This document shows, in pieces, positions 1 to 41,729 of a DNA stretch of 41,729 nucleotides. Every line of letters begins with the position of its first letter. Positions within the stretch are counted from its first letter, which is position 1. The notes under the pieces are model-generated. The model was given only the letters and a program-made list of their open reading frames with translations. It was not told where the DNA came from and did no database searches. Source of the DNA: Atopobiaceae bacterium. GTDB taxonomy: Bacteria > Actinomycetota > Coriobacteriia > Coriobacteriales > Atopobiaceae. The translations under genes were made by a program, and so were the position numbers. The stretch covers positions 1 through 41,729 of the forward strand of contig JAFUCQ010000141.1 of the NCBI GenBank assembly GCA_017459605.1. The letters are read 5' to 3'.

Positions 1-498
1 GACATCGACGCCAACGGCATCGTGAAGGTTACCGCCAAGGATAAGGCAACTGGCAAGTCGCAGCAGATTACCATTTCTGGCTCTACTGCTCTTTCTGATG
101 ACGAAGTCGATCGTATGGTCAAAGACGCAGAGAGCCATGCTGAGGAAGACCGCGCCAAGAAAGACGAGATTGAGGTTCGTAACCAAACCGACAGCCTTGC
201 CTACTCCACCGAGCAGACCGTCAAGGACTTGGGCGACAAGCTGACCGATGAGCTCAAGCAGCAGGCAAACGATGCTGTTGAGGCTGCAAAGACCGCGCTT
301 GCTGGCAGTGACATCGATGCCGTTAAGGCAGCGGGCGAGCGCCTCCAAGAGGTTGGCCACGAGCTGGCAAAGGTGGTTTACTCCACGACTGACGAGAATG
401 CCGCAGCAGGTATGGGCGTCGACCCCAACATGGGTACCCCTTCAGCTGACGACGATGTTGTTGATGCTGACTATGAGGTAGTTGACGACGACGAGTAG
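1..498 (+). CDS. dnaK: Chaperone protein DnaK (Hsp70), C-terminal fragment
   Basis: The reading frame is open from the first base and ends at the TAG at 496-498, so the gene is cut by the window edge. The visible 165 residues begin with DIDANGIVKVTAKDKATGK, the end of the Hsp70 beta-sandwich substrate-binding domain. The helical lid follows (LSDDEVDRMVKDAESHAEED), then an acidic disordered tail ending in EVVDDDE, as in bacterial DnaK. DnaK is the cytosolic ATP-dependent chaperone that works with the GrpE and DnaJ encoded next. The ATPase domain and the operon promoter, where HspR would be expected to bind, lie outside the window. GTG at 22 is an internal codon, not a start. Confidence 0.97.
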   Translation, partial: DIDANGIVKVTAKDKATGKSQQITISGSTALSDDEVDRMVKDAESHAEEDRAKKDEIEVRNQTDSLAYSTEQTVKDLGDKLTDELKQQANDAVEAAKTALAGSDIDAVKAAGERLQEVGHELAKVVYSTTDENAAAGMGVDPNMGTPSADDDVVDADYEVVDDDE

Positions 499-562
499 CC
501 ACGAGTAGTCGCTAACGAGTTCATGTCGATCGGCCCATCGGTCGCACAGAAGTGACATCTGA

Positions 563-596
563 GCCCCGGGGGCGTGAGAATACGCGCTCCCGGGGC
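563..596 (+). other. Strong GC hairpin between dnaK and grpE
   Basis: GCCCCGGG at 563-570 is complementary to CCCGGGGC at 589-596, and the loop can pair further (GCG with CGC). No T-run follows; the sequence runs into ATATGCTAGAAGGAGGGG, the grpE ribosome-binding site. It is therefore more likely a processing or mRNA-stability hairpin, or a partial attenuator that keeps DnaK in excess over GrpE, than a full terminator. The function is inferred; the pairing is seen directly. Confidence 0.6.
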
Positions 597-616
597 ATAT
601 GCTAGAAGGAGGGGAC

Positions 617-1492
617 ATGAAAGTGCCCGTACAAACAGACGATGACGCTATCCTCGAGCCCGAGGACAATGAGCAAGACAACGCAAACACAGCGGCACGC
701 GAAGCAGCTGATGCGGTTGATATGCCCGATGTAGCTTCAGAAGATACCGCCGCTCTCGAGCCTGATGAAGTTGAGCTTATGGACGAAGAAGCCATGGTAG
801 AGGCCGCCATTAGAGCAGGCGAGCAGGCCGCAGAAGCAGACTTCAAGGCAGAGGCCGAAAAGCGTCAAACCCAGCTTGATGAGCTGGCAAACGAACTTGC
901 TACAACCCAGCAAGAAGCTATAGAGGCTCGCGCACAGGCAGACGAGGCGCAAGAAAAATACCTGCGACTTCAGGCGGACTGGGAGAACTTTCGCAAGCGC
1001 ACGGCTCAAGAACGAGCAACCGAGAAGGTTCGTGCAAACGAGGGTCTCGTGAGCAAGATTCTTCCGGTGATTGATGACATGGAGCGAGCTCTCGCACATT
1101 CTCGTCAAAACGCTGCTGGCAATGAGATGCTGCTGCAGTTTGCTGACGGCATGGATGCCGTTCGAGCAAAGCTCGTGGGCGTGCTTGCGGGTGAGGGAGT
1201 CGAGGTTATCAATCCTGTGGGGGAGCCCTTTGACCCGCTGCTGCATCAGGCGGTTGGCAGGGTTGAGGATACCGAGGGATTTGCCGATACGGTTCGCGAG
1301 GTGTATCAGCCGGGCTACTCCATGGGAGGCAAAGTCATCCGCGAGGCAATGGTTACCGTAACTTACGGAGGGCCCGTGCGGCCGGCTCCAGAAGAAGCTG
1401 ACAGCGAGGCTCAGGCAGATGTAGCAGAAGATGCTTCGGCAGCCGACTCAACGGGCGAAGATGCCAACAATGGCATGCCTACAGACGAGTGA
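617..1492 (+). CDS. grpE: GrpE nucleotide exchange factor
   Basis: GrpE is the nucleotide-exchange co-chaperone of DnaK. I chose ATG 617 (MKVPVQTDDD) because AGAAGGAGGGG lies at the right distance before it; the in-frame ATG at 599 would put that Shine-Dalgarno inside the gene. The protein is 291 residues, longer than the usual ~200. It has an acidic Ala/Glu-rich N-terminal extension, a long coiled coil from about residue 75, and the family core (YLRLQADWENFRKRTAQE, then the beta domain with GEPFDPLLHQAVGRVED and VREVYQPGYSMGGKVIREAMVTV). An acidic disordered tail of about 40 residues closes it. It lies downstream of dnaK and is followed after 33 nt by dnaJ, probably in one transcript. Confidence 0.96.
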   Translation: MKVPVQTDDDAILEPEDNEQDNANTAAREAADAVDMPDVASEDTAALEPDEVELMDEEAMVEAAIRAGEQAAEADFKAEAEKRQTQLDELANELATTQQEAIEARAQADEAQEKYLRLQADWENFRKRTAQERATEKVRANEGLVSKILPVIDDMERALAHSRQNAAGNEMLLQFADGMDAVRAKLVGVLAGEGVEVINPVGEPFDPLLHQAVGRVEDTEGFADTVREVYQPGYSMGGKVIREAMVTVTYGGPVRPAPEEADSEAQADVAEDASAADSTGEDANNGMPTDE

Positions 1493-1525
1493 GTAACGCA
1501 CAAAAGAAAGGAGGCGTAACTTCAC

Positions 1526-2497
1526 ATGGCAACCGCAACGAAGAGTTATTACGACATCCTTGGCGTGAAGAAAGACGCCTCGAAAGATGAAATTAAAAAG
1601 GCGTTTCGCAAGTTGGCACAAAAGTACCACCCCGATGCAGGTGGTGACGAGGCCAAGTTCAAAGAGGTCAGCGAGGCATACGACACGCTTTCTGATGACA
1701 AAAAACGCCGCGAATATGACACGCTGTTGTCTTTTGGTGGCATCCCAGGTGGCTTTGGTGGCACTGCAGGTGCTGGTGCTTCTCGTGGTGGCTACAGCTA
1801 CACCGGTACTGGTGACTGGTCTGACATCTTTGAGAGCATCAGGAACGGTGAAGGGGCCTTTGGTGGTTTTGATTTCTCGTCCATCTTTGGTGGACAGCCC
1901 CGATCGAATCAAGGCTATACGTCAGCAGCAAAAGGTCAGGACCTCACTATCGATGTTGATGTCACTGCAGAAGAGGGCTTCAAAGGTGGCTCTCGTTTGA
2001 TTACCTATCGCATTCCGTCAACTGGCGAAGAGGTCAAGCTCACCGTTAAGATTCCTGCCGGCGCTATCGATGGGAAAAAGCTCCGTTATCGGGGCAAAGG
2101 TGAATATGGCAGAGGAGGAGGCGCCCGGGGAGACTTAGTAATCACAACCCGTGTTGCCGATCACCCCTTATTCAAACGCGATGGTGCTGACATCCGCATT
2201 GAGATGCCCATCTCGGTTTACGAGGCGGCGCTTGGCTGTGAGCTTTCAGTGCCAACGGTTGATGGCAAAACTATCTTGCTCAAGGTGCCAGCAGGCACGC
2301 AAGACGGTAAGACCTTCCGCATGCGCGACCATGGCGTTCCTCGGCTCAAGCGGCCGGGCACGCGTGGCTCGATGTTTGTCACCGTGAAGGTGAAAGTTCC
2401 AACGAAGCTGTCTTCCAAAGAAAAAGAGGCACTCGAGACCTTGCGAGATTCTGATACGCGTGACTATCGAAAGGATGTGGACGGGCATGTCGCATAG
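1526..2497 (+). CDS. dnaJ: DnaJ-family co-chaperone without zinc finger (type II / CbpA-like)
   Basis: This J-protein stimulates the ATPase of DnaK and delivers substrates to it. The J domain occupies residues 7-70 with the HPD triad at residues 35-37. A Gly/Phe-rich segment (about 75-130) and two beta-barrel C-terminal domains (about 140-310; [18 protein letters not shown] and [18 protein letters not shown]) follow. The CxxCxGxG zinc-finger repeats of classical DnaJ are absent, making this a 323-residue type II protein like CbpA. The RBS AAAGAAAGGAGGCG precedes the start, and the 3' end overlaps hspR. Actinobacterial dnaK operons usually carry a zinc-finger DnaJ here, so a canonical paralogue may lie elsewhere in the genome. 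Confidence 0.94.
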
Positions 2498-2897
2498 TGC
2501 ACACGACAAAGACAAACCGCTGTACATGATCAGCGTTGCAGCTGAGCTCACGGGCATGCATCCACAAACCCTGCGTGTGTACGAGCAAAAGGGGCTTATC
2601 AATCCTGGACGAAGTAGAGGAAACACGCGTCTGTATAGCCAATCAGACATTGAGCGGCTCCAGCTCATCAACCGCCTTACCGACGAAGGTATCAATCTCG
2701 CGGGTGTGGTGCGCATTATCGACATGCGTGAGCGCACCCGCGAGCTCGAGGACGAGATTGACGAGCTACGTATGAAGATTCGCGAACTCGAGGGCGAGGT
2801 ACATGAGCTCCGAACGCGCGAGCGTATTACAACACTTGCTCGCTATGACGACTCCAATCCTGAGCAAGTTTTGCGTGGCCTCCTCTCAGCGGAGTAG
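2487..2897 (+). CDS. hspR: HspR, MerR-type repressor of the dnaK regulon
   Basis: HspR is the actinobacterial heat-shock repressor that binds HAIR inverted repeats, with DnaK acting as co-repressor in characterised species. The sequence shows a MerR-type winged helix at the N-terminus ([20 protein letters not shown], then [20 protein letters not shown]) and a long C-terminal coiled coil (about residues 75-115). I chose ATG 2487 ([10 protein letters not shown]; 136 aa) because AAGGA at 2470-2474 is spaced for it. GTG 2460 and ATG 2475 are in-frame alternatives. It overlaps dnaJ by 11 nt, which implies translational coupling. Likely targets here are the dnaK operon (site outside the window) and possibly hsp20, which has a HAIR-like site at 21888. 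Confidence 0.93.
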
Positions 2898-2984
2898 GGA
2901 AATTCTGGCGTCTGTATGACGCCCATAAAACGGAGGCTGTACAGAGTCTCCCATATATCAAGAATCGAATTAAATAATGCCCTG

Positions 2985-3020
2985 ACCCTCATACGTTCTT
3001 TAGGCGGCTGAGGGTTTTTT
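2985..3020 (+). terminator. Rho-independent terminator of the dnaK operon
   Basis: ACCCTCA (2985-2991) pairs with TGAGGGT (3009-3015) and six further T follow (to 3020 or 3021). It sits about 90 nt after hspR and before the promoter of the next operon. The loop is large (17 nt), so the strength is uncertain. A smaller hairpin, GGCGTC-TGTAT-GACGCC at 2907-2923, lies between it and hspR without a T-run. Confidence 0.75.
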
Positions 3021-3027
3021 AATTCAC

Positions 3028-3053
3028 AAATACTCAGTAAATCCTGAGTATTT
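3028..3053 (+). promoter_or_regulatory. Perfect 10-bp inverted repeat upstream of the KAS III-liv promoter
   Basis: AAATACTCAG at 3028-3037 is the exact reverse complement of CTGAGTATTT at 3044-3053, with a 6-nt spacer (TAAATC). It lies 55 bp upstream of the -35 element of the next promoter and just after the hspR terminator. That position suits an activator or second regulator site. No T-run follows, so it is not a classical terminator. Confidence 0.5.
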
Positions 3054-3107
3054 AGGAGTCGTCACCGACAATTCGGCTACGTTTTGCCGACTTTTCAAAA
3101 AAAGTTG

Positions 3108-3136
3108 TTGACAAATCGAATCGTACAAAATATTAT
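3108..3136 (+). promoter_or_regulatory. Sigma-70-type promoter of the KAS III-liv operon
   Basis: TTGACA at 3108-3113 is a perfect -35 box. Exactly 17 nt later lies TATTAT at 3131-3136, a -10 box one base from consensus. Transcription would begin near 3143, leaving a leader of about 130 nt before the ATG at 3275. This is the clearest promoter in the window. Confidence 0.85.
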
Positions 3137-3147
3137 CGCCTCAAAAT

Positions 3148-3168
3148 TGAAACATGAATCATGTTTCA
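3148..3168 (+). promoter_or_regulatory. 21-bp perfect palindromic operator at the transcription start
   Basis: TGAAACATGA, one central A, then TCATGTTTCA: a perfect 10+1+10 palindrome beginning 12 bp after the -10 box. Bound protein here would block promoter clearance, so it is a repressor site by position. The TetR-family protein at 11841 is the nearest candidate; which regulator binds is inferred. Confidence 0.75.
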
Positions 3169-3186
3169 TGTGAATCAGGTTTCAAG

Positions 3187-3200
3187 TGAACGACCGTTCA
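3187..3200 (+). promoter_or_regulatory. Second palindrome, TetR-operator-like
   Basis: TGAACG-AC-CGTTCA, two perfect 6-bp half-sites with a 2-bp centre, 19 bp after the 21-bp palindrome. The ACCGTTC type of half-site is common in TetR/AcrR operators. It may be a second or alternative site for the locus regulator. Confidence 0.65.
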
Positions 3201-3209
3201 GGTAAGGAA

Positions 3210-3239
3210 GGACACCAAGAAGTGTCCAAAAAAGGACAC
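3210..3239 (+). promoter_or_regulatory. Alternating triple repeat in the leader (GGACAC / GTGTCC / GGACAC)
   Basis: GGACAC (3210-3215), GTGTCC (3222-3227) and GGACAC (3234-3239) are each separated by exactly 6 nt (CAAGAA and AAAAAA). As RNA, the middle copy can pair with either neighbour, giving two mutually exclusive hairpins about 36-48 nt before the start codon. As DNA it is a 12-bp-period array. Whether it acts as a switch is inference. Confidence 0.5.
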
Positions 3240-3274
3240 CGGGGACTTCACGACAGGGTAAGGAGAAGAGCGTC

Positions 3275-4312
3275 ATGAGCGAAGACAAGAGACCAAATGT
3301 TGGAATTGTTGGATTGGGGCTCTATTTGCCCGAAACCAAGATGACTGCTAAGGAGATTTCAGAGGCAACCGGTGGTGTTTGGTCTGAAGAAGCAGTCATC
3401 GAGAAGCTCGGCATCCGTGAAAAGTACATCCCGAGCGACCAGCCCTGTGACGGCACCCAGGAGATGGGCGCTCTGGCAGCTCTCGACTGCCTCAAGAACA
3501 CGGGCATCGACCCCATGGAGATTGACGGCATTCTCTGCGTGGGCGAAGAGTGGAAAGAGCACCCGCTTACCACCTCTGCTTGCTACATCCAAGATCGCAT
3601 TGGCGCTTACAACGCATGGGCAATCGACATTCAGAACCGTTGCTGCAGCACGGTTTCTGCAATGCAAATTGCAAAAGACATGATGATGGGCTGCGACGAC
3701 TGCCAGACAGTTCTTATTGCTGGCGGATATCGCAACTGCGACTTCATTGACTACACCGACAGTGGCGTCTCGTTCATGTTTGACTTGGGTGCTGGCGGCG
3801 CTGCCATGATTTTGAGAAAGAACTACGACAAGAACCTCATCCTTGGCTCTCAGCTCATGGCCAACGGCTCAATCGTTCACACCTGTGGTTCTCAGGTTGG
3901 CGGTATTGCAGAGCCTGTCACCAAAGACAACATCGACCAGTTTGGCATGCTGCGCGTTATGGACTCCGCCAAGATGAAAGATTTGCTCAACCGTGAGTCA
4001 ATGCCCAACTGGTATCACTGCATCGACGAGGCGCTGCGCAAGTCTGGTCTTACCCGTGATGACCTTGGCTACCTCGATATCCTTCACATGAAGCGCTCGG
4101 GACACCTCGGCATGCTCAAAGAGCTTGGCATGACCGAAGACCAGAGCATCTACCTTGAGAACTATGGCCACATCGGACAGCTCGACCAAATTCTCTCGCT
4201 CAAGCTGGCTCTCGATGAGGGTAAGGTAACCGACGGAACCGTCATCGCTATGGTTGCTGCAGGCATCGGCTACACCTGGGCTGTCAGCATCGTGAAATGG
4301 GGTGACGCGTAA
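3275..4312 (+). CDS. KAS III-like / HMG-CoA-synthase-like thiolase-fold enzyme
   Basis: This 345-residue protein has the thiolase-fold layout of FabH-type ketosynthases: an N-terminal VGIVGLGLYLPE, a catalytic-cysteine loop IDIQNRCCSTVSAM with Cys123 (Cys124 is adjacent), His271 in DILHMKRSG, and a C-terminal YGHIGQLDQ. In FabH the third catalytic residue is the Asn of YGNTSAAS; here that position is His299. It is therefore probably not the fatty-acid initiator FabH but a catabolic or specialised acyl-CoA enzyme doing C-C condensation or retro-Claisen cleavage. It is first in the operon (RBS AAGGAGA), and its stop overlaps the livH start by 1 nt, tying it to the transporter. The substrate is unknown. 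Confidence 0.8.
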   Translation: MSEDKRPNVGIVGLGLYLPETKMTAKEISEATGGVWSEEAVIEKLGIREKYIPSDQPCDGTQEMGALAALDCLKNTGIDPMEIDGILCVGEEWKEHPLTTSACYIQDRIGAYNAWAIDIQNRCCSTVSAMQIAKDMMMGCDDCQTVLIAGGYRNCDFIDYTDSGVSFMFDLGAGGAAMILRKNYDKNLILGSQLMANGSIVHTCGSQVGGIAEPVTKDNIDQFGMLRVMDSAKMKDLLNRESMPNWYHCIDEALRKSGLTRDDLGYLDILHMKRSGHLGMLKELGMTEDQSIYLENYGHIGQLDQILSLKLALDEGKVTDGTVIAMVAAGIGYTWAVSIVKWGDA

Positions 4313-5187
4313 TGAGTACGCTGCTTCAAGTACTTCTTCGAAGCCTTGAGACAGGCGCTATCTACGCACTTGCTACCCTCGGTATCATCATCGTGTTCCG
4401 CACGAACCGCATGATTAACTTTGCCCAAGGCGTTATGGGCATGGTTGGAGCCTACATCGTTACGGTACTTAACCAGAACTTCCAGCTTCCACTGCTACTC
4501 TCAATCCTCATCGGCATCGTGGCAGCAATCGCCATTGGCTTTTTGGTCGACTTTGTCATCATTCGCCGCACCAAGAAGGTCACTGGCACCGGAAAAGAAA
4601 TCATCACCCTCGGCATGATGATGGTCTTCTTGGGTATGACACCGATGATCTTTGGTGTTGACCCCATGCGCCTTCCTAAGGTTATCGAGACAGGCGAGCT
4701 TTCCATTGGAGGCGCTAACCTCTCATTTAACAGCTTGCTCAACATTGTGGTGGGCATCGGCTTGACGGTGGCTCTCTTCACCATCTTGCAGAAGACCAAG
4801 CTCGGACTTGCTATCCGTACCACCGCTTCTAACGAGAAGACCGCTCGCCTCATGGGCGTTCCCACCAAGTGGGTCACCCTGTTTGCTTGGGCTCTCGCAC
4901 TCGTGCTTGGCACGCTCGCTGGTGTCATGATTGCACCGTCTACCTCAGTTACCGTAAACCTCATGGACAGCGTACAGGTCAACGCCTTTATCGCCTGCGT
5001 GTTGGGTGGATTCCAAACCTTCTACGGCCCTGTTATCGGTGCCTATATCATCGCGATTGCAACCAACCTGCTTTCTTACTATGTCTCGTCCGTGTGGGGC
5101 ACGCAGATTCTGTACGCCCTCGTCATCATCTTCATCGTGTTCAGGCCGGTTGGTCTTATCGGCAAGCGCATGACCAATAAGGTATAG
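4312..5187 (+). CDS. livH: Branched-chain-amino-acid-type ABC transporter permease LivH
   Basis: This 291-residue inner-membrane permease has about eight hydrophobic segments. Family features are GAIYALATLGIIIVFRTNRM and NFAQGVMGMVGAY near the N-terminus and the EAA-like region around LAIRTTASNEKTARLMGV, which contacts the ATPase. LivH pairs with LivM as the translocation pore for LivK-bound solute. The start overlaps the preceding stop (TAATG), and livM follows after 12 nt. Permeases of this family carry leucine, isoleucine and valine but also amides, urea and aromatic or short organic acids. The neighbours, a ketosynthase-like enzyme, a CoA-transferase and hydrolases, argue that the cargo is something other than ordinary amino acids. 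Confidence 0.95.
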   Translation: MSTLLQVLLRSLETGAIYALATLGIIIVFRTNRMINFAQGVMGMVGAYIVTVLNQNFQLPLLLSILIGIVAAIAIGFLVDFVIIRRTKKVTGTGKEIITLGMMMVFLGMTPMIFGVDPMRLPKVIETGELSIGGANLSFNSLLNIVVGIGLTVALFTILQKTKLGLAIRTTASNEKTARLMGVPTKWVTLFAWALALVLGTLAGVMIAPSTSVTVNLMDSVQVNAFIACVLGGFQTFYGPVIGAYIIAIATNLLSYYVSSVWGTQILYALVIIFIVFRPVGLIGKRMTNKV

Positions 5188-5199
5188 GAGGTAGCACAG

Positions 5200-6276
5200 A
5201 TGAACTCAAAATCAACGAAGACCTATCTCAGCTATATCATCTTTGGTGTTGTCCTTGCGGCCCTTCCCTTGCTCGTGTCAACGGGAATCATCAAGACATC
5301 ATGGGTAGGCATTATCGGCGGAACCATCATCTACGCAATTGCAGGCCTTGGTCTGAACCTCTTGCTCGGCTACTCGGGCCTCATCTCGCTGGGTACCGCA
5401 GGCTTCATGGGACTGGGCGCCTACATCAGCGCCTACATCTCAGGAGACCTTGGTCTTCCGTGGGAGCTCGGAATGCTGCTTGCCATCGTGATTCCTCTGG
5501 CGTTTGGCATTCTCATTGGCTTGGCCTCGCTTCGCATGGAAGGTTTGTATCTGGGCATTGTCACGCTGTGTGTGTCTGAGATCTTGCGCAAGACCTTCGA
5601 CGAGCTTGAGCCCATCACCGGTGGTTTCTCAGGTAAGAAGGCAGATTTCCCAACCTTGTTTGGTGTCATCGAGCTCGATCAAAATACGACATACATTTTG
5701 CTCGTGGTTGTGCTCGTGCTCCTTATGATTCTCACCTACAACCTTGCAAACGGCCAGCTTGGTCGTGCTCTTCACGCCATGCGCGGAAGCCAAGTTGCAG
5801 CACAGGCAATGGGCGTCTCACTGCTCAAGTACCGCCTCATCGCATTTGCCCTTGCAACGGCATATGCCTCACTTGCAGGTGCTCTCTACGTCCACTTTAT
5901 CCGTTTTGTATACCCCTCGACATGGACCCTGTCGGTATCGCTCGTCATCATGGCACTCGTGGTTATCGGCGGTCTGCGCTCCATCTTTGGAACCTTCATT
6001 GGTGCGGTTATTGTTTACGCCCTGCCTGACCTTTTGCTCAAGAACATCCCAGTTATCGGCGACATCAACGGTTTGTCATACATCTTCTCTGGTGTGCTGA
6101 TTATCTTGGTGGTGCTGTTCTACCCAGGTGGTGTTGTAAATCTGTTCTCGTCCATTGGCAATAAGTTCAAGAAGAACGATAGCTCTGCGGCAACGCTCGC
6201 AACTGCTGCAGACGCCGCTGGCGAGACACCCGTTGCAGCTGCTACGACTGAAGGAACGGAGGCGTCAAATGAGTAA
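5200..6276 (+). CDS. livM: Branched-chain-amino-acid-type ABC transporter permease LivM
   Basis: This 358-residue membrane permease is the partner of LivH. It has the LivM hallmark GLNLLLGYSGLISLGTAGFM near residue 50, about nine membrane spans, and the coupling segment GRALHAMRGSQVAAQAMGVS. The last ~40 residues (after VNLFSSIGNKFKK) are hydrophilic and Ala/Thr-rich, longer than usual, and probably a flexible cytoplasmic tail. The RBS AGGAGG precedes the start, and the gene ends inside the first codons of livG (8-nt overlap). Confidence 0.95.
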   Translation: MNSKSTKTYLSYIIFGVVLAALPLLVSTGIIKTSWVGIIGGTIIYAIAGLGLNLLLGYSGLISLGTAGFMGLGAYISAYISGDLGLPWELGMLLAIVIPLAFGILIGLASLRMEGLYLGIVTLCVSEILRKTFDELEPITGGFSGKKADFPTLFGVIELDQNTTYILLVVVLVLLMILTYNLANGQLGRALHAMRGSQVAAQAMGVSLLKYRLIAFALATAYASLAGALYVHFIRFVYPSTWTLSVSLVIMALVVIGGLRSIFGTFIGAVIVYALPDLLLKNIPVIGDINGLSYIFSGVLIILVVLFYPGGVVNLFSSIGNKFKKNDSSAATLATAADAAGETPVAAATTEGTEASNE

Positions 6277-7087
6277 CGATCTTACTATGGAGCAGGACGA
6301 AATTCTGCGCCTTGATCACCTGTCAATCAACTTTGGTGGCCTCAAAGCTGTCGATGACCTCTCGTTTTCCATCAAAGATAAGGAAATCTTTGGTCTCATT
6401 GGTCCCAACGGAGCGGGCAAAACCACGGTTTTCAACTGCATCACGCAGTTCTATCGTCCCAACGAAGGCAGCTCGGTGCTCTTCCGCACCAAGTCTGGCG
6501 AGGTGGAGCAGCTTGTAGGTCAGCCCGTGCACAACATTATCCGCAAGGGTCTGGTGCGCACCTTCCAAAACGTCGAGCTTATCGAAGAGCTTCCCATTAT
6601 CGATAACGTGTTGATTGGTGCTCACATCGACTTCAAGTCAAGTGGTCTTGCACAGGCCCTGCGCCTTCCCAGCGCTCGCCGCGAAGAAGCAGAAATGCGC
6701 GAAAAGGCGATGGAAGTCCTCGAGTTCATGGGCATCAAAGAGCTTGCTGGTGAGCTTGTTGGAGGACAGCCCTACGGCGTTCGTAAGAAGGTTGAGATGG
6801 CGCGCACGCTCATGTGTGAGCCCAAGCTCATCATTCTCGACGAGCCGGCAGCTGGTCTCAATGACATCGAGACTCAGCAGCTTGCAGAGAGCATCTATCA
6901 GGTGCGCGACAAGTACAACTGCACCATCCTGCTCGTCGAGCACGATATGCGCTTGGTCATGAGCATTTGTGACCGCATCTGCGCAATTTCATTTGGCAAG
7001 TATTTGGCATGCGGAACCCCCTCGGAGATGCAAAACGATCCGAAGGTTCAGGAAGCCTATCTGGGTGAGAAGGAGACAGCACAATGA
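6269..7087 (+). CDS. livG: ABC transporter ATP-binding protein LivG
   Basis: This is the ATPase subunit of the Liv-type importer, 272 aa. I chose ATG 6269 (MSNDLTMEQD), preceded by GGAACGGAGGCG; the open frame upstream runs inside livM. It shows Walker A GPNGAGKT, a diverged signature (GGQPYGVRKKVEMARTL in place of the usual LSYG-Q-RRLE form), Walker B LIILDEPAAGLN and the switch histidine in LLVEHDMRLVM. The C-terminal EAYLGE is the LivG/LivF family tail. It overlaps livF by 4 nt (ATGA). Confidence 0.95.
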   Translation: MSNDLTMEQDEILRLDHLSINFGGLKAVDDLSFSIKDKEIFGLIGPNGAGKTTVFNCITQFYRPNEGSSVLFRTKSGEVEQLVGQPVHNIIRKGLVRTFQNVELIEELPIIDNVLIGAHIDFKSSGLAQALRLPSARREEAEMREKAMEVLEFMGIKELAGELVGGQPYGVRKKVEMARTLMCEPKLIILDEPAAGLNDIETQQLAESIYQVRDKYNCTILLVEHDMRLVMSICDRICAISFGKYLACGTPSEMQNDPKVQEAYLGEKETAQ

Positions 7088-7803
7088 GCGAAAAGGCACT
7101 GGTAATTGATGGCCTATCAGTTCGTTATGGCCCCATCTCAGCAGTCAAAAACATCCACATTGATGTAGAAGAGGGAAGCGTTGTTGCTCTTCTTGGCGCA
7201 AACGGCGCAGGCAAAACTTCTACGCTGCAAACAATATCTGGTTTGGTTCCTGCAGCTGGTGGCAAGATTAGCTACTTTGGCCAAGACATCACCAACATGG
7301 AGCCAGAAAAGATTGCTCGCTTGGGTATTGCCCAGTCTCCTGAAGGTCGTCAGATTTTCCCCGACCTCACCGTGGGAGAAAACCTGAAGGTTGGCGCCTT
7401 TACCGTCAAGGACAAAGCGGTCATTGACCAAGCGTACGAGCGCGTGTATCGTCACTTTCCCATTCTCAAGGAGCGCTTCAAGCAGCAGGCAGGAACGCTC
7501 TCTGGTGGCGAGCTTCAGATGCTCGCAATTGCCCGCGCACTGATGAGCAACCCGCGCGTACTGCTGCTCGACGAGCCCTCGCTTGGCTTGGCTCCCCTCA
7601 TTGTTACGGGCATCTTCCACATCATTGAGGAGATCAAAAAAGAGGGAACAACCGTTGTCATCGTTGAGCAGAACGCTCTGCAGACGCTCAAGATTGCAGA
7701 CTACGGCTACGTGCTCGAGCTGGGCGAGATTAACATTCACGGTCCAGCATCTGAGTTGATTAAAGACGAGCGCCTGATAGAGGCGTATCTCGGAACACAG
7801 TAG
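7084..7803 (+). CDS. livF: ABC transporter ATP-binding protein LivF
   Basis: This is the second ATPase of the importer, 239 aa. Walker A is GANGAGKT, the signature is LSGGELQMLAIARAL, Walker B is VLLLDEPSLGL, and the switch segment is VVIVEQNA. The C-terminus ends IEAYLGTQ, as is typical. It forms a heterodimer with LivG under the LivH/LivM pore. Its start overlaps the livG stop by 4 nt, a sign of translational coupling. The 105 nt that follow before livK are purine-rich with two extra Shine-Dalgarno-like stretches (GGGGAAGGAG, GAAGGAGG) but no gene. Confidence 0.95.
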   Translation: MSEKALVIDGLSVRYGPISAVKNIHIDVEEGSVVALLGANGAGKTSTLQTISGLVPAAGGKISYFGQDITNMEPEKIARLGIAQSPEGRQIFPDLTVGENLKVGAFTVKDKAVIDQAYERVYRHFPILKERFKQQAGTLSGGELQMLAIARALMSNPRVLLLDEPSLGLAPLIVTGIFHIIEEIKKEGTTVVIVEQNALQTLKIADYGYVLELGEINIHGPASELIKDERLIEAYLGTQ

Positions 7804-7908
7804 GGGAAGGAGAACTAGGGGAGAAGGAGGTAAGTAGCACACAAGGCATCTTGAAGCACGATTTATGTACGGCAAGTAAGAACACACGTAAGGATTGAGG
7901 AGAAAGAC

Positions 7909-9249
7909 ATGAAGAAAAGGATTCTTGGCCTATTCGCCCTCTTCGCAGTAGTCATCGCATTGGCTGCCTGCGGAAACAACGCAAGCACTTCGACATCTGA
8001 GAGCTCTGCTTCTGCTTCTGGTTCTACCGAGGCAAGCGCAAGCGCATCGACCAGCACCGCTTCGAGCGAGACCACCTCTTCGAGCGAGACCACCTCTTCT
8101 GCCGACGACGGCACCCAGGGCGTTACCGATACTGAGATTAAAATTGCTAACACTGCAGCCGTTTCTGGTGCATATGCTCCCGTTGGCGTTCCGTTCAACG
8201 CTGGTATCCAAGCATACCTTGACTACATCAATGACGGTGGCGGCATCGATGGTCGCAAGATTACCTTCCTGCACAAGGACGACGAGTTTGACCCCGTAAA
8301 GGGTAAGGCTTACCTGCAGGAGATGGTCGAGGACGAGAAGGTCTTCTCCATCGTAGGTCACTTTGGTACTCCTGTTGTTTCTGCAACCGTTGATGACCTC
8401 AAGTCCTATGGCATTCCTTCGGTCTACTTCGCAACCGGTATTGGTCAGCTCTATGCTGAGGGCGCAAAGACCAACGACGATGGCTACAACATCTTCCCCG
8501 TACAGCCCATTTACACCACTGAGGGCCAGATCATGGTTGCCCGTGGCGTTGGTACCTTCGACGCCAAGAAGATTGGTATCATCTACACCTCTGACGACGC
8601 TGGCAAAGACATGCTCAGCGGTGCTACCGCCAAGTGCAACGAGCTGAACATTGAGTACGTTGAGGCACAGGTTGCCGCAGGCGCCGCCGACGTCTCTGCT
8701 GCTGTTACCACCATCAAGGACGCAGGCGTTGACTTTGTCGTCGTTGCTTCCATTCAGGCAACCATGCCTACCATCGTGAAGGAAATGGCTGCTCAGGGCA
8801 TGACCGTTCCTGCTATCACCACCTACGTTAACGTTTCTCCCGCAATCTCTGAGCAGGTTGCTTCCGACATCAACGGCAAGTTTGACGTCTACGGCAACGG
8901 CTGGGTTTCCTATGAGGACGAGCGTGCCGACAACCTCAAGCTCTATCAGGAGTGGATTGACGACGAGTACGCCATGAACGCTTATGCTCAGACTGGCTGG
9001 ATTGCAGCTTCCTTCTTCTGCGAGGGTCTCGAGCGCCTTGCCGACTCTGGCGAGGATGTCACTTGGACCAACTACATGAAGGCTCTCGAAGAGGCTCCTC
9101 TGCAGAACCCCTTCGGCGGAACCATTGACTACGCCAACGGCAACCGTACCGGCACCCAGGTCATGAACCTTTCTAAGATTAATGCATCTGAGGAGACGGG
9201 CTGGGAGCTCGTTGACGGTCTCAAGTCCATGGACGAGCTGTTGAAGTAA
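7909..9249 (+). CDS. livK: Substrate-binding lipoprotein of the Liv-type ABC importer
   Basis: This 446-residue extracellular solute-binding protein of the periplasmic-binding-protein type I fold captures the ligand for LivHMGF. It has a lipoprotein signal peptide (MKKRILGLFALFAVVIALAAC) with lipobox LAAC; Cys21 would be lipidated. A Ser/Thr/Ala/Glu-rich spacer of about 45 residues follows, a flexible arm from the membrane surface. The binding domain starts near residue 68 (GVTDTEIKIANTAAVSG). The strong RBS (GAGGAGAAAGAC) and the position after the ATPases suit its need for excess expression. The ligand cannot be named from sequence. Confidence 0.93.
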   Translation: MKKRILGLFALFAVVIALAACGNNASTSTSESSASASGSTEASASASTSTASSETTSSSETTSSADDGTQGVTDTEIKIANTAAVSGAYAPVGVPFNAGIQAYLDYINDGGGIDGRKITFLHKDDEFDPVKGKAYLQEMVEDEKVFSIVGHFGTPVVSATVDDLKSYGIPSVYFATGIGQLYAEGAKTNDDGYNIFPVQPIYTTEGQIMVARGVGTFDAKKIGIIYTSDDAGKDMLSGATAKCNELNIEYVEAQVAAGAADVSAAVTTIKDAGVDFVVVASIQATMPTIVKEMAAQGMTVPAITTYVNVSPAISEQVASDINGKFDVYGNGWVSYEDERADNLKLYQEWIDDEYAMNAYAQTGWIAASFFCEGLERLADSGEDVTWTNYMKALEEAPLQNPFGGTIDYANGNRTGTQVMNLSKINASEETGWELVDGLKSMDELLK

Positions 9250-9323
9250 TTACCTTGCTACTCACACCTCGCAGAAAACACGCCGTAAGGCTGCTTGAGT
9301 TTCTGCAAGAGTGAGTCCTGTCC

Positions 9324-9350
9324 GGGGGCTGCTGTACTGCAGCAGCCCCC
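9324..9350 (+). terminator. 11-bp GC hairpin after livK (attenuator or stabiliser)
   Basis: GGGGGCTGCTG (9324-9334) pairs perfectly with CAGCAGCCCCC (9340-9350) around the loop TACTG. Only a weak pyrimidine stretch (ACTTTCCC) follows, so termination is probably partial. Placed between livK and the CoA-transferase, it would also protect the upstream mRNA and raise binding-protein yield. Confidence 0.6.
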
Positions 9351-9392
9351 ACTTTCCCAAGCACCAACCTACGAACAAAAGAGGTGTTATTC

Positions 9393-10703
9393 GTGGATTA
9401 CAAATCAAAAGTCATCACGGTCGAAGAAGCCGTTGCCCTCGTTAAGTCGGGCGATGTCATTGTTACCGGCCTTGGAGCTGGCGAGGCAGGAGCCTTTATG
9501 GGCCAGCTTCACACTGCCTTTGAGAAGGGCGTAAGCGATGTCATCATCTCAAACTGCTTGCCGACGCACCCTTCTCAGCTCTATGACGAGAAGTATGCCG
9601 ACAATTTCCGCATCGCGGGATGGTTCTTTGCTCCCCAAATGCGCAAGGCTCACGCCAATGGCAATATGGCATACATTCCAAACCATCTGCACCTAGCAGC
9701 CACCAAGCGCCTCTTCCATAAGAAGCCGAACATCTACGTTGGTGTTGCCACAATGCCAGACAAACACGGTTACGTGTCACTGTCGGTGGATAACACCTAT
9801 GCCACGCGCATGATGGAGGAAGCCGATATCGTTATTCTTGAGATCAACCCCAATATGCCCTACACCTTCGGCGACATTCAGGTTCGCGTCGAGGACGTGG
9901 ACTATTTCGTTGAGGTTGATTACATGCCGCCAGTCGTTGCGGACATCCCCTTTACCGAGAAAGACCAAAAGATTGCGAGCTTTATTGCTCCCATGGTTGA
10001 GGACGGCTCGTGTATCCAACTTGGTATTGGTGGCATTCCAAATGCTGTTGCCTACGCGCTTGAGGACAAAAAAGACCTGGGCGTTCACACCGAGATGCTG
10101 ACAACGAGCATGGTGAGACTTGCCAAGAAGGGCGTCATCACGGGTAGGAAGAAGCAGATCAACCGCGGCAAGATGGTTGCAACCTTTGCAATGGGAGAGC
10201 CTGATCTCTACGAGTTTATGGACTACAATCCCTCGGTTGAGATTCGTGATGGTGCATGGGTAAACGACCCTTATACCATTGCTCAAAACGACAATATGGT
10301 CTCAATCAACACGTCACTTGAGGTTGACCTTACCGGTCAGTGTGCAAGTGAGTCTTTGGGCTCTCGCCAGTTCTCGGGCACGGGCGGTCAGTCTGATACG
10401 GCTGTTGGAGCCCAGATGTCCAAGAACGGCAAATCCATCATCGCACTCTATTCAACCGCTATGGTTCGCGGTGAGGATGGCGAGAAGCATGAGGTTTCCA
10501 AGATTGTTCCGCAGCTCATGCCCGGTGCTGCTGTCACGCTTTCACGCAACGATGTTGACCGCGTGGTAACCGAGTACGGCGTAGCAGAGCTTCGAGGCAC
10601 CGACCTCATCGAGCGCGTTGAGCGCCTTATCGAGATTGCTCACCCGAAGTTCCGCGAGCAGCTCTATGAGGATGCGGTACGCGTAGGTATTCTCGGCAAG
10701 TAA
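9393..10703 (+). CDS. Acetyl-CoA hydrolase/transferase-family CoA-transferase
   Basis: This 436-residue family I-type CoA-transferase resembles 4-hydroxybutyrate or butyrate:acetate CoA-transferases. It moves CoA between acetyl-CoA and a carboxylate through a glutamyl-CoA intermediate. Visible family features are VEEAVALVKSGDVIVTG at the start, QLGIGGIPNAVAYAL, DLGVHTEML (the HTEM segment aligns with the region carrying the catalytic Glu), QFSGTGGQSD for CoA binding, and VVTEYGVAELRG near the end. I prefer GTG 9393 (MDYKSK) because AGAGGTG lies 7 nt upstream; GTG 9384 would overlap that site. In this locus it most likely activates the imported acid. Confidence 0.88.
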   Translation: MDYKSKVITVEEAVALVKSGDVIVTGLGAGEAGAFMGQLHTAFEKGVSDVIISNCLPTHPSQLYDEKYADNFRIAGWFFAPQMRKAHANGNMAYIPNHLHLAATKRLFHKKPNIYVGVATMPDKHGYVSLSVDNTYATRMMEEADIVILEINPNMPYTFGDIQVRVEDVDYFVEVDYMPPVVADIPFTEKDQKIASFIAPMVEDGSCIQLGIGGIPNAVAYALEDKKDLGVHTEMLTTSMVRLAKKGVITGRKKQINRGKMVATFAMGEPDLYEFMDYNPSVEIRDGAWVNDPYTIAQNDNMVSINTSLEVDLTGQCASESLGSRQFSGTGGQSDTAVGAQMSKNGKSIIALYSTAMVRGEDGEKHEVSKIVPQLMPGAAVTLSRNDVDRVVTEYGVAELRGTDLIERVERLIEIAHPKFREQLYEDAVRVGILGK

Positions 10704-10733
10704 GCGACAAGCTGTTACTAAGGAGATAGCACC

Positions 10734-11555
10734 ATGGCCACATTCGACTTCCAAGGAAAGAGCGTCTACTTTGAGACTCATGGCGAAGGTCGCCCGCTGG
10801 TTGTGCTGAACGGCATTATGATGTCAGCAGCTAGCTGGAGTGAGTTTGTCGAGCCTTTTAGCGCAAACAACCAGCTCATCCTTCTCGATCTGCTCGACCA
10901 AGGTCGTTCAGACAAGATGGTGGGAGAGGTCTACACCCAAGAGATTCAGGTTGAGGTTGTGGCTGCTCTTGTTGCCGAGCTTGGACTTGAGAAGGTCTCT
11001 GTGCTGGGCATTTCCTATGGTGGCGAAGTTGCACTGCAGCTGGTGCTGAAATATCCCGAACTCATTGATCGTCTCATGCTCTTTAACACAACGGCTGCAA
11101 CTGGCCCGTGGTTGGGCGACATTGGCGACGGCTGGAATAAGGCCCTCGACGATGCTGAGGCGTACTACTACACAACGATTCCCATCATCTACTCTCCGGC
11201 GTTTTATAAGGGAAACCGCGAGTGGATGGAAAATCGAAAAGAACTCCTCTGCAGCACTGTCTTTAACAACCCAGACTTTATGGGATCGATGGAGCGCCTC
11301 ACAAATAGTGCCGCAGGCTATGACGTGAGCAATCGCCTCTCCGAGATCTCAGCTCCGACTTTGGTTGTCTCCGCACAGCAAGACTATCTCACTCCTATTG
11401 AAGAACAGCAGAAAATTGTTGCGGGTATCCCCTCATCACACTACGCAATAATTCCTGGGAGTGGTCATGCTTCAATGTATGAGCAACCCGTGCTGTTCTG
11501 CGCACTCGCCCTTGGCTTTCTCAACAACACCAAGACGGAATTTCATATTGTCTAG
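10734..11555 (+). CDS. Alpha/beta hydrolase, 273 aa
   Basis: This is a serine hydrolase of the alpha/beta fold. The nucleophile elbow is GISYGG, the acid is probably the Asp of SAQQDYLTP, and the histidine lies in PGSGHASMYEQ. The N-terminal part has VVLNGIMMSAASW in the oxyanion position, where HG is more common. Size and motif order resemble C-C bond hydrolases, esterases and thioesterases; the reaction cannot be fixed. It starts 30 nt after the CoA-transferase behind AAGGAGATAG and is probably the last gene of the operon. Confidence 0.88.
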   Translation: MATFDFQGKSVYFETHGEGRPLVVLNGIMMSAASWSEFVEPFSANNQLILLDLLDQGRSDKMVGEVYTQEIQVEVVAALVAELGLEKVSVLGISYGGEVALQLVLKYPELIDRLMLFNTTAATGPWLGDIGDGWNKALDDAEAYYYTTIPIIYSPAFYKGNREWMENRKELLCSTVFNNPDFMGSMERLTNSAAGYDVSNRLSEISAPTLVVSAQQDYLTPIEEQQKIVAGIPSSHYAIIPGSGHASMYEQPVLFCALALGFLNNTKTEFHIV

Positions 11556-11588
11556 GGCTTAAAGACAACTGCGCTCCCTTCCCCTCGG

Positions 11589-11642
11589 GATTCGGCTGGC
11601 CTCTGTTTGACCTATCATGAGGTCAGAGGGGCCGGCCGAATC
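11589..11642 (+). repeat. 54-nt imperfect inverted repeat downstream of the hydrolase
   Basis: GATTCGGC...GGCC at 11589-11602 pairs with GGCCGGCCGAATC (11630-11642). The hairpin continues inward through CTCTG/CAGAG and TGACCT/AGGTCA (TGACCT-ATCATG-AGGTCA). No T-run follows. It may terminate the operon in a Rho-assisted way or be a dispersed hairpin repeat. The 285 nt up to tetR hold no gene. Confidence 0.6.
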
Positions 11643-11654
11643 GCCAGATTCAGA

Positions 11655-11671
11655 CCATGCACCGTGCATGG
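11655..11671 (+). other. Small perfect hairpin CCATGCA-CCG-TGCATGG
   Basis: A 7-bp perfect inverted repeat with a 3-nt loop, 12 nt after the larger inverted repeat and 170 nt before tetR. It could be a protein-binding palindrome or part of a composite terminator; nothing decides between these. Confidence 0.35.
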
Positions 11672-11768
11672 AGGTAGCGTGAACACAAATATGCTCACGT
11701 ATTCCTGATGCAAAACTCCTCAAACTTTTAAACCTACGTAAACCCATACGAATACTAGGGTATTTAGA

Positions 11769-11796
11769 TTTGCAAACTCAGACACTTGTATACAAT
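11769..11796 (+). promoter_or_regulatory. Probable tetR promoter with embedded palindrome
   Basis: TTTGCA (11769-11774) and TACAAT (11791-11796) at 16-bp spacing form a plausible sigma-70 promoter about 45 bp before the GTG start. The perfect palindrome TTGTATACAA (11786-11795) overlaps the -10 box and could serve autoregulation. It does not resemble the palindromes at 3148 or 3187. Confidence 0.5.
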
Positions 11797-11840
11797 ATGT
11801 GAAAAACTGCTTGTATCTGGGTTTATAGGAAGGACATAGG

Positions 11841-12551
11841 GTGGAAAGCATTATTCGCGAGCCACAAACAGAACGAGGCAAAAAAACGCTCAATAGTATC
11901 GTTCAGGCTGCATTAAAAGTGTTTGTCGAGAAGGGCTACCACAACGCAGGTATCACCGACATCACCAATGAAGCAGGTGTGGCTACTGGCACGTTTTATA
12001 TCTACTTTGATGGAAAGTATTCACTCTATAAGTATCTTCTGCTCAGTATTAGTCGTATGATTCGCCAGCACCTCACGACTTCAATCAAGGGCTGCACCAC
12101 GCGCCGCGAGGCAGAGCGCGTTGGTTTGAAGTGTTGGCTCAAGTTTGTTCTTGAGCATCAATACATCTATCCCATTATTTGGGAGTCAATGTATATCGAC
12201 AGACAATTGTTTGATAACTACTACATCACCTTCTGCGAGGCGTATAGCAACGGTTTGAAATCGGCCATTGGCGAGGGTGAAGTATCGATTATAGATACTG
12301 AGGTTCTTGCGTATTCCTTGATGGGTATCTCAAACTTTTTGGGTCTCAACTGGGGAATGTTTCGTAAAGATACCTCAGAGGAAGAGATTGACCGCGTGGT
12401 CAATGAGTTTATGAAGATTCTGGACAATGGAATCTTTACCGAGGAAGCGCACTCACAGTGGTCAGCGAATCAGGATAGTATGCGCGAACAAAGTGTGCCT
12501 TGTCCCGATATCGATTTTCCTTTGGAATTTGACGAGTTGCCTGAGTCTTAA
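11841..12551 (+). CDS. TetR/AcrR-family transcriptional regulator
   Basis: This 236-residue one-component regulator has an N-terminal TetR DNA-binding domain (residues about 15-65: LNSIVQAALKVFVEKGYHNA, then GITDITNEAGVATGTFYIYF). A helical ligand-binding domain of about 150 residues follows, then an acidic tail. The start is GTG with the RBS AGGAAGGACATAGG. The sequence TGTFYIYFDGKYSLY resembles regulators that sense acyl-CoA or lipophilic ligands, but the ligand is unknown. Lying between the two hydrolase genes, it is the natural candidate to bind the palindromes at 3148-3168 and 3187-3200 and control the KAS III-liv operon. Confidence 0.92.
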   Translation: MESIIREPQTERGKKTLNSIVQAALKVFVEKGYHNAGITDITNEAGVATGTFYIYFDGKYSLYKYLLLSISRMIRQHLTTSIKGCTTRREAERVGLKCWLKFVLEHQYIYPIIWESMYIDRQLFDNYYITFCEAYSNGLKSAIGEGEVSIIDTEVLAYSLMGISNFLGLNWGMFRKDTSEEEIDRVVNEFMKILDNGIFTEEAHSQWSANQDSMREQSVPCPDIDFPLEFDELPES

Positions 12552-12679
12552 GTCTTGACTGTTGGAGCGTGACTGCTCCGCTTACGGCTAAACAGACGTA
12601 CATGCAGCTTGGGTGTCTCGATTGAATAGTTGCGGTATCCGCTGCGCCTGAGGCGCTTTATCTCATGTTGGAGGAATCC

Positions 12680-13699
12680 ATGAACAGTGAAATGATTCAA
12701 ACAAGTCGTATCAACATGGCAGTAAGAAGGGCGGGCACTGCTGGTGCTCCCAAGCTCATGCTCGTGCATGGAAATCTGTCGTCGTCGGTGTTTTACGAAG
12801 ACCTGATGGAGCTTCTGGCTGACGACTTTGATATGGTTGCTCCCGATCTTCGCAGCTTTGGCGATACGCAGGCGCTTCCTATTGATGCAACGCGCGGTCT
12901 GCGCGATCACAGTGACGATTTGTATGCTTTGGCTCAGACGCTTGGGTGGGAAAGCTTTGGCTTGCTTGGTTGGTCGATGGGCGGCGGAGCTGTTATGCAG
13001 TTTGCCATTGACCACCCCGAGATGCTGACTGGTCTCATCCTTGAGGCTCCGTTGGCTCCCTTTGGCTTTGCGGGAACAACTGATGAGCGTGGCACCATCC
13101 TTGAGCCGGTTGGTATTGGTTGTGGTGGCGGAAGTGTCAACCCAATGGTGGTTGAGGCGCTCAACAATAAAGAGCGCGAGTTGTTCAAGACAGTGCTCAA
13201 GAACTCTTACGTCAAGCCGCCCTTTACCTTTGATTCTGAGACTGAGGACAAGCTGGTTGACGGTATTCTCAAGACCAAGACAGGTGAGGGTTTTTATCCC
13301 GGAAATGCCATACCCTGCGAGCAGTGGCCTGGCTTTAAAGCAGGCGACGCTGGCGTATGCAACACATTGTCGCCTGAGTATTGCGACCTGTCCGCCATCG
13401 CCGAGATGCCTACCAACATTCCTGTTCTGTGGATTCGCGGCGACAGTGATGTGGTTGTTGCCGACGGCAGCAATGCAGACTTGGCAACACTCGGACAGCT
13501 GGGAATTGTTCCGGGATATCCTGGTGCGGATGTGTATCCAGCTCAACCCATGCTTGCACAGACGCGCTACGTGCTCGAGCAGTTTGCAGCTCGCGGCGGG
13601 AACTATCGCGAGGTGGTGTATGAGAACTCCGGTCATGGAAGCCACCTCGAGTTCCCCGAGCGCTTTGCGGATGATTTGCGCAACCTGTTATTGACGTAA
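12680..13699 (+). CDS. Alpha/beta hydrolase, 339 aa
   Basis: This second alpha/beta hydrolase of the locus has LMLVHGNLSSSVFY (oxyanion HGN), the nucleophile elbow GWSMGGG, the acid near WIRGDSDVVVAD, and the histidine in NSGHGSHLE. It is larger than the 10734 protein because of a cap insertion of about 100 residues between the elbow and the acid (EALNNKERELFKTVLK, then PGNAIPCEQWPGF). I chose ATG 12680 because TTGGAGGA lies just before it; ATG 12665 would put that site inside the gene. It follows tetR by 128 nt and is closed by the bidirectional terminator at 13775. Substrate not recognisable. Confidence 0.87.
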   Translation: MNSEMIQTSRINMAVRRAGTAGAPKLMLVHGNLSSSVFYEDLMELLADDFDMVAPDLRSFGDTQALPIDATRGLRDHSDDLYALAQTLGWESFGLLGWSMGGGAVMQFAIDHPEMLTGLILEAPLAPFGFAGTTDERGTILEPVGIGCGGGSVNPMVVEALNNKERELFKTVLKNSYVKPPFTFDSETEDKLVDGILKTKTGEGFYPGNAIPCEQWPGFKAGDAGVCNTLSPEYCDLSAIAEMPTNIPVLWIRGDSDVVVADGSNADLATLGQLGIVPGYPGADVYPAQPMLAQTRYVLEQFAARGGNYREVVYENSGHGSHLEFPERFADDLRNLLLT

Positions 13700-13774
13700 T
13701 GCGAAGCTGGATTTATCTCAAACTCTTTTGAGGATGGGGCAGATGCGTAGCTGATAGTTGCCCCGCAGTACAAC

Positions 13775-13808
13775 AAAAAAGGCTCAAGCGTAGACTTGAG
13801 CCTTTTTT
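13775..13808. terminator. Bidirectional Rho-independent terminator
   Basis: A perfect 14-bp stem: AAAAAAGGCTCAAG (13775-13788), loop CGTAGA, CTTGAGCCTTTTTT (13795-13808). The A- and T-runs make it work in both directions. It separates the catabolic locus from clpB. The CTCAAG/CTTGAG halves are in the opposite order to a HAIR operator, so I read it only as a terminator. Confidence 0.93.
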
Positions 13809-13956
13809 GTGCTTAGACCATACGTGCTCGCTGAATGACCAACAAACTCAGAAAATCTCACTCAGGCTCACTTAGATTTGTATAAGTAGCCCTTATGGCG
13901 GGAATAACTACCTCGATAAACTATGGGGTTCATACACTATGAGGGAGTGACAAGCC

Positions 13957-16554
13957 ATGAGATTAGATAAGTGGAGCGTAACTGCCGCAGAGGCATTTCA
14001 GGGAGCAATGAGTGTGGCGGCCGATGCCCAAGCAGGACAGATTGAGCCGCTGCACCTGCTCAAAGCATTGCTGTCAGAGGGTGAAAGAAACATCACGGCA
14101 ATCGTTGAGCGCGTGGGGGCAGATCCACGAGCGCTCCTGAAACAGGTTGACACCATCATTTCGGGCAAGCCAAAAGTTTCGGGCGTTGGTATGGTAGCAC
14201 CTGGAACTGACTTCATCCGCGCTGCAGATGCGGCAGAAAAAGTGGCATCTGAGCTGGGTGATGCCTACGTAACAAGTGAGCACTTGCTGTGTGCTCTTGC
14301 AGAGGACAAGGGAGACGCAGGAAATATCTTGCGTGCATCGGGCCTCACGCAAAAGCGCATGCGAGAGGCTTACACCAACTTACGCGGCAATGAACACGTG
14401 ACAAGCCAAGAAGCGAAAGCCCAGTTCGAGGCGCTCGAGCGCTATGGCAGAAACGTGACCGACCTTGCTCGTCAAGGAAAGCTCGATCCCGTTATTGGAC
14501 GCGTAGAGGAGATTCGCCGCACCATTCAAGTGTTGAGCCGCCGCACAAAGAATAATCCTGTGCTCATTGGTGAGCCCGGCGTTGGCAAAACAGCCATCGT
14601 GGAAGGCCTCGCTCAGCGCATAGTCTCTGGCGACGTTCCGTCGTCTATTAAAGACAAAGACTTGGTAGAGCTCGACATGAGCGCCCTCGTTGCTGGCGCT
14701 AAGTACCGCGGTGAATTTGAGGATCGCCTCAAGTCGGTGCTCAAAGAGGTTCGTAAGAGCGATGGTCAAATCATCCTCTTCATCGATGAGCTACATCTTA
14801 TTGTTGGCGCAGGTAACGCAGAAGGTTCCATGGACGCGGGCAATATCTTAAAGCCTGCCTTGGCACGCGGTGAGCTTCACGCTATTGGAGCTACCACGCT
14901 CGATGAGTATCGCAAGTATGTCGAGAAAGACGCAGCTCTTGCCCGGCGTTTCCAGACGGTACTCGTAAGCGAGCCAACGGTAGAAGACACTGTGTCGATT
15001 CTTCGTGGACTCAAAGAAAAGTACGAAATCCACCACGGCGTGCGCATTACCGATGCCGCGCTTGTCTCTGCCGCCGACTTGTCGGATCGCTACATTGCTG
15101 ATCGCTTCTTGCCTGATAAAGCCATCGACCTCGTTGATGAGGCAGCGAGTCGTCTGCGTATGGAACTTGACTCCATGCCGGCAGAGATTGATGCCCAAGA
15201 GCGCCAGCTGACCCAGATGCAAATCGAAGAGCAGGCACTCATGAAAGAGGAAGATGCGCTTTCTGCGAGTCGCCTTGAGAGCCTGCGCAAAGAAATTGCT
15301 GAGGCGCGCGAGGCTCTCGACAGCGCTAAAGCAAATTGGCAAAACGAGAAAGGCGCCATCGATCACGTTCAAGAACTCAAGAGCAAGCTCGAGGATGCGC
15401 GCGGAGAAGAAGAGCGAGCAACGCGCGCGGGCGACCTTGCTCGCGCATCGGAGCTGCGCTACTCAATCATTCCATCGCTTGAGCAAGATTACGCTGCTGC
15501 AGAAGCAGCGCTTGCAAGCAAGCAAGAAGCAGGTGGCCTGCTCAAAGAAGAAGTTACGACTGAGGAGATCGCTGAGGTAGTGTCGAGCTGGACAGGCGTG
15601 CCTGTATCCAAGATGATGCAAGGTGAGATTGACAAGCTGAGAAACCTCGAAGAAGTGCTCCACCAGCGTGTTGTTGGACAGCACGAAGCAGTGAGCGCTG
15701 TTGCCTCTGCCGTAAGACGGAGTCGCGCTGGCCTGTCAGATCCAGACCGTCCCATTGGCAGCTTCTTCTTCCTTGGGCCTACCGGTGTGGGAAAAACCGA
15801 GCTTGCTAAAGCGCTCGCCGAGGCACTCTTTGATGACGAGCGTGCTCTGGTGCGCATTGACATGAGCGAGTACATGGAAAAGTTCAGTGTACAGCGTCTC
15901 ATTGGCGCACCTCCAGGATACGTTGGCTATGACGAGGGAGGTCAGCTCACCGAGGCGGTGCGTCGCAAGCCTTATTCGGTTATCTTGCTTGACGAGATGG
16001 AAAAAGCGCATCCCGAGGTGTTCAACGTATTGCTGCAGCTGCTTGACGATGGGCGTCTCACCGACGGACAAGGTCGTGTGGTGAGCTTCAAAAACACTAT
16101 CGTAATTATGACGAGCAATGTGGGCTCACAAATCATCGCGCAAAGCCCGATGTTAAATCCTGACGAGATGCAAAAGCAGGTTGATGAAGCGCTGCGTGCT
16201 ACTTTTAGGCCAGAGTTCTTGAACCGCATTGACGATGTGGTGGTGTTCCAGTCGCTTGGCTTGGGCGACATTGAGCAGATAGTCAACATCCAGCTTGCCG
16301 ATGTGCGCGAGCGCCTCGCCAAGAGCCGCATTACCTTGGAGCTTTCCGAGATGGCCATGCAGTCACTTGCCCTTGATGGACTCGACCCAGTTTATGGTGC
16401 GCGTCCCCTCAAGCGCCTCATTCAGCGAAATGTTGTGGACAAGGTAGCTAACCTCATTATTGAGGGCGTTGTTCGTGAGGGTGATGCCGTAAAGGTTGAT
16501 GTTGACAGTGAGAACCGCTTTTACGCTTTACCTACTGAACCTGCATTGAACTAG
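13957..16554 (+). CDS. clpB: ClpB disaggregase (AAA+ chaperone)
   Basis: This 865-residue hexameric AAA+ machine rescues aggregated proteins together with DnaK. The N-domain spans about residues 1-145 with two Clp_N repeats. The first AAA+ module has Walker A GEPGVGKT near residue 206 and Walker B-type ILFIDELH. The coiled-coil M-domain (about 400-525) is typical of ClpB and absent from ClpA. The second module has GPTGVGKT near residue 607, [31 protein letters not shown] and the sensor region GARPLKR. The N-terminus ([17 protein letters not shown]) and the RBS GAGGGAG support the start. The leader from 13809 has no clear HAIR site. It belongs functionally with the dnaK operon at the window start. 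Confidence 0.98.
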
Positions 16555-16644
16555 CGTTTTGAGATGCTCTGCATTTACAATGAGTGGTGATTGATGGCAA
16601 GGAATCTCAGAGCTGCGAGCCGGCTGCACAGTTTGGAGGAAGCG

Positions 16645-18861
16645 ATGTTTTGCGGGAAGTGTCATGCGGAGTTGCCCGAAGGCACCGTTATGTGTCCTGA
16701 ATGTGGAGCAATTATTGGCGAGCAGGAGAATGTACGTCCGCATCCCGTGCGTAGGGCCATGGTTGGTCCTACGCCTGTAGCACCAGTGTTCGATGGGGCG
16801 ATAAATCTTGACGAATCGATGGAGTTTGAGGAGTTGACCGAGCTTGAGTTCGAGAATCAGTCCGAGGTAAGGATTGAAGGCGAGTCTGAGGGAGAAGTCG
16901 AGTCCGAGGTAGAGTCCGAGCCTGAGGGAGAAGTCGAGCCCGACGGTGAGTCTGCAGAAGAGACGAGCGTCCTCCAAACGTATGCAGAAGATGAGACTGC
17001 GGTTCTCAATGGTTTTTCGCAAGATGAGACGAGTGTTCTTGAACCGGTAGCTGTTGAAGAGCCAGAAGATGAGGGTGAGCCAGAGGCTGTTGAAGAGAAT
17101 TATGACAATGACGCCGTTGCCGATTCTGAGGATGGAGCTGATACCTATTCCGAAGCCGAGGCTAATCCCGAAGTCGAAGACAGCTCCGATGCCGAAATTG
17201 ATTTTGAAGCCACAGCTAACGATACGGCTGAGATAAGAATTAAGGCAGATAAGGCTGCTTCACATGATGGCCAAGAAGTGCTTGACGAGGATGCTGAGGA
17301 GACAGCGTCAGAGACGAGCGCTTCTGCATCTGATGATTCGACTGAAGCTGTAGCTGATGGTTCAGAAACAGGTCAGTTTGAGTTCCAAGGCTATGAAGAT
17401 TTCTATTTCGCGCCGTTTCCTACATCTCAACTTGATGGTCTCGACGTGCTTGCAACAGCGCCTTCTGCTTCGATGTCAACCGAGTTGCCCGTTATAGATG
17501 GCTCAGAATCGGGTGGTTACATTACCGCAGACCACGACAGCTACTACCTCTCCGGACGAGCCCCCGTTCGTCAGCGTCGAGGAAAAGCCCTCGTGGTAGG
17601 GCTTGTATGCGTGCTTGTGGCAGGCATCTTGGGCGGATTTGCCTACCTTGCCTACGACGCAGGTCTTATCGGAACGATAGATGTGCCTGATGTTACGGGC
17701 ATGAGCGAAGCTGATGCCCGTACAACCCTCGAAGAAGCTGGCTTTAGTCTCAATACGGCAGAAATTGATGTGGATGATGGAGTAGGCACCATTGTGTCGC
17801 TTAATCCGTCAGCGGGAGCTTCGCTGAAACGCGGTACCGTTATTGAGGGAGAGGTTGGTCGCGCCCGGATTCTTCCTGATGTGGTGGGCCAGCAGAGTTC
17901 TGACGCGCGTAGTGCGCTAGAAGAAGCAGGAGCAACAAACATCAAGATTTGGTATGAAGCGGTATTCGAAGGAGAAGACCAGCAGCCAGTTGCAGAAGAC
18001 CACGTCATGGCAATGTTTCCCGAAGCAGGAAGCGCGTTTCGCTCAGACGATCGGGTGCTGCTGACAGTATCTCAGCCCTATACCGTTCCCGATGTGTCGA
18101 GCTTTAACCTTGAAGAAGCGCAAGCTGCAATTGAGCGTGCAGGATTGAGCTACAGCGTGGCGTGGCAGGATTCTGAGCTTCCTGCCTACACGGTTTTATC
18201 TACCAACCCAAGCGCAGCCGAGCGTCTTGAAGAGGGTAGCGAGGTCTTGTTGCTGGTCTCGGCACCCGGCGCTCGAGAAGAGACGTACCTGAGCGACTAT
18301 CTCGAGTCGAGCGGAAATGCCATCAGTGATTACCTCGAGTGGAAAGAGTGGAACTTCTACGATTCTGCGAGCCAAGATCCCATTATTGAGATGTGGTACA
18401 AGAACGATTTGGGCACCCTGTTCTTTACACCTAATCCAGAGTCTGCACACTTCACGGGCGGTTGGTATGAGAGTCAGCTGAGGTATGGCGGAGCCGTCCG
18501 AGGCGTGCGTTTTACGCCAACGCTTGTTGGGGCTTTTGCAGACCCGCAGTTAAGCGAGGACTATCTCCTGAGAATAGCGGCGTCATGCGGCTTTGAAAAT
18601 CCATCGGATTCGTGCACCAACGAGACAATCTCTGGAGCTGGTGTTCCTGTAGATGTTGTATTAGAAAACGAATTTATAGCGGTCTGCGGTGAGCGAGATG
18701 GCTATACATGGTATGCCTGCGTCAACCATTCAACGTGGGATGGCAGCTACGAGGTAAACATAGCGTGTGCGCCTACAGCAACATACGAGGCAGTTGATTT
18801 GGGGCCGTATGACATGCGTCTCGTCAACTACCTTGCCTACATCGATCACTACACCGGATAG
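16645..18861 (+). CDS. Zinc-ribbon / PASTA-repeat membrane protein (paralogue 1)
   Basis: I chose ATG 16645 because TTGGAGGAAGCG precedes it; the TTG at 16591 lacks a site. The 738-residue product starts with a zinc ribbon (MFCGKCHAELPEGTVMCPEC). A ~250-residue acidic disordered region follows, with three (E/D)ET(S/A)VL motifs whose Thr residues fall at 107, 118 and 129. One transmembrane segment (about 314-337; LVVGLVCVLVAGILGGFAYL) leads to three PASTA repeats (about 345-405, 406-476, 478-542) and a ~190-residue C-terminal domain shared only with the next gene. PASTA domains bind peptidoglycan or muropeptides and usually sit on Ser/Thr kinases or PBPs; no kinase domain is present here. Likely cytosolic zinc ribbon, extracellular PASTA. 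Function unknown. Confidence 0.85.
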   Translation: MFCGKCHAELPEGTVMCPECGAIIGEQENVRPHPVRRAMVGPTPVAPVFDGAINLDESMEFEELTELEFENQSEVRIEGESEGEVESEVESEPEGEVEPDGESAEETSVLQTYAEDETAVLNGFSQDETSVLEPVAVEEPEDEGEPEAVEENYDNDAVADSEDGADTYSEAEANPEVEDSSDAEIDFEATANDTAEIRIKADKAASHDGQEVLDEDAEETASETSASASDDSTEAVADGSETGQFEFQGYEDFYFAPFPTSQLDGLDVLATAPSASMSTELPVIDGSESGGYITADHDSYYLSGRAPVRQRRGKALVVGLVCVLVAGILGGFAYLAYDAGLIGTIDVPDVTGMSEADARTTLEEAGFSLNTAEIDVDDGVGTIVSLNPSAGASLKRGTVIEGEVGRARILPDVVGQQSSDARSALEEAGATNIKIWYEAVFEGEDQQPVAEDHVMAMFPEAGSAFRSDDRVLLTVSQPYTVPDVSSFNLEEAQAAIERAGLSYSVAWQDSELPAYTVLSTNPSAAERLEEGSEVLLLVSAPGAREETYLSDYLESSGNAISDYLEWKEWNFYDSASQDPIIEMWYKNDLGTLFFTPNPESAHFTGGWYESQLRYGGAVRGVRFTPTLVGAFADPQLSEDYLLRIAASCGFENPSDSCTNETISGAGVPVDVVLENEFIAVCGERDGYTWYACVNHSTWDGSYEVNIACAPTATYEAVDLGPYDMRLVNYLAYIDHYTG

Positions 18862-18890
18862 TACAAGCACGGTCACGCGCGGAGGCAACC

Positions 18891-20789
18891 ATGCTGTGCC
18901 CTCAATGTCATGCAGAGATACCCAGCTCGTCGAGGATTTGTCCTCAGTGCGGGGCTCCTCAAAAGCGCGACAGTGACGCGGCGACATTGCACGATACTGA
19001 GCTGATGGGCATGGCTGCTCTGTCGTCTGAGGCGGAGCTTCTCGCCAGCTCGGGTGAGACAGTACTGCTTGATTCGGCAGAAACCGAACTGCTCGCAGAC
19101 GTGGCAGAAACCGAGCTGTTGAGCGATGGCGTGCAGGCAGACCAGCTGTTTGATGCCAGTACCGAGCAGACCTCACCAACGGATACGTTGCCTCATGTGA
19201 GCGGCTGGCAAACACCAGAACACGACCCGCTCGACGATACCGCTCCGCGAGATCCCGTGGTTATGCCGTTGTCGGGACTTGCAGCTGCAGATACAACCAC
19301 TCAGGCTGAGCCAAAAAAGAAGCATCGCGGGCTTATTGCCGTTGCTGTGTTGTTGGTACTTGCTGGTATTGCGGCGGGTATCTTTTTTGCGGTAAAGCCG
19401 ATGCTCGAAGCTGCGATTGTTCCTGAGTTGGCAGGTCAGGGTCGCAGTGAAGCGATCCGTCTTATCGAAGAGGCAGGACTGGTAGCTGAGGTTTCTGAGC
19501 TTCCTGCAGATGATAACTTTGATACGGTGGTTAATAGCTCTCCTGTTAGCGGAACTACGGTAGACCGTGGTTCTACCGTAACCATTATCATTGCAGTTCC
19601 TCGAATCATGCCAAAGCTCCATGGACTGACGCTTGAAGAAGCTAACAAGATTCTCACAGACGTTGGAGCGACAAATATTACAACGACTTACCGACACTCC
19701 TCAGAGGCTGAGGGAACTGTTATCTCGGCAACTCCAGCTGAAGGCGCTCAGTTTCGTTCGACCGATGAGGTGCTTCTCGTCATCTCAAAGCCCTATACCG
19801 TGCCAGAAGTTGTGGGTATCGACCGCGACGAGGCAATACGTCTTATCCAAGAGGCCGAGCTTGGCTACAAGGTTGAGCAGATTGAAAGTGAAGATCGAGC
19901 AGGGATGGTGCTATCGACCGACCCAGTTGCGGGCACACGCATGTCTCGCGGCCAAACCGTGATTCTCACGGTTGCGGCAGCCGGCCCGCGCTCTGAGACC
20001 TTCCTTCCAGACTATATTCGAGAAAACCCATCAGATGTTAACGATTACCTTACATGGAAGGGTTGGAGCTATGGTGGCTCGGGCTTTGGATCTTTGAGCT
20101 CGGCAAACGAGCGATGGACAAAGGACGGCGTGGGCAGTCTTTTGTTTACACCAACTCCCGAAAACGGCGATTATGTGGGTATTGGTTTGTCAGGAAGCAC
20201 GTCTTTAGGTAGCGAAGTTGAGGGTGTTCGGTTTGAGCCTGTTTTGAGCGGAAGCTTTGAAAGCGCTGCTCTCACACAGGAATACCTCCAGCAATGTGCG
20301 TATCGTTGTGGTCTGGGTGAGCTTACCGAGTTTGTCACCAATGAGAGTATCGTTCGCCCCCGTCAAAACTCGGGCTTCAGCTTTGATTTTGGTTCAGGCT
20401 CGTCATTGTGGAATTTTGGCAGAACAGAATCTGATTCATCGCGGAGTGATTCGGACGATGAGGGTGCCGCACAAGGTGAAGAAACCCAGAGTTGGGACTC
20501 TCGTGAGAACGAGCAAGGCGGCGGCTCGCAGGGTAGCAGCTCGCAGAGTGGTAGCTCCTACAACAGCGGGTCACAGAACGGCAGCTCATCACCTGCCTTT
20601 TTAGCAGGCATTGCCCAAGGCGAGTCGCTTTATTGGTATCTGAGCGTTAATGCCGATTCAAGCGGCAATCCCGCATCGCTGACGGTTGCAGTTGGTAAAC
20701 GCTCAAATCTTGAAGGTAAATCGCTCGAATCGTACGGTGACAGTTTGGCTTCCTATTTAGCGGCGGTGGACCACTATGGCGACAAGTAA
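18891..20789 (+). CDS. Zinc-ribbon / PASTA-repeat membrane protein (paralogue 2)
   Basis: This 632-residue paralogue of the preceding gene starts 29 nt after it behind GCGGAGG. The order is the same: zinc ribbon (MLCPQCHAEIPSSSRICPQC), acidic region with four (D/E)T-x-L-type motifs (Thr36, 57, 65, 74), a TM segment at about 147-167 (LIAVAVLLVLAGIAAGIFF), three PASTA repeats (about 175-237, 238-302, 303-365) and the shared C-terminal domain. That domain is opened by SETFLPDYIRENPSDVNDYL, which matches EETYLSDYLESSGNAISDYL in paralogue 1, and ends in a closely similar AxxDHYxxx. A Ser/Gly/Gln-rich insert (about 510-565) interrupts it. The pair looks like a tandem duplication with divergence of the disordered parts. 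Function unknown. Confidence 0.85.
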   Translation: MLCPQCHAEIPSSSRICPQCGAPQKRDSDAATLHDTELMGMAALSSEAELLASSGETVLLDSAETELLADVAETELLSDGVQADQLFDASTEQTSPTDTLPHVSGWQTPEHDPLDDTAPRDPVVMPLSGLAAADTTTQAEPKKKHRGLIAVAVLLVLAGIAAGIFFAVKPMLEAAIVPELAGQGRSEAIRLIEEAGLVAEVSELPADDNFDTVVNSSPVSGTTVDRGSTVTIIIAVPRIMPKLHGLTLEEANKILTDVGATNITTTYRHSSEAEGTVISATPAEGAQFRSTDEVLLVISKPYTVPEVVGIDRDEAIRLIQEAELGYKVEQIESEDRAGMVLSTDPVAGTRMSRGQTVILTVAAAGPRSETFLPDYIRENPSDVNDYLTWKGWSYGGSGFGSLSSANERWTKDGVGSLLFTPTPENGDYVGIGLSGSTSLGSEVEGVRFEPVLSGSFESAALTQEYLQQCAYRCGLGELTEFVTNESIVRPRQNSGFSFDFGSGSSLWNFGRTESDSSRSDSDDEGAAQGEETQSWDSRENEQGGGSQGSSSQSGSSYNSGSQNGSSSPAFLAGIAQGESLYWYLSVNADSSGNPASLTVAVGKRSNLEGKSLESYGDSLASYLAAVDHYGDK

Positions 20790-21000
20790 CGAGACAAACA
20801 CCGATTCTCTCGACGGAAAGAAAGCCACAGAAGCATCGAAGGACGCGAAGACGAGACGGACATCTAGCCCACGAGTAGAGACGCCACTGCATGACGCGAG
20901 TTTTTATCGGGCACCAAATGAAGATGACGATGGATATGATCCCTACTCAGACCGACCTGCTTCTCGAGAGCCGCTTTTCGAGCGAGACCCATGGAGCTAA
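20776..21000 (+). CDS. Small hydrophilic hypothetical protein, 74 aa
   Basis: ATG 20776 lies inside the end of the PASTA paralogue (14-nt overlap), suggesting translational coupling; only a weak GCGGTGG lies upstream. The product is charged and disordered, with no TM or signal peptide. It ends in a distinctive segment (FYRAPNEDDDGYDPYSDRPA, then FERDPWS) rich in Asp, Tyr and Pro. I do not recognise it. Frame openness and the acidic codon pattern matching its neighbours support a real gene, but the evidence is modest. The ~90 nt after it hold nothing clear. Confidence 0.5.
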   Translation: MATSNETNTDSLDGKKATEASKDAKTRRTSSPRVETPLHDASFYRAPNEDDDGYDPYSDRPASREPLFERDPWS

Positions 21001-21091
21001 ATCGCTCAATCGGGAGGTTTCATGGTGAGCTGGATTGTGCGGGATTGAAATCTGCAAAACACCTGATGAGTGCAGTGCGTGGGCTGATGGT

Positions 21092-21814
21092 TTAATGTAC
21101 GAGAATCCACACGGCAATCGCGATAACCAAAAGCGCAATGACAAGCGCGGTTAAGCGGATGAAGCGGTTGCGGCGACGCATCTCAGGAGACTGAAAGATT
21201 GAACGTTGACCCTTGGGAATCTCTAAGTACTGCCCATATTTGAGATTACGTTGGAGCTTAGGCATCTTGGCGCGAGATTTGCGATAGGCATGTCCCGACA
21301 GACCACCTCGGCTGGTGTAGCTTGATTCGTGGGGCAAATCCTTACCCAATACGTCTACGTTTTCAAAGTCGTTGACGGGAGGCTGTGTCTTGCGATGCGG
21401 GGTAGGATTGAACGGCGGCAAGCTGCGAGCTGGTGTATTAGTGCGTGTCGGTGTATTGGCGCGTGTCGGTGTATTGGCGCGTGTTGGCGTATTGGCGCGA
21501 GCTGGTGTATTGGCGCGAGCTGGTGTTTCACGAGTTGCTGCTTGGCGAGCTTCCGTTAGCCGGGCTGGTGCCTCGTGTGTCTGTGTCTGACGAGTCTCTG
21601 CTGAACGCGCCTGTACCTGACGAGTTTCCGTCGAACGGTTTGGCGTCTCACGTACCTGAGTTTGACGCTCCTCAACCGAGTTGGCCTGCGTTTGCCTGCG
21701 CTTTTGCTGAGCGGCGCTGCTACGAATCTGATCTCGTGTGGGAACGGTGAGTAATTCATCCTCATTTACCTGCGAAAACTGAGCATCCAGATGACGCTCA
21801 TCGTTTTGACCCAT
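21092..21814 (-). CDS. Tail-anchored protein with Thr/Arg/Pro repeats
   Basis: This 240-residue protein has a long, low-complexity cytosolic region rich in Arg, Gln, Thr and Ala, and a C-terminal transmembrane helix (about 217-239; LTALVIALLVIAIAVWILV) ending two residues from the stop. It is therefore tail-anchored, without a signal peptide. Residues about 95-130 consist of 6-residue RANTPA/T units encoded by an 18-bp tandem repeat (about 21425-21530), with SETRQ/TEARQ-type imperfect repeats before it. The start is supported by GAGGGGGTGA. It converges on the PASTA gene pair. Function unknown; the TP motifs could be phosphorylated. Confidence 0.72.
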   Translation of the reverse strand: MGQNDERHLDAQFSQVNEDELLTVPTRDQIRSSAAQQKRRQTQANSVEERQTQVRETPNRSTETRQVQARSAETRQTQTHEAPARLTEARQAATRETPARANTPARANTPTRANTPTRANTPTRTNTPARSLPPFNPTPHRKTQPPVNDFENVDVLGKDLPHESSYTSRGGLSGHAYRKSRAKMPKLQRNLKYGQYLEIPKGQRSIFQSPEMRRRNRFIRLTALVIALLVIAIAVWILVH

Positions 21815-21887
21815 TAGCTCACCCCCTCACAACATCACACTCGCAAGGATAGCGCACAGAACGTTTCTTGACACCCCTCAGTTACAA

Positions 21888-21908
21888 CTTGAACATGGAC
21901 AGCTCAAA
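21888..21908 (+). promoter_or_regulatory. HAIR-like site upstream of hsp20
   Basis: CTTGAAC-N7-GCTCAAA matches 5 of 7 bases in each half of the HspR operator HAIR (CTTGAGT-N7-ACTCAAG, known from Streptomyces and Mycobacterium), with exactly the right 7-bp spacing. It lies 213 bp before hsp20. The 306 nt between the divergent genes are otherwise AT-rich, with a TATAAT box at 21996-22001 lacking a good -35. Control of hsp20 by HspR is inferred. Confidence 0.45.
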
Positions 21909-22120
21909 TTAACCTCAGAAATGAAAAAACTGTCTACGAAGCTTAAGACGGGCAAGCTCTGATAGGGAGCTAAATCTAAGTCATATAGTATTAGATATAA
22001 TGAGTCAGAATAACTAAGAATATCTATGAAATAGAGTATAAATAATATAACAATGGGAATACATAAGAGTGACAAAAGAGAGCGACAAGCTCCCCGAAAA
22101 GCCGAGAAAAGGAGATAGAA

Positions 22121-22546
22121 ATGGCTAGCATGATTCCTTACAACCGTTACGGCAGACTCGTTCGTCAAGTGGATCCTTTTGATCTTATCGATGAGTTTTT
22201 CAACAGCCCTCAGGCTGAGCTCCCCCGTGCGTTTCCGCTTGATGTTGAAGACACGGGAGATGCCTATGTGGTGAGCGCCCACGTACCTGGTGTTACTCGC
22301 GATGATGTGGATGTTGAGCTCAACGATGGCAAGCTCTGCATTTCTGTTGATAAGAAAGAGACGAGCGAGGACGAAGGCAAGAATTGGATTCAAAAAGAGA
22401 CCCGTTCGTATCAAGCCACGCGTGCGGTTTTCTTGAAGGATGCGTCGACTACGGGCCTCAATGCTAAGTTGGCAGATGGCGTTCTGACGGTTAATGTCCC
22501 TAAGCAGCAGGAGAAAGAAAACGTCACCAAGATTGCGATTGACTAG
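22121..22546 (+). CDS. Hsp20 / alpha-crystallin small heat-shock protein
   Basis: This 141-residue ATP-independent holdase keeps unfolding proteins soluble for DnaK/ClpB. The N-terminal arm (MASMIPYNRYGRLVRQVDPF) is followed by the alpha-crystallin domain from about residue 40 (FPLDVEDTGDAYVVSAHVPG, then GVTRDDVDVELNDGKLCISV). The conserved ADGVLTVNVPK lies near the end and an IAID tail carries the IxI-type motif. The RBS AAAAGGAGATAGAA is strong. The gene stands alone with its own terminator at 22672. It probably shares heat-shock control with the dnaK operon and clpB. Confidence 0.96.
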   Translation: MASMIPYNRYGRLVRQVDPFDLIDEFFNSPQAELPRAFPLDVEDTGDAYVVSAHVPGVTRDDVDVELNDGKLCISVDKKETSEDEGKNWIQKETRSYQATRAVFLKDASTTGLNAKLADGVLTVNVPKQQEKENVTKIAID

Positions 22547-22670
22547 CGTGCGGCTGGCGTGCAGTTGACGTGCGGCTGACGTGCCGTCTGGCGTGTGGCT
22601 GACGTGCCGTCTGGCGTGTGGCTGGCATGCCGTCTGGCGTGCAGCCGATGTGCAGCTGACATGTCGTGAT
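22547..22670 (+). repeat. Degenerate short tandem repeat after hsp20
   Basis: From the hsp20 stop to the terminator the DNA is built of GTGC(G/C)GCTG(A/G)CGTGC-like units. Its clearest part is a 23-bp unit (CTGACGTGCCGTCTGGCGTG plus TGG) repeated with small changes near 22577, 22600 and 22623. There is no coding support on either strand. Confidence 0.8.
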
Positions 22671-22671
22671 G

Positions 22672-22699
22672 AGGCAGGGAATCTCAGAGTTCCCTGCCT
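22672..22699 (+). terminator. Terminator of hsp20
   Basis: AGGCAGGGAA (22672-22681) pairs perfectly with TTCCCTGCCT (22690-22699) around an 8-nt loop, followed by TTCGTTTGT. It lies 126 nt after the stop codon, beyond the tandem repeat. Confidence 0.8.
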
Positions 22700-22804
22700 T
22701 TCGTTTGTGTCGGGCTTGAAGCGAAGAAGTGGCTCTGTGCAGTATCCAGTGCAGTGGGAAAAGATCCAAACGAGCTTCACGGGATTAAACGAACTTCACA
22801 GGGT

Positions 22805-23962
22805 TTATCGAGCGTGTCTGAGAGCTTCTTTTTCCTTGTACAGGCGCTCATCTGCAGCATTAATAAACCCGCGAATGGTGCGCATGCTCTCTTGATACGT
22901 GGCAAAACCAACGCTGAGCGCAAGCTGGTAGGGCTTTTGAGCCCCCTCGCACTGCTTTTTAACTTCTCGATTGATAGTCCCTTTGAACTCTGAAATCTCA
23001 TCAGCCGTATCAAAATGGGCGATGATGGCAAACTCATCCCCTCCATAGCGAGCAAGTATGGCTCGTTTGTGCAGACCGCTCACCGCACTTTTAAGAGCCG
23101 AGCTAACTGCGAGGATTGCGTTGTCTCCCTCGACATGACCATACGTGTCGTTAATCTGCTTAAAGCGGTCAATATCCATCATGAACAAAACGAGCTGGTC
23201 ATCGCCCTTGTAGTTTTGCATGTTTGCTTCGAGTACACGCATGAATTGCTTGCGATTGGCAAGTTTGGTGAGTGGTTCTTGAGAAATCTGCTGACTCAAT
23301 TCGGTGAGGTAGACAATCACCACAGCTAGGGTAAATGCCATGCAATTAAAGGGAATGCGCCACCAAAAGAGCTGAAGGATACCACTGATAGCTGGCAATA
23401 TGGGAAAAGTTGCAATGATGATGTAGCGAGATCGGTCGATGACATTCTCAGGGCACGATGCCTTGTAGAGTGAGTGGGCGCTCGCAAATATAAGGTAGAG
23501 GTAGGTAAAGAGGTATTGGATGCCAAAGATAGGGCCTCTGAAATAGCTAAAGTCTGACGTAATGCCAAAGAGAATTGATGTTGGTATGTTGATAATGCAA
23601 AGAAATGCATGGACCACAACTGGAATGGCTGTCAGCCGAATAAAAGTTGGGCTCTTGAGCTGCTTGAGCTTCGTGAGTAATCCCATATAGAGAAACCAGA
23701 CGTAACCTGCAAGTGTGGCAGAGAGAAAATACACCGATTTGAACCCCATACTGACAGACCATATCTGAGGAAGTGCTCCGCAGTCCATGGCGTACCAGAC
23801 GGTGTCGGATGTGAAAAAGATTGCAAGAACAATCATGGACACCACAAAACGTCGCTGAGAAACGGTGGCCCCCATGCCAAAGCGAGAATGAACGGCAAAA
23901 ATGAGAACCTGCGCTGCACAAAACAGGTTAATAAGTATATAAAGCGACAAGTAACCTGGCAT
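22805..23962 (-). CDS. Membrane-bound diguanylate cyclase (GGDEF)
   Basis: This 385-residue protein has about seven transmembrane segments in the first ~215 residues and a cytosolic GGDEF domain (about 220-385). The domain shows PLTKLANRKQF, FMMDIDRFKQINDTYGHVEG (metal and substrate binding) and the active-site loop RYGGDEFAII. These predict synthesis of cyclic di-GMP from two GTP. The RxxD inhibitory I-site normally found just before GGDEF is missing (HKRAILARYGGDEF), so product feedback is unlikely. No EAL domain is attached. It is preceded by an AAGGA site and is probably monocistronic. Confidence 0.92.
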   Translation of the reverse strand: MPGYLSLYILINLFCAAQVLIFAVHSRFGMGATVSQRRFVVSMIVLAIFFTSDTVWYAMDCGALPQIWSVSMGFKSVYFLSATLAGYVWFLYMGLLTKLKQLKSPTFIRLTAIPVVVHAFLCIINIPTSILFGITSDFSYFRGPIFGIQYLFTYLYLIFASAHSLYKASCPENVIDRSRYIIIATFPILPAISGILQLFWWRIPFNCMAFTLAVVIVYLTELSQQISQEPLTKLANRKQFMRVLEANMQNYKGDDQLVLFMMDIDRFKQINDTYGHVEGDNAILAVSSALKSAVSGLHKRAILARYGGDEFAIIAHFDTADEISEFKGTINREVKKQCEGAQKPYQLALSVGFATYQESMRTIRGFINAADERLYKEKEALRHAR

Positions 23963-24074
23963 GAAGGCACGTCCTTCGCTGAGTCTTCTATATTAATAGA
24001 GTAGGTAGATTTGCAGCTGAGGTCAACAGGTGGACACTGCAGCGTGCTTGTGGAAATGGCAATGAAAGCCCGGC

Positions 24075-24746
24075 TTATTCTGAGGAGGAGAAAAACGAGC
24101 CGTCTACTTTGCTTGAAAGAGGAGTAAAAAGCCTTGATCGCCAAGGTGCTGCATGTGGCTCAAGAAAACTCGCCTCAAAGATTGATGAAGAGCTTGAATG
24201 GGCGGTAAATCTTGCTTGCGATTCTTCGTCCCAGCGCTTTTTGAGGTAGCTGAGTAGCTGGGGCATAGCAAAGCGATTGAGTGAGAGCTCAATGCGGTTG
24301 CCGTCTTTGCTCATGATCCAAATACAGACGGGATTGTAACTGCGTGAAACATGCGCAATGTCTTCAAAGCGCATGTAAACTTTGCGGTGAAGGAGTCTTG
24401 TAATCGTCTCAAAATGCTCAGCGTCTTCGTAGTAATACTGCTTGTATTGTCGGCGAACGAGTAGCCAAACGGGCGAGGCAAGAATCAGGCTTGCAACTGG
24501 TATAAAGATAACAGTCCAATCTCGATTATCGAGGTAGGCCAAGACGGTAATGCCAATCAAAAAGGGAGCAGCTAAGAGCAGAATCTTCTTTAAGTCCTCG
24601 AAACGCTGATGTTCAATAGATTGTATGTTTCGGTTCATGTTGTCACGAACGATTTTGGGAGGACGCCACTGTAGGGCCACTCGGTACAACCAACGAATCC
24701 AGAGACCCATTGCAAGAAAAACCACTATGTTAAGAAGCACTACCAA
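24075..24746 (-). CDS. Membrane protein of unknown function, possible PH-like domain
   Basis: This 223-residue protein has an N-terminal hydrophobic segment, then two more around residues 55-100 (ILLLAAPFLIGITVLAYL; VIFIPVASLILASPVWLL). A ~60-residue cytosolic beta-rich part follows (ITRLLHRKVYMRFEDIAHVS, SYNPVCIWIMSKDG). It resembles bacterial PH/YcxB-like domains in its strand and charge pattern, but I cannot assign a family. The C-terminus is Ser-rich. The start is TTG with AAGGATTT 8 nt upstream; GTG 24740 is the alternative. Confidence 0.7.
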   Translation of the reverse strand: MVVLLNIVVFLAMGLWIRWLYRVALQWRPPKIVRDNMNRNIQSIEHQRFEDLKKILLLAAPFLIGITVLAYLDNRDWTVIFIPVASLILASPVWLLVRRQYKQYYYEDAEHFETITRLLHRKVYMRFEDIAHVSRSYNPVCIWIMSKDGNRIELSLNRFAMPQLLSYLKKRWDEESQARFTAHSSSSSIFEASFLEPHAAPWRSRLFTPLSSKVDGSFFSSSE

Positions 24747-24872
24747 GCGTGAAATCCTTCGCTCAAGTATCTATCGGTTAGGTCATAAGAGATGCTCAGC
24801 ATCAGTGTGTCACGTGAGCTGTCTTCTCTCAGTAACTTAGTTACGATCAGCGCGATGACCGAGACAACCGGG

Positions 24873-25496
24873 CTATCCAAGGCGCTTGAGTACATCAGCA
24901 ACAGATGTCTGGTAGACGTAAATGTCAAAGTCTTCGCCGCTGCTTGACTGTCTTTTCATGAGTTGTCCGATGCCCAAGTGGTCATAGAAGCTAATATCGC
25001 AGGCATCGTCGGTTACCAGCCTGAATGTTGAACACCCCTGCTGCTGTAGCCATAAGAGAGCACAGTTCAGGAGGCGAGCTCCCAAACCTTGTCCACGAGC
25101 ACTGTCTTCAAGGGCAAGAAGCACAAGCTCACCAGTGTGTTCGATTCCTTCTTGTTGTGCCGCTTCTGCCAAAATAGCATCTTCATCGTTGGCGTAGATG
25201 TTGTCGATAGTTGAGTCGTAACCATCTGCCAAGGCCGCTGCTTTGATTTCATTGCCTTTGGCAATCCAGTGCTCGTCCTTGAAGCTAAAATCAGAACGAA
25301 CAAGGGCGATGCCTTGAAATACCCCAGCGTCAGAGCGTGCAACAAAGGAAGCTTGCGAACAGGCAAGGTGCCAGCAGAGCTCGTCTGCGCCGCACCAGTG
25401 GGCCTGTTCACTCGAGTGTTCGTCGTGCCAGAGTCTCCCAAGAAACTCTGCCACCTCCCAAAAGTCACTGTCGCAAAATGACTCAATTGCTACCAC
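24873..25496 (-). CDS. GNAT-family N-acetyltransferase
   Basis: This 207-residue GNAT-fold protein has the acetyl-CoA-binding motif A near residues 122-145 (ELVLLALEDSARGQGLGARL), with the R/Q-x-x-G-x-G signature as RGQGLG. Later it has FYDHLGIGQL, typical of motif B. The N-terminal ~100 residues are longer than the minimal fold. The acceptor substrate cannot be told. The start is GTG 25496 with GAGG just upstream. Confidence 0.85.
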   Translation of the reverse strand: MVAIESFCDSDFWEVAEFLGRLWHDEHSSEQAHWCGADELCWHLACSQASFVARSDAGVFQGIALVRSDFSFKDEHWIAKGNEIKAAALADGYDSTIDNIYANDEDAILAEAAQQEGIEHTGELVLLALEDSARGQGLGARLLNCALLWLQQQGCSTFRLVTDDACDISFYDHLGIGQLMKRQSSSGEDFDIYVYQTSVADVLKRLG

Positions 25497-25664
25497 TGAA
25501 GCCTCGTCTTTCTCTCGTGTGACATTACAATACTGAGCATATTTTTTGCTGTGGTCAACCCATCAGCTGAGGTGACAAACAGCGAAGCGTTTGAGCGAAC
25601 GACAACGGATGTTTTCGAGCACTACCTGCTGGTAAGTAGTACTAGCGATGGTTTTGTGAGAGTG

Positions 25665-25693
25665 AGGGTATCGATTCACCGTGCCGATACCCT
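25665..25693 (+). terminator. 9-bp hairpin AGGGTATCG / CGATACCCT
   Basis: A perfect 9-bp stem with an 11-nt loop, followed by GTTTAC, 25 nt before repeat-element copy 1. There is no long T-run and no plus-strand gene directly upstream. It may be a terminator, or may insulate the element. The 600 nt between the GNAT gene and tilS otherwise hold only the 196-nt element and short CTTGTCTGG repeats (25976-26012). Confidence 0.4.
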
Positions 25694-25717
25694 GTTTACG
25701 AGCATGAGATTATCGAT

Positions 25718-25913
25718 TGACACGAAAATACGTTGTTTGTGACAATTTTTAACGTTTTTCTGTGTTTTGGGGGTGCTATTTTGCTACCCGGGAAACAGAG
25801 CATTCCTATTTTTGCAGGTAAATAGCAGTCCCCAAATAAGAGATATATTAGTGGACTACGTTCAAACGCAGAAAAACGTCAAAAATTGTCAAAAGTTGCC
25901 GTATTTGCTGTCA
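25718..25913 (+). repeat. 196-nt structured intergenic element, copy 1
   Basis: Ends TGACA...TGTCA. The inner arms at 25740-25766 and 25865-25891 are complementary over 27 nt with two exceptions (one A-C, one U-G). A ~98-nt apical part carries the family core at 25770-25803 (GCTACCCGGGAAACA), a possible GTGC/GCAT stem and a GTCC (25828)/GGAC (25853) stem. It has the same length and orientation as the copies at 36826 and 41408. It could be a structured RNA or a MITE-like element; no transposase is seen. Confidence 0.85.
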
Positions 25914-26094
25914 ATACATTTGAATAACGGCGAGAACTAAGTCGAGGAACATACACTCACAGGAAAAAAGTCTATGCTTGTCTGGGTCTTGTCTGGAACT
26001 TGCTTGTCTGGGAAGGTGCGCATACTTCGAAGAAGCTCGCGCATGCCGTACAATACGTATGGACAAAAGCCACAAGCATGAAGAAAAGGTGGGC

Positions 26095-27612
26095 ATGCCA
26101 AGCGTTTCTCAGCGATACGGTACGGGGTCGGGTCGTTTTTCGTGGCCATCAGAGTCGCGTGACAATGCCCGGCGCGCCCCCGTTGTGCTTATGGTTTCGG
26201 GTGGAGCAGACTCAACCGCCCTGCTCATGCTTGCCATCAACGACACGCTCAACATCGACGATGGCAGGGGAGACGCCCGCATTGCGCGAGAGCGTCTGCA
26301 TGTACTTCATGTCAACCACTGCTTGCGCGGAATCGATGCCGACGAAGATGAGGAGTTTGTCCGAGACCTCGCTGCTCGCTATGGGGTGCCCTGTACGGTT
26401 GAGCGCATTGACGTTGCCAAAGCAGCAGAGCGCACCCACAGCAATGTCGAGAATATCGCACGAGAGATTCGCTATGAGCTGGCAAACAAGTTGGCGAACG
26501 AGCTTTCTGAGCGACTGGGAACACCGCGCTCAGCTGCTCGTATTCTTACTGCGCACACGGCTGATGATCGCGCAGAAACCTTTTTCATGAATGCCATTAA
26601 AGGATCGGGGCCGGCGGGTTTGTCGTCAATTCCGCGCAGAAGAAACCGCATTGTGCGACCGCTGCTCGACAAAACTCATCGAAAACTTTGTGATTACGTG
26701 CGTATGCAGGGCGTTATCTGGCGAGAAGATGCCACCAATGTTGACACGCACTACCTGCGTGCCTTTGTTCGCCATGAGTTTTTACCACTTGCTAAAGAGC
26801 GTAACCGTCGTGTGGTTGAAGGAATCTCGAGCACCTGTGACATCCTGTCTGATGAAGATGCCTACCTCACCCAGCTTGCTATGCGCGCGTATCGTGAGCT
26901 CGAGAGCAGAAAAACCACGGGTATGTTAGCGCTCGATGCACGCAAGCTTGCCTCGCTTGAGTTGGTGCTTGCACGCCGTGTGGTGAGGCATGCGCTTGTC
27001 TCACTGGTGCCTGAGATTCGCCTTGAGGCGCGCCACATTGCTTCAGTTCTGGGCATCGTAGCAGCTCAGGCAGGATCTTTGACGCTGCCCATGGGGCTTG
27101 ACGTGCGTGTGAGTCACGGCATGCTGTTCCTAACATCGAGAGAAGCGGCTGGAGAGATTTTGCCGCAGTGGATTGAGGTGGAAGGAAGTAGCGTTATCTC
27201 GCGAGACCAGCTGCTTGTTTCGCAGCTAAAACCAGTGCCCAAAGGCGCAGATCCCATCCAGCTTGCTCGTGAGCATGCACAGCGCAGGGGTCTCAACTCA
27301 ATTTTGCTCGACGCGATAGCGTGCGGGCTCAATGAAGGGGGAGGAAAGCTCTGGGTGGACTCTGCCCAAGCAGGAGACGTCATGTGTCCGCTGGGCATGC
27401 GTGGGCAATCAAAAAACCTCTCTGACCTGCTCCATGATGCACAGGTGCCACTTACTCAGCGAAAGCTTGTACCTATCGTACGGCAGTCTTGTGCAGGAGC
27501 CATTGTGTGGGCTGCGGGTATTCGTGCAGATGATCGGGCAGCGTGTCGTGCGGACACCCGTTTATTTGTAGAGCTTACGCTCGAGCAACGAGACAATCCC
27601 GAGCTTTGGTAA
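26095..27612 (+). CDS. tilS: tRNA(Ile)-lysidine synthase TilS
   Basis: TilS uses ATP and lysine to convert C34 of the CAU-anticodon tRNA-Ile into lysidine, so that it reads AUA. The PP-loop motif SGGADST lies at residues 35-41, followed by HVNHCLRG, the HTADDRAET segment and GSGPAGLSSIPRRR, all family hallmarks. The C-terminal TilS domains extend to residue 505. I chose ATG 26095 (MPSVSQRYG) because AAAAGGTGGGC precedes it; the open frame back to TTG 25978 runs through short CTTGTCTGG repeats and has no RBS. It heads the tilS-hpt-ftsH group. Confidence 0.93.
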   Translation: MPSVSQRYGTGSGRFSWPSESRDNARRAPVVLMVSGGADSTALLMLAINDTLNIDDGRGDARIARERLHVLHVNHCLRGIDADEDEEFVRDLAARYGVPCTVERIDVAKAAERTHSNVENIAREIRYELANKLANELSERLGTPRSAARILTAHTADDRAETFFMNAIKGSGPAGLSSIPRRRNRIVRPLLDKTHRKLCDYVRMQGVIWREDATNVDTHYLRAFVRHEFLPLAKERNRRVVEGISSTCDILSDEDAYLTQLAMRAYRELESRKTTGMLALDARKLASLELVLARRVVRHALVSLVPEIRLEARHIASVLGIVAAQAGSLTLPMGLDVRVSHGMLFLTSREAAGEILPQWIEVEGSSVISRDQLLVSQLKPVPKGADPIQLAREHAQRRGLNSILLDAIACGLNEGGGKLWVDSAQAGDVMCPLGMRGQSKNLSDLLHDAQVPLTQRKLVPIVRQSCAGAIVWAAGIRADDRAACRADTRLFVELTLEQRDNPELW

Positions 27613-27617
27613 GATTA

Positions 27618-27629
27618 GTACACGTGTAC
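27618..27629 (+). promoter_or_regulatory. Palindrome GTACACGTGTAC before hpt
   Basis: A perfect 12-bp palindrome in the 39-nt tilS-hpt gap, just before the hpt RBS. It could be a regulator site or an mRNA hairpin; its role is unknown. Confidence 0.35.
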
Positions 27630-27651
27630 CTATGGCGTGTCAGGAGGATGT

Positions 27652-28206
27652 ATGACCCGGTCGACCGACCACCCAGACGTGGGAAAGGTGCTGCTCAGCG
27701 AGCAGGATATTGAAGAGATTCTGAGTCGCATGGGCTCACAGATTAGCGCTGATTATGCCGATAAAAACCCGCTGCTCGTAGCAGTCTTGCGTGGTGCTGT
27801 GGTGTTCATGGGCGACCTCATGCGCCACATATCAATTCCCATGGCCATCGATTTTATGGCTGTGTCGAGCTACGGCAGCGATGTCAAGAGCTCAGGTGTG
27901 GTGCGCATTGTCAAAGACTTGGATACGCCTATCGAGGGGCGTCACATTCTTTTGGTTGAGGATATTCTGGACTCAGGGCTTACCCTCGACTATCTCATCA
28001 GAATGTTAGGGGAGAGAAACCCGGCGTCGCTTGAGGTGGCAACTTTTCTCGTTAAAGATGTTGTAGGGAAAACCCCAGCAATCGAGCCCAAATACGTGGG
28101 TGCTCACATCCCCGATGAGTTTGTTGTGGGATATGGTCTCGATTATGCTGAGCGTTATCGTAACCTTCCCTATCTTGGTATCTTGAAACCTGAGGTTTAT
28201 AGTTAG
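27652..28206 (+). CDS. hpt: Hypoxanthine phosphoribosyltransferase
   Basis: This purine-salvage enzyme joins hypoxanthine or guanine to PRPP. At 184 aa it is the usual length. It shows VAVLRGAVVFMGDL, the flexible-loop region MAVSSYGSD, and the PRPP-binding motif LLVEDILDSGLTL near residues 100-112. The C-terminal part has VGYGLDYAERYRNLPYLG. I chose ATG 27652 (MTRSTDHPD) because CAGGAGG sits 5 nt upstream; GTG 27637 lacks a site. The tilS-hpt-ftsH order is conserved in many Gram-positive bacteria. Confidence 0.95.
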   Translation: MTRSTDHPDVGKVLLSEQDIEEILSRMGSQISADYADKNPLLVAVLRGAVVFMGDLMRHISIPMAIDFMAVSSYGSDVKSSGVVRIVKDLDTPIEGRHILLVEDILDSGLTLDYLIRMLGERNPASLEVATFLVKDVVGKTPAIEPKYVGAHIPDEFVVGYGLDYAERYRNLPYLGILKPEVYS

Positions 28207-28290
28207 GCACTTAGTTAGACACGTACAACGCAATACACATCGGCACGAATCGAATCCATACATTTCATGTCAGCAAGGAGTTAACGTACT

Positions 28291-30429
28291 GTGGCAGACA
28301 GGAACAAACCCGAGCGTAAACGAGACTCAGAAGCAGACGACCAATTTGGTTCATCAGGCGAGCCCAAGCGCTGGCGCCCTAACGGCTCGCGGATAAGCAT
28401 TGCCTACCTGATTATCGCGGTCATCCTCATTGCATTTATAGCGTTTTCTACGGGTGTGTTTTTCCCGGGAGACCGTGTTGATATCCTTTCGACCAGCGAG
28501 TTTATGACGGCGGTACAAGAAGATCGCGTAAGTGAGGCAACCTATAAAGCCGCCAACGGCGACATCAATGGTAGGTACTGGGAAAACAGCTCAGATGTCA
28601 GCAACAAAGACAAAGCCAGTAAGATCAGGAGCTCGTGGGTGGGAACTGACAACCTTGCCGAGCTCATGACTGAACACCGAGACAAAATCGACTTCAAGGT
28701 AGACACCTCAGATGGCGGTCTATTAGAGGGATTGCTGCTCTCGCTTGTTCCGGCGCTCATTATGGTGGCAGTCTTTATTTACTTCCTCAATCAGTTGCAG
28801 AGCCAAAACGGTCAAGCTATGAGTTTTGGCAAAACAAAGGCAAAGATTCCGGTTGATATGCGTCCTAAAACCAAGTTTTCTGATGTAGCAGGCATCGATG
28901 AGGCGGTCGAAGAGCTCCAAGAAATCAAGGACTTTCTGTCTAATCCTGAGCGCTATCGCAAAATGGGTGCCAAGATTCCACGTGGCGTTTTGTTGGTTGG
29001 CCCTCCCGGAACCGGAAAGACTCTGCTCGCAAAGGCAGTGGCAGGAGAGGCTGGTGTGCCGTTTTTCTCTATCTCTGGTTCAGACTTTGTTGAGATGTTC
29101 GTAGGCGTTGGTGCGAGCCGCGTGAGAAACCTCTTCAAAGAAGCCAAAGAAGTCTCGCCCTCGATTGTCTTTATCGACGAGATTGATGCAGTGGGTCGTC
29201 AGCGAGGCGCAGGTCTCGGCGGTGGCCATGACGAGCGTGAGCAGACTTTGAATCAGCTGCTCGTAGAGATGGATGGCTTTGAAGAGGGAAGTGCAACCAT
29301 CCTCATTGCAGCAACCAACCGCCCCGACATTCTCGACCCGGCACTTTTGCGTCCCGGACGTTTTGATCGCCAGATTACGGTTGACCGCCCCGACGTCAAG
29401 GGTCGCGAGAAAATCCTGCGCGTGCACGCAAAGGGCAAGCCGGTTAACTCGTCGGTTGAATACGAAAGCTTGGCAAAGCTCACACCGGGCTTTACAGGAG
29501 CAGATTTGGCAAACCTCATGAATGAGGCAGCTCTTTTGGCGGCACGCAAGCAGCGCAAATCAATCTCGATGTCGGAGATTGAAGAGGCAATGGAGCGCGT
29601 TATTGCTGGTCCTGAGCGCAAAAGCCGCGTAATGAGTGAGAGTGAACGCGTAACGATTGCCTATCACGAGAGTGGCCACGCGCTGGTGGGTCATGTGCTT
29701 GAAAACGCCGACCCCGTGCACAAGATTACGATTATCAGCCGTGGTCAGGCATTGGGCTACACTATGTCGCTTCCCGAAGAAGACCATTTCTTAGAGACGC
29801 GTGGTCGCATGTTCGACGAGCTGGCAACCTTGCTTGCAGGTCGCGTGGCAGAAGAGCTTTTCTGTTCAGACATCACAACGGGTGCCAGCAACGACCTTGA
29901 ACGCGCAACCAAGATGGCACGCTCGATGGTTACGCGCTACGGCATGAGCGAGGCGCTTGGAACACAAGTCTTTGGTGAGGCTCAGCACCAAGTATTCCTT
30001 GGGCGCGACTACGCTGACAAGGAGAATTACTCGCAAGATACCGCTAAGCGAATTGACGACGAAGTGTCGCGTATCATGCAAGAGGCGCGCAATCGTGCTC
30101 GCAGCGTTCTGTCAGATCGAGCTGCTCAAATGCACCAAATGGCAGCGGTTTTGCTTGAGCGTGAGACCATTGACGGAAAAGCGCTCGAGTCGCTCTTGGG
30201 TGACCGCTGGGAGGCCTATCTCGTAGAAGAAGCAGCTGAGAAGCAGCAACGAAAACAACGCGCTGCAGCAGCGCTTGCTCGGCGTCGAGCTCGTGAACAG
30301 GCCGCACGGCAAGCCGCAGCGACTCATGCCGCCGTGCAGCAAGGAGCAGGTCAAACAGCACTACCGCAGCAAGCAAGACTGCAGCAAGCACCATCGCAGG
30401 GAGACTCTGCTGGAGCCGCCAATAAGTAA
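28291..30429 (+). CDS. ftsH: ATP-dependent zinc metalloprotease FtsH
   Basis: This membrane-anchored AAA+ protease degrades misfolded membrane and regulatory proteins. It has two TM segments (about residues 36-56 and 152-170) flanking an extracytoplasmic domain. The AAA+ module has Walker A GPPGTGKT near residue 237, Walker [17 protein letters not shown] and the SRH region [20 protein letters not shown]. The zinc site HESGH is at residues 459-463. The last ~90 residues are Ala/Gln/Arg-rich low complexity. The start is GTG with CAAGGAGTTAACGTACT upstream. It is part of the quality-control group in this window. Confidence 0.97.
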
Positions 30430-30467
30430 ACACCTGTGTACACAACAGACGTCGGAAGGGAGTGCCG

Positions 30468-31682
30468 ATGAGTATCAATGAGCAGAGCTTGGCATACGGA
30501 TCAAGTAAATCGCGCATCCGTGAAATCGCAGCCTACGGGGCTGCTCGTAAGGCAGAGATAGGTGTTGATAAGGTTTTCGACTTCTCGCTTGGCAACCCTT
30601 CAATTCCAGCTCCTGACGACGTGCGCAAGTCAATCGAGCGTTTAGTGGCGATGCCTGCCGCCAAGCTTCACTCGTACACGCCTGCGTCTGGCTTGCCCGA
30701 GGTGCGCGCAAGCATTGCGCAGTCCATCAATAAGCGCTTTGCTGTCGAATCAACTGAGCTTTACGGAAGTGATTCATTGGCAGAGGCAAATGACCTCTAT
30801 ATGACCTGCGGCGCTGCGGCTTCTATCACCATTACCTTAGGGGCTCTGTGCAATCCGGGCGATGAGGTCATGGTTGTCGCGCCGTATTTTCCGGAGTATC
30901 GCGTGTGGATTGAGTCTTCTCAGGCAACCTGCGTTGAGGTAATGGCAGACAGCTCAAGCTTCCAGCTCGACATTGCCGCGCTGCGCTCTGCGCTGAATGA
31001 GAACACCAAGGCGCTCATCATCAACTCGCCCAACAATCCGACGGGCGTTGTGTATTCTCGTGAGTCGCTTGTAGAGCTCGCGGCGCTGCTGACAGAGCAT
31101 AGCGAGAAAACTGGCAACACCGTGTACCTGATTGCAGATGAGCCCTATCGTGAACTTGTGTACGGTGGTGCGGAGGTGCCGTGGTTGCCGGGCATCTATG
31201 CAAACACTATCGTGTGCTACAGCTATTCCAAGTCGCTGTCTTTGCCGGGCGAGCGCATTGGTTGGGTGCTTGTGTCGCCCAGATGTGCCGAGCATGACCA
31301 GCTTGTAGCTGCCGTAGCTGGAGCTGGACGCAAGCTGGGTTTTGTGTGTGCCCCGGCTTTGTTCCAGCGGGTGATCGCTGATTGTGTTGACCTCGAGCCC
31401 AATGTTGAGGCATACGAGCACAATCGCCAGCTGCTTATGGAAGGCTTGGGCAAGCTGGGTTATGAGTTTGTTGAGCCACAAGGCGCATTTTATCTATGGA
31501 TGAAAGCGCTCGAGCCTGATGCCGATGCTTTCTTTGAGAAGGCGCGTGAGCTCGAGCTTTTGCCTGTGCCGAGCGACTCATTTGGTTGTCCGGGTTGGGT
31601 GCGCATTGGCTACTGCGTTGACGCGCAAACCATCGAGGGCTCCATGGACGCATGGGCTCAGCTAATGGAGAGTTACCGCTAA
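30468..31682 (+). CDS. Class I/II pyridoxal-phosphate aminotransferase
   Basis: This 404-residue fold-type I PLP enzyme is related to aspartate and aromatic aminotransferases. It has FDFSLGNPSIPAP near the start, the PLP-contact segment INSPNNPTGVVYS, DEPYRELVYGG, and the Schiff-base lysine K255 in SYSKSLSLPGERIGW. The final PSDSFGCPGWVRIGYC contains the carboxylate-binding Arg. The amino donor cannot be told. ATG 30468 is chosen (GGAAGGGAG upstream) over GTG 30462. It follows ftsH by 38 nt and may be cotranscribed. Confidence 0.92.
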   Translation: MSINEQSLAYGSSKSRIREIAAYGAARKAEIGVDKVFDFSLGNPSIPAPDDVRKSIERLVAMPAAKLHSYTPASGLPEVRASIAQSINKRFAVESTELYGSDSLAEANDLYMTCGAAASITITLGALCNPGDEVMVVAPYFPEYRVWIESSQATCVEVMADSSSFQLDIAALRSALNENTKALIINSPNNPTGVVYSRESLVELAALLTEHSEKTGNTVYLIADEPYRELVYGGAEVPWLPGIYANTIVCYSYSKSLSLPGERIGWVLVSPRCAEHDQLVAAVAGAGRKLGFVCAPALFQRVIADCVDLEPNVEAYEHNRQLLMEGLGKLGYEFVEPQGAFYLWMKALEPDADAFFEKARELELLPVPSDSFGCPGWVRIGYCVDAQTIEGSMDAWAQLMESYR

Positions 31683-31699
31683 GGTGCTCAGAATAACGG

Positions 31700-31726
31700 C
31701 TGGTGCTCTTCTTGTCAGAGCACCAG
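31700..31726. terminator. 10-bp hairpin between convergent genes
   Basis: CTGGTGCTCT (31700-31709) pairs perfectly with AGAGCACCAG (31717-31726), with the loop TCTTGTC. It lies between the aminotransferase and the convergent exodeoxyribonuclease gene. The T-run is weak, so termination in both directions is likely but not certain. Confidence 0.6.
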
Positions 31727-31737
31727 TCAAGCAGTGT

Positions 31738-32523
31738 TTATATCTCGAGCATGAGCTCAACCGGGCAGTGGTCTGAGCCGTATATCTCGTTCAAAATAGC
31801 AGCTCCGCGGATATTCTCGGCAATGGAGTTACTTACGATGAAGTAGTCGATGCGCCAGCCAACATTTCTCTCACGCGCACGCATGCGATAACTCCACCAG
31901 CTATAGGCATCGGTGAGGTCTGGGTAAAGGTGGCGGAAGCTGTCGGTAAATCCAGCGTCGAGCAGACGGGTGAAACTTTCACGCTCTTCGTCAGAAAAGC
32001 CCGCATTAAAGTGGTTGGTGTCGGGGTTTTTGAGGTCAATCTCTTCATGAGCAACGTTAAAATCACCGCAGCTCACCACGGGTTTTTCTTGAGCGAGTCG
32101 ACTGAGCAACTCACGAAACGACGTATCCCATGCCATACGCGTATCGAGGCGCTTGAGCCCGTCTTGCGAGTTTGGTGTGTATACGTTTACAAACCAAAAG
32201 CGCTCAAACTCGAGAGCGCACACGCGCCCCTCGTTGTCTGCTTCGGCACAGTCTGTGAAGTGGATAACCTGCAGGGGCTCTTCTCGGCTAAAGACGGCAG
32301 TACCAGAGTAACCCTTGCGCTCGGCATAGCTCCACACTTGGTGGTATCCCGGCAGGTCAAGGTCGATTTGGCCTTCCTGAAGCTTGGTTTCTTGGATGGC
32401 AAAGACATCGGCATCTAACGACTCGAAAATCTCAACAAAGTTGGGCTCTTTTTTCATCACGGCGCGCAAGCCATTAACATTCCATGATATGAGACGCAGC
32501 TCGCGCTTATCGGCACTCGGCAT
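31738..32523 (-). CDS. xth: Exodeoxyribonuclease III / AP endonuclease
   Basis: This 261-residue endonuclease/exonuclease/phosphatase-fold DNA-repair enzyme cuts at abasic sites. Visible motifs are LISWNVNGLRAV, the metal-binding Glu in FAIQETKLQ, VSCGDFNVAHEEIDL, RIDYFIVS, and the C-terminal SDHCPVEL catalytic Asp-His. The length is typical of ExoA. The start is supported by AGGAGGATTC. It stands alone on the minus strand. Confidence 0.95.
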   Translation of the reverse strand: MPSADKRELRLISWNVNGLRAVMKKEPNFVEIFESLDADVFAIQETKLQEGQIDLDLPGYHQVWSYAERKGYSGTAVFSREEPLQVIHFTDCAEADNEGRVCALEFERFWFVNVYTPNSQDGLKRLDTRMAWDTSFRELLSRLAQEKPVVSCGDFNVAHEEIDLKNPDTNHFNAGFSDEERESFTRLLDAGFTDSFRHLYPDLTDAYSWWSYRMRARERNVGWRIDYFIVSNSIAENIRGAAILNEIYGSDHCPVELMLEI

Positions 32524-32708
32524 GAATCCTCCTTGATAGACGTATGTGCGATGTCCAGTGTAGCGGCAGGAAACGTGAACTTGCGCGAGAAGACTCAGTC
32601 GTTAGCCGTATTGTGATGAAGTCATGGCTTTGTGAGCGATACACTAAAGACAGATACACAAAGATGCCTGATTACTCGGTGCAGGTCAGACAAAGACGGG
32701 AGTAGGTC

Positions 32709-33449
32709 ATGCCGATAGCAATTACGAATCCCCAAGAGGCAGCTCAAACACTCAAGCAACTTTTTGAAGAAGCTCACGGTAAGGCAACCTTCTTTGGTGG
32801 TGCGGGGGTGTCTACCGCAAGTGGTATTCCCGACTTTCGCTCGGTTGATGGTCTCTATCATCAAAAGTTTGCTTATCCGCCTGAGGTCATGTTGTCTCAC
32901 TCGTTTTATGTGAGCCACACCGAGGAGTTTTACGAGTTTTATCGCAACAAAATGATTGCTCTCGATGCCAAGCCTAATCGTGCTCATACCAAGCTTGCTG
33001 AGCTTGAGCGCGACGGCCAGCTACTCTCAGTGGTGACGCAAAATATCGATGGTCTACACCAGCTGGCAGGATCTCAGCGCGTGCATGAATTGCACGGCAG
33101 TGTTCACAGAAATATCTGCCAGCGCTGTGGGCATGTTCACTCTGCTGAGTGGGTGCTCGATCAGGCGGGAGTTCCGGTTTGCGAAGCGTGCGCAGGTCCC
33201 GTTAAGCCCGACGTTGTCTTGTATGAAGAGGCCCTCGATTCGCAGGTGATGGATGCAGCTATTCGAGACATTGCCGCATCGAAGCTTTTGGTCATTGGCG
33301 GAACTTCGCTCGTGGTATATCCTGCAGCAGGGCTTATCCGCTATTTTGGCGGGGATAACGTTGTTATTGTAAATCGTGACCCAACGCCGCAAGAGTCCAT
33401 GGCAGACTATGTCATCTCTTGCGATATTGCACAAGCTTTCGACTTCTAA
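32709..33449 (+). CDS. cobB: NAD-dependent protein deacylase (sirtuin)
   Basis: This 246-residue Sir2-family enzyme removes acyl groups from lysines using NAD+. It has the Rossmann motif GGAGVSTASGIPDFRS (about 30-45), TQNIDGLHQLAG, the catalytic His in HELHGSVH, a four-Cys zinc site (CQRCG and CEACAG), and VIGGTSLVVYPAAGLI. A deacetylase of this kind commonly regulates acyl-CoA synthetases and metabolic enzymes. The gene starts 185 nt from the divergent xth and is followed after 11 nt by folP-folK. Confidence 0.94.
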   Translation: MPIAITNPQEAAQTLKQLFEEAHGKATFFGGAGVSTASGIPDFRSVDGLYHQKFAYPPEVMLSHSFYVSHTEEFYEFYRNKMIALDAKPNRAHTKLAELERDGQLLSVVTQNIDGLHQLAGSQRVHELHGSVHRNICQRCGHVHSAEWVLDQAGVPVCEACAGPVKPDVVLYEEALDSQVMDAAIRDIAASKLLVIGGTSLVVYPAAGLIRYFGGDNVVIVNRDPTPQESMADYVISCDIAQAFDF

Positions 33450-33460
33450 GGGGCTGTTTC

Positions 33461-34951
33461 ATGCTTCAAGACCGTTTTGGTGTGTGGCGCTGTGGCGACT
33501 ACGAACTGTCACTTGCGCGTCCTCGCGTGATGGGTATTCTCAACGTTACTCCTGATTCGTTTTCAGATGGCGGCTCCCATGTAGGCAAGGATCAAGCTGT
33601 TGAGCATGCCTTGCGCATGCTTGATGAGGGTGCCGACATAATCGACGTTGGGGGCGAGTCGAGGCGTCCCGGATTTGCGGCGGTTTCTGCTGAAGAAGAA
33701 GCGCAGCGTGTGGTGCCCGTGGTTGCAGATTTGGTGGCGCAAGGAGTGATTGTCTCGGTTGACACGAGAAATGCCGAGCTCGCGCGTGTGTGCTTGCGCT
33801 TAGGCGCCTCCATCATCAACGACGTGACGGGCTTTTCGTCGCCTGAGATGGTTGAGCTTGCTGCATCTTCGGGCTGTGGATGCGTTATTATGCACGCCGG
33901 AAAAGTCCCTGGTCATGCAGCACGGCGCTCCGTTCAACTTGATGGCCCTGCGCTTGGAACCCACACTGACAAGGTACCTGCGAGCGACCGTCTTCAAGAA
34001 CTCATGGACAATGCTGCAAAAAACATGCCCTCACCAAGCAGTTCACGTCGACCAACGACAACCCCTGAGGCGGCGCCTATTCTGCGACAGGTCATGGGAT
34101 TTCTCGGCGATCAAGCGCGTACGTTGATGCGCGCTGGTGTCGACCGCGAGCGACTCTGCGTTGATCCGGGTGCGGGGTTTGGCAAGTTTGCCGATGAAGA
34201 TGTGGTTATCCAGCGCGCAACCGCAAAGCTTGCCAGCATGGGATACCCGTTGATGTGCGCTGTGTCTCGCAAGCGTGTGGTTGGGGCAACGACTGCGGTA
34301 AGTCAACCACAAGACAGAGATGCTGGATCTATTGGCATGGCACTTGCGGCACTGCAGGCAGGTGCTCGCGTGTTCCGGGTGCACGATGTTGCGGGAACGG
34401 CACAGGCTCTGAATACCTATTGGGCGATGGTAAACCCTGTGGCGCGAAAAGCATATATCTCGCTCGGCTCATATGTTGGTGAGCGCATGAGCTATCTTTC
34501 ACGGGCGCGTGCACTGATTGATGCGATTCCGCTGACCTGTGTGACAGGCACCAGTCACGTCTACGAAACCGAGCCTGCCTACGGTATTCGCGACGCCGTA
34601 GCAAACTGCGTTGTTGAGATAAAAACCGAGCTCGCACCCCTTGTTCTGCTCGATGCCCTCATGGATGTTGAAACCCAGCTTGGACGTACCCGCGATTGGA
34701 GAAGCTCAATACCGGGACCGCGTACCATCGACTGCGATTTGGTGTGGATGGAAGACGAGATTCACACAGGCCGCAAGCTCAAGCTCCCGCATCCCGGCTT
34801 TGGCGAACGAGACTATGTTCTGCGTCCCCTAGCTGACCTTATGCGAGACCCTGAGCGTTTCTTTACTCATGCAGGCATTGAGCTTGTTCCTGCTGAAGAG
34901 CGTGTAGGTAAGGTAGTCAAGGATTTGGGGGAGCTTCATGACGCAGAATAA
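33461..34951 (+). CDS. folP-folK: Fused dihydropteroate synthase - HPPK (FolP-FolK)
   Basis: This 496-residue bifunctional folate enzyme has DHPS at residues 1-~300 (MGILNVTPDSFSDGG, IIDVGGESRRPG, CVDPGAGFGK, VSRKRVVG, RVHDV). HPPK lies at ~330-490 (YISLGSYVGERM, YETEPAYG, PGPRTIDCDLVWM, LPHPGFGERDYVLRPL). Together they condense pABA with hydroxymethyl-dihydropterin after pyrophosphorylating it. In DHPS the usual MH-x-GTP-TMQ region reads IMHAGKVPG (from residue 144) and is followed by a ~50-residue Ser/Pro/Arg-rich insertion. I chose ATG 33461 with AAGGGG upstream; the frame open to 33419 overlaps the sirtuin gene. The next gene overlaps by 14 nt. Confidence 0.93.
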   Translation: MLQDRFGVWRCGDYELSLARPRVMGILNVTPDSFSDGGSHVGKDQAVEHALRMLDEGADIIDVGGESRRPGFAAVSAEEEAQRVVPVVADLVAQGVIVSVDTRNAELARVCLRLGASIINDVTGFSSPEMVELAASSGCGCVIMHAGKVPGHAARRSVQLDGPALGTHTDKVPASDRLQELMDNAAKNMPSPSSSRRPTTTPEAAPILRQVMGFLGDQARTLMRAGVDRERLCVDPGAGFGKFADEDVVIQRATAKLASMGYPLMCAVSRKRVVGATTAVSQPQDRDAGSIGMALAALQAGARVFRVHDVAGTAQALNTYWAMVNPVARKAYISLGSYVGERMSYLSRARALIDAIPLTCVTGTSHVYETEPAYGIRDAVANCVVEIKTELAPLVLLDALMDVETQLGRTRDWRSSIPGPRTIDCDLVWMEDEIHTGRKLKLPHPGFGERDYVLRPLADLMRDPERFFTHAGIELVPAEERVGKVVKDLGELHDAE

Positions 34952-35702
34952 GCACGGCCTCGACCGCGAGCTCGACCAAGCTCCCAGCCACGAGCTCGAC
35001 CGCGAGCTCGGCCAAGCCCCCATCCACGAGCTCGACCGCGAGCTCGTCCAAGCCCCCAACCACGAGCCAAACCGCAAGCTCGTCCAAGCCCCCAACCACG
35101 AGCCAAACCGCAAGCTCGACCAAGCCCCCATCCTTCACAGCAAGCAAGAACGTCTCCCCCTTGTGACTACGATAGTGAGACCAACTATTCCCATGTCGTA
35201 TGTGGTGGGAGTACCTCAAGTATGCGCTCTTGCCGTGCGCGATGCCCTTGCTGATTGCGGCCACAAAAGTGACCTCTTGTGGCCAAGCTCGCTTACATGT
35301 GACGGCGCTACTTTTCACGTGAGTGCGCGAGCAGGCTACGACGATGATGGAATGTACTTGACCTGTGAACTTGAGTACATAGGCGAGCTACCTACAGGCT
35401 TTACTGCAGAGCTTGTTGATACTCATATCGTGCGGCGTATTGCTGCATGGGAGCACGAAATTGCTGCTGGGCGCAGCAAAGCAGGACCGCTTGCAGCTGT
35501 TCTTCTCGAACTCTTTGATGCAACACCGCTTTTGGGTAAGGAATGTGTGGCGCTTGGGTCAACAGGGCATCCCTTGTGTTCAGGCCATTTCGTGGCTATC
35601 GACGTGTGGGGACGAGCAACGGTTCGCGTGGCAGATGGCAGCGAGCGAGAGTTTGCACCTGAGCATGCACGTATTGTGGCAGCGAACGTCTCGCTATCGT
35701 GA
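34938..35702 (+). CDS. Degenerate biotin-protein-ligase-like protein with N-terminal repeats
   Basis: This 254-residue protein overlaps folP-folK by 14 nt. Residues 6-65 are five 12-residue units of HELDREL-x-QAPx type. The rest resembles the second half of a BirA catalytic domain: LVTTIVRPTIP (as LSLLLRP), GVPQVCALAVRDALADCG, LLWPSSLTCDG (as KWPNDLLLDG) and a BPL C-terminal barrel (GKECVALGSTGHPLCSGHFV). The biotin/ATP loop GRGRxGR is missing altogether, the Lys of KWPND is Leu and the Asn-Asp are Ser-Ser. Ligase activity is therefore unlikely. birA beside coaX is a common order, which supports descent from BirA. Confidence 0.72.
   Translation: MTQNKHGLDRELDQAPSHELDRELGQAPIHELDRELVQAPNHEPNRKLVQAPNHEPNRKLDQAPILHSKQERLPLVTTIVRPTIPMSYVVGVPQVCALAVRDALADCGHKSDLLWPSSLTCDGATFHVSARAGYDDDGMYLTCELEYIGELPTGFTAELVDTHIVRRIAAWEHEIAAGRSKAGPLAAVLLELFDATPLLGKECVALGSTGHPLCSGHFVAIDVWGRATVRVADGSEREFAPEHARIVAANVSLS
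34953..35132 (+). repeat. 36-bp tandem repeat, five in-frame copies
   Basis: Five contiguous 36-bp units of the form CACGAGCTCGACCGCGAGCT plus CG-x-CCAAGCCCCC-xxx, with no indels, encode the 12-residue repeats at the N-terminus of the BirA-like protein. Units 4 and 5 share GAGCCAAACCGCAAGCTC and differ from units 1-3. The high identity suggests recent expansion or slippage. Confidence 0.93.
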
Positions 35703-35721
35703 GCGCCGTGGCAGCGAACGC

Positions 35722-36516
35722 CTAGCTATCTTGAGCACCGCGCTTCTCTTCTCGGTGCTTCCAAATCTGATAGATACCACGAATCGTGAGGTCAGGATCA
35801 ATGGTATCAAATAGGTCGGTTGCCTCTGAAACCACCGACGCCAAGCCTCCCGTGGCAACAACCTTTACCTTTTCTTCTCCCAACTCGCTGACGATGCGGC
35901 TGACCAGTCCTTCAGCCATAGCTGCAGCACCAATGACAAGACCTGACTGTACGGCACCATCTGTTGTGTCGCCAAGAGCGTGAGCGGGCTTTACCATCGG
36001 CACACTTGCAATTCGAGACGCATAGGAGAACAGGGCATTTGCCGAGAGCATGAGGCCCGGCATAATGACGCCGCCTCTAAAAGCGCCGGTGCGGTCTACA
36101 ACATCAATGTTTGTGGCGGTTCCAAAATCAACCACGATTACCGGGGCGCCATAAGCATCACGAGCTGAGACCGCATTTGCGATTCGGTCTGCTCCAATCT
36201 GCTGAGGATAGGGGAGAGCAACGTCAATACCACAGTCTCGGGTGGCGTCGACCATGAGGGGGTCGTGTCCGGTGATGTCTCGCAACAGACGCTCCCATGA
36301 CTGACCAAGTGTGGGCACAACGCTTGCGATAGCAGAGTCAACAACCTGATGGATATCAAGGTCAAGCATAGTAAAAAAGCCATGGAGTGTGGCGCGAATC
36401 TGATCGGCGGTATCGCTTTTAGAAGTAGCCATGCGCCACTGCCTGCACAATTTGTGATCTTCACAAATGAGGCCGATGGTGGTCTGTGTGTTTCCAACAT
36501 CTATGCACAAAAGCAT
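35722..36516 (-). CDS. coaX: Type III pantothenate kinase
   Basis: CoaX catalyses the first step of coenzyme A synthesis, ATP-dependent phosphorylation of pantothenate. The 264-residue product has LCIDVGNTQTTIGL at the N-terminus (phosphate-binding), GADRIANAVSA, VVDFGTATNIDVVD, FRGGVIMPGLMLS and VVATGGLASVV. I chose ATG 36516, preceded by TAGGAGACGGC; the frame continues to 36561 without a site. Its 3' end is 19 nt from the convergent BirA-like gene. Confidence 0.95.
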   Translation of the reverse strand: MLLCIDVGNTQTTIGLICEDHKLCRQWRMATSKSDTADQIRATLHGFFTMLDLDIHQVVDSAIASVVPTLGQSWERLLRDITGHDPLMVDATRDCGIDVALPYPQQIGADRIANAVSARDAYGAPVIVVDFGTATNIDVVDRTGAFRGGVIMPGLMLSANALFSYASRIASVPMVKPAHALGDTTDGAVQSGLVIGAAAMAEGLVSRIVSELGEEKVKVVATGGLASVVSEATDLFDTIDPDLTIRGIYQIWKHREEKRGAQDS

Positions 36517-36605
36517 GCCGTCTCCTATCGTAGTTGCGAAGGTGCATCCCAGTATGTTCATACTATAGCGTCAATACAGGAAGTCGCACCGTTACAAAGA
36601 AAGAT

Positions 36606-36773
36606 AAGGGTGCCCACTGCAAGGCTTACCCTGCGACAAGAGTGCCTACCACAAGGGTCATCCATGGTAATAAGGATGCCTGATACACAGGTCATCAACG
36701 GTAATAAAGCTGCACGCTGTAAGGGTTATCTACGGTAAAAAGGGTGCCTACTAAAAGAGTCATCCCCCTTTAC
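36606..36773 (+). repeat. Degenerate ~34-bp tandem array
   Basis: About five units start at 36606, 36638, 36672, 36706 and 36740. Each begins with AAGGGTGCC-like sequence and contains AAGGGTCATCnnCGGTAAT-like sequence. Units are 32-34 bp and diverged by several bases. The array occupies the coaX-rpmE gap, 52 nt upstream of element copy 2. There is no coding support. Confidence 0.8.
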
Positions 36774-36825
36774 ATATTCGGAAAACACCCGGAAAGGCTC
36801 TCAGAGAGTCTAGTAAATATAATTT

Positions 36826-37021
36826 TGGCAGAAAAAACCTCTCACGCTGACACATTTTTTCGATTTTCTGTGGATTAGGGGTGCGATTTCGCTACCCGGG
36901 AAACACAGCACTCTCATCGTTGCAGGTAAATTGAAGTCCTTTAATAGGGCGTACTTTAGTGGACCTTTCCAATCCGCAGAAAAACGTAAAAATGTGTCAC
37001 TCAGAGGGGATTTTGGTGTCA
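36826..37021 (+). repeat. 196-nt structured intergenic element, copy 2
   Basis: Ends TGGCA...TGTCA. The inner arms at 36848-36876 and 36971-36999 are complementary over 29 nt except for U-U, A-A and a U-G pair. The core is at 36878-36911 (GCTACCCGGGAAACA), with GTGC/GCAC and GTCC (36936)/GGAC (36961) stems at the same offsets as in copy 1. It lies 228 nt before rpmE and 130 nt upstream of its -10 box. Confidence 0.85.
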
Positions 37022-37151
37022 CAACGTAATCACCGCCAGCTACTTTCAAGGACATCACCCAAAAGCTTTCAAAGAGCCCAGACGCCAGACTGCAGTGTCT
37101 TCAGTTCTTCTTTGGATGTTCAACATTTCTCTGGTAAAGATGTGTGGCATG

Positions 37152-37160
37152 TGCTACTAT
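37152..37160 (+). promoter_or_regulatory. Extended -10 promoter of rpmE
   Basis: TGCTACTAT matches the extended -10 form TGnTAnnAT, about 90 nt before the rpmE start. No good -35 box is seen, as expected for extended -10 promoters. The start of transcription would be near 37167. Confidence 0.5.
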
Positions 37161-37207
37161 TTGCGGGCTTGTCTGTCTCGAGAGCCTGGGACAAACAAGT
37201 CAAATCC

Positions 37208-37228
37208 GTCCTGGTCGGAAACCAGGAC
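37208..37228 (+). promoter_or_regulatory. Leader hairpin of rpmE
   Basis: GTCCTGGT (37208-37215), loop CGGAA, ACCAGGAC (37221-37228): a perfect 8-bp stem ending about 8 nt before the RBS (GAGGAG). It is placed to modulate translation and might be a site for autogenous ribosomal-protein control, but the target is not shown. Confidence 0.45.
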
Positions 37229-37249
37229 ACGTAGAAGAGGAGTCCTGCA

Positions 37250-37798
37250 ATGAAAACTGGCATCCATCCTGAGTATATGGAATGCAACGTGCGCTGCAGT
37301 TGCGGCAACACGTTTGTCACCCGCGCAACGGTTCCCTCAATGAGGATTGACCTGTGCGACAAGTGCCACCCGTTCTACACGGGTACCCAAAAGCTCGTTG
37401 ACACTGGCGGACGCGTCCAGCGCTTCTCCGATAAGTTCGGCGGCGCTGCTGCTGCACAGCTTGAGGCTGCAGCTAAGAAGAAGGAAGCTAAGGCTGCCAA
37501 GGCTGCTGAGGAGGCTGCTGCTAAGAAGGCTGCTGCTGAGGCAAAGGCTGCTGAGAAGGCAAAGCGTGCTGCTGAGTATGAGAAGATTGCTGCTGCAGAA
37601 GCCGCAAAGGCTGAGGCTGAGGCCGCAAAGGCTGAGGCTGAGGCCGCAAAGGCTGAGGCAGAGGCAGCTGCTGCTGAGCCCGAGGCTGCTGAGGCTGAGG
37701 CTCCTGCAGAGGAAGCCCCTGAGGCCACTGCTGAGGTCGAGGCTCCTGCAGAGGAGGCTGCTGAGACTGAGGCTCCCGCAGAGGAGAGCGCTGAGTAA
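37250..37798 (+). CDS. rpmE: Ribosomal protein bL31 with long Ala/Glu/Lys tail
   Basis: Residues 1-~75 are a normal zinc-type L31: [20 protein letters not shown] and [10 protein letters not shown] give the zinc-binding cysteines, then the [13 protein letters not shown] end. A further ~105 residues of almost pure Ala, Glu and Lys follow, turning to Ala/Glu/Pro near the end. The first half is predicted as a long single helix (repeats of KAEAEAA), the second as an acidic flexible tail. L31 bridges the two subunits on the ribosome, so the tail would project from the central protuberance. The RBS GAGGAG precedes the start and a strong terminator follows. Confidence 0.92.
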
Positions 37799-37825
37799 CA
37801 GCACCCGGGCGCATCAAGCAAATCA

Positions 37826-37860
37826 AAAAACACCCGAGGACTTTGTCTTCGGGTGTTTTT
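37826..37860 (+). terminator. Rho-independent terminator of rpmE
   Basis: AAAAACACCCGA...GAC, loop TTTG, then GTC...TCGGGTGTTTTT: a strong stem with A- and T-tracts, so it can work in both directions. The next gene is on the minus strand and ends 168 nt on. The stretch 37861-38027 shows no gene. Confidence 0.92.
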
Positions 37861-38027
37861 GTACGTAGATACAATGTGTCGACGCTGCGGTTCCTGCGAG
37901 TCATGTGTATTTGTGTGCTTGGATGACACCCATGCAGTACCGGATTATATGCGTGAACAACGCATGGCCAATGTTTAGTCACACGTATCAAGGCACAAAA
38001 CTCGTCGTCCTTGTCGTGCTCGTGACA

Positions 38028-38930
38028 TCACTCGTCCTCGTCGTCCTTGTCGTGCTCGTGGTGGTGACCGCACCCACAGCCAGTGCCGTCAGAGCATTCG
38101 CAACCACCATGGTTGTGACCATGATGTGCCTCTCGCATCGCTTGAGCTTGCATGGCCTGGGCAGCCATCATTTCCTCAAGCTGACGAACTCGTGCCTCAG
38201 CCTGCCGCTCACTTTCCTGCACGTAGGTAACATTTGCTTCCTCAGCAATGATGCTCACTGCCTTCTCCAAGGTTGCGTTGGTTCTCAGTATGTCCATAGT
38301 CCCCGCCTGCTGTGCCTCAGCAATGAGCTTCTCGGTCTGCTCGGGATTGAGATGCAAAGCACTGCCAATTTCAGCGTCGTCAATCTCAATCTTTCGCTCA
38401 TGTGCAAAAGCACTCAGCGCCGCCTGCTGCTCGGCAGCTTCTCGAGCCTGCTCAGCAAACATCGCATCGAGCTCTTCACGGCTGGTAGCTCCCTGAGCAA
38501 CAAGCTGGTCGATGCTTGTGCCGCGCTGCTTCAAATCTCGATCAAAGGAGTAACGAACCTGATCCAGTAGGGCATGAACCTCATCTGCAGGAACCGACTG
38601 AACCAATCGCTTTGTCAGCTCGTTCAGAGCAAGGACTTCCTTTTGGCGCTCGAGCATCTGCGCGTTGAGCTGGCCGAGCTCTTTTCGTATCTGGCTTTTG
38701 AGCTCTTGAATGCTCGAAACGTTCTGCACATTTTCGCTCACCCACGCGTCGTCAATGCTCTGTGCATCAAGTCCAGCTGGCTGCACAAGGGAATTGATTG
38801 CCATATCAACTTCTGCATCGGTAATGCGAGGCATCATAAGATTGACACTCACGGGTTCATACGAGGTCAAGCTGTAGATATAGCGATTACCCACGCGCAT
38901 GGGTTCAGGCTTAACGAGGTCAATGCTCAT
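38028..38930 (-). CDS. Trigger-factor C-domain-like protein with His/Cys metal-binding tail
   Basis: Residues about 10-65 resemble the trigger-factor linker (VSVNLMMPRITDAEVDMAIN). Residues ~70-235 match the TF C-terminal chaperone arms in pattern (SSIQELKSQIRKELGQLNAQ; ATSREELDAMFAEQAREAAE; DILRTNATLEKAVSIIAEEA). The N-terminal ribosome-binding domain (GFRxGKxP) and the FKBP-type PPIase domain are absent. The last 32 residues are His/Cys/Asp-rich (HHGHNHGGCECS, CGCGHHHEHD), like the nickel-binding tail of SlyD. The RBS AAGGAGCACGT supports the start. It is probably a cytosolic holdase with metal binding; a full trigger factor presumably lies elsewhere. Confidence 0.75.
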   Translation of the reverse strand: MSIDLVKPEPMRVGNRYIYSLTSYEPVSVNLMMPRITDAEVDMAINSLVQPAGLDAQSIDDAWVSENVQNVSSIQELKSQIRKELGQLNAQMLERQKEVLALNELTKRLVQSVPADEVHALLDQVRYSFDRDLKQRGTSIDQLVAQGATSREELDAMFAEQAREAAEQQAALSAFAHERKIEIDDAEIGSALHLNPEQTEKLIAEAQQAGTMDILRTNATLEKAVSIIAEEANVTYVQESERQAEARVRQLEEMMAAQAMQAQAMREAHHGHNHGGCECSDGTGCGCGHHHEHDKDDEDE

Positions 38931-39180
38931 ACGTGCTCCTTTGTGACGAATAGGCGTTGCAACCGGTCAAGGTTGTCTTTGATGGCGCCATTCATTGTAG
39001 TCAAGTGCGTGCATGTTGGTGTACGAAGCTGTGGTATTTCTCGGGTTACACTGCTCGCTCATACGTTTTGCGCCCAAGGATTGATGTGCGGTGGTATCCT
39101 CTAAGGGCTAACGAGGCGATACAATTCTTACACCATCGCACCAATGTTCAATGGATACCTGTTACAAGGAGAGCACGATT

Positions 39181-40248
39181 ATGCGCGACAAGCTTGAGAA
39201 ACTACTGCTTGCCTATGAAGAGCTCGAGAAGAAGCTCGTCGATCCAGAGATTGTGGGCGACCACAAGGAGTATGCCCGCCTTGCCAAAGAGCGTTCGAGC
39301 CAAGAAGAGCTGGTGAGCAAAGCTCGCGAGTACCTCGGTGCACTCGACGACATTGATGCTGCAAAAGAGCTACTTGGCGGCTCAACCGATGCAGATGAGA
39401 AGGCCATGCTGCAAGAGGATATTTCGGCAAACGAGGCACGCCTCCCCGAGCTCGAAGAGCAAATCAAAATCATGCTCATTCCGGGAGATCCTGCAGACGA
39501 AAAGGACACCATCGTTGAGATTCGCGGTGCTGCTGGCGGAGACGAGGCGGCAATCTTTGCAGGCGACCTCTTCAAGATGTATGAGCGCTTTGCCTCTGCT
39601 CACAAGTGGAAAGTCGACGTCCTCTCCTCGAGTCCTTCGGATGCGGGCGGCTTCAAGACAATCGAGTTCAAAGTGACCGGCAACAAGGTCTACTCGGTTA
39701 TGAAGTATGAAAGCGGTGTTCACCGTGTGCAGCGCATTCCCATCACGGAGAGTCAAGGGCGTATTCAAACCTCAACGGCGACGGTAGTTGTGCTTCCCGA
39801 GGCAGACGAGATTGACATCCAAATTGACCCTGAGGATTTGCGCATCGACATCTATCGCGCGAGTGGACCAGGAGGTCAAGGCGTTAATACAACCGACTCC
39901 GCTGTGCGCATTACCCACTTGCCAACGGGAACGGTGGTGCAGTCGCAAGACCAGCGCTCGCAGATTCAAAACCGCGAGGCATGCATGCAAATGCTGCGAG
40001 CTCGCCTCTATGAGGCAGAGTTGGCGCGCCAGCAAGCAGAAGCTGGTGCCACCCGACTCTCGCAGATTGGACACGGCGACCGATCTGAAAAAATCCGCAC
40101 GTACAACCAGCCTCAAGACCGCGTCACCGACCACCGTATTGGCTTTAACGGAACCTACAACGGAGTGCTTCTGGGAGACACTCTGCAGAGCGTCATCGAT
40201 GCCCTTGCAGCAGCTGATCGCGCTGAGCGCCTTGCTCAGGCTGTATAG
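39181..40248 (+). CDS. prfA: Peptide chain release factor 1
   Basis: RF1 recognises UAA and UAG and triggers peptide release. The 355-residue product has the GGQ loop (ASGPGGQGVNTTDSAVRITH), the RF1-type domain with GDEAAIFAGDLFKMYERFA, and the C-terminal VTDHRIGF. I chose ATG 39181 (MRDKLEKLLL), with CAAGGAG 9 nt upstream; ATG 39151 would precede that site. In many genomes prmC, the methylase of the GGQ glutamine, follows directly; here an unrelated gene does. The 250 nt before it, shared with the divergent TF-like gene, hold no clear promoter. Confidence 0.97.
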   Translation: MRDKLEKLLLAYEELEKKLVDPEIVGDHKEYARLAKERSSQEELVSKAREYLGALDDIDAAKELLGGSTDADEKAMLQEDISANEARLPELEEQIKIMLIPGDPADEKDTIVEIRGAAGGDEAAIFAGDLFKMYERFASAHKWKVDVLSSSPSDAGGFKTIEFKVTGNKVYSVMKYESGVHRVQRIPITESQGRIQTSTATVVVLPEADEIDIQIDPEDLRIDIYRASGPGGQGVNTTDSAVRITHLPTGTVVQSQDQRSQIQNREACMQMLRARLYEAELARQQAEAGATRLSQIGHGDRSEKIRTYNQPQDRVTDHRIGFNGTYNGVLLGDTLQSVIDALAAADRAERLAQAV

Positions 40249-40254
40249 CTTGCG

Positions 40255-41250
40255 ATGCGCGCTTACATTTATGGTAGGTCTGCCCTTGCTGTCCTGCGCT
40301 ACCTGCGCGGGATAGCTGATGAGCGCGTGTTTGATGTGGTGCCGCGTGTCCGAGTATCGAATGCTGTCTTACACAAGGTATCCCAGCTCTCGCAGTTGTC
40401 ATTTGAGTCCGAGCTGCTACTCAGGCATGCTGGAGAGCAGCTGGAACTACTTGTGTTTGACAAAGCGCTGGTGTCTCAGAGGAAAGGCCTATGCTATCAT
40501 TTGTGGGGCCGACCAATTCCATCTGGAGCGTTTATAAGACTCAACGACGAACTTTACCTAAGTAGCCCTGCTTTCATCTTCCTTCAACTTGCTCAGGAGC
40601 TCAATCCTTTTGAGCTTGCACTTGTGGGAATGGAGCTGTGTGGCATGTTTGCGAAAACAGGCAATGAGACAAAAGACTTTCGCTCGCGAGATGTAGAAAA
40701 CAGAAATGTCGAATTTGGCCTGAAGCCTGCTTGTAGCAAACGGCGAATAGAGACACTTCTCAAAAACGTGAAGGGTGCTTGGGGTGCAAAGCAAGCTCGC
40801 GTGGTTGCATCTTGGATTACGGATAATGCAGCTTCGCCCATGGAGAGCGCTGCCTATCTTTTGTTGACCCTTCCGAGAAAAAGAGGGGGATACGGTTTGC
40901 CGCAGCCGGCGTTGAATCCCGAATTGAGGTTTCGGGACAATCGGGAAACCATTACCCGCTACCCGGACTTGTACTGGAAGTCTCACAGCATTGATGTTGA
41001 ATATCAAAGTGACTATGCGCATACAGGCAACTGGAGGCGCTATCTTGACTCAAAAAGGCAGGTATTGCTGACGATAAACGATGTGACAGTGCTTCCTCTT
41101 ACGCGCGATCAACTTATGAATGTTGATGATTTTCATGCGTTTGCTCACGGTTTGCAAAAGCTTTTGGGAATACGCAAGCGTCCGGTCAGCCCCGACTGGG
41201 AATTTCAGCGCGCGCAGCTCAGAAAGGCGCTGTTGCTGTCACAGGTATAA
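40255..41250 (+). CDS. Hypothetical protein, possible AbiEi / PD-(D/E)XK nuclease-like
   Basis: This 331-residue protein starts 7 nt after prfA without a good RBS. It has an N-terminal helical part, a middle segment of AbiEi-like style (PSGAFIRLNDELYLSSPAFI, then FLQLAQELNPFELALVGMEL), and a C-terminal part with RYPDLYWKSHSIDVEYQSDY and AHTGNWRRYLDSKRQVLLTI. The order D-x-E-x-Q followed by D and R is like the DUF559/Vsr-like PD-(D/E)XK nuclease core. Such ~330-residue proteins occur in Coriobacteriia and are annotated variously. I infer a DNA-interacting or toxin-antitoxin-like role only weakly. Confidence 0.6.
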   Translation: MRAYIYGRSALAVLRYLRGIADERVFDVVPRVRVSNAVLHKVSQLSQLSFESELLLRHAGEQLELLVFDKALVSQRKGLCYHLWGRPIPSGAFIRLNDELYLSSPAFIFLQLAQELNPFELALVGMELCGMFAKTGNETKDFRSRDVENRNVEFGLKPACSKRRIETLLKNVKGAWGAKQARVVASWITDNAASPMESAAYLLLTLPRKRGGYGLPQPALNPELRFRDNRETITRYPDLYWKSHSIDVEYQSDYAHTGNWRRYLDSKRQVLLTINDVTVLPLTRDQLMNVDDFHAFAHGLQKLLGIRKRPVSPDWEFQRAQLRKALLLSQV

Positions 41251-41290
41251 CCGCAACAACGTTGCATGTGACAAAGTGGGAGTAATACAT

Positions 41291-41386
41291 AGGAGGCGCT
41301 TCTTGGGAGGGGTGGTTCTCGTGGGAGGCGGTTCTTGTAAGTGGCGGTTCTCTGGCAAGAGGTGGTTCTCGTAAGAGGCGCTTTCT
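41291..41386 (+). repeat. Degenerate 16-18-bp tandem array
   Basis: About six units of the form GAGG(C/T)GGTTCT(C/T)GTAAG run from 41291 to 41386, just 22 nt upstream of element copy 3. The units differ by 1-4 bases and small indels. No gene is supported in this stretch. Confidence 0.8.
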
Positions 41387-41407
41387 GATACTCGCTCTGC
41401 TGATTTG

Positions 41408-41603
41408 TGACAGGAAAAACGCGACCAGATGACACATTTTTGCGATTTTCTGCGGATTGGGGGTGCGATTTTGCTACCCGGGAAACACAGCACTCGCAAC
41501 ACTGCAGTTAAATATGGGTCCCTTAATAGAGGCTTCCTTCGAGGATATCTCTGAAGTACAGAAAATCGTAAAAAAGTGTCATGATGGAGTCGATTTGCTG
41601 TCA
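41408..41603 (+). repeat. 196-nt structured intergenic element, copy 3
   Basis: Ends TGACA...TGTCA. The inner arms around ATGACACATTTTTGCG...CTG and CAG...CGTAAAAAAGTGTCAT pair over 24 nt with one A-A mismatch and one G-U. The core is at 41460-41493 (GCTACCCGGGAAACA). GTCC (41518) pairs with GGAT (41543) through a G-U at the same offsets as GTCC/GGAC in the other copies. The 126 nt after it to the window end show no gene. Confidence 0.85.
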
Positions 41604-41729
41604 GAGTTATTTTGTTTGGAGTTCTGACGCCCACCGGCTCTAGTGTTTTGCAAGCTTGGCAATAGCGCATGGGTGCCTTCTGCTTGCAAAGCGCAAACAT
41701 GCACAGTAGTTAGTAATGTGCGCTGCTGA

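Follow-up and report, generated by a model that had tools for sequence, protein, structure and literature searches.

Palindromic DNA elements of about 200 bases in Coriobacteriia and their association with a family of predicted Vsr/EDxHD-like nucleases

We report a large, apparently undescribed family of palindromic DNA elements, each about 200 bases long, that is scattered in gut and rumen Coriobacteriia and is associated with one family of predicted nucleases. The nuclease, as yet unnamed, is encoded in 273 of 398 genomes of this class of common gut and rumen bacteria, and it stands nearly always beside a palindrome that also spreads without the gene. Together the two make up what appears to be an undescribed, class-wide two-component system. 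The explanation that we favour, with moderate confidence, is a mobile system resembling the REPtrons, in which non-autonomous palindromes are dispersed and a master nuclease is their cognate, though its parts are unrelated to those of the REPtrons.

The window, by which we mean the whole 41,729-nucleotide stretch of Atopobiaceae DNA that was analysed, contains three copies of the element and one gene of the nuclease family, as follows.

25718..25913, + strand: element copy 1, 196 nt, flanked by a GNAT acetyltransferase gene (-) and tilS (+)
25740..25762, + strand: left inner arm of copy 1, TGACAATTTTTAACGTTTTTCTG
25869..25891, - strand: right inner arm of copy 1
25763..25868, + strand: core of copy 1, stem P2 formed by 25771-25776 with 25800-25805
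36826..37021, + strand: element copy 2, 196 nt, flanked by the gene of a type III pantothenate kinase (-) and by the L31 gene with its leader (+)
36848..36870, + strand: left inner arm of copy 2
36977..36999, - strand: right inner arm of copy 2
36871..36976, + strand: core of copy 2, stem P2 formed by 36879-36884 with 36908-36913
41408..41603, + strand: element copy 3, 196 nt, with the nuclease gene about 160 bp upstream
41430..41452, + strand: left inner arm of copy 3
41559..41581, - strand: right inner arm of copy 3
41453..41558, + strand: core of copy 3, stem P2 formed by 41461-41466 with 41490-41495
40255..41250, + strand: associated nuclease gene, 331 aa, predicted Vsr/EDxHD-like C-terminal domain, directly after prfA and upstream of copy 3

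An earlier note, made from the sequence alone, had claimed three 196-nt copies in the same orientation and free of indels. This claim held: each copy is exactly 196 nt long, all lie in one orientation and the number of indels is zero. The nuclease association, with one of the genes inside the window, had been missed. Among the long inverted repeats in the window these three rank as the strongest, and each folds much more stably than dinucleotide shuffles, with z values of -7.3, -6.3 and -5.8 (0 of 200 shuffles). The sequence GCTACCCGGGAAACA occurs exactly three times in the window (0.69 expected at up to three mismatches), and the arm 23-mer has six matches, two per copy (0.00 expected).

The home genome (G000) is a draft of 2.27 Mb in 144 contigs and is 89% complete. 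A DNA search showed that it contains 13 close copies, the three of the window included, which align over 196 columns with zero gaps at a pairwise identity of 64-86%. A search of the genome with the inner arm TGACACTTTTTTACGATTTTCTG, allowing up to three mismatches, returned 24 hits that form 12 inverted pairs, always exactly 129 nt apart, and controls returned 0. The same search found these ends at no other spacing, and no solitary arm was found in this genome away from contig ends, where several copies sit. The covariance model showed a second subfamily of at least nine copies in the home genome. Its arms (TTTGCGTT...GTTTCATG) differ markedly from those of the first, and its core is of the same type. 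The position and orientation of the copies relative to genes are inconsistent, the flanking genes being convergent, divergent or codirectional. On 9 of 11 contig segments the copies run in the direction of most coding sequence, which is not significant enough for use, and GC skew was too weak to orient the copies. Two peculiarities of the second subfamily were seen. Three of its copies (L155, L156 and L161) share GTCCCTTAATAAG immediately beyond the left end, and the core of the first subfamily contains a similar string; in L157/L160, the outer arms have traded places with respect to the core.

Each end of the element carries two TGACA boxes, at positions 1-5 and 23-27, which are 22 bp apart and mirrored at the right end. 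Because the left end of copy 2 reads TGGCA, the consensus is TGRCA at the 5' end, with TGTCA at the 3' end. In the home subfamily the inner box is followed by TTTTTNACGATTTTCTG. Mean identity among the 13 copies was 89% in the inner arm (positions 23-45), 74% in the core (46-151) and 58% in the variable outer part (1-22). The strong pairing lies in the inner 23-30 nt of the arm, where positions 23-45 pair with 152-174, and it is copy-specific, own arms scoring 0.936 and arms of different copies 0.879 (permutation p < 2e-4). No copy-specific pairing was found at positions 6-22, between the boxes (0.471 within copies versus 0.472 across copies). In the conserved core, which measures about 106 nt, stem P2 (GGGTGC with GCACYC) encloses GATTTTGCTACCCGGGAAACA; GCAGGTAAAT comes next and is followed by a weaker pairing of GTCC with GGAC. 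The earlier note's TGNCA...TGTCA ends, fold-back arms of about 50 nt and core of about 34 nt are thus refined, the strong pairing being shorter and the core longer.

Its claim that the arms diverge with pairing kept was also borne out. Across genera, covariation was seen in all 29 of 29 arm pairs, with 229 cells changed on both sides versus 75 in shuffles. Covariation alone fits both an RNA helix and inverted repeats bound by a DNA-binding protein; a wobble test tells them apart. The arm mismatches comprised 20 G-U, 20 A-C and 65 others, and in the arms of 87 elements the corresponding numbers were 157, 122 and 398. In stem P2 the ratio of G-U to A-C was 17:4 across genera and 16:1 in the home genome. 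The arms, with G-U about as frequent as A-C, therefore likely evolve mainly as DNA inverted repeats and not under selection for an RNA helix. The core is shown to fold, and the G-U excess in P2 suggests that its stem, read from the plus strand, behaves like folded RNA or a single strand. We consider this likely, in the absence of expression data.

With a covariance model built from the 13 home-genome copies we retrieved homologues, about 195 nt long, from other genera and also from another family. A second model, built from 26 diverse copies, matched at least 108 of 398 Coriobacteriia genomes and 33 of 153 genera at near-constant length; few candidates were scored per genome, so that this is a lower bound. 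These searches of the home genome and its relatives, which the earlier note had proposed as a check, agree with its claim of many copies per genome. In ten genomes, counting reverse-strand matches, we found about 8 to 50 model matches per genome, and the rumen assembly RUG12554 is another genome rich in copies. The core remains similar across genera while the arms change between them, and subfamilies with different arms have multiplied separately in each lineage. Searching Rfam at gathering and at loose E-value thresholds gave nothing relevant, a core 20-mer had no match across the genome contig collection, and the arm pattern was not found in viral contigs. We found no description of Coriobacteriia repeats of this kind in the literature searched, and among the palindromic RNA candidates of PMC8040213 none in the main text comes from Coriobacteriia and fits. 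The claim that no named RNA or transposon family matches has thus held. A co-oriented cluster (G101:C5) was considered as an integron-like cassette array and ruled out, its spacing being irregular, its genes ordinary and its arms not attC-like.

Inspection of loci showed that one protein family adjoins an element, or stands between two, in genome after genome. For 19 of the 20 best-scoring nuclease genes, the covariance model placed an element no more than about 500 bp away. This count is not independent, because the nuclease profile was derived from element flanks. The only independent set is a blind test of 20 nuclease loci from many genomes, picked by protein score only. In 19 of these loci an inverted repeat of 149-287 bp lay at most 190 bp from the gene; the rest of the 4 kb held no other repeat of equal strength, and the rate in shuffled sequence was 0.01 per 4 kb. 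Since just four of these elements were recognisable to the covariance model, the test is not circular. The element lay upstream of the gene in nine loci, downstream in six and on both sides in four. Thirteen further loci from other genera and families yielded a comparable element in ten; a detectable element was thus absent from 1 of 20 loci in the first set and 3 of 13 in the second. A central (G/C)CAGNT(C/A) motif recurs in many otherwise unrelated cores of nuclease loci. These data show that the nuclease family is associated with the palindromic element. Arm similarity rises with nuclease identity, weakly (rho 0.19; 1 of 500 permutations as high) and mostly through pairs above 45% identity, and common descent is a possible explanation of this correlation.

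Several elements (L150, L147 and L152) flank HipBA, ParE, MqsA-HIRAN and TOTE-primase genes. At another locus (L175, G105:C56 56-75 kb) the contig consists of a large inverted duplication, each side of which carries two elements and a nuclease; this may be an assembly artefact.

The nuclease gene of the window starts six bases past the stop codon of prfA (40248-40255), and it is possible that the two are co-transcribed. The nuclease locus L154, from another genus, also adjoins a prfA-like gene, on its other side. Residues S194, E197, P237-D238, E249, S252 and H256 are invariant in the nuclease alignment, and the canonical PD-(D/E)XK lysine is absent from the motif. An AlphaFold model of the protein (pLDDT 83, pTM 0.85) was searched with Foldseek, and the match of best probability was the catalytic domain of the homing endonuclease I-Bth0305I (PDB 3r3p; probability 0.90, target TM 0.51-0.53), with an E value of 0.15 that is not significant alone. 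I-Bth0305I was also the only nuclease matched in a weak sequence profile search (E 0.24), and PF18741 matched below threshold (0.005). Nothing in Pfam, NCBIfam or PADLOC matched the family above threshold. The Y1/HUH Pfam models had no match in element-adjacent proteins, and the window protein gave none even at E<=10. The structural model thus supports a Vsr/EDxHD-like domain of the PD-(D/E)XK fold as a prediction, and catalytic activity is inferred. The full-length protein was found only in Coriobacteriia, and outside the class only the C-terminal part was matched. It was not found in phages, and plasmids gave one weak Collinsella hit. A second member in the home genome lies on contig C95 beside an element of the second subfamily.

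Presence and absence of an element were shown at one orthologous site. In genome G031 an element lies between the 3' end of what we take, by eye and without a family search, to be a tadA-like deaminase gene and the next gene, and the same junction lacks the element in four other genomes of that genus. Intergenic divergence blurs the boundary of the empty site, and the element ends and any duplication could not be defined there. Around the 13 home-genome copies, target-site duplications of 2-10 bases were not above a cross-copy control, with a marginal excess at length 6 (2.5 versus 1.8 matches). A recent jump was not observed. Two genomes that are about 97% alike in one region have kept their elements at the same positions, suggesting that movement is not frequent. 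A 180-nt indel between G094 and G105 was rejected as an element difference, being a deletion inside a gene. A related transposon with the same ends had also been proposed for search. No larger element with a transposase between such ends was found, at up to three mismatches, in the draft home genome, whose assembly is incomplete, or in 139 genomes of the family.

In the REPtron-like explanation, the repeats would be dispersed copies of a mobile palindromic element without genes. Its structured core, about 100 nt long and carrying the central motif, is enclosed by a terminal inverted repeat of about 25-60 bp at each end. One or a few copies per subfamily would form a master locus beside the Vsr/EDxHD-like nuclease gene, here the ORF at 40255-41250 with copy 3. 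The nuclease may recognise the inverted repeats of its own subfamily and cut DNA at elements or targets. Strand transfer or break repair would then copy the elements into intergenic sites, and no fixed target duplication would result. The core would probably act in the form of folded RNA or of single-stranded DNA, serving, for instance, as a structure for recognition or loading. Mobilisation by the nuclease and the role of the core are, like its activity, inferences. A bolder version, in which the transcribed core binds the nuclease and makes it an RNA-dependent or RNA-guided enzyme that places palindromes, an RNA-assisted mobile system confined to Coriobacteriia, we regard as unlikely, and there are no transcript data. 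If the nuclease does move the elements, the arrangement of dispersed palindromes with one master endonuclease has evolved at least twice with unrelated enzymes, and the persistence of such repeats in bacterial genomes becomes directly testable. The family supplies matched enzyme-DNA pairs in their hundreds, and it may include an RNA-assisted nuclease.

Three other explanations were weighed and seem unlikely to us. The nuclease could be a toxin or defence effector and the element its RNA or DNA control part (an antitoxin RNA, an operator or a self-protection mark), the dispersed copies being solitary remnants. One gene and one structured element per locus, the proximity of some elements to HipBA, ParE, MqsA and TOTE primase genes and the RNA-like wobble in the core all speak for this. 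However, the element occurs on either side of the gene, and a simple leader or antitoxin is therefore disfavoured; 13 and 9 dispersed copies in one genome, with subfamily-specific amplification, are hard to account for; and PADLOC yields nothing convincing. It is also conceivable that the elements are structured RNAs or regulatory DNA with a host function, selected at each site, and that the nuclease association is secondary. The absence of indels among 13 diverged copies, the copy-specific coupling of the arms, the covariation and wobble of the core and its similarity across genera would fit such a role. Against it stand the lack of a constant position or orientation relative to genes, the separate amplification of differently armed subfamilies in each lineage, the missing element in the four relatives of G031 and the association with one gene family.

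The elements might also be ordinary MITEs moved by a conventional transposase that is missing from the draft assembly, with the nuclease as a frequent passenger. They are indeed intergenic and multicopy with long terminal inverted repeats, and the assembly is fragmentary and incomplete, with copies at contig ends. Yet neither a solitary arm away from contig ends nor a larger element with the same ends was seen, and no target duplication was found. Moreover, MITEs keep their ends and lose their interiors, whereas here the core persists and the arms change between genera, and the nuclease is associated across many genera.

The closest comparison for the REPtron-like explanation is with the REPtrons themselves, which combine REP/REPIN repeats with the HUH enzyme TnpA_REP (RAYT) (PMC8266576). 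Both comprise dispersed intergenic palindromes and a dedicated gene, often single-copy, for a DNA-cutting enzyme (here predicted) with cognate repeats adjoining, and in both repeat and enzyme co-diverge. The REPtron criterion that repeats be both dispersed and adjacent to the enzyme gene is met. REPs, however, measure 20-50 nt, carry a GTAG foot and depend on an HUH enzyme for processing, whereas the Coriobacteriia elements are about 150-250 nt long (196 nt with TGRCA/TGTCA ends in the home subfamily), have long inverted repeats and a structured core, and are paired with an unrelated Vsr-like nuclease family. ERIC, Correia, RUP and YPAL sequences and MITEs are palindromic intergenic repeats. 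Our elements resemble them in being about 100-200 bp long, palindromic, intergenic and multicopy, and they meet the criterion of terminal inverted repeats, but neither a target duplication nor a parent DDE element was found, the core is better conserved across genera than the arms, and there is a nuclease gene family of their own. With Vsr-like/EDxHD homing endonucleases (I-Bth0305I) the nuclease would share a C-terminal fold, as predicted, and it shares an association with a mobile element; it differs in being encoded, at the loci inspected, by a free-standing gene beside a palindrome and not inside an intron or intein, in its extra N-terminal half of about 190 aa and in the dispersed copies without the gene. 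IS200/IS605 TnpB, IscB and IS110 elements combine a nuclease or recombinase with a structured non-coding RNA. That pairing within one mobile element is a likeness, but no TnpB, IscB or IS110 protein is present here and long inverted repeats are. The system would have the working logic of a REPtron, with unrelated parts and without any matching family.

Tandem repeats adjoin two of the three copies in the window. A degenerate 34-bp repeat (36643-36765) lies immediately left of copy 2, and a degenerate 16/32-bp repeat (GAGGCGGTTCTCGTGA, 41292-41380) separates the nuclease gene from copy 3. The ribosomal protein L31 gene near copy 2 (37250-37798) has 182 codons, of which residues 1-64 form the L31 domain and the remainder is encoded by short tandem repeats, and an L31-Coriobacteria leader RNA lies 5' of this gene at 37208-37242.
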